Positions 1 to 32,846 of a stretch of DNA of 32,846 nt are shown here, piece by piece (the first letter of the stretch is position 1; each line of letters opens with the position of its first letter). The position numbers were made by a program, and so were the translations under genes. The DNA lies in NCBI GenBank assembly GCA_016934825.1, contig JAFGSB010000138.1, positions 1 to 32,846 of the forward strand, given 5' to 3'. Below the pieces are notes generated by a model. It made no database searches, was not told the origin of the DNA, and saw nothing but the letters and a program-made list of their open reading frames with translations. Source of the DNA: Candidatus Zhuqueibacterota bacterium (lineage in GTDB: Bacteria; Zhuqueibacterota; Zhuqueibacteria; Residuimicrobiales; Krinioviventaceae).

Positions 1-1
1 A

Positions 2-613
2 ACATTTTGTTCGCCGGTCCCGCCGATTTTGCAGTTCGGCGTGTCCCCTCCGGGGATGAATACATTACGGGTCTATTCGCTGGTCGAGCCGCTGGAGTCG
101 GGAACCGTATGCTCTTTTACCGGTATCTACGACAGGCAATTCGCCGGTCCGGAGGGTCTCCCCGCGATCCGGGTGTTCGATCCGGAAAACGGAACGGGAT
201 TTGCTTATTTGAGTGATACCCTGACAGTCCCGCTTGGAACTTTAATAAAAATAAAAGGTTTAGTTATAAAGGAACTGCTGCGGATTAAACCGGCGACAGA
301 AATACGCGTTAAAAAAATCAAAGTCGGTGAAATAACAGTTTTGACGGAAAAGGGAGTGTATATAACAAAAGCAAACCATTTATATACAAAAAACCTGAAA
401 CGAATGCAAAAATATAACGACAGGAATAAAATTGATCTGAAACTGCCGTCTAAAATAGACTGGCGTATGCTGTATGATAATAGTAATTTTAACATGATCG
501 CCTGTGCGGTAACCGGAAACGGTATCTATGAGAGCCGGATGGAATGTGTATTCGAAAAAAACAGCGGGGTGGTCAGGTCTTTGTATTTCAACAGTCACAT
601 CAAAGGTGAATAA
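2..613 (+). CDS. Hypothetical protein with OB-fold-like segment (5' truncated by window edge)
   Basis: The frame is open to the left edge, so the true start is probably outside the window; the first in-frame ATG (56) has no convincing ribosome binding site. About 200 residues are visible. The first half alternates short beta-strand-like stretches (VCSFTGIYDR, IRVFDPENGTGFAYLSD, LGTLIKIKGLVIKE, EIRVKKIKVGE), resembling an OB-fold of the kind found in secreted FCB-group proteins. The second half is basic and unrecognised. The stop overlaps the ATG of the M14 carboxypeptidase by one base (TAATG), so the two are translationally coupled. I do not recognise a family and assign no function; the OB-fold is inferred from the strand pattern only. 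Confidence 0.6.
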   Translation, partial: TFCSPVPPILQFGVSPPGMNTLRVYSLVEPLESGTVCSFTGIYDRQFAGPEGLPAIRVFDPENGTGFAYLSDTLTVPLGTLIKIKGLVIKELLRIKPATEIRVKKIKVGEITVLTEKGVYITKANHLYTKNLKRMQKYNDRNKIDLKLPSKIDWRMLYDNSNFNMIACAVTGNGIYESRMECVFEKNSGVVRSLYFNSHIKGE

Positions 614-2526
614 TGAAAAAGCCTGTATATTTATACATTATTTTATGTGTTTTCTTGCAGCAGTACGCCGGATATGGGGAAAACAGCAATATTTCGCTGG
701 TGCGGATAAAACCGGGACCAGGTTTGGCAAAGAATTTTCAACAATTTCAGGATACGGATGTGGATGTAACACATTTTGATGCCCGTGAAGGCATTGTTGA
801 AGGATTTGCCGACGGGATTACGATAAAAAATTTGCAAAAACAGGGATATATCATTGAACCGCTCATTGCGGATATGACTGCATTCGCCGCGAAACTTTTA
901 AACGAGAATTATTTTAGCAAATTTCACAGTTATCCGCAAATGCTTGAAAAAATGCAAGATGTCGTCAAAAATTTTCCCGATATAGCCATGCTGCAGGATA
1001 TCGGGGACAGTTATGAAAAGACCGCCTTCAGCGGCGGTAATGATATCTGGGCTTTGAAAATATCCGATAACGTCGCAGTGGATGAGGAAAACGAAGCCGA
1101 TGTGTTGTTCATGGCCGGGATACACGCGCGGGAAGTGATTACTTCCGAGGTCATCATGACATTTTTGGATTATTTGATAAATAATTATAATTCCGACCCG
1201 TATGTCACCCACCTCATCGACAACCGGGAAATCTGGCTGTTGCCCTGCGTCAACCCGGACGGGCATGAATATGTATTTACGGGCGATATTAACGGCGGTC
1301 AGGATGTAAACAATCCTCTGACCTGGAGGAAAAACAAACAGGACAATAATCGGAACGGCACGTTTGATCCCTGGTTCGACGGGGTGGACCTGAACCGCAA
1401 TTTCGGTTTCATGTGGGGTTATGACGATGAGGGCTCAAAATCGTATATGGGTCATGAACTGTACCGGGGCGCCGAGCCTTTTTCCGAGCCGGAGACGCAG
1501 GCCATCCGTGAATTTGCCGGACAGCACAATTTTGTCATCAGCCTGATGTATCATAGTTACGGACGGTTGTGGCTGTATCCATGGGAATATACGAACGAAA
1601 AGCTTCCCGAGCCGGCATTGTCCACCTTTACGGCTCTTGCCGACAGTTGCGTCAAATATAACGGCTATGAACCGGGCAATTATTCCACGGGAACGATTTA
1701 TAAGGTGAACGGCGGTTCGGACGACTGGTTTTTCGGAGAGCTTGGTATTTTTTCTTTCAGTCCCGAGGTAGGTTCACGGGATCAGGGCTTTTTCTGGCCG
1801 GACACATCGTGGTTAGGCATATTGACCGGGGAAAACCTGGGCCCCAATCTTTTTATGACCTGGGCGGCGGGTGAGGAACCCATCGTCGAAAACAAAAGTT
1901 TTAAGAATTACGAAACGCCGGTACAATACTACGCTGTAACGGCATCTATTAAACTGCCCATTTTATTGACCGATCCGGCGCCGCTCGATCCGGCCGAATT
2001 CAAAGTTTATTACGGTTATAACCAAAAAGATCAATTTGATTCTTTGTTATTGGCATATTTACCGGATGTCGATCTTTACACCGCAAAAATTCCGGGTAAT
2101 GACTTTTCCGGCACAATATATTACTATATTCAGGTAAAGGACAGTCTGGGCCGGACCGGCTGCGCGCCCCGCGGGGCACCTGCCGAGCTGGATTCATTTG
2201 TGGTTATGAAGCCGCTGCATACCCTGGACGAAAGTCTCCTGACCGCAAACGGTTTCACCCTGGCGCAGAATTACCCCAATCCTTTCAACTCCGGCACCCG
2301 GATCAGTTTTGAATTGGATGCGAATGGTTTTGTGAATGTAACGGTCTATAACCGGATGGGACAAAAAATAAGAGAACTGGCCGATAACACTTTTACCGCC
2401 GGAACACACCATCTCTTTTGGGACGGAGCAGACGAGACAGGAAAAGAAGTTGCCTCCGGTTTATATTTTTATATATTGAAAATCGGTAAGCAAAAGGCCG
2501 TGAAAAAAATGGTTTATGTGCGTTAA
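613..2526 (+). CDS. Secreted M14 family zinc carboxypeptidase with T9SS type A sorting domain
   Basis: A 637-residue metallocarboxypeptidase that would remove C-terminal residues from peptides outside the cell. Residues 1-22 form a signal peptide. The M14 core spans about 105-420: zinc ligands H171 and E174 in GIHAREV, substrate-binding NPDG (214-217) and DLNRNF (259-264), third zinc ligand H314 in MYHSYG, and the catalytic Glu E385 in SFSPEVGS. All expected catalytic residues are present. Residues about 425-545 look like a beta-sandwich linker. Residues 548-637 are a complete T9SS type A sorting domain (AQNYPNPFN, then DGADETGKEVASGLYFY, ending KKMVYVR), implying export by T9SS and surface anchoring or release. 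The start is preceded by AAAGGTG. It is followed after 6 bases by the cohesin-like gene. Confidence 0.93.
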   Translation: MKKPVYLYIILCVFLQQYAGYGENSNISLVRIKPGPGLAKNFQQFQDTDVDVTHFDAREGIVEGFADGITIKNLQKQGYIIEPLIADMTAFAAKLLNENYFSKFHSYPQMLEKMQDVVKNFPDIAMLQDIGDSYEKTAFSGGNDIWALKISDNVAVDEENEADVLFMAGIHAREVITSEVIMTFLDYLINNYNSDPYVTHLIDNREIWLLPCVNPDGHEYVFTGDINGGQDVNNPLTWRKNKQDNNRNGTFDPWFDGVDLNRNFGFMWGYDDEGSKSYMGHELYRGAEPFSEPETQAIREFAGQHNFVISLMYHSYGRLWLYPWEYTNEKLPEPALSTFTALADSCVKYNGYEPGNYSTGTIYKVNGGSDDWFFGELGIFSFSPEVGSRDQGFFWPDTSWLGILTGENLGPNLFMTWAAGEEPIVENKSFKNYETPVQYYAVTASIKLPILLTDPAPLDPAEFKVYYGYNQKDQFDSLLLAYLPDVDLYTAKIPGNDFSGTIYYYIQVKDSLGRTGCAPRGAPAELDSFVVMKPLHTLDESLLTANGFTLAQNYPNPFNSGTRISFELDANGFVNVTVYNRMGQKIRELADNTFTAGTHHLFWDGADETGKEVASGLYFYILKIGKQKAVKKMVYVR

Positions 2527-2532
2527 CGGAAC

Positions 2533-3309
2533 ATGAGTATGTTGCAGCGAATATTAAAAAAAATTGTCTGGTTTTTACCTGTTATATTTATGGTGAACGC
2601 GCCTGTATCCGGTAACACAATCCTTTCCCTCGGCAGTGTGAATGTCGTCGGGGACTCTCTGGATATCCTGTTACCGCTGTATATGACGAATGATGGGGAT
2701 GTCGCCGGGTTCGAGTTTTCGATAAAGGATGACGCCGCCGCTGTGAAAATTGATAGTGTAATACCGGACGGACGGGCTTATGATTTCACCGCCCTACACC
2801 GGAATAATAAAATTATATTATTCAACCTGGCAGGGGAGCCGGTGCAGTCCGGGGACGGTAAAATCGCGGATTTAAAAGTAAATGTCAATTTAGAAAAAAT
2901 TTCCGGTATCGATACCGTGCGGTTCACGTCTCAAACACTTCTCGCAGACCGGACCGGAGAAAGGATTGAAAAAGTAAAAACCGTTCCCGGTTTTTTAAAT
3001 TATAATCTGATAAGCGGTATTGATGAACAAAACGGTCTCTTAACCGCTAATTACGCGCTGGAGCAGAATTATCCCAATCCTTTTAACAACAGCACAATGA
3101 TCCGGTTTGCGGTTGTGGATAAAGGTAAAGCCGTGATAAAAATGTATAATATTTTGGGAGAAGAGATCGAAACTGTTTTTAACGGGACGGTCAATCCGGG
3201 GTGGCACACCATTCATATTCGGGCGGATCATCTGGCGTCGGGACTGTATATTTACAAAATTGATGTGAACGGATTTAGGGCCGTTCGCAAGTTGTTGTTG
3301 ATGAAATAA
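2533..3309 (+). CDS. Cohesin-like domain protein with T9SS type A sorting domain
   Basis: A 258-residue secreted protein. Residues 1-27 are a signal peptide with two basic residues before a hydrophobic core. Residues about 29-155 show the cohesin/dockerin-partner pattern: a beta-rich domain beginning ILSLGSVNVVGDSLDILLPL, then GDVAGFEFSIKDD and GKIADLKVNV. Residues about 174-258 are a T9SS type A sorting domain (LEQNYPNPFNNST...ASGLYIYKID...RKLLLMK). Cohesins bind dockerins in scaffolds, but this fold is also used in unrelated FCB surface proteins and no dockerin is visible in the window, so a scaffold role is not shown. Spacing of 6 bases upstream and 34 downstream places it in one operon with the carboxypeptidase and the PorU-like peptidase. 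The ribosome binding site is weak (CGGA); a second in-frame ATG lies at 2539. Confidence 0.82.
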   Translation: MSMLQRILKKIVWFLPVIFMVNAPVSGNTILSLGSVNVVGDSLDILLPLYMTNDGDVAGFEFSIKDDAAAVKIDSVIPDGRAYDFTALHRNNKIILFNLAGEPVQSGDGKIADLKVNVNLEKISGIDTVRFTSQTLLADRTGERIEKVKTVPGFLNYNLISGIDEQNGLLTANYALEQNYPNPFNNSTMIRFAVVDKGKAVIKMYNILGEEIETVFNGTVNPGWHTIHIRADHLASGLYIYKIDVNGFRAVRKLLLMK

Positions 3310-3343
3310 CAATTGCAGTTCATTTTAGCAAAGGGGAAACATC

Positions 3344-6300
3344 ATGGGGACGTCGAAAAGTTTTTATGTGATGGTTGTATTTGTTTGTGTTATTTTATTC
3401 CAAGTTCAATTGAGGGCGGATGACAGGCGGGTAAAAATTAAAATCCGGGAAGAAGGGTTTTACAGGCTGAGCGGAGCTGATCTGGAAACAGCAAGTGTAG
3501 ATCTTGCCGGAATTGATCCCCGCAATATATGTATGTATAATAACGGCGGTGAAATCCTGCCCGAATTTGTTGCGGCTGAACGCCCTGCTGAACTCCTAAA
3601 TGTTGCGATTGAAGTATTCGACGGCAATGACGGCTCGTTTGACAAACAGGATTATATATTATTCTACGGCAAGCCCGCCGAAGGTTTGAAGTGTAATGCG
3701 GAGACCGGCGACATGGAATATATAAGAAATCCGTATACCAATCATAATTTTTACTGGCTGTATTGGGGCGGGAATTCCGGCAGGCGGATACAAACAATAT
3801 TTAATCCTGTGGATGTGAATGATCCTGCCGCGGATGTCGTGAAAGAACTGATCCACATAGAAAAAGATTCGCTAAATGCTCTGGAATCGGGACGGGAATG
3901 GTGCTGGGGAATATTAAATACGGTACCCGGCCGGACATACCCGTTTTATTTTTATCTTCCCGAAACGGTATTGCCCGGAAATTATCCCGTTTATTTTTGT
4001 ATTGCCGGGAACACCAACAATGCTACCTTGGATTGCAGGGTTAACGGCAAGTTAAATTTGACCCGTCTTTTCCACCAATCGGAAAAATCAGTTTATTCTA
4101 CTTATAATTTTGTTAAAAATGATAACAATGAATTAATAATAGAAAATTTTCATGACGTGCAGTTGATTTATAATCCGGTTGTTTTTGATTGGATTGAGAT
4201 TTTATGCAGAAGGAAACTCGTCCATAAAGAAAACGGGTTGTTTTTCAGTCCGGATACGACCGGGGATGTGTTATTTGTCATTAAAAATTTAAGGTCCGAC
4301 AGTATACGGGTCTACGATGTATCCGATTATCGTAACGTGATCCGCTTAACGGGAAAGCTGATAACGAAAAGAGCCTTTTATTTCAAAACGTATGTTGACG
4401 AAAATCTGTGTAAGCGGTTTGCGGTTGTATCGGACCTGGATTTTTTACAACCAGAACAAATCGAAAGAGTCGTCCTGCAGGATATGCGAAATGACAAAAG
4501 CGGCTGTGATCTGGTGATATTGTCCCCAGAGGAATTTTTTGCCCCGGCCTTTCAGATAAAAAAGCTGAGGGAACAACATGATCGGATCAGCACCCGGATA
4601 ATCGATATTCAGGATGTATTTAATGAATTCGGCCGGGGTATATCCGATCCGGTGGCAATCAGGGATTTTTTGAAATATGTATATGAGAACTGGCAGCCCA
4701 GACCGCAATATGTCCTGCTGTTTGGCGACGGTCATTATGATTATAGAAACATTACCAATCCCCGGGAAAACAACTGGATTCCGCCTTATGAAACGGATGA
4801 ATTGGATGACAGGAATTCACGGGCGACTGATGACTTTTACACTTTTATTGCCACAATGAATCAAGGCAGATATATTAATTGTGATTTTGCCATCGGCAGA
4901 ATACCGGCGCAAAATATTGCGGAAGCGGAAGCGTATGTAAATAAACTGGTAAAATATGAGACGGAGCCGTATTTGGGGGACTGGAAAAGCAGAATTTTAT
5001 TCCTGGCGGATGACGAAAATACAGCGGTACCGGCTAACCAGGTGGAATTTACCGAGGGCTCGGAACACCTTGCCGGTCTGGATATTTTTAACAGTTTCAG
5101 GATCGAAAAATTATATGAGATCATGTTCCCTTATGAGGGGGATCCGGATTTTCATCATAAAAGGACCGGTTCCACGAACGTGATGATAAACGCGATTAAT
5201 GAAGGCAACCTTTTTATGAATTATTACGGGCATTCGAATATGCGAAGAATAGCTCATGAATCAATTTTTTATTTCGATCGTGATCTTTACGCCGTTAATA
5301 ATTATGACAAACCTTTTTTGTTTACCTCCATGGGCTGCCAGTTTGGGAGGTATGATTATCCTGATAACAGGTGCGGATCCGAGGAGCTGCTGTTTCTGGA
5401 AAACCGCGGCGCGATTGCCGTTATCGCGGCCTCACGGGATGTTTATTCATACCCGACAGACCGGCTGATCGTAGAATTTTATGATGAACTATTGGGAAAG
5501 ACTGAACGTCCCGCAAGATTGGGGGACGCATTGAGATTAGCCAAAAATTCTGATGTTACACATGATGATGTAAATGATCAAAAATTCCACCTGTTCGGCG
5601 ACCCCTGTACCCGGCTGGCCGTACCGGAGCTCAACTCAAATATCGTCATGCAGAGCGATACGTTACAAACCGGTTACCTTTCCGGGTTGTCGGGAACAGT
5701 TGTTACCAGAAATTCGGATAATACGTCGTTTGAAGGTACAGCGCTGATAAATGTATTCGACGCCGCCAAAGACTCTGTTTATACGACACATGACGGAACG
5801 CAAGTAAATTATGTGGTCAGCGGAGCGCCGGTTTTCCGGGGAAAAAGTAAAGTGACTGACGGACAATTTTCTGCGCAATTTATAACGCCGGTTTTCCTGG
5901 AGCAGGGAGCAAATGCACGGGCGCAGGTTTATTTTTATAATAATAATACGGACGGCTGGGGATATAAAAGTGGTTTATTTGTCCGGCAATTTAACAATAC
6001 GATCACCGATACGATTGCCCCGGAAATTAAATTATCCATAAGCGATGGTTTAATGTGTGAGGATACGGTCGGTAATCATTTTTCAGTGAAAATATCCTGT
6101 TTCGATCCCGGCGGGATCAACATTACCGGGTATGAAGAGCGCGGTATTAAACTGCACCTGATTGAGTCAGATTCCAGAAACGAATATGATGCAACCAAAT
6201 TTTTCTGGTATGATCCGGATAGTTATACTACCGGATCTTTCGAGTACCCGTTCATTAAAAGGGTAAACGACGAATGCAAACTGATATGTGAAGTCTGGGA

Positions 6301-6661
6301 CAATTTCAATAATGTGTCACGCGATACGCTGGAGTTCAATATTTTGTCCGTTGCCGGGGAGGGTCTCGCGATCCCGGATAAATACGTGTTACAGCAAAAT
6401 TATCCCAATCCGTTCAATTCCTCCACCATCCTGGAATACGAATGCCCGGAGACGGCTGAAATTGAACTGGTCATTTATAACAGTCTGGGACAAAAGGTCA
6501 GGACGCTTGAACAGGGACACCGGGACGCGGGAACTCATCAGGCCCGATGGGACGGGCTTAGCGACTCGGGACAGCAGGTTGCCAGCGGTGTATACCTGTG
6601 CACATTCCGGGTCAAAGAGAAAAATATTGTTTTGAATCGGAAGATGATGTATCTGCGTTGA
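3344..6661 (+). CDS. porU: PorU-like C25 cysteine peptidase (T9SS sortase/gingipain family) with C-terminal sorting domain
   Basis: 1105 residues, the usual size of T9SS sortase PorU, which in Porphyromonas cleaves the C-terminal sorting domain from T9SS cargo at the cell surface and attaches the anchor. Residues 1-25 are a signal peptide. The N-terminal part has the PorU-type pattern (KIKIREEGFYRLSGADLE, then GNDGSFDKQDYILFYGKP). The C25 domain runs about 380-770: LVILSPEEFF, YVLLFGDGHYDYR, the predicted catalytic His H630 in YYGHSN and Cys C665 in SMGCQFG, 35 residues apart as in gingipains. Residues about 1015-1105 form a full type A sorting domain (QQNYPNPFNSST...ASGVYLC...RKMMYLR). A good ribosome binding site (AGGGGAAA) precedes the ATG. 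It could instead be a gingipain-like secreted protease; the N-terminal pattern and length favour PorU. Confidence 0.8.
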   Translation: MGTSKSFYVMVVFVCVILFQVQLRADDRRVKIKIREEGFYRLSGADLETASVDLAGIDPRNICMYNNGGEILPEFVAAERPAELLNVAIEVFDGNDGSFDKQDYILFYGKPAEGLKCNAETGDMEYIRNPYTNHNFYWLYWGGNSGRRIQTIFNPVDVNDPAADVVKELIHIEKDSLNALESGREWCWGILNTVPGRTYPFYFYLPETVLPGNYPVYFCIAGNTNNATLDCRVNGKLNLTRLFHQSEKSVYSTYNFVKNDNNELIIENFHDVQLIYNPVVFDWIEILCRRKLVHKENGLFFSPDTTGDVLFVIKNLRSDSIRVYDVSDYRNVIRLTGKLITKRAFYFKTYVDENLCKRFAVVSDLDFLQPEQIERVVLQDMRNDKSGCDLVILSPEEFFAPAFQIKKLREQHDRISTRIIDIQDVFNEFGRGISDPVAIRDFLKYVYENWQPRPQYVLLFGDGHYDYRNITNPRENNWIPPYETDELDDRNSRATDDFYTFIATMNQGRYINCDFAIGRIPAQNIAEAEAYVNKLVKYETEPYLGDWKSRILFLADDENTAVPANQVEFTEGSEHLAGLDIFNSFRIEKLYEIMFPYEGDPDFHHKRTGSTNVMINAINEGNLFMNYYGHSNMRRIAHESIFYFDRDLYAVNNYDKPFLFTSMGCQFGRYDYPDNRCGSEELLFLENRGAIAVIAASRDVYSYPTDRLIVEFYDELLGKTERPARLGDALRLAKNSDVTHDDVNDQKFHLFGDPCTRLAVPELNSNIVMQSDTLQTGYLSGLSGTVVTRNSDNTSFEGTALINVFDAAKDSVYTTHDGTQVNYVVSGAPVFRGKSKVTDGQFSAQFITPVFLEQGANARAQVYFYNNNTDGWGYKSGLFVRQFNNTITDTIAPEIKLSISDGLMCEDTVGNHFSVKISCFDPGGINITGYEERGIKLHLIESDSRNEYDATKFFWYDPDSYTTGSFEYPFIKRVNDECKLICEVWDNFNNVSRDTLEFNILSVAGEGLAIPDKYVLQQNYPNPFNSSTILEYECPETAEIELVIYNSLGQKVRTLEQGHRDAGTHQARWDGLSDSGQQVASGVYLCTFRVKEKNIVLNRKMMYLR

Positions 6662-6762
6662 AATATCAACCATGTAACCATATATTTTATTTTAACGCTG
6701 AGTTCGCAGAGTGAACGCGAAGAAACAAATCAAAAAAATAGCTTATAGAAAAATAATAAAAT

Positions 6763-6846
6763 CTTTACGTTTAAAAATTTTTAAAAAAAATCAGAAAAAC
6801 AATTACAAAATAAATTCTTATTTAACGGAGATCGTAATATACGCAA
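6763..6846. repeat. Left copy of diverged ~85 bp direct repeat flanking the GxxExxY gene
   Basis: Begins with CTTTACGTTTAAAAA (6763-6777), which recurs exactly at 7280-7294. About 55 bases later both copies carry AACG(TT)GAGATCGTA followed by a TACGCAAG/TACAAAG-like end. The part between is A/T-rich and diverged. Just left, 6695-6730 has a degenerate 'cgctgagttcgcagag' sequence related to common environmental dispersed repeats. Confidence 0.55.
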
Positions 6847-6868
6847 GTTTTTCTTGGGGAGATTGATA

Positions 6869-7252
6869 ATGCTTGAAAACGAGATATCCGGTAATATAAT
6901 TGGAGCAGCAATTGAAGTTCATCGGATTTTAGGTCCCGGTCTTTTAGAATCTGTATATGAAGAAGCGCTTTACCATGAATTACATTTCAGAGGTATTAAA
7001 TTTGTACGGCAGCAAAGCACACCAATTTATTACGAAGGAATCAAACTTGGTACAAAATTTCGTCTGGACCTATTGGTTGAAGATAAAGTCATTGTTGAAT
7101 TAAAGGCTAAAGAGGTGTTAGCAACAATTGACAAACCACAATTATTGACTTATTTAAGGCTGTGTGAAAAACATCTGGGCTTAATAATTAATTTTCATGT
7201 AGAATTATTAAGGGATGGAATTTACCGGGTTGTCAATAAGTTACGTGAGTAA
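6869..7252 (+). CDS. GxxExxY protein (PDDEXK_3 nuclease-like family)
   Basis: 127 residues, full length for this family. The namesake motif G24-LL-E27-SV-Y30 is intact. A PD-(D/E)XK-like site is visible as D67 in FRLDLL followed by E77 and K79 in VELKA, with Q91 in the following helix. The start is taken at ATG 6869 rather than TTG 6854 because GGGGAGA (6856-6862) lies 6-7 bases before it. The family is widespread, often found alone among repeats or inside rRNA intervening sequences; its function is not established, although the fold is nuclease-like. Here it stands alone in 900 bases of noncoding DNA between two copies of a diverged direct repeat, which suggests that it arrived or moves as a small cassette (inference). 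Confidence 0.9.
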   Translation: MLENEISGNIIGAAIEVHRILGPGLLESVYEEALYHELHFRGIKFVRQQSTPIYYEGIKLGTKFRLDLLVEDKVIVELKAKEVLATIDKPQLLTYLRLCEKHLGLIINFHVELLRDGIYRVVNKLRE

Positions 7253-7279
7253 TATTTAAAATCTCTGCGTCCGCTGCGA

Positions 7280-7366
7280 CTTTACGTTTAAAAAATCTTA
7301 AAGAATTTTTAGAATCAAATACAATATAGATACTAATTCAACGTTGAGATCGTAGTGAATACAAAG
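7280..7366. repeat. Right copy of diverged ~85 bp direct repeat flanking the GxxExxY gene
   Basis: Same order of landmarks as 6763-6846: exact CTTTACGTTTAAAAA at the left end (7280-7294), then an A/T-rich section, then AACGTTGAGATCGTAG. The two copies bracket the GxxExxY reading frame in direct orientation. Just left, 7262-7276 carries TCTGCGTCCGCTGCG, again like dispersed-repeat debris. Confidence 0.55.
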
Positions 7367-7474
7367 GGTACATAGAGTAAATCATTAATTACAAAAAAAT
7401 GTTGTTGCCGGGTTATTATTGTCAGAATGTTCTTATTGTAAATTAGGAATAAAATAAATTATTATTTTTAAACC

Positions 7475-7503
7475 TTGAATTTGAAATTCAAATTCGGTAT
7501 AAT
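7475..7503 (+). promoter_or_regulatory. Sigma-70-like promoter with perfect palindrome in spacer (upstream of mutL)
   Basis: A -35-like TTGAAT (7475-7480) and a perfect -10 TATAAT (7498-7503) are separated by exactly 17 bases. The spacer is mostly a perfect inverted repeat, GAATTTGAA-A-TTCAAATTC (7477-7495), placed where a repressor would block polymerase. Predicted transcription start is about 7510, at the left foot of the next hairpin. Sequence match only. Confidence 0.6.
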
Positions 7504-7509
7504 ATTAAA

Positions 7510-7549
7510 GCCCCCTTTATTTTTTATAAAAAATAAACGGGGGTGTTTT
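7510..7549. terminator. Terminator-type hairpin (bidirectional) between GxxExxY and mutL
   Basis: CCCCC-TTTATTTTT pairs with AAAAATAAA-GGGGG (one bulged C), followed by TGTTTT. The arms also give a run of A/T on the other strand, so it could end transcription from both sides. It starts at the predicted transcription start of the mutL promoter, so the mutL mRNA may begin with this stem. Confidence 0.7.
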
Positions 7550-7596
7550 GTAAATTAATATGTTTTGTAAAGAACTGAATAATCATACAGGGAACA

Positions 7597-9399
7597 GTGG
7601 AAGAACAACAACTCAAAATCAGGATATTGCCTGAGAACTTGATCAACAAAATCGCTGCCGGGGAGGTGATCGACCGGCCGTCATCGGTGGTGAAGGAACT
7701 GGTGGAGAACTCGATTGACGCGGGAGCGGATAAAATAACCGTTATCGTCAGGGACGGCGGCAAAGGGCTGATCCAGGTGATCGATAACGGCGCGGGCATG
7801 GAGGAAAAAGACGCGATCATGTCCATTCAGAGGCACGCGACCTCCAAGATCAGCACCTATGAGGATATGGAGCAGATCGTCACGCTCGGTTTTCGCGGCG
7901 AGGCGCTGGCCAGTATCGCCGCCGTGGCCCGGCTGGAGATGAAAACCGTGACCCGCGACAATATCGAAGGAACGCAGATCAACATTGAGGGCGGAACAGT
8001 GGTTAAAATGGACAAAACCGGCGGCAATCCGGGCACTTCCATAGCGGTGAAAAACCTGTTTTACAATACCCCGGCGCGGAGAAAATTCCTGCGGGCCACC
8101 TCAACCGAATACCGGCATATCATGTCTACGGTCAACCGTTTCGTGCTGGCATATCCTCATATCGCTTTTGATTTTTTCCATGACGAAAACCAGGTTTTCA
8201 GTTACAAACCCGCGGAACTTCTGCAGCGGATCGGCGATGTGCTGGGCGAGCGGATCAGGGAAAACCTGATTTTTGTGGATGATACCAATGCGCTGTTGAA
8301 ATGTTATGGTTATATCGGAAATTTTGATATCCTGCGAAAATCCCGAAACGACCAGTATCTTTTTGTCAACAAGCGATATATTGTGGATCGCACCATAAAC
8401 GCGGCGATCACTTCGGGACTGGGAGAGATATTGCCAGCCCGCAGTTTCCCGTTATATATATTGTTTCTGGACATTAATCCCGACCGGATCGATGTCAACG
8501 TGCATCCGACCAAAAACGAAATAAAATTTGCCGATCAGCAGATGCTGTTCTCGTTGATCCGCGGCGCAGTGAAACGCGCCGTGAAAACAGACGAGATCGT
8601 TCCCGAAATGCAGGAAAAGTTTAAATTTACCAAAAAGCCTTTTATAAAACGTTTCCCGTCGACACTGATAGATGAAATATACGGAAGCGAAACGCAGCAA
8701 ACCCGTTTCGATTTCGACCGGGATTCCGGCAACCTGAATTTCGGGAACAACGAACAGCCAACCGTTCAGTCCGGTTCGCATTTTCGTATCGAACAACCAC
8801 AACAGGCCGATTCCGAACCGCAGCCCCGGCAAGAAACCAAAATGTTATGGCAGTTTCATAACAAATATTTGTTATCGCAGATCAAAAGCGGTCTTGTTGT
8901 TATCGACCAGCACGCGGCGCATGAACGGATCATTTACGAACGGGTAAAAAAGAATTTTGTGAACAGGGAATCGTCTTCACAACAATTGCTGTTTCCGCAG
9001 ACCATCGATCTTTCGATAGAAGATTATGATTATTTGATGGAAATATTGCCGTTCCTGGAAAAGATCGGTTTTATCATCAAGGGATTTGGCACACGCACAA
9101 TAGTTGTTGAGGGTGTTCCCGCCGGTCTGCGTACGGGTCATGAAAACAAGCTGCTGCTGGATATACTGGATGAATACAAACTGAAACTGGGAGCGGAAGT
9201 GGATATACAGGAGCGTGTCGCGAAAAGTGTGGCCTGCCGGTCGGCGATCATGACCGGCGATCCTTTAACGGATACCGCAATGAGCGCCCTGGTCGACCAG
9301 TTGTTCGCCTGCGAAACCCCTTATTTCTGCCCGCACGGCCGGCCGACAATGATTACCCTGTCTTTGGAGGAGCTTGACAAACGATTTGAACGGCTTTAA
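7597..9399 (+). CDS. mutL: DNA mismatch repair protein MutL (endonuclease type)
   Basis: 600 residues. MutL links MutS mismatch recognition to strand incision in the cytoplasm. The N-terminal GHKL ATPase domain shows KELVENSIDAG (33-43), DNGAGM (63-68) and GFRGEAL (98-104). A low-complexity Q/E-rich linker spans about 375-415. The C-terminal dimerisation domain carries the nicking-endonuclease signature DQHAAHERIIYE, which fits DQHA(X)2E(X)4E (437-448), together with ACRSA (546-550) and CPHGRPT (578-584). It is therefore the self-nicking type found in bacteria lacking MutH. The GTG start is preceded by CAGGGA. The 3' end overlaps miaA by 26 bases, as in many mutL-miaA operons. Confidence 0.97.
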   Translation: MEEQQLKIRILPENLINKIAAGEVIDRPSSVVKELVENSIDAGADKITVIVRDGGKGLIQVIDNGAGMEEKDAIMSIQRHATSKISTYEDMEQIVTLGFRGEALASIAAVARLEMKTVTRDNIEGTQINIEGGTVVKMDKTGGNPGTSIAVKNLFYNTPARRKFLRATSTEYRHIMSTVNRFVLAYPHIAFDFFHDENQVFSYKPAELLQRIGDVLGERIRENLIFVDDTNALLKCYGYIGNFDILRKSRNDQYLFVNKRYIVDRTINAAITSGLGEILPARSFPLYILFLDINPDRIDVNVHPTKNEIKFADQQMLFSLIRGAVKRAVKTDEIVPEMQEKFKFTKKPFIKRFPSTLIDEIYGSETQQTRFDFDRDSGNLNFGNNEQPTVQSGSHFRIEQPQQADSEPQPRQETKMLWQFHNKYLLSQIKSGLVVIDQHAAHERIIYERVKKNFVNRESSSQQLLFPQTIDLSIEDYDYLMEILPFLEKIGFIIKGFGTRTIVVEGVPAGLRTGHENKLLLDILDEYKLKLGAEVDIQERVAKSVACRSAIMTGDPLTDTAMSALVDQLFACETPYFCPHGRPTMITLSLEELDKRFERL

Positions 9400-10309
9400 A
9401 GTACTTATAATTGTTGGGCCAACGGCGGTAGGCAAAACCGCATTATCCCTGTCAATCGCGGAAGTTCTGGGGGGTGAAATTGTTTCCGCGGATTCCCGCC
9501 AGGTGTACAAATATATGGATATCGGCACGGCCAAGCCGTCGCGGGAGGAGATGTTCCGTATAAAACATCATTTTATCGATATTCGTCAGCCCGATCAATA
9601 TTACAGCGCCGGTGAATACGGCCGCGAAGCCCGCGACCGAATCGCGGCAATGCATAAAAAAGGGGTTGTTCCGGTTGTAGTCGGAGGTTCCGGGTTCTAC
9701 ATCCAGGCGCTGGTGGACGGTTTGTTTGCGCCAAAAATTTCGGATCCGGATGTTAAACAGAAATGGCGCAATAAAGTGCGGGAAATTGGACAGGACGCCG
9801 TTTTTAATTATTTAAAACAGGTCGACCCGGCAAGCGCGGAACGTTTGCATCCCAATGACACGCAGCGTGTTGTCAGGGCGCTTGAAGTGTATGAGCTGGC
9901 CGGACAACCCATTTCGGATTTCAAAAAGGGCGGGGAAACACCCGCGGATTTTATTCCCGTGTTTATCGGGTTAAATCGTGACCGTGAGGTGTTGTATAAA
10001 AGAATTGAGAATCGAGTGGACGTCATGCTCAAATCCGGATTGGTTGATGAGGTGAAGGGTCTGCGTGACAGGGGCTGGGGGCCGGAATTGAACTCGCTCA
10101 AAACCGTGGGTTACCAGGAAGTTTACGATTATTTCAACGGTTGTTTAACGCTGGATGAAATGGCGGAAAAAATCAAGATCAATTCGCGTCGGTACGCCAA
10201 ACGGCAGTTGACCTGGTTCCGCAGGGACCGGCGGGTCCACTGGATTGAGCTTGATCAGTTCGGTCCGGATCAGGCTGTAAAAAAAATAACAGAAACCGCA
10301 GGATTGTAA
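9374..10309 (+). CDS. miaA: tRNA dimethylallyltransferase MiaA
   Basis: 311 residues, normal for MiaA, which transfers dimethylallyl from DMAPP to N6 of A37 in tRNAs reading UNN codons. Visible are the P-loop GPTAVGKT (15-22), ADSRQVYKYMDIGTAKP with the catalytic Asp D40, GGSGFY (104-109), the tRNA-binding NDTQRVVRALEV, and C-terminal LKTVGYQE and RRYAKRQLTWFRRD. All conserved blocks are present. The start is a TTG inside mutL preceded by GGAGG at 9366-9370; the spacing is short, and the next in-frame TTG (9386) is also possible. The downstream DUF481 gene follows after 17 bases. Confidence 0.96.
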   Translation: MTNDLNGFKVLIIVGPTAVGKTALSLSIAEVLGGEIVSADSRQVYKYMDIGTAKPSREEMFRIKHHFIDIRQPDQYYSAGEYGREARDRIAAMHKKGVVPVVVGGSGFYIQALVDGLFAPKISDPDVKQKWRNKVREIGQDAVFNYLKQVDPASAERLHPNDTQRVVRALEVYELAGQPISDFKKGGETPADFIPVFIGLNRDREVLYKRIENRVDVMLKSGLVDEVKGLRDRGWGPELNSLKTVGYQEVYDYFNGCLTLDEMAEKIKINSRRYAKRQLTWFRRDRRVHWIELDQFGPDQAVKKITETAGL

Positions 10310-10326
10310 AAATAAAGGTAATTGAT

Positions 10327-11100
10327 TTGAAAAGAATTATAATGTTATTTCTGCTCTTAACGGGGCTTTTGATTTATCATTCAGATGCAGTATCACAGGT
10401 CAATGTTGAGAAATTCAGGAAAAACGGCCATGAAAAGGGATTGACCGGGTATGCCAGAATCTCTGTTTCGTCCCGTACCGGCAACGTGGACGTGACCGAG
10501 ATAGATGTTGAAGGAAGCGCCGATTTCAGGTGGAAAAGAATGGATTCATTTATCATTGTCCAGGGCGACCAGGGTTGGAAAGAAGACGAACAATACTCTA
10601 ATGAGGGTTTGATACATTTCCGGCAGATATATGAATTTAAAAAGGCCTGGCAGCCGGAAACATTTATTCAGACGGATTTTAATAAAAAGCGATCATTATC
10701 CGACCGGAAACTTTTTGGGATAGGTTTTCGAACAACAATTTTCAGAAACAGCAGTAATTCTATCGTTTGCGGTACCTCATATATGTACGAATATGAAAAA
10801 CTGGATATATCAAATCAGAGTGTATATCAAACAATTACAAAGTACAACCGCTGGAACAACTATTTTGCATTGAATTTGAACATTAACAGCCGTTTGCAGG
10901 GATATCTGACAACTTATTATCAACCCCGTTTTGATGAATTTAGTGATATGCGGATATTAAGCGAAGCGAATTTAAAAGCTGTAATTTTCAGTCCTTTTTC
11001 CGTAACCATAACATACAATATGAGATATGACAGCGATCCTCCTGAAAACATTAAGGATATGGATGCCAAACTGACGATGGGCCTGGTTTATGTTTTTTAG
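10327..11100 (+). CDS. DUF481 family outer-membrane protein
   Basis: 257 residues. A signal peptide (1-22, MKRIIMLFLLLTGLL...) is followed by a protein made almost wholly of alternating beta-strand segments with aromatic girdles, ending in ...LTMGLVYVF with a terminal Phe, typical of outer-membrane beta-barrels. The pattern (KGLTGYARISVSSRTGNVDVTEID, WKEDEQYSNEGLIHFRQIYEF, then strand pairs) matches DUF481/YdiY-like proteins, whose function is unknown. TTG 10327 is preferred over ATG 10342 because AAGG lies 8 bases upstream and it keeps the basic N-terminus. It lies 17 bases behind miaA, so it is probably cotranscribed. No clear terminator follows. Confidence 0.82.
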   Translation: MKRIIMLFLLLTGLLIYHSDAVSQVNVEKFRKNGHEKGLTGYARISVSSRTGNVDVTEIDVEGSADFRWKRMDSFIIVQGDQGWKEDEQYSNEGLIHFRQIYEFKKAWQPETFIQTDFNKKRSLSDRKLFGIGFRTTIFRNSSNSIVCGTSYMYEYEKLDISNQSVYQTITKYNRWNNYFALNLNINSRLQGYLTTYYQPRFDEFSDMRILSEANLKAVIFSPFSVTITYNMRYDSDPPENIKDMDAKLTMGLVYVF

Positions 11101-11310
11101 GATTAAAGCGTTCTTATTGGACTTTATTCCACTTGTCTGTGTCAATGCTATGTTGCTATGGAATGATCTTTGCGACTATTATAAAACTTTACATTTTTGT
11201 TGCGAAAATTTAATTCTTTGATTTCATTTTAAAATTTATTAGTTTTAAAATTAAAATTTTTCAAATTTCTTATTAATTACGACTTAACATTTGAAAGGAC
11301 CGCAGAAATT

Positions 11311-12816
11311 ATGTGCAGGAAAGTTTTATATGTACTGGTAATCGGATTGCTGCTGACGGTAGTTTTCGCATACGCAAATGAACACGAACCTTCACCGGCG
11401 CAACACACGAATGAAATGACTCAACACGAAGCCGGGGGAGAACATCAGGCGCAGCACGGCGGACAACACGCAGATCTCGGTAAAGTTTTACCGATATGGA
11501 GCGTCATTCCGTTTGTCGGTATTTTATTGTCAATTGCGTTATTCCCGCTGCTTGCTGAAAAATTCTGGCATCACCATTTTCCCAAAGTATCCGCATTCTG
11601 GGCGCTTGCTTTTGCAATACCGTTCGTTATCGCTTATGGCGGGGACGCATTGTATGAAATATGTCATATATATCTAATAGATTATATCCCGTTTATTATA
11701 TTGTTGTGGGCATTATTTACCGCGGCGGGCGGTATTTTGATAGAAGGTACATTAAAGGGGAAGCCGGTAACGAATCTGGTCATGTTATTGATCGGTACAA
11801 TTATCGCGTCATGGATCGGGACGACAGGCGCATCCATGGTGCTGATCCGGCCGGTTCTCAGGGCAAACGCCAACCGGAAATCAAAAATGCATGTTGTGAT
11901 CTTTTTTATCTTCCTTGTCAGTAACATTGGTGGTTCCTTAACGCCTTTGGGCGACCCGCCGCTGTTCCTAGGATTTTTACACAGCGTGCCGTTTTTCTGG
12001 ACATTGAATCTTTTTACTGAAATGTCTTTTGTCGTTGTTTTACTTCTTGGAATTTTCTTTGTTTTGGATACCATGTTGTATAACAAGGACAAAAATGCCG
12101 GTCTCATTAAAGAAGATAATACGGAAACTAAACCAATCCGTGTGAGGGGACTACATAATTTTATTTTCCTGGCTGGAATCATCGGCGGCGTGTTGATGAG
12201 CGGTCTTGTTGATCTGGGCAGTGTGACCGTACTTGGCGTACATATGGGATGGCAGAATATATTAAGAGATGTTATTCTGATCTGTATGGGCCTGTTATCA
12301 TTAAAAACGACAAAAAAGGAAATCCGGGAAGGCAATGAATTTTCCTGGTTCCCGATCCAGGAAGTCGCGTATTTGTTTGCCGGGATATTCATGTGTATCA
12401 TTCCGGCGCTGGCCATGTTAAAGGCCGGAACAGACGGCGCGCTCGGATTCATTATCGAAGCCGTTAAAGAGCCCTGGCATTACTTCTGGATTACCGGGGC
12501 GCTGTCCAGTTTTCTGGATAACGCGCCGACTTATTTAACATTTATGAATACGGCGCTGGGTAATTTCTTCTCAGGATTGCCGGAAGCAGACGCCGTTGCC
12601 AGTTTGATCAGGGATCATTCCCATTATCTCAAAGCAATTTCAACCGGAGCTGTATTTATGGGGGCCAATACATATATCGGCAATGCCCCTAATTTTATGG
12701 TACGTTCCATTGCCGAAGAGTCCGGGCTGAAAATGCCGAGCTTTTTCGGTTATATGGTTTGGTCACTCGGTATTTTAATCCCAATTTTTATTCTGGTAAC
12801 TTTAGTATTTTTTTAA
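11311..12816 (+). CDS. CitMHS/NhaD-type cation antiporter with His-rich N-terminus
   Basis: 501 residues, an integral inner-membrane protein of the ion transporter superfamily (putative sodium:proton antiporter/citrate transporter family). After a cleavable-looking hydrophobic N-terminus (1-22) comes a hydrophilic stretch with six His between residues 25 and 53, then about a dozen membrane segments. Family-type re-entrant motifs are visible: GTTGASMVLIRP with SNIGGSLTPLGDPPLFLG in the first half, and FLDNAPTYLTFMN with MGANTYIGNAPNFMV in the second, the usual pseudo-symmetric pair. The ATG is preceded by GAAAGGACC. Upstream, 11101-11310 is A/T-rich with no recognisable gene. The transported ion cannot be told from sequence; Na+/H+ exchange is the family's usual role. 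Confidence 0.88.
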   Translation: MCRKVLYVLVIGLLLTVVFAYANEHEPSPAQHTNEMTQHEAGGEHQAQHGGQHADLGKVLPIWSVIPFVGILLSIALFPLLAEKFWHHHFPKVSAFWALAFAIPFVIAYGGDALYEICHIYLIDYIPFIILLWALFTAAGGILIEGTLKGKPVTNLVMLLIGTIIASWIGTTGASMVLIRPVLRANANRKSKMHVVIFFIFLVSNIGGSLTPLGDPPLFLGFLHSVPFFWTLNLFTEMSFVVVLLLGIFFVLDTMLYNKDKNAGLIKEDNTETKPIRVRGLHNFIFLAGIIGGVLMSGLVDLGSVTVLGVHMGWQNILRDVILICMGLLSLKTTKKEIREGNEFSWFPIQEVAYLFAGIFMCIIPALAMLKAGTDGALGFIIEAVKEPWHYFWITGALSSFLDNAPTYLTFMNTALGNFFSGLPEADAVASLIRDHSHYLKAISTGAVFMGANTYIGNAPNFMVRSIAEESGLKMPSFFGYMVWSLGILIPIFILVTLVFF

Positions 12817-13704
12817 TTGTTACTTGAGATTTTAAAAAAAGATAATGTTGCCGGAGCGGACGAGCTCCTGCGGAAAACCGCTTCCTATTTCCTGGAAAAC
12901 TGCCGAACGGCGAATTTCGCCTTCGCTTCGGAAACCAAAGATTTTATACGCCGGGCCGGGCTTGAACTGATTCAGGCCCAGCCGCGTATGGCCCCGCTTT
13001 TCAACCTTGTGAATAATCTATTCCTGAATTGTGATCAGCACACCGATTTGCAATCCCTTATCGAGACCACAAGATCCATAATAAAGGAATTTTTGGACAG
13101 GTGCCAATCCGCCCGGGAAGAGATTATTGCTGTCATCAGTCCCCTGATCCGGGAGAATATAACCGTTACGACCTACAGCCGCAGCAGCCTGGTGATTTAT
13201 GTACTGAAGAATTTGGCGCGGGAAAAGAAATTCAACGTCTGTTTAACGGAATCGAGACCCATGTTCGAGGGCAGAAAAGCCGCTCTGGAACTGGTTGAGG
13301 CGGGTGTGCCAGTCACATTGATGGTTGACGCGGCGATGCGGGAATGTGTGGTTTTGTGCGATCTGATCCTGGTTGGCGCGGATTCGTTCACGGACGAACA
13401 TGTCGTTAACAAGATCGGCACCGGCGCACTGGTCTTGCTGGCAAGGGAAGCGGGCAAACCGGTGTACGTCGTATGCACGACGCAAAAATACCTGCCGCAG
13501 GGCGTCAAAATGCTGGATGAACCGCAGCACGACGCCGACGAGGTCTGGGCGGAAAGAACAGGGAGTATCAGTATTCAGAACAAATATTTTGAAAAGGTGA
13601 ATACCGGCCTGTTCAGCGGGATGATCACGGAAAAGGGTTTGTTAAAGACAGACCGGTTGCCGCGGATGGCTGGAATGACAATACATCCCTGGCTGAAAGG
13701 TTAG
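12817..13704 (+). CDS. eIF-2B alpha/beta/delta family protein
   Basis: 295 residues of the family that includes eukaryotic eIF-2B regulatory subunits, methylthioribose-1-phosphate isomerase and archaeal ribose-1,5-bisphosphate isomerase. Conserved blocks are visible: TTYSRSS (118-124), ESRPMFEGRKAALEL, LILVGADSFTDEHVVNKIGT with the conserved D189, and GKPVYVVC. The Cys that serves catalysis in the isomerases sits in the first block but is replaced here by the Ser-rich eIF-2B form, so isomerase activity is doubtful. No ATG is available; the frame starts with TTG immediately after the antiporter stop (TAA TTG), in the same frame and without a clear ribosome binding site, so reinitiation is likely. 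Its role here is unknown. Confidence 0.8.
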   Translation: MLLEILKKDNVAGADELLRKTASYFLENCRTANFAFASETKDFIRRAGLELIQAQPRMAPLFNLVNNLFLNCDQHTDLQSLIETTRSIIKEFLDRCQSAREEIIAVISPLIRENITVTTYSRSSLVIYVLKNLAREKKFNVCLTESRPMFEGRKAALELVEAGVPVTLMVDAAMRECVVLCDLILVGADSFTDEHVVNKIGTGALVLLAREAGKPVYVVCTTQKYLPQGVKMLDEPQHDADEVWAERTGSISIQNKYFEKVNTGLFSGMITEKGLLKTDRLPRMAGMTIHPWLKG

Positions 13705-13737
13705 GACTTGGAGAGCAAAAAAGGGGATAAAATGTTT

Positions 13738-13773
13738 CACGCAGATAGCGCGGATTGCGCAGATCAATAAAAG
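13738..13773. repeat. Dispersed repeat B, copy 1
   Basis: CACGCAGATAGCGCGGAT followed by a GCGCAGAT-type end matches 19105-19137 over its first 19 bases with one change. It belongs to the 'cacgcagat-acgcggat' class of short noncoding repeats. It lies in the 639-base gene-free stretch before the FISUMP gene, which holds repeats B, A and C and then a promoter; the small open frames in it do not look coding. Confidence 0.6.
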
Positions 13774-13797
13774 CACACCTTCTCTGTTATTTCGACC

Positions 13798-13880
13798 GCA
13801 GGGAGAAATTTTTATTCTGTATAATCCATTGCCTTTGCAAGATTTAAGATTTCTCTTCGCTTTTAGAAATGACAGATTGG
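13798..13880. repeat. Dispersed repeat A, copy 1
   Basis: Opens with GCAGGGAGAAATTTTT and closes with GAAATGACAGATTGG. The same ends and a similar middle (CCNTTGCCTT...AAGATTTCTC) recur in the same orientation at 18967-19055, beyond the FISUMP gene. The right part resembles the widespread 'gatttctcgcttcgctcgaaatgaca' element of environmental bacterial genomes. Confidence 0.65.
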
Positions 13881-13975
13881 CGGCAATCCCCGGGGTGTGG
13901 TCAGAAACATTATGATCCGATTTTTTTACAAATCCGGTCGTCAAGTAGGGCTGTCGGGCGCAGTTCTGTCCGACG
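13881..13975. repeat. Dispersed repeat C, copy 1
   Basis: CGGCAATC then CCCGGGGTGTGG, AAACATTATGAT and TCAAGTAGGGCTGTC align, with gaps, to 18621-18720. The right end GTCGGGC...GTCCGAC (13953-13974) can fold as a hairpin with one G-U pair. It directly adjoins repeat A. Confidence 0.55.
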
Positions 13976-14170
13976 GGATAACGAAACGACCACCGGTGCT
14001 GAAAATTTAAAAATGCTCCGTAGATTGAGCTTATTATTTGTTTTTCGTCTACTGCAAAAACCTACTGATGGAGACCTAAATCTCATGATTTGAGAATAAT
14101 AGTGGGAAATATAAACCAGTTGTTAAAAAATCTCTGTTACGTGCTTATTTGTAAATAATTATTATTTGGA

Positions 14171-14199
14171 TTGACAAAACCAAAATATTAATTTATATT
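14171..14199 (+). promoter_or_regulatory. Sigma-70-like promoter for the FISUMP gene
   Basis: A perfect -35 TTGACA (14171-14176), a 17-base spacer and TATATT (14194-14199, 5 of 6 to consensus) in a very A/T-rich stretch. Predicted start is near 14206, leaving a 5' leader of about 138 bases before ATG 14344. Sequence match only; FCB bacteria can use other promoter forms. Confidence 0.6.
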
Positions 14200-14343
14200 A
14201 TATTTATATTTTACCACACTCAAATTATTTCATATCATAATAAATAAAAAGGGTTATAAGAGGAAATTTGACATCTATTTGTGTATACTCTTAACACAAG
14301 CAGACGCAGTCTGTGGATAATCATAAATCGATCAGGAGGATAT

Positions 14344-17300
14344 ATGACCATGCGAAAGTGTTTTACGGTTACTTTATTTTGTCTTTTCCTTTTCAATAGC
14401 TGTCTGTTTTCTCAAATCGTTCTAAAAGGTATTGTGTCATCAGCTGGAATGAACCCGGAGCCTGTACAAAACGCGCTGGTTGAGTTGATCGATCAGGCCG
14501 ATACCAACCGGGTATTCAGCAGCACGACCGATGAGCAAGGTAACTATTCCATTCAGATCACTCAAACTGGCATCGGGGATGCTCCAGTTCAGAAACCAGG
14601 CGTTTTTAATTTGTATCAAAATTATCCCAATCCGTTCAATCCAACTACTGTTATTAGCTATGAATTGCCACATGCAGCAGATGTTCGTATTGAAATATAT
14701 AATGTATTAGGACAAAAAATAAAAACTCTGTTCGACGGGTATCAATCCAAACTTGTTGGCCGGCAAATCTGGGACGGGACGAATGATCACGGACAAGGGG
14801 TTTCCGCAGGAGTATATATCTACTCTCTATCAGTTGAGGGCACCCGGATTAATAAAAAAATGCTGCTGATCGATGGACACACCAGTAATTCAAATACAGC
14901 GTTTGCTCAGACAAAGAGTAATGTTGTGTTTAATGGAAATGTTTTAAATAAACCACTGTCTAACAATTTTTTGTTGCGGGTGTCAGGCAAGGACATTGAA
15001 AACTGGGAGCAGAAAGATCTGGAAATAACCAGTAATATGGGTATTGATATTACAGTATACCGAACAGTAACAGACAAAGACGGCAATATCTATCGCACTA
15101 TCAAAATCGGTGACCAGTGGTGGATGGCGGAGAATTTGAAAGTAACGCATTATCGCAACGGTGATACCATACCCAACGTAACCGACAGCGCAGGATGGGC
15201 TCATTTAACAACCGGGGCTTACTGTGAATACGATAATAATATTAAAAACGTACCCACATATGGGCGGTTATATAACTGGTTCGCATTGAATGACAGCGCT
15301 GATATAACCCCGGCCGGATGGCATATCCCTACAAATAACGATTGGCAAACTCTTGTTGATTACCTTGGAGGGAATGCTGTTACCGGTAGCAAGTTAAAAG
15401 AAGCCGGAACCGCGCATTGGAAGAGTCCCAACACGGACGCAACAAACGAAAGTGGATTTACCGCGTTGCCCGGCGGCAGCCGTTCGGATACGGGTAATTT
15501 TTATAATCTGACCGTGTTCACACTTTTTGGTTCTATTTCTCAGATTGACAGTAACGAAGTGTGGACCCTGCTCATACATTCAGGTGTTTCAGATGTTTCA
15601 AATTTAGGTTTTAATAAAAAATTCGGGTTTTCGGTTCGCTGTATAAAAGGTCAGGCTCTTCCGCAGTTAATATATCCGCCGGACAGTGTTATCATAAACG
15701 ACAACAAACCGGTATTTGACTGGAACAATGTCAGCGATGCTTCTGTTTATGAACTTTTGGTTGATAATTCGTCCGATTTCTCCAGTCCGGAAATAGTTAA
15801 GGACAATTTGACGGATTCTGGCTACACGACAGCAGATCCGCTTGCAGACGGCCTGTACTACTGGCGGGTTCGCTGCCGGGATAACGAAAATAACCAAAGC
15901 AACTGGTCTGATGTCTGGAGTTTCACAATCGATACACAGGGACCGGATATGCCGGTTTTGTTATCGCCTCCGGATAGCGCCACAATAAACAACAATACAC
16001 CGGAGTTTGATTGGGCCGATGTCAGCGACGCTTCCGTTTACGAACTTGTCGTTGATAATTCAATCGATTTTTCCAGTCCCGTGATTTTTCTGGATACCCT
16101 GTGTATATCACATTTTACTCCGACCGATTCTCTCCCGGACGATCTTTATTATTGGAAGGTCCGCAGTAAAGACAACCAGGGTAATTACGGTGCGTGGTCC
16201 AGTGTATGGCATTTCACGATTGATACGCAGGGTCCGGACGCGCCAATCCTGTTATCTCCACTTAATAACGCTGTTATCTACGACAATACTCCGGAATTTG
16301 ACTGGACTGATGTCAGCGACGCGGTTTCGTATACAATAATTATTAATATTTTAAGCGATTTTTCCGCTCCCCCAACAATTGCTACTAATGTGTCCTATTC
16401 CAGGTTGAATACAGCGCCAATAACGCTTGCTGAGGGTCTGTACTTCTGGCGGGTTCGCTGCCAGGACGCCCAGGGTAACCTGGGCGCATGGTCCGAGGTA
16501 TGGTCGTTTACTATACAACCAGGTATCGTTAAGGATATAGACGGCAATGTCTATCAAACTATAAAAATCGGTGATCAATTGTGGATGGCGGAAAACTTAA
16601 TGGTGACGCATTACCAAAACGGCGATCCCATTCCTAACGTAACCGACGCTACAGAATGGACCAATCTGACTGCCGGCGCGTACTGCGAATACTCTAATAA
16701 CGTTGAAAATGTAACAACGTACGGACGGCTTTATAACTGGTATGCGGTTGACGATAACCGAAAACTGGCGCCCGCGGGCTGGCATGTGCCCACGGACAAC
16801 GAATGGCAGATCCTTGTTCATTACCTTGGCGGTATAGCTGTTGCCGGCGGTAAATTAAAAGAAAAAGGTCTCGTTCATTGGAAATTCCCCAATGCCGGCG
16901 CAACAAACGAAAGCGGTTTTACCGGGCTGCCTGGCGGTAGTCGTAACGGCGGTAATGGTGATTTCGTTTATAAAGGTGAGGTAGCTTCTTTCTGGTCCTC
17001 AACAGAGTTCCATACCCCCGGTTTCGCCATTGGCTGGGCATTGTCCATCCTTAATCCTCAAATTACTACATTTAATGTCAATACCAGACAAGGTGCTTCA
17101 ATTCGTTGTATTAAAGGTCCTGAGCCGACAGCCTTGCTCTCTCCTGCGCATCAGGAAACACTTATCGACAACACCCCGGTTTTTGATTGGACCGAGGTTG
17201 ATAGCGCAACCACTTACGAACTTGTCGTAGACAATTCAAACGACTTTTCCAGTCCGGAAATTGTGAGGGACAATTTAACAGAGTCCGGTTACATTGCAGT

Positions 17301-18300
17301 TGATCCGCTTGCCGACGGCTTGTATTTCTGGCGTGTCCGATGCCGGGACAGAGCAGGGATCCTGAGTGATTGGTCCGTGGTTTGGAGTTTTATTATTGAT
17401 ACAGCGGGGCCGGAGGCGCCCACTTTGTTTTCTCCATCGGACAGCGCCATCATTAACGACAATACCCCGGCGTTCGACTGGTCCGATGTCGATGATGCAT
17501 ACTATTATGATCTCTTAGTCGATGATTCAATCGATTTTTCCAGCCCTGAAATAAATCTGACGATTCCGACCGAATCCGGGTATACCGCGACGGAATCCCT
17601 GGCATACGGACAATATTTCTGGAAGGTACGCGGTGTGAATAATCAAAATAACCGGGGAGCCTGGTCCGAAACATGGTCATTTAGTATAGATACTCTCATA
17701 ACCGGAACCGTTACGGATATTGACGGCAATGTGTACAAAACCGTAAAAATCGGCAACCAGTGGTGGATGGCGGAAAATTTAAAAGTAACCAAATACAGCA
17801 GTGGCGATGCTATACCCAATATTACAAGTAATTCAGAGTGGACAAATCTTACCACTGGTGCATATTGTTATATTGATAACAGCGATAGCAATGCCGCAGT
17901 ATTTGGTGCGCTTTACAATTGGTACGCGGTAGACGACAGCCGAAATATCGCTCCTGATGGCTGGCACGTGCCCACGGATAATGATTGGCAAATCCTTGTT
18001 GACTTTTTGGGCGGCGATGCTATAGCCGGAGGGAAACTGAAAGAGGCCGGTACCGCACATTGGCTCAGCCCCAATACAGGGGCCACTAATGAAAGCGGTT
18101 TCACTGCGCGGGCGGGCGGGTTACGCAGCAGCTTCGACGGTGGTTTTGTCTATAAAGGAACTTTCGCCAACTTTTGGTCTTCTACAAGAGAAAATAGCGA
18201 TTATGTCTGGTGCCGCCAGTTGAAATATGAATTCGAAGAAATCTGGGATGGAGTCGCCCATTATGAGGCCGGCTTCTCGATTCGCCTTGTCAAGGATTAG
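14344..18300 (+). CDS. Secreted multi-domain protein: internal T9SS sorting domain, three FISUMP modules, five Ig/FN3-like repeats
   Basis: 1318 residues from ATG 14344, chosen over GTG 14281 because AGGAGGA lies just upstream and the ATG opens a signal peptide (about 1-25). Order: carboxypeptidase-regulatory-like domain (about 26-80); a complete type A sorting domain at 87-176 (YQNYPNPFNPTT...GVSAGVYIYSL...KKMLLID); FISUMP module 1 (242-436); Ig/FN3-like repeats 1-3 (437-726, each with FDW.DVSDA, a DFSSP-type strand and W..R.D..G..S.W..VW.F); FISUMP 2 (727-925); repeats 4-5 (926-1121); FISUMP 3 (1122-1318). FISUMP modules share IKIGDQWWMAENLKVT, GRLYNWYAV, PAGWHVPT and GSKLKE. FISUMP 1 has lost the FVYKG...FWSST block of the others. 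The family is surface-exposed and of unknown function. The sorting domain is not C-terminal, which is unusual. Confidence 0.88.
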   Translation: MTMRKCFTVTLFCLFLFNSCLFSQIVLKGIVSSAGMNPEPVQNALVELIDQADTNRVFSSTTDEQGNYSIQITQTGIGDAPVQKPGVFNLYQNYPNPFNPTTVISYELPHAADVRIEIYNVLGQKIKTLFDGYQSKLVGRQIWDGTNDHGQGVSAGVYIYSLSVEGTRINKKMLLIDGHTSNSNTAFAQTKSNVVFNGNVLNKPLSNNFLLRVSGKDIENWEQKDLEITSNMGIDITVYRTVTDKDGNIYRTIKIGDQWWMAENLKVTHYRNGDTIPNVTDSAGWAHLTTGAYCEYDNNIKNVPTYGRLYNWFALNDSADITPAGWHIPTNNDWQTLVDYLGGNAVTGSKLKEAGTAHWKSPNTDATNESGFTALPGGSRSDTGNFYNLTVFTLFGSISQIDSNEVWTLLIHSGVSDVSNLGFNKKFGFSVRCIKGQALPQLIYPPDSVIINDNKPVFDWNNVSDASVYELLVDNSSDFSSPEIVKDNLTDSGYTTADPLADGLYYWRVRCRDNENNQSNWSDVWSFTIDTQGPDMPVLLSPPDSATINNNTPEFDWADVSDASVYELVVDNSIDFSSPVIFLDTLCISHFTPTDSLPDDLYYWKVRSKDNQGNYGAWSSVWHFTIDTQGPDAPILLSPLNNAVIYDNTPEFDWTDVSDAVSYTIIINILSDFSAPPTIATNVSYSRLNTAPITLAEGLYFWRVRCQDAQGNLGAWSEVWSFTIQPGIVKDIDGNVYQTIKIGDQLWMAENLMVTHYQNGDPIPNVTDATEWTNLTAGAYCEYSNNVENVTTYGRLYNWYAVDDNRKLAPAGWHVPTDNEWQILVHYLGGIAVAGGKLKEKGLVHWKFPNAGATNESGFTGLPGGSRNGGNGDFVYKGEVASFWSSTEFHTPGFAIGWALSILNPQITTFNVNTRQGASIRCIKGPEPTALLSPAHQETLIDNTPVFDWTEVDSATTYELVVDNSNDFSSPEIVRDNLTESGYIAVDPLADGLYFWRVRCRDRAGILSDWSVVWSFIIDTAGPEAPTLFSPSDSAIINDNTPAFDWSDVDDAYYYDLLVDDSIDFSSPEINLTIPTESGYTATESLAYGQYFWKVRGVNNQNNRGAWSETWSFSIDTLITGTVTDIDGNVYKTVKIGNQWWMAENLKVTKYSSGDAIPNITSNSEWTNLTTGAYCYIDNSDSNAAVFGALYNWYAVDDSRNIAPDGWHVPTDNDWQILVDFLGGDAIAGGKLKEAGTAHWLSPNTGATNESGFTARAGGLRSSFDGGFVYKGTFANFWSSTRENSDYVWCRQLKYEFEEIWDGVAHYEAGFSIRLVKD

Positions 18301-18376
18301 GTATGCCCAGCGAAGCACTTCAGATTGTCGAGAAGCACGATTTAAATAAGGTTGTACCCATCAGAACGATATATTT

Positions 18377-18414
18377 ACACCTCGCAGGCTTTCATAACCT
18401 GCGAGGTGTGTTTT
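18377..18414 (+). terminator. Intrinsic terminator after the FISUMP gene
   Basis: A perfect 12-base stem ACACCTCGCAGG / CCTGCGAGGTGT around a 9-base loop, followed by GTTTT. It lies 77 bases after the stop at 18300. This is the strongest hairpin in the window. Confidence 0.85.
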
Positions 18415-18471
18415 AGCGAATTTGTTTTATAAGAAATTGCCCTCATTGAAGTGATAGATATCTGTTAAGTT

Positions 18472-18803
18472 AAGGGATTGTAATGTGTTGTTGCATGGAA
18501 AACAATAAGGAAGTAATGAAGTAACATCGGATGAACGCAGTAGAACGCGGATAATTGTACGAGCCCCGGAGTGCACCGGCTTTATGCAATGTACATTCTT
18601 ACACTGCCGTCCATAAAGGGACGGCAATCCGGATCAACACCCGGGGCGTGGATTCAAACATCACGATTTGAATTTTACGAAGCCGTTCATCAAGTAGAAC
18701 TGTCTGGCCCGGCGAGACGGAGAAAAAAATATGTGTACCCGTGCTCATCAGGAAAAGTGGGTGATTTTAAGTTTATATATTAAGGGGTTGCAATCCCTTG
18801 TTG
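18472..18803. repeat. Repeat-bounded noncoding segment containing repeat C, copy 2
   Basis: Bounded by two similar direct sequences: TTAAGGGATTGTAATGTGTT (18472) and TTAAGGGGTTGCAATCCCTT (18780), both followed by GTTG. Inside are a hairpin TGCCGTCC/GGACGGCA (about 18605-18626) and repeat C copy 2 (18621-18720), similar to 13881-13975. The 966 bases from 18301 to 19266 hold a terminator and repeats but no credible gene; open frames here are short and run through the repeats. Confidence 0.5.
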
Positions 18804-18886
18804 TGTGAATATCAATAATATTCAAACAAATAAAATTAGGCGCTAAGGAGTGAACCTCTGCGCGAATAAAATAAGGTATCTGCGTG

Positions 18887-18946
18887 TATCCGCGTTTATC
18901 GAGCGAAGCGGGCGGTTGATTTATTAACCGCGCATAAACGCGGATA
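18887..18946. repeat. Nested inverted repeat
   Basis: The outer arms TATCCGCGTTTA (18887-18898) and TAAACGCGGATA (18935-18946) are a perfect 12-base pair. Inside them GCGGTT (18912-18917) pairs with AACCGC (18926-18931). The arms resemble repeat B in opposite orientations, so the structure may be two B-type repeats facing each other. There is no T-tract, so it is not a typical terminator. Confidence 0.7.
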
Positions 18947-18966
18947 AGTGGAAAAAAATGTTTCAT

Positions 18967-19055
18967 GCAGGGAGAAATTTTTCTGTTTTGCATAAACCGT
19001 TGCCTTATCAATGTCAAAGATTTCTCATCGCTTCGCTCTTCGAAATGACAGATTG
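18967..19055. repeat. Dispersed repeat A, copy 2
   Basis: GCAGGGAGAAATTTTT at the left and GAAATGACAGATTGG at the right, same orientation as 13798-13880. The bases just before (AAAAATGTTTCATGCAG) also match those before repeat B copy 1 (AAAATGTTTCACGCAG). Confidence 0.65.
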
Positions 19056-19104
19056 GTGGCGACGGACCGTACAATGCCGATGATTTCGGATAAGGAAATT
19101 ATCT

Positions 19105-19137
19105 CACGCAGATAGCACGGATAACGCAAATAAAACA
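19105..19137. repeat. Dispersed repeat B, copy 2
   Basis: CACGCAGATAGCACGGAT then AACGCAAATAAAAC, in direct orientation to 13738-13773. It lies in the gap between the convergent FISUMP and argA genes. A weak hairpin CATTTC/GAAATG (about 19185-19205) further right is the only candidate seen for ending the minus-strand operon. Confidence 0.6.
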
Positions 19138-19266
19138 AAAACACAATTCAAGTTCCGCAAGGGTTCCTGCCCTGGCAGATGAAACATTTCCTTTTAAGAA
19201 ATGCTTTTAGCGCTGATGCAGGGGCCTCCGCGCAACTAAAAGACGACACCCCGGAGCGTGGGCTCA

Positions 19267-19734
19267 TTATTCGTTTTTCGTCTCATTTAGATGACGAATC
19301 AGGGCGATTTCGTCGCAATCGGGGAATTTGGGGCAATTGATACAGTCTTTCCAGACTTTGTGGGGAAGGTCTTTTTTATCGATCAGGGAAAATCCAAGCT
19401 TTTCAAAAAATCCCGGTTGATATGTCAGGGTAAATACTTTTGGTAATTCCAGTTCCTGCGCTTCCAGAATCAATGCTTCCACGATGCGTCGTCCAAGTCC
19501 TTTTCCCTGCAATTCCGGAACAATTGCCAGCGATCTGATTTCCGCCAGGTCATTCCAGATAATGGACAACGCGCCCACACCGGCAACTTTATTGTCCCGT
19601 TCGATAACGATAAAATTCCGCAGTGAGTTGTAAATTGAGATTTGCGATACGCTAAGCATTTGATTTTTTTGCGCGTAATAATTGATCAACTGCACAATAG
19701 CGGGAACGTCTTTGATATTAGCTCTTCTCAGCAT
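19267..19734 (-). CDS. argA: GNAT-family amino-acid N-acetyltransferase (short ArgA-type N-acetylglutamate synthase)
   Basis: 155 residues, a single GNAT domain without the kinase-like domain of classical ArgA, as in the short NAGS type. The acetyl-CoA loop is visible as VPELQGKGLGRRIVEAL, and the C-terminal HKVWKDCINCPKFPDCDE with three Cys is typical of such proteins in arginine clusters. It would acetylate glutamate with acetyl-CoA, the first step of arginine synthesis. It is the last gene of the minus-strand operon; its ATG lies inside the end of argD (17-base overlap). With argJ also present, the first step may be supplied twice. Confidence 0.82.
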   Translation of the reverse strand: MLRRANIKDVPAIVQLINYYAQKNQMLSVSQISIYNSLRNFIVIERDNKVAGVGALSIIWNDLAEIRSLAIVPELQGKGLGRRIVEALILEAQELELPKVFTLTYQPGFFEKLGFSLIDKKDLPHKVWKDCINCPKFPDCDEIALIRHLNETKNE

Positions 19735-20923
19735 CTTTCTTTCCCACTTTATTTAATACGTTGGTGAATTTTTTTACGGCTTCATCGATATGCTTTTTTT
19801 CAACAATCAGCGGCGGTAAAAACCGTACCGCGTTGCCGCCCGTTTTGCAGATCAAGAGTCCGTCTGCGATACATTTATTAATAACCGTTTGCGGATCCAC
19901 ACTTAATTCAATACCAATCATCAAGCCCTTGCCGCGAACCGAGACAATGTCGGGAATCTTTCCCTGCAATTCATTCAACTGTGCGAAAATATAGTCGCTT
20001 TTTTCTTTGACGGAATCCAGAAATGATTGCCGGCTGATCCTCTTTAAAATATCATGGGCGACAAAAGTCACCAGCGGTCCGCCTCCGAATGTGGTCCCGT
20101 GATCGCCTGGTTTAATGTGAGAGGCGATATTATCGTTCATCAAAACGGCCCCCAGAGGTAATCCCCCGGCGATAGGTTTGGCGACAGTCATCATGTCCGG
20201 TAATATACCATATTGTTCATAAGCGCAGAAGGTACCGGTCCTGCCAAAGCCGCATTGGATTTCATCCAATATAAGCAGACAGTTGTTTTCTTCGCATAAT
20301 TCTCTCAAACCCTGTAAAAACTCCTGAGTTGCCGGGTAGACGCCGCCTTCACCCTGGACAGGTTCTACCAGAACGGCAACGGTTTTGTCTGAGATCCGTT
20401 TTTTTACGGACTCCAGGTCATTGAAATCGGCAAATTCAAATCCCGTCAGCATTGGGCCAAAGTTTTCCCAAAATTTGGGCTGTCCGGTGGCGGCCAGGGC
20501 GCCATAGGTGCGCCCGTGAAATGATCTGTTAAGGGTGATGATCTGAAAATCTTCTTTACTACGTGTTGCCGACGCCCATTTGCGGGCGAATTTGATCGCC
20601 GCCTCGATGGCTTCGGTGCCGCTGTTGCAGAAGAACACTTTATCCGCAAAGGTCTTTTTTACCAGCAATTCCGCTAACTGTACCTGCGGTTCCGTATAAT
20701 ACAGATTGGAGCAGTGCCAGAGCCGTTGGGATTGTTCCAGCAGCGCCTTTTGCGTCTGTTTGTCGTTATAACCAAACGCGTTCACGGCAATCCCGGAGAC
20801 GAAATCCAGGTATTTTTTCCCGTCAGTGTCATACAGGTAAACGCCGTTGCCGTGAGAGATGACAAAACCGGGCCGGGAATATGTTCCCAGCATAACTTTT
20901 TTTTCAGTCGTTATAATATCCAA
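19718..20923 (-). CDS. argD: Acetylornithine aminotransferase ArgD
   Basis: 401 residues, class III PLP aminotransferase converting N-acetylglutamate semialdehyde to N-acetylornithine with glutamate; homologues can also act on succinyldiaminopimelate. Visible: CNSGTEAIEAAIK (99-111), SFHGRTYGALAATG (134-147), LDEIQCGFGRTG (219-230), PLP lysine K249 in VAKPIAGGLPLG, and HGTTFGGGP. The start is TTG 20923 (MDIITTEKK), 14 bases after the argB stop; a weak AGGA lies upstream, and M11 is an alternative. It sits between argB and argA in one operon. Confidence 0.94.
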   Translation of the reverse strand: MDIITTEKKVMLGTYSRPGFVISHGNGVYLYDTDGKKYLDFVSGIAVNAFGYNDKQTQKALLEQSQRLWHCSNLYYTEPQVQLAELLVKKTFADKVFFCNSGTEAIEAAIKFARKWASATRSKEDFQIITLNRSFHGRTYGALAATGQPKFWENFGPMLTGFEFADFNDLESVKKRISDKTVAVLVEPVQGEGGVYPATQEFLQGLRELCEENNCLLILDEIQCGFGRTGTFCAYEQYGILPDMMTVAKPIAGGLPLGAVLMNDNIASHIKPGDHGTTFGGGPLVTFVAHDILKRISRQSFLDSVKEKSDYIFAQLNELQGKIPDIVSVRGKGLMIGIELSVDPQTVINKCIADGLLICKTGGNAVRFLPPLIVEKKHIDEAVKKFTNVLNKVGKKDAEKS

Positions 20924-20937
20924 TGTCTTTATTTTTC

Positions 20938-21717
20938 CTATATATGTATGGTGGTTCCGGATGGTGAATTCTGACTAAAAATATTTTGCAGTGTTTCGAC
21001 ACCCTGCCAGCAGGTTATATGCACCCGTTTGACATGTCCTTTCAAGGCATCGAATGCCGATTCCATTTTAGCGACCATACCGTCTTTAATTATGCCCTGA
21101 GAAATAAGCTGCCGCGCCTCATGAATTGTCAATGATGTCAGCAAATTTTCTCCCGATTTTACGCCGGTCACATCCGTAAAAAAGACGAGATCGGTACAGC
21201 CCGCGCCCACGGCAAGCGCCGAAGCCGCGCTGTCCGCGTTAACGTTATAACTGTTGCCCTGTTCATCTGCGGAAATCGGCGACACAACCGGGACGTTTCC
21301 CGCTCTCAGGGATTTTTCAATGATATCCGGATTCACTTTTTTGATTTGACCGACGAATCCGTAATCATGCCCCTGTCTTTGGATCGGCTCGGCAACCAAC
21401 AGGTGTTCCGTTTTGCCCGACATTCTGGTACAGGGCACGTGATTTATTTCCAGACAGGAAGCGATCCGGCCATTAACTGTTTCCGACAGTACCTGCTCAA
21501 CAATTTCGATGTCCTGTTTTTCGGTGACGCGGATGCCGTCAATGAACCGGGTCGGACGGTTGGCGGCTTTAAGAGCTTCCGATATTTCCGCGCCGCCGCC
21601 GTGCACGATGATAAAGTCGACGTCGGGTATTTTATTTATAGAACCCGCCAGTTCATCATAGCTTCGTGTGTCGTCAAATGCCCGGCCGCCGATTTTGAGC
21701 AATATTTTCGTTTTCAT
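20938..21717 (-). CDS. argB: Acetylglutamate kinase ArgB (short form)
   Basis: 259 residues, phosphorylates N-acetylglutamate with ATP. Visible: KIGG near the N-terminus (8-11), VHGGGAEIS (38-46), FIDGIRVT, NVNADSAASALA and IIKDGMVAKMESA. The protein starts directly at the first strand and ends GTTIHI, like the E. coli dimeric enzyme. It lacks the extra N-terminal helix of arginine-inhibited hexameric kinases, so direct arginine inhibition is unlikely (inference). Its ATG overlaps the argC stop in a 4-base ATGA, indicating coupling. Confidence 0.95.
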   Translation of the reverse strand: MKTKILLKIGGRAFDDTRSYDELAGSINKIPDVDFIIVHGGGAEISEALKAANRPTRFIDGIRVTEKQDIEIVEQVLSETVNGRIASCLEINHVPCTRMSGKTEHLLVAEPIQRQGHDYGFVGQIKKVNPDIIEKSLRAGNVPVVSPISADEQGNSYNVNADSAASALAVGAGCTDLVFFTDVTGVKSGENLLTSLTIHEARQLISQGIIKDGMVAKMESAFDALKGHVKRVHITCWQGVETLQNIFSQNSPSGTTIHI

Positions 21718-22736
21718 GTCAGCAGGCCTTTGGTTTCCGGGAATCCGAGCATTAAATTCATATTTTGTATGGCCTGGGTGCTGGCCCCTTTACCCAGATT
21801 GTCAATTGCCGAGAACAGAATCACTGTGTTACTGTCCGGCACAGTTTCCGCGCCGATAAAGCAATAATTCGTATTGGCGGCCATTTTGATTGACGGATAA
21901 CCTTCCTCGACCACATGCACGAACGGTTCGTCGCGGTAGGCGGATTCCATGATATCCAGTATATGCTGTTTTGTTTTTTGTTGTTTTGTTTTTACATAGA
22001 TCGTCGAAAACAGTCCGCGCGTAACCGGCAGCAAATGCGGTGTGAATGAAATCCTTGTTTCCCGTCCGGCGCATTTTGTCAGTTCCTGCTCCATCTCGCC
22101 GACGTGCCGGTGCGTACGGCCGGCTTTATACGGGGACAGGTTTTCGTTTACGTTGACATAATGGGTTGTTGAAGTTGCCGCTTTACCGGCACCGGACACG
22201 CCCGATTTGGAATCTGCGATAATCATGTCGTCGGATAACAGGTGCTTTTTGAGCAGCGGCAGTACTGCCAGCAGCACACCGGTCGGATAACAGCCGGGAT
22301 TACCGACAATATTTGACTTTTTAATGTCCTCCCGGTACCATTCCGGTAAACCATATACGGCTTTGTCCAGCAGTTCCGGAGTCGCGTGGTCCATGTTGTA
22401 CCATTTTTTATAGATTTCCGGGTCTTTAAAACGAAAGTCCGCGCCCAGATCGATGACCTTGACATTTTTTGATAAAAATATTTCGGCCAAATTGGCGGAT
22501 TCTCCCGCGGGCAGACAGAGAAATACGAGGTCCACAGACAGTTCCGATGCCTGCTGCGCTGAAATAAAAAATTTATTTTTATAGGCGGGCAGATGCGGAT
22601 ATATCGTAGCCAGCGGCCGGTCCTTGTCTTTTTCAGAGGTTACAAAATCAACCTCAACAGAGTCATGCTGGACCAGCACTTTTAACAATTCTTCGCCGGT
22701 ATAGCCCGTTGCGCCAATAATACCAATTTTTTTCAT
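21714..22736 (-). CDS. argC: N-acetyl-gamma-glutamyl-phosphate reductase ArgC
   Basis: 340 residues, reduces N-acetylglutamyl phosphate to the semialdehyde with NADPH. The Rossmann loop GATGYTGEE (8-16), LCLPAGES, VIDLGADFR, catalytic C149 in VGNPGCYPTG, and the C-terminal FTPHLLPVTRG and DNLGKGASTQAIQNMNLM are all present. Length and motifs are those of the common type 1 enzyme. It lies 10 bases after proC and overlaps argB by 4. Confidence 0.96.
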   Translation of the reverse strand: MKKIGIIGATGYTGEELLKVLVQHDSVEVDFVTSEKDKDRPLATIYPHLPAYKNKFFISAQQASELSVDLVFLCLPAGESANLAEIFLSKNVKVIDLGADFRFKDPEIYKKWYNMDHATPELLDKAVYGLPEWYREDIKKSNIVGNPGCYPTGVLLAVLPLLKKHLLSDDMIIADSKSGVSGAGKAATSTTHYVNVNENLSPYKAGRTHRHVGEMEQELTKCAGRETRISFTPHLLPVTRGLFSTIYVKTKQQKTKQHILDIMESAYRDEPFVHVVEEGYPSIKMAANTNYCFIGAETVPDSNTVILFSAIDNLGKGASTQAIQNMNLMLGFPETKGLLT

Positions 22737-22746
22737 ATTGAAAAAG

Positions 22747-23595
22747 TTATTTAATGTTTATGTTGTTTTTTTGTTCCAGATAATGAGATAATTCTCTGGA
22801 TTTAATTGTCGCTATCTCGACGGCACGAATGAGCATGGGCCGAAGACCGCTCTCTTCCAGTTCCTTGATAGCCTGTATTGTGGTGCCGCCGGGTGTGGTG
22901 ACCTGATCCTTCAATACCGCGGGATGAATGCCGGTTTCCTTGACAAGTTTGGCGGAACCGAGCACGGTTTGAGAGGCCAGCCGGGTAGCCACATCCCGCG
23001 GCAGTCCCATCATCACCCCGCCGTCGGTGAGCGCTTCAATGACCATATAAATATACGCGGGACCACTGCCGCTGAGTCCGGTTACGATGTCCATTTGCGC
23101 CTCGCTGACAATTTCAACTTCTCCGACGGAACCCAAAATTTTCAAGGCGATTTTTTTATGGTCATTGTCATTAGCGAATTCGCCAAGGCACAGACCTGCC
23201 GCCCCTTCGTCGACCACAGCGGGTATGTTGGGCATAGCCCTGACGACCGGATTTTTTTTGTTGATAAATTTTTCAATTGTTCCTGTGGTAATACCGGCCA
23301 GAATGGAAATGATGAGTTGCTCACCGCGAATCGATTCTTTAATATCGGTGAGTAAATCGTTTATGGCCTGGGGTTTTACACATAACACGATCACATCCGC
23401 AAATTTAACCGCTTTGTTATTGTCGGTTGTGGTGTCCACTTGCCATTTTTCAGAAATTTGTTTCAAACGTGCGGGTAAAACATCGGTGGCGATAATATTT
23501 TCGGGATTGGTCAGTTTTGCCTTGAGAAGGCCGCCCAGCAGCGCTTCTCCCATATTGCCGACGCCGATAAATGCTATTTTTCTGCTGAATAACAT
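22747..23595 (-). CDS. proC: Pyrroline-5-carboxylate reductase ProC
   Basis: 282 residues, reduces pyrroline-5-carboxylate to proline with NAD(P)H. The N-terminal loop GVGNMGEALLGG (11-22), LCVKPQ, SILAGI, VRAMPNIPA and the dimerisation block TGLSGSGPAYIYMVIEA...KDQVTTPGGTTI are present. A ribosome binding site AGGAGA precedes the ATG. It is embedded between argJ (8 bases upstream) and argC (10 bases downstream). No proA or proB is in the window; position suggests that pyrroline-5-carboxylate could come from ornithine (inference). Confidence 0.95.
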   Translation of the reverse strand: MLFSRKIAFIGVGNMGEALLGGLLKAKLTNPENIIATDVLPARLKQISEKWQVDTTTDNNKAVKFADVIVLCVKPQAINDLLTDIKESIRGEQLIISILAGITTGTIEKFINKKNPVVRAMPNIPAVVDEGAAGLCLGEFANDNDHKKIALKILGSVGEVEIVSEAQMDIVTGLSGSGPAYIYMVIEALTDGGVMMGLPRDVATRLASQTVLGSAKLVKETGIHPAVLKDQVTTPGGTTIQAIKELEESGLRPMLIRAVEIATIKSRELSHYLEQKNNINIK

Positions 23596-23603
23596 GCTTT
23601 CTC

Positions 23604-24818
23604 CTATGTATGATAATCCGCGTTTATCGTAATATAATCGTGGGTCAGATCACAGGTATATACCGTCGCCGAATAAGTTCCTGTCCCGAGACCCGCATAA
23701 ATATTGATTTCTTTTTTTTCCAGGGCTTTTTGCATTAATTCTTGATTGTATGATGTCGTCGCGCCCTTTTCCGCGACCGCAATATCCGCGAACCGAATAA
23801 CAAAGTTGTTCGGGTCAATTTCAGCTCCGCTGGCACCCACGGCCTGTACAATCCGGCCCCAGTTGGGATCTTTACCGTAAATTGCGGTTTTGACCAGATT
23901 GGAATTGGCGATGGCTTTAGCGGCCCGGATGGCGTCCTGTTTTGACGCGGCCTGGGCGGCCGTTACCGTTATCAGTTTGGTTGCGCCCTCGCCGTCAGAG
24001 ACAATGGCTTTAGCCATTTCGACGGATAATTTCTTCAAGGCTGTAAGAAATATTTTATAATTTTTATCCTTTATTGATATTTTTTCATTGCCGCTTAAAC
24101 CGTTCGCAAAGAGAAATATACAATCATTTGTACTCATTTCTCCATCGACGGTCAACATGTTGAATGAAATGTCAACGGCTTCTTTCAGGGCCTCCCGGAG
24201 CAACGGTTGTTCGATATTCACATTGGTTGTCATTATACAGATCATCGTTGCCATGTCAGGATTGATCATGCCGCTTCCTTTGGCAATCGCCCCGATGCTG
24301 CATTTTTTACCGTCGAGCTCGAAAGTGACAGAAAAATGTTTGGGCTTTGTGTCAGTGGTCATGATTGCCCATGCCGCATCAACGCCGCCGTTAGCCGAAA
24401 GGCCGGCGCGGGATTTTGGAATGGCTTTGCGTATCAAATCCATAGGCATCGGATGGCCTATAATACCGGTATTGGCTACCAGAACCAGTGCGGGATCGAT
24501 GTTCAATTCCCGGGCTGCAAGATCGATCATTTCCAAAGCGTCCGTAAATCCCTGTTCCCCGGTACAGGCGTTAGCATTACCGCTGTTTATCACGATAGCC
24601 TGTGCCTGTCCCTGTTTTGCCCTTTCTTTATCGATTAAAATACACGGCGCGGGAACCCTGTTTGTCGTAAACATTGCGGCAAGGTTGCAGGGCATATCAC
24701 TGGCGATTAACGCGAGATCGGGACCCGATTGTTTTATCAGGCAATGAATACCCGACGCTTTATATCCTTCCGGTGTTGTAACCGAGCCGTTTTGTATGGT
24801 TAAGTTATTTTTATTCAT
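23604..24818 (-). CDS. argJ: Glutamate N-acetyltransferase/ornithine acetyltransferase ArgJ
   Basis: 404 residues. ArgJ moves the acetyl group from N-acetylornithine to glutamate, recycling it; bifunctional forms also use acetyl-CoA. Visible: GNANACTGEQG (80-90), ANTGIIGHPMPM, AKGSGMINPDMATM with the self-cleavage/nucleophile Thr T191, TVDGEMSTND, GDGEGATKLITV-like SDGEGATKL, and YGKDPNWGRI. Self-cleavage before T191 is expected to give two chains. Mono- or bifunctional type cannot be told from sequence; the separate argA downstream would be needed with a monofunctional ArgJ. It follows cimA by 26 bases. Confidence 0.96.
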   Translation of the reverse strand: MNKNNLTIQNGSVTTPEGYKASGIHCLIKQSGPDLALIASDMPCNLAAMFTTNRVPAPCILIDKERAKQGQAQAIVINSGNANACTGEQGFTDALEMIDLAARELNIDPALVLVANTGIIGHPMPMDLIRKAIPKSRAGLSANGGVDAAWAIMTTDTKPKHFSVTFELDGKKCSIGAIAKGSGMINPDMATMICIMTTNVNIEQPLLREALKEAVDISFNMLTVDGEMSTNDCIFLFANGLSGNEKISIKDKNYKIFLTALKKLSVEMAKAIVSDGEGATKLITVTAAQAASKQDAIRAAKAIANSNLVKTAIYGKDPNWGRIVQAVGASGAEIDPNNFVIRFADIAVAEKGATTSYNQELMQKALEKKEINIYAGLGTGTYSATVYTCDLTHDYITINADYHT

Positions 24819-24844
24819 CTGCTAGTGTTATTTCGCTTCTATTG

Positions 24845-26437
24845 TTAATGTGGAATATCGTTTTTGTTGATTTCTTTTTTCATCAATAAATATGTGATTC
24901 TGTCGACCAGCGCCTGCCAGCTTGCCTCGATAATATTTTCGGATACACCTACCGTACCCCAGACCATATTTCCGGCCTGCGATTCAATATAAACCCGCAC
25001 TTTGGCGGCGGTACCTTCGGTGCTGTCGAGAACACGTACTTTGTAATCTATTAATTTCAGTTTTTTCAGCGCGGGATAAAAAGGTTCGAGGGCTTTTCGC
25101 AGAGCCCTGTCCAGGGCGTCAACCGGACCGTGTCCCTCCGACGCCGTGTGTTCAATTGTACTGTTGACCTTGACCTTCACAACGGCTTCAGAATAAATCG
25201 ATCCTTCTTCATGTTTATCGACAATGACCCGCGCGCCTTCCAGTTCAAAAAAAGGCCGGTGTTTACCCGTCGATTTATTGATGAGTATTTCGAACGAACC
25301 GTCGGCGCCTTCAAATTGATATCCGAGATGTTCCAACTCTTTCAAGTTGTTCACAATATCCTTAATTGCCTCTTTTTTACTGGACAGGTCAAGTCCCATT
25401 TCTTCCGCTTTTTGCAATATGTTGCTCTGGCCGGATTGATCGGAAATGAGGACACGCTGCCTGTTACCGACGAGTCCGGGATCGATATGCTCGTAGGTCC
25501 TGCGGTTGCGACGGATAGCACTGACATGAATACCACCTTTGTGCGCAAATGCGCTGTTGCCGACAAATGCCATTTCTTCCCGGTGCGGCAAATTCGCAAT
25601 TTCACTGACATATCGTGACAAAACGGTCAATTCACTTAGTTTCAGTTTAGCGAACAGGGGCACTTTTAACTTGAACGCGGTGTTTGCCATGATCGAACAC
25701 AGGTTGGCGTTGCCGCATCTTTCCCCGTAACCGTTAATTGTTCCCTGAACATGCATGACGCCTCTTTCTATCGACTCCAGGGAATTGGCAACCGCCAGGT
25801 CACTGTCATTATGGGCATGGATGCCCAGCGGTACGCCCAGTGCCATTTTTTTAACGATCTCTATGATCTCGCCGATTCTGGACGGGATGGTGCCGCCGTT
25901 GGTGTCGCACAGGACCAGACAATCCGCCCCTGCTTCCCTGGCAATCTCAAGCGTTTGTAAAGCGTACTCGGGATTGTCCGTGTAGCCGTCAAAAAAATGT
26001 TCGGCATCGTAAATGACTTCCTTGCCTTTGTCCTTCAAATAGGCGATGCTGTCCCGAATAATTTCCAGATTTTTATCCAGGGTTGTCCGCAGACCCTCCG
26101 TCACATGCAAATCCCATGTTTTGCCGAATATGGTGACAACCGGCGTGTTGGCCGAAAGTAAAAGTCTGATATTTTCATCTTCGGAAACCTTAACCTTGAC
26201 GCGCCTTGTGCTGCCAAAGGCGGTGATTTTTGAGTGTTTCCAGTCGATCTTTTCCGCGCGTGCAAAGAATTCCATGTCCTTTGGATTTGAACCCGGCCAG
26301 CCGCCTTCAATATAATCCATACCAAAGTCATCCAGCCTTTTTGCAATTTTTATCTTATCTTCGGCGGAAAATGATATCCCTTCACTTTGCGAACCGTCGC
26401 GAAGTGTGGTATCGTATAAAATTAGTCGATCCGGCAT
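24845..26437 (-). CDS. cimA: (R)-citramalate synthase CimA
   Basis: 530 residues, the length of CimA, which condenses pyruvate and acetyl-CoA to citramalate as a threonine-independent entry to isoleucine. Visible: YDTTLRDGSQSEGISFS (8-24) with the SQSEG variant typical of CimA versus EQSPG in LeuA, IEGGWPGSNPKD, CDTNGGTIP, metal-binding GIHAHNDSDLAVANS, and GYGERCGNANLCS. The C-terminal regulatory-type domain (about 370-530, with ASEGHGPVDALDRAL) is present. A perfect AGGAGG precedes ATG 26437. It sits between leuB and argJ and is the joint between the branched-chain and arginine halves of the operon. Confidence 0.94.
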   Translation of the reverse strand: MPDRLILYDTTLRDGSQSEGISFSAEDKIKIAKRLDDFGMDYIEGGWPGSNPKDMEFFARAEKIDWKHSKITAFGSTRRVKVKVSEDENIRLLLSANTPVVTIFGKTWDLHVTEGLRTTLDKNLEIIRDSIAYLKDKGKEVIYDAEHFFDGYTDNPEYALQTLEIAREAGADCLVLCDTNGGTIPSRIGEIIEIVKKMALGVPLGIHAHNDSDLAVANSLESIERGVMHVQGTINGYGERCGNANLCSIMANTAFKLKVPLFAKLKLSELTVLSRYVSEIANLPHREEMAFVGNSAFAHKGGIHVSAIRRNRRTYEHIDPGLVGNRQRVLISDQSGQSNILQKAEEMGLDLSSKKEAIKDIVNNLKELEHLGYQFEGADGSFEILINKSTGKHRPFFELEGARVIVDKHEEGSIYSEAVVKVKVNSTIEHTASEGHGPVDALDRALRKALEPFYPALKKLKLIDYKVRVLDSTEGTAAKVRVYIESQAGNMVWGTVGVSENIIEASWQALVDRITYLLMKKEINKNDIPH

Positions 26438-26486
26438 TTAATGCCTCCTGTAAAATTTTTTTTAAATATCAGGATATATTTTAAAT

Positions 26487-27545
26487 CTAAATCCCTTTTG
26501 CGACCATATCGCCTACTTCACTGGTGGAGTAACCCATCCTGCCCGCGGCCAGACTTTTGATTTTGTTCGCGGTTACGTTCATGATCGATTTTTCAATAGC
26601 CAGCGCGGCTTCCGTTTCACCCAGATGGTCCAGCATCATCGATCCGCAGGAGATCGCCGCCAGCGGGTTAATGATGTTTTTGCCGGTATATTTGGGCGCC
26701 GATCCGCCAATCGGTTCGAACATGCTGACGCCTTCAGGATTGATATTGCCGCCCGCCGCGATTCCCATACCGCCCTGGGTAATCGCTCCCAGATCGGTTA
26801 TGATGTCGCCGAACATGTTGCCGGTAACAATGACATCAAACCATTCCGGATTTTTCACCATCCACATACATGTTGCGTCGACGTGATAATATTCACGTTT
26901 AATAGCCGGGTAGTCTTTTGCGCCAATTTCATGAAAAGCCCGTTCCCATAGATCATAAACATAGGTCAGCACATTGGTTTTACCGCACAGGGCAAGGGTA
27001 TTGTTCTTGTTTCTTTTTTTGGTATACTCAAAAGCATATCGCAGACAGCGCTCCACCTGGAAACGGTTGTAAACCATGCTCTGTACCGCGACTTCATGCG
27101 GCGTATTTTTCATGGAAATACCACCCGTTCCGGTGTACAACCCACCCGAATTTTCCCGGACCACAACATAATCGATATGTTCCGGGCCTTTATCCTTCAG
27201 GGGTGTTTCAACACCGGGATATAATTTAACCGGTCGGAGGTTGATGTATTGGTCCAGTTCAAACCGCAGTCTTAACAGGATACCTTTTTCCAGGATACCC
27301 GGTTTCACATCCGGATGACCAATCGCACCGAGGAAAATGGCGTCAAATTTTTTCAAATCGTCAACCGCCGTATCCGGCAGCACTTCGCCGGTTTTAAGAT
27401 ACCGGTCGCCGCCAAAATCGAATGTTTCAAATTCCAGTTTAAATCCGAAGGTTTTTGTGGCGGCTTCAAGTACCTTTTTCCCTTCTACGACCACTTCCGG
27501 TCCTGTACCATCGCCGGGCAAAACAGCAATTTTATAATTTTTCAC
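26487..27545 (-). CDS. leuB: 3-isopropylmalate dehydrogenase LeuB
   Basis: 352 residues from GTG 27545, preferred to TTG 27560 because AAAGGA lies 6 bases before the GTG. The enzyme oxidises and decarboxylates 3-isopropylmalate with NAD+, and in citramalate users also 3-methylmalate. Visible: LPGDGTGPEV, GAIGHPDVKPG, LRFELDQYINLRP, RENSGGLYTGTGG, CGKTNVLTYV, the metal-site MFGDIITDLGA, and EPIGGSAPKYTGKNI. The RENSGGLYTG segment differs from the usual ENTGGIYFG of E. coli-type LeuB and resembles a second bacterial subgroup. A related decarboxylating dehydrogenase (tartrate or isocitrate type) cannot be excluded by motif alone, but context supports LeuB. leuC and leuD are not in the cluster. 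Confidence 0.9.
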   Translation of the reverse strand: MKNYKIAVLPGDGTGPEVVVEGKKVLEAATKTFGFKLEFETFDFGGDRYLKTGEVLPDTAVDDLKKFDAIFLGAIGHPDVKPGILEKGILLRLRFELDQYINLRPVKLYPGVETPLKDKGPEHIDYVVVRENSGGLYTGTGGISMKNTPHEVAVQSMVYNRFQVERCLRYAFEYTKKRNKNNTLALCGKTNVLTYVYDLWERAFHEIGAKDYPAIKREYYHVDATCMWMVKNPEWFDVIVTGNMFGDIITDLGAITQGGMGIAAGGNINPEGVSMFEPIGGSAPKYTGKNIINPLAAISCGSMMLDHLGETEAALAIEKSIMNVTANKIKSLAAGRMGYSTSEVGDMVAKGI

Positions 27546-27585
27546 ATTATTTCCTTTCAATTTTCATCATATCAATCAATTCAGA

Positions 27586-27616
27586 CCTGTTAATTATTGA
27601 AAAAATATTCAACAGG
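27586..27616 (-). other. Small hairpin between leuA and leuB
   Basis: CCTGTT (27586-27591) and AACAGG (27611-27616) pair, with a short inner TGAA/TTCA. It lies just beyond the leuA stop, in the longest internal gap of the operon (76 bases). It has no T-tract of terminator quality; an mRNA processing or stability role is possible. Confidence 0.35.
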
Positions 27617-27621
27617 ACCTA

Positions 27622-29172
27622 TCAGAGCGTCGCTTTCACATCATCTTTTTGATCTTTACCTGTCTGTAAATGCAGACTTTTATTTATCGCGTTGAGATAA
27701 GCACGAATACTTGCTTCGATGACATCCGTACTGGCGCCGCGGCCCAATATTTTTTGTCCGTTTTGTGTGATACGAACAACCACTTCACCCATAGCTTCTT
27801 TGCCGCCGGTCACTCCGCGTAAAGAATATTCTGCCAGTTTCAGGGGCATATTTACGATTTTATCGATGGCCTTATAGGCGGCATCTACCGGCCCGTCGCC
27901 GACGGAGGCTTCCTGGATAAGTTCTCCTTTATGCTCAAGTACGATCGTTGCTGTAGGAATGGCTTTGTTGCCGCTCAGCACATGAAAGTATTCAAGCTGA
28001 TAAGCGTCTTCAAAGTCCTGGGATTCATCGCCCACGAGGGCAATCAAATCTTCATCAAAGACCTCTTTCTTTTTGTCGGCAATCTGCAGAAACCGTTCGT
28101 AAACATGATTTAATTCCACCGTCGACAGGTTGTAGCCGAGTTCGACAAGCCGCTGTTTTAAACCATGACGGCCGGAATGGCGGCCCAGCACAATTTTGCT
28201 GGAGTCCAACCCGATTTCCGTAGGCGTCATGATCTCGTAGGTGCTGGCATGTTTGATCATCGCATCCTGATGTATGCCGGATTCATGGGCAAAGGCGTTC
28301 GAACCGACAATTGCCTTGTTTGGCTGTACGGGAATACCCATCAGGTTGCTGACCATTCGACTTGTGTTGATGATTTCTTTGGTGTTGATATTGGTGTATT
28401 TATTATAAAAATTCTGCCGGGTTTTGAGCGACATGACTACTTCTTCCAGTGACGCGTTACCCGCGCGTTCTCCAATACCATTAATCGTCACTTCAATCTG
28501 TTGTGCGCCGTTACGAATTCCGGCCAGTGTGTTGGCGACAGCCAGCCCCAGATCATTATGGCAATGTATACTCAGGATCGCCTGGTCGACATTGGGTACG
28601 GTATTGAGAATTTCATTTATCAAACCGCCAAACTCCTCCGGATTGGAGTAACCGACCGTATCCGGGATATTGATTGTCGTTGCACCGGCTCTGATCGCCG
28701 CCTCGACAATGCGGAACAAAAATTCTTTACCCGTACGGGCAGAATCCTCGGGTGAAAATTCGATATCGTGGCAATATTTTTTTGCTCTTTTAACGCCTGC
28801 AACTGCCATAGCCAGCACTTCATCTTCGGTTTTTCGAAATTTTTTCTCCAAATGTATTTTCGAAGTGGCAACAAACGTATGAATACGGGGTTTTTCAGCC
28901 TTTTTAATGGCTTCACCCGCTTTATCGATATCCAGGTCAACGCACCGGGCCAGAGCAGCAATGACGGGGCCCTTGACCTCGCTTGCAATTAATTGCGTGG
29001 CTTCGAATTGCGCCGCCGAAGAAACAGGGAACCCGGCTTCGATAATATCAACATTTAAACGCGCCAGTTGATGTGCAATTGCTACTTTATCTGGTACTCC
29101 CAGGCTTGCGCCAGGGGATTGTTCCCCGTCGCGTAAGGTGGTATCAAATACCAGAACGCGATTTTTATCCAT
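27622..29172 (-). CDS. leuA: 2-isopropylmalate synthase LeuA
   Basis: 516 residues, condenses 2-ketoisovalerate and acetyl-CoA in the first step of leucine synthesis. Visible: [17 protein letters not shown] (9-25), [22 protein letters not shown], metal-site [38 protein letters not shown], and the C-terminal regulatory domain (about 385-505, [14 protein letters not shown]...[16 protein letters not shown]), the site of leucine feedback in the family. GAGG precedes ATG 29172. It lies 11 bases after ilvC. Confidence 0.96.
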
Positions 29173-29183
29173 AATAGCCTCAA

Positions 29184-30221
<1,038 letters not shown>

Positions 30222-30224
30222 TTA

Positions 30225-30713
30225 TTAAAAAGTTCCGCTTGAATCGCGCAGCATGGAGATCGTTCCGGACCGTGCGATTTCTTTAATGCCAAACGGTCTC
30301 AGGGTCTCAATAAAAGCGTTCACCTTGGCTTCGCTGCTGCCTAATTCCAGAATCATCGTTTTATTACTGATATCTACAACCTTGGCGCCAAAGATATTAA
30401 TGAGTTGTGATATGTCATTCCTTTTTGTCGGAGTTGCCGTAACTTTAACAAGAACCAGGTCCCTGCTGACATAATAATTTTTTGTTACGTCGGTAACCCT
30501 GATGACATCGATCAGCTTGTTCAGTTGTTTGTTGATCTGTTCAATAACTTCATCGTTACCGCGAACGACGAGTGTCATACGCGCTGTTGCGTTCGGATCG
30601 GCCTGTCCAACGGAAAGCGCTTCGATATTAAAACCTCTGGCACTGAAAAGACCGGCAATTCTTGCCAGAACGCCGGCATTGTTCTCAACTTCTAAATTTA
30701 TTATATGTCTCAT
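30225..30713 (-). CDS. ilvN: Acetolactate synthase small (regulatory) subunit
   Basis: 162 residues, the usual small-subunit size. It binds and activates the catalytic subunit and mediates valine feedback. The N-terminal ACT domain reads INLEVENNAGVLARIAGLFSARGFNIEALSVG (split here only by naming: NNAGVLARIAGLFSARGFNI, 11-30). It is followed by TARMTLVV and a second ACT-like half from about 78 (VSRDLVLVKV...RPFGIKEIARSG). Its ATG overlaps the ilvB stop by one base (TAATG), so the two subunits are translationally coupled. Either symbol ilvN or ilvH is used for such proteins. Confidence 0.95.
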   Translation of the reverse strand: MRHIINLEVENNAGVLARIAGLFSARGFNIEALSVGQADPNATARMTLVVRGNDEVIEQINKQLNKLIDVIRVTDVTKNYYVSRDLVLVKVTATPTKRNDISQLINIFGAKVVDISNKTMILELGSSEAKVNAFIETLRPFGIKEIARSGTISMLRDSSGTF

Positions 30714-32434
30714 TATGCCATACCTCTTATCATTTCATTAATAGGTGCGCCAGCCGGCACCATTGGATAAACATTTTCTTCGGCTTCAATTTCAAACTCG
30801 ACAATAACAGGACCGGGGGTGTTTAGCATTTTTTCGAGGGTCGGTTTGACTTCTTCCACCTTGTTTGTAAAGAAACCTGTGGCGCCGTAAGCTTCCGCCA
30901 GTTTTGTAAAATTCGGTACATAGACTTTCGGGCAGTTTTCACCGGTTTGATCGCAGTCCGGCGGACAGTTGATATTTCGTCTCAGACAGGTAGATGAGAA
31001 TCTTCTGTCATAAAAAATGGCCTGCCATTGTCTTACCATACCCAGAGAGTGATTGTTGAGTATTACAATTTTAACCGGAATTTGATATAAAACGGCGGTT
31101 GCCAGTTCCTGTATGTTCATTTGAATACTGCCGTCGCCGGCAATATCCACAACAATTTTATCCGGCTGGGCGACCTGCGCGCCGATAGCGGCCGGGAACC
31201 CATATCCCATCGTTCCGAGTCCACCCGAGGACAGAAAAGTACGGGGATGTGTGAAATTATAAAATTGAGCCGTCCACATTTGATTTTGGCCCACTTCGGT
31301 CGTAATGATCGCTTTACGATTTGTCAGTTCCGCGATTTGTTCGATAACGTACTGCGGCTGAATTCTTCCGTCGTTTTTGTATTTGAGCGGATGATCTTTC
31401 TTCCATTTGTATATTTGTTCGAGCCATTCTTTGTTTTCTTTCGGCTCTACAATTTTATTCAATTCATGCAGAACATGTTTTATATCGCCGACAACCGGAA
31501 TGTTGACCTGAACGTTTTTTCTGATTGTTGTGGGATCGATATCCATGTGGATGATTTTGGCTTTTGACGCGAATTTATCGACTTTACCGGTTACCCGGTC
31601 ATCAAAACGGGCGCCTACTGCAATTAACAGGTCCGCTTCCTGTATGGCGTAATTGGCGTACTCGGTGCCGTGCATACCCAGCATTTTGAGTGAGTTTTTG
31701 TCCGTTTCGGGATATACACCCAGCCCCATCAAAGTTGTCGTAACCGGGGCGTTGATAATTTTTGCAAACTGGCGTAATTCATCACTGGCGCTGCTGCTGA
31801 TAACACCTCCACCGGCATAAATAACCGGTCTGTTGCTTGCTGCAATCGCTTTGGAGACATTTTGTATCTGCGGCATGTGACCTTTTATTGTCGGTTTGTA
31901 ACTTTTAATTTCAATACTATCCGGATACGGTTTTGACGTTTTTGCCTGCTGAATATCTTTTGGAATATCCACTAAAACAGGACCGGGTCTGCCGGACTGC
32001 GCAAGATAAAAAGCGGATTTTAGTATATGCGGTAAATCATCGATATTGCTGACAAGATAATTATGTTTTGTGATCGGCCGGCTGATGCCCACGATATCCA
32101 CTTCCTGAAACGCATCGTTTCCTATAAGATGCGTGTGTACCTGTCCGGTAATGGCGACTATCGGTATTGAATCCATATGCGCCGTTGCAAGCCCGGTAAC
32201 GAGGTTTGTCGCGCCCGGACCGGAGGTCGCAATGCATACGCCGACTTCACCGGAAGCCCGGGCAAAGCCGTCCGCGGCGTGAGCAGCGCCCTGTTCATGC
32301 CGGGTTAAATAAAATGGAATGTCGGAATTGTATAGAGCATCAAAAATGTCTATAACCGCTCCTCCCGGATAACCGAAAAGAGCACGGACACCTTCTTTTT
32401 TTAAGGCGTGTATAATCATTTCTGCACCAGTCAT
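30713..32434 (-). CDS. ilvB: Acetolactate synthase large (catalytic) subunit, with four-Cys insertion
   Basis: 573 residues from ATG 32434 ([15 protein letters not shown]), preceded by AAAGG; the frame is open to 32533 but that extension is not protein-like for this family. It makes acetolactate/acetohydroxybutyrate using TPP, FAD and Mg2+. Visible: [14 protein letters not shown], catalytic E47 in [24 protein letters not shown], the TPP motif [12 protein letters not shown] ending in NN, and GMVRQWQ. A Cys-rich insertion lies between FYDRRFSST and the [12 protein letters not shown] block: C483, C490, C494, C501 (C-x6-C-x3-C-x6-C). It is the first enzyme gene of the operon and lies 167 bases after the leader peptide stop. 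Confidence 0.95.
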
Positions 32435-32514
32435 AATAACCTTTCTTGGTTTTAATGAATTATTTATAATTATTAAATAATTACCGTTCCGAATTAAAAC
32501 GCACTTGCTCTTTT

Positions 32515-32524
32515 GGTGATGAGG
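32515..32524 (-). promoter_or_regulatory. Possible competing pairing segment downstream of leader hairpin
   Basis: On the minus strand CCTCATCACC can pair with GGTG...GAGG in the post-stop arm of the leader hairpin (32586-32596), giving two 4-bp blocks around a small internal loop. Nearby GAGCAAG (32504-32510, minus) could instead pair with the leader's CTTGCTC. Either would compete with the main hairpin. No U-tract terminator is visible between here and ilvB. Confidence 0.35.
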
Positions 32525-32585
32525 AATTCCCAATTATCCGATATATCTTTGAAATTGTGAACTTGGAGAGATTTGCTTGCGATTT

Positions 32586-32626
32586 CCTCTTGCACCTTTT
32601 GTTATATCAGAGAACGGAGCAAGAGG
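32586..32626 (-). promoter_or_regulatory. Leader-stop hairpin (attenuator candidate)
   Basis: Reading the minus strand, CCTCTTGCTCC (32626-32616) covers the last Leu-Leu-Leu codons of the leader peptide. GGTGCAAGAGG (32596-32586) lies just after its stop. They pair in 10 of 11 positions. A ribosome stalled on or before those codons would prevent this stem from forming, the basic layout of amino-acid attenuators. Confidence 0.65.
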
Positions 32627-32805
32627 TTAATAATAGCGATAGGTAATCTCACCAGGCGCACCACAATGCGCACGCCTAGTAATAACAGATTGGCCGGATT
32701 GTTTAATAATAATGGTGTATGAAAGCATAATAATGCGCTTTCGGTATGATTGGATACCGAATAAGAATCGTATGCATCATTATTTGTATTAAAATCTGCT
32801 TTCAT
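32602..32805 (-). CDS. Leader peptide rich in Leu/Val/Ile and Arg (putative ilv-leu-arg operon attenuator)
   Basis: A 67-codon frame from ATG 32805 to TAA 32602, 167 bases before the ilvB start. The first half is unremarkable and polar. From residue 32 the content changes abruptly: residues 40-67 contain 10 Leu, 4 Val, 5 Ile and 4 Arg out of 28 (examples: NLLLLGVRIVVRLVRLP, IAIINLLLRSLI). This matches the products of the downstream operon, which makes Ile, Val, Leu and Arg. E. coli ilv leaders work the same way with runs of Val, Ile and Leu codons. The ribosome binding site is weak (TGGA, 7 bases before ATG). At 67 residues it is longer than known ilv leaders. A chance hydrophobic frame is the alternative; position, composition and overlap with the hairpin argue against that. 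Confidence 0.72.
   Translation of the reverse strand: MKADFNTNNDAYDSYSVSNHTESALLCFHTPLLLNNPANLLLLGVRIVVRLVRLPIAIINLLLRSLI
32654..32677 (-). promoter_or_regulatory. G/C-rich hairpin within leader control codons
   Basis: AGGCG/CGCCT at the ends with an alternative inner GCGCA/TGCGC pairing, over the Gly-Val-Arg-Ile-Val-Val-Arg codons of the leader peptide. It is unusually G/C-rich for this A/T-rich leader. A ribosome moving through the Val/Arg codons would melt it. Confidence 0.45.
32721..32760 (-). promoter_or_regulatory. Two adjoining hairpins early in the leader
   Basis: On the minus strand TCGGTAT/ATACCGA (32760-32741, perfect 7 bp, 6-base loop) is followed at once by GAAAGC/GCTTTC (32742-32721). 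An early hairpin that pauses polymerase is a normal part of ribosome-mediated attenuators. The promoter itself is probably at or beyond the right edge. Confidence 0.45.
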
Positions 32806-32846
32806 TTTTTTCCATTATTATTTTTTAAGTTTATAATTTAATGAAA

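Follow-up and report, generated by a model that had tools for sequence, protein, structure and literature searches.

A candidate terminator-less three-arm leader attenuator of ilv-leu genes in Candidatus Zhuqueibacterota

How might a leader peptide control an amino-acid operon if no intrinsic terminator follows it? Escherichia coli trp and ilvGMEDA are leader-peptide transcription attenuators, in which a hairpin with a U-run serves as terminator. The question is raised by a stretch of 32,846 nucleotides from a Candidatus Zhuqueibacterota bacterium (the window; contig G000:C11 in the genome labels used here, G000 being the window's genome). An initial annotation had described competing folds behind the stop codon of a short leader ORF, had seen no terminator hairpin before ilvB, and had suggested that control might act through Rho or through translation of ilvB. 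We examined these proposals in relatives of the window and across its phylum.

The ilvB leader and its arms in the window

The leader ORF precedes a run of biosynthetic genes on the minus strand (Table 1). Ile, Leu and Val make up 63% of its last 30 codons in the window, and on average 57% in 17 leaders; the corresponding figure for the first ~230 codons of their ilvB genes is 21-25%. The Leu codon CTA is ten times commoner in the leaders (21% of 169 Leu codons) than in ilvB (2% of 259). This is the short ORF, rich in the amino acids of the pathway and upstream of a biosynthetic operon, that characterizes attenuators, and its translation is predicted. G000, which is 95% complete, gave no ilvD match at E 1e-100, though ilvB, ilvN and ilvC were found; the gene may be lost, unassembled or replaced.

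Table 1. Features of the ilvB leader and the genes behind it in the window
Feature	Position	Strand	Remarks
Leader ORF	32602..32805	-	67 codons, putative start codon; ends VRIVVRLVRLPIAIINLLLRSLI; regulatory Ile/Leu/Val codons at 3' end
Arm 1, CCTCTTGC(TCC)	32616..32626	-	Leader Leu codons CTC TTG CTC; partner string CCTCTTGCTCC of the initial annotation at 32626-32616
Leader stop codon, TAA	32604-32602	-	5 bases 5' of arm 2
Arm 2, GGTGCAAGAGG	32586..32596	-	Post-stop; predicted to pair alternatively with arms 1 and 3
Spacer, arm 2 to arm 3	32527..32585	-	Candidate Rho loading site in the family; composition weak in the window (11 C, 9 G)
Arm 3, CCTCATCACC	32515..32524	-	~60 bases past arm 2, 5' of ilvB; degenerate in the window; read 32524-32515
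GAGCAAG	32504..32510	-	Second downstream partner in the initial annotation, read 32510-32504; judged chance
ilvB ribosome-binding and start region	32420..32452	-	~AAGAAAGG, then ATG at 32434-32432; GGTGCA = codons 3-4
ilvB, acetolactate synthase large subunit	30713..32434	-	TIGR00118, 840 bits vs cut-off 538; heads the presumed operon
ilvN, ilvC, leuA, leuB-like, cimA, argJ, proC, argC, argB, argD	19718..30713	-	NCBIfam matches; same strand, 3' of ilvB

All strings described in the initial annotation are present on the minus strand: the TAA, arm 2, its leader partner CCTCTTGCTCC, to which it is complementary at 10 of 11 positions, the downstream partner CCTCATCACC, and GAGCAAG. When the downstream sequence is shuffled, pairing of arm 2 with CCTCATCACC has p 0.018. 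Among 200 shuffled leaders, 51 contain a 10/11 pair spaced by at most 60 bases, and the window's leader folds no better than its shuffles (z -1.24). No exact further copy of the arm 1-arm 2 motif was found elsewhere in the window's genome. The window alone gives modest evidence for the pairings; at the level of sequence, it is their conservation in relatives, in several of which arm 3 resembles CCTCTTGCACC, that settles the case.

The annotation had also paired the leader segment CTTGCTC with GAGCAAG, a proposal that we rejected. Among 17 leaders, only that of the window has GAGCAAG downstream, and three have GAGCAA; perfect 7-base inverted pairs are plentiful in the window's AT-rich leader (26 observed vs 9.4 in shuffles). 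Because it is unconserved and such pairs are common, we read this one as chance. The alignment that had been proposed as a check on the two downstream segments separates them: relatives keep the CCTCATCACC arm but not GAGCAAG.

Conservation of the layout in the order and the phylum

We compared 16 ilvB orthologues with their upstream DNA, the window's included, from the 22 genomes of the window's order, and built a covariance model from the aligned leaders. The model, whose filters are stricter and lose some weak matches, matches 17 of 82 genomes of the phylum, all 17 within the order. Leader and arms occur in all 16 genomes of the order with a retrieved ilvB start (arm 3 in 15), and the model adds G005, whose leader (L131) was absent from training and from the arm-pairing tests on the 16. 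The other five genomes have ilvB cut by a contig end (G003) or gave no ilvB match at E 1e-100 (G002, G007, G009, G014).

Arms 1 and 2 pair at 8 of 8 positions, G-U pairs allowed, in 15 of the 16 leaders and at 7 of 8 in L011, and the 8-base core of arm 1 pairs with arm 2 in 99.2% of alignment cells, against 39-60% when slid. The duplex of arms 2 and 3 is above shuffles at p<=0.05 in 14 of 16, the exceptions being L011 and L007, which is without arm 3; in the other 15 leaders arm 3 lies 36-64 bases past arm 2. Paired changes are seen, CCTTTTGC with GCAAAAGG in L004, and GGCTGCAAGAGG with GCAGCC in L012 and L016. When arms were swapped between species, own partners bound more strongly than foreign ones, both for arms 1 and 2 (-16.2 vs -15.4 kcal/mol, p 0.004) and for arms 2 and 3 (-18.0 vs -14.9 kcal/mol, 0/10000), by permutations that ignore kinship; in a subset with one leader per close pair the values were p 0.012 and 0/10000, respectively. 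Counted column by column, arms 2 and 3 pair in 83.8% of cells vs 40-53% when slid, which is little above shuffles (48/500 as high), in part, we suppose, because bulges shift the alignment.

Folding was in part favorable to a switch. In 13 of 16 leaders, constrained folding with arm 1 blocked gave arms 2 and 3 a pairing probability of 0.5 or higher; folding of the free RNA gave the pairing of arms 1 and 2 at least 0.5 in 11 of 17. Arms 2 and 3 outweigh arms 1 and 2 in six of 16 free RNAs, which counts against the proposed switch. We conclude from the aligned sequences that both predicted pairings co-vary, and that the regulatory codons sit in one arm of a mutually exclusive set. The competing folds that the annotation had placed after the leader stop are thus conserved among relatives.

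Several loci are unusual in other respects. At G010:C88 and G020:C26, ilvD and ilvB are divergent, head to head, ~0.9 and 2.0 kb apart; at G006:C4:75002-76718 (L114/L030), the ilvB matches fall in two reading frames that overlap, which may reflect a frameshift introduced by assembly; and G001 and G004, both of the window's order, each carry an additional ilvD-ilvB operon that is preceded by a short ILV leader (L162, L164).

Outside the order, ilvD mostly precedes ilvB in the loci examined. An ILV-rich leader, an arm past its stop and, further downstream, a near-copy of arm 1 occur there in 22 of 25 distinct loci, from 13 families, with sequences that are quite different. These 22, tested for arms, were among 39 loci fetched upstream of ilvD-like or neighboring genes; the analysis excluded 13 loci of the window's order (at ilvD or at second ilvD-ilvB operons), L183, L185 and L187, in which no ILV leader was found, and L188, a duplicate of L153. 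The duplex of arms 2 and 3 is above shuffles at p<=0.01 in 22 of 22 leaders, and that of arms 1 and 2 at p<=0.05 in 17 of 22. By these predicted pairings the three-arm layout is conserved across the phylum; the letters of its arms are not. One ILV-rich three-arm leader (L153/L188, G042:C16) stands 5' of a gene, upstream of an ilvB, that we take from its N-terminus to be threonine synthase-like. In many leaders of L150-L171, CAGG and A-rich bases can be seen by eye directly 3' of arm 3 (e.g. ACAGGCAAAG), perhaps a pause site.

Terminators, spacer composition and the ribosome-binding site

A terminator scan of the window between 31800 and 32846 found none, either before ilvB, as the annotation had stated, or elsewhere in the leader. 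The relatives were searched with one fixed scan (stem of at least 5 pairs, at least 3 of them G-C, and a U-rich tail). Terminator-like hairpins occur in 2 of 17 ilvB leaders (L004 and L015; none in the seventeenth, from G005) and in 2 of 22 ilvD-type leaders, one of them inside the leader ORF, leaving 35 of 39 ilv leaders without one. Downstream of arm 3, local hairpins are not in excess (16 leaders, mean z 0.12). On these counts we rejected an intrinsic terminator as a family feature, and the classical arrangement of a G+C-rich hairpin and U-run set against an antiterminator was not found.

The trp leaders of the phylum served as positive control. Among 20 trpE upstream regions, 16 with a recognized Trp leader were scanned (L201, L203, L206 and L207 were left out), and 15 of these 16 leaders with clustered Trp codons, G000's included, have a terminator, which in 14 of the 15 reaches the scan's 12-pair maximum. 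Since the same scan finds these terminators, their absence belongs to the ilv leaders and not to the phylum or the scan. The ilvB element and an intrinsic terminator in the trp leader occur together in seven genomes (G000, G001, G004, G006, G011, G013 and G019). In trp leaders L189-L196, L198 and L199 (L189 being G000:C160:820-1540), clustered Trp codons are accompanied, by eye, by two tandem terminator-like hairpins 5' of trpE: CGCCGTGG..CACGGCG with a T run, then GCGCTGTG..CAGCGC with a T run, and variants of these.

The spacer between arms 2 and 3 has a distinctive composition, 30% C and 8.7% G in the ilvB set (L007, lacking arm 3, was given an arbitrary spacer end). Its mean C-G is 0.214, whereas intergenic DNA from elsewhere in these genomes averages 0.014 (sd 0.023), with 0/5000 control sets as biased; C is enriched in its own right (0/5000); and G again equals or exceeds C ~60-70 bases past arm 2, close to where arm 3 ends. 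Spacers of the ilvD set have 27% C and 6.1% G, and the 50 bases past the stop of trp leaders 25% C and 18% G. The window's spacer is not unusual (11 C, 9 G, fraction 0.31) and is the weakest member. A Rho gene is present in all 22 genomes of the order, and the spacer is a candidate site for its product, although a G-poor spacer could merely stay unpaired. A second Rho-like gene of ~370-460 residues, missing 37-59 positions at the start of the Rho model, occurs at G000:C109:43047-44150 and in nine other genomes of the order.

In some relatives arm 3 likely has another partner, the ribosome-binding site (RBS) and start of the first gene; for the window, modeling predicts no effect. Of 15 leaders, 10 have the ilvB start as the best downstream site of arm 3, and among these only L012 is above shuffles at p<=0.05; against windows inside the gene, arm 3 reaches 0.05 in 5 of 16. 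Swapping arm 3 and starts between species in the ilvB set gave p 0.0013, and 0.10 without L012, L016 and L018. In the ilvD set the swap of arm 3 and RBS gave p 0.023, and 0.0026 with fewer close relatives; singly, against shuffled RBS, 7 of 22 leaders had p<=0.05 and 9 of 22 had p>0.5. Examples found by eye are AUCGCUUCU facing AGAAGCGAU(G) in L154 and UUGACC facing GGUCAA in L158. Arm 1 was tried as the masking strand and rejected, since swapped starts or RBS suit it as well as its own (p 0.12 to 0.96). Arm 2 with the RBS, intended as a negative control, paired better with its own than with swapped sites in the ilvD set (p 0.012-0.016; 0.18 for both sets).

We then considered the whole leader. 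The predicted cost of opening the RBS was lower with a stalled than with a terminating ribosome in 28 of 39 leaders, which we do not take as proof, because the two states leave unequal lengths of RNA to fold. Masking arm 2 while holding the foldable RNA constant removes this difference: the predicted cost of opening the RBS rose in 31 of 39 leaders and fell in 6, its mean going from 9.07 to 10.86 kcal/mol (Wilcoxon p 9e-6, 39 leaders). Masking an equal stretch of spacer brought no change (p 0.66). The rise was 1.80 vs 0.85 with shuffled RBS, and 0/40 shuffled sets were as high with both sets pooled; by set, the counts were 0/40 for ilvD and 3/40 for ilvB, the latter marginal. In the window, masking arm 2 shifts the predicted opening cost by 0.0 kcal/mol. 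The annotation's guess of control by Rho or by ilvB translation was a reasonable one and is supported at the level of the family, by the C-rich spacer, the Rho genes and the co-variation of arm 3 with RBS or start; in the window itself both signals are weak or absent.

A proposed mechanism and its alternatives

Five properties of these leaders were computed: the leader ORF, conserved alternative pairings, no terminator, the family's C-over-G bias, and in part of the relatives a fit between arm 3 and the RBS. We suggest, with a probability of about 0.55, that they form a terminator-less three-arm leader-peptide attenuator of ilv-leu genes, with RBS masking and Rho as outputs. When Ile, Leu or Val is scarce, a ribosome would stall at Leu or Ile codons in or just 5' of arm 1 and cover it; arms 2 and 3 would then pair, closing the spacer in a loop and leaving the gene start free, and ilvB would be on. 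When these amino acids are plentiful, the leader would be read to its stop, and the terminating ribosome, then the hairpin of arms 1 and 2, would withdraw arm 2. The freed arm 3 would tend to mask the first gene at its RBS or initial codons, and Rho could load on the single-stranded spacer, C-rich and G-poor, and arm 3, and stop transcription. Translation of the leader and stalling, the direction of the response, masking of the RBS in vivo and the action of Rho are steps that we infer. For the window's own sequence only the switch between the two pairings is predicted, masking is not, and the element there resembles a weakened version of a phylum-wide design.

Transcription attenuation by Rho alone, in which the pairing of arms 2 and 3 shuts spacer and arm 3 off from Rho and pairing with the RBS is irrelevant, above all in the window's order, is an explanation that we hold possible, at clearly less than even odds. 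It draws on the spacer's bias (0/5000 controls), which lasts until about the end of arm 3, on the presence of Rho in 22 of 22 genomes, and on an RBS-masking signal that the ilvB set shows only marginally and the window not at all, yet it leaves the co-variation of arm 3 and RBS in the phylum unexplained, the window's 11 C and 9 G do not favor it, and a loop of 40-60 bases inside the duplex of arms 2 and 3 need not keep Rho out. The swap tests of arm 3 with start or RBS, the masking of arm 2, and the pairs seen in L154 and L158 would be expected if arm 3 masked the RBS, the G-poor spacer just stayed unpaired and Rho were not specifically involved. Such purely translational attenuation is unlikely in our judgment: C itself is enriched in the spacer (0/5000), no masking is predicted for the window or several relatives, and 9 of 22 leaders of the ilvD set are without an arm 3-RBS fit.

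The remaining alternatives carry little weight. The two folds might alter mRNA decay instead of initiation or termination, as reported for part of the Salmonella speF leader (PMC6386406); nothing in the sequences examined points that way, and we consider it very improbable. A classical attenuator whose intrinsic terminator is weak or hidden might be read from the U-tailed hairpins of L004 and L015, or from 36% T in the stretch 20-40 bases from where arm 3 begins, but hairpins in only 2 of 17 and 2 of 22 leaders, a mean z of 0.12 past arm 3, and a scan that recovers 15 of 16 trp terminators make this a slighter chance still. Chance complementarity around a spurious ORF is hardly credible: the window by itself is not decisive, but conservation and co-variation across the phylum, and already the alignments, oppose it.

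The mechanism that we favor has parts in common with several known systems. Attenuators of the trp/ilv type likewise combine a leader peptide with regulatory codons, alternative hairpins, and a stalled ribosome that picks the pairing permitting expression; theirs close with a hairpin and U-run, in contrast to the ilv leaders here and like the trp leaders of the same phylum. In Bacillus subtilis rtpLP-rtpA (anti-TRAP), amino-acid starvation stalls the leader ribosome and frees a masked Shine-Dalgarno (SD) sequence; that system differs in its Trp codons and its single regulatory gene, and is not known to have a three-arm layout. The leaders here have those features of a leader-peptide attenuator that are computable from sequence, and a response to starvation is predicted.

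Among branched-chain amino-acid (BCAA) leaders, that of Mycobacterium tuberculosis ilvB1NC has an intrinsic terminator (PMC13236596). An account of actinobacterial leaders (PMC1262725) describes others that, as here, combine a leader peptide with no obvious terminator: in LEU, the Leu codons can pair with the leuA SD box and form a pseudoknot, reportedly unlike classical attenuation, and for terminator-less cys leaders Rho is suggested. By that account the Leu codons of LEU themselves pair with the SD, whereas here the switching strand would be arm 3, a distinct element that nearly repeats arm 1; a pairing of the Leu-codon run with the SD box was not found here, arm 1 being no better than swapped. 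The proposed ilv mechanism is most like speF/orf34 (PMC6386406) and topAI/toiL (PMC12121999): in both, the position of a ribosome on a leader ORF affects RBS access and Rho-dependent termination, coupling one to the other. Their signals (arginine and ornithine for speF, ribosome-targeting antibiotics for topAI), genes and sequences are other than those of the ilv leader. The ilvB-OMG, ilvB (Leptospira) and ilvB-II motifs, proposed attenuators in PMC10272879 and PMC8632094, share a BCAA-rich uORF 5' of ilvB, and are set apart here by Rfam scores. Neither the window nor any of 20 related loci gave an Rfam match at a family's gathering score, and at E up to 10 the leader was matched only by a snoRNA model, far below its cut-off. 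Our literature search found no report on a leader peptide for candidate division KSB1.

We suggest, tentatively and at a little under even odds, a wider generalization: the BCAA operons of this phylum may be run by terminator-less, Rho-coupled attenuators in which arm 3, a copy of the regulatory codons, toggles between the post-stop strand and the RBS, and its trp operons by intrinsic terminators. Because the layout persists despite turnover of arm sequences between families, architecture and not sequence would be what is selected. Attenuators are often recognized by their terminator, so screens for a hairpin and U-run would miss leaders such as these. The threonine synthase-like gene under an ILV leader would link threonine supply to isoleucine demand. 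The phylum would provide an internal contrast, with Rho or translation serving one amino-acid family and intrinsic termination another.
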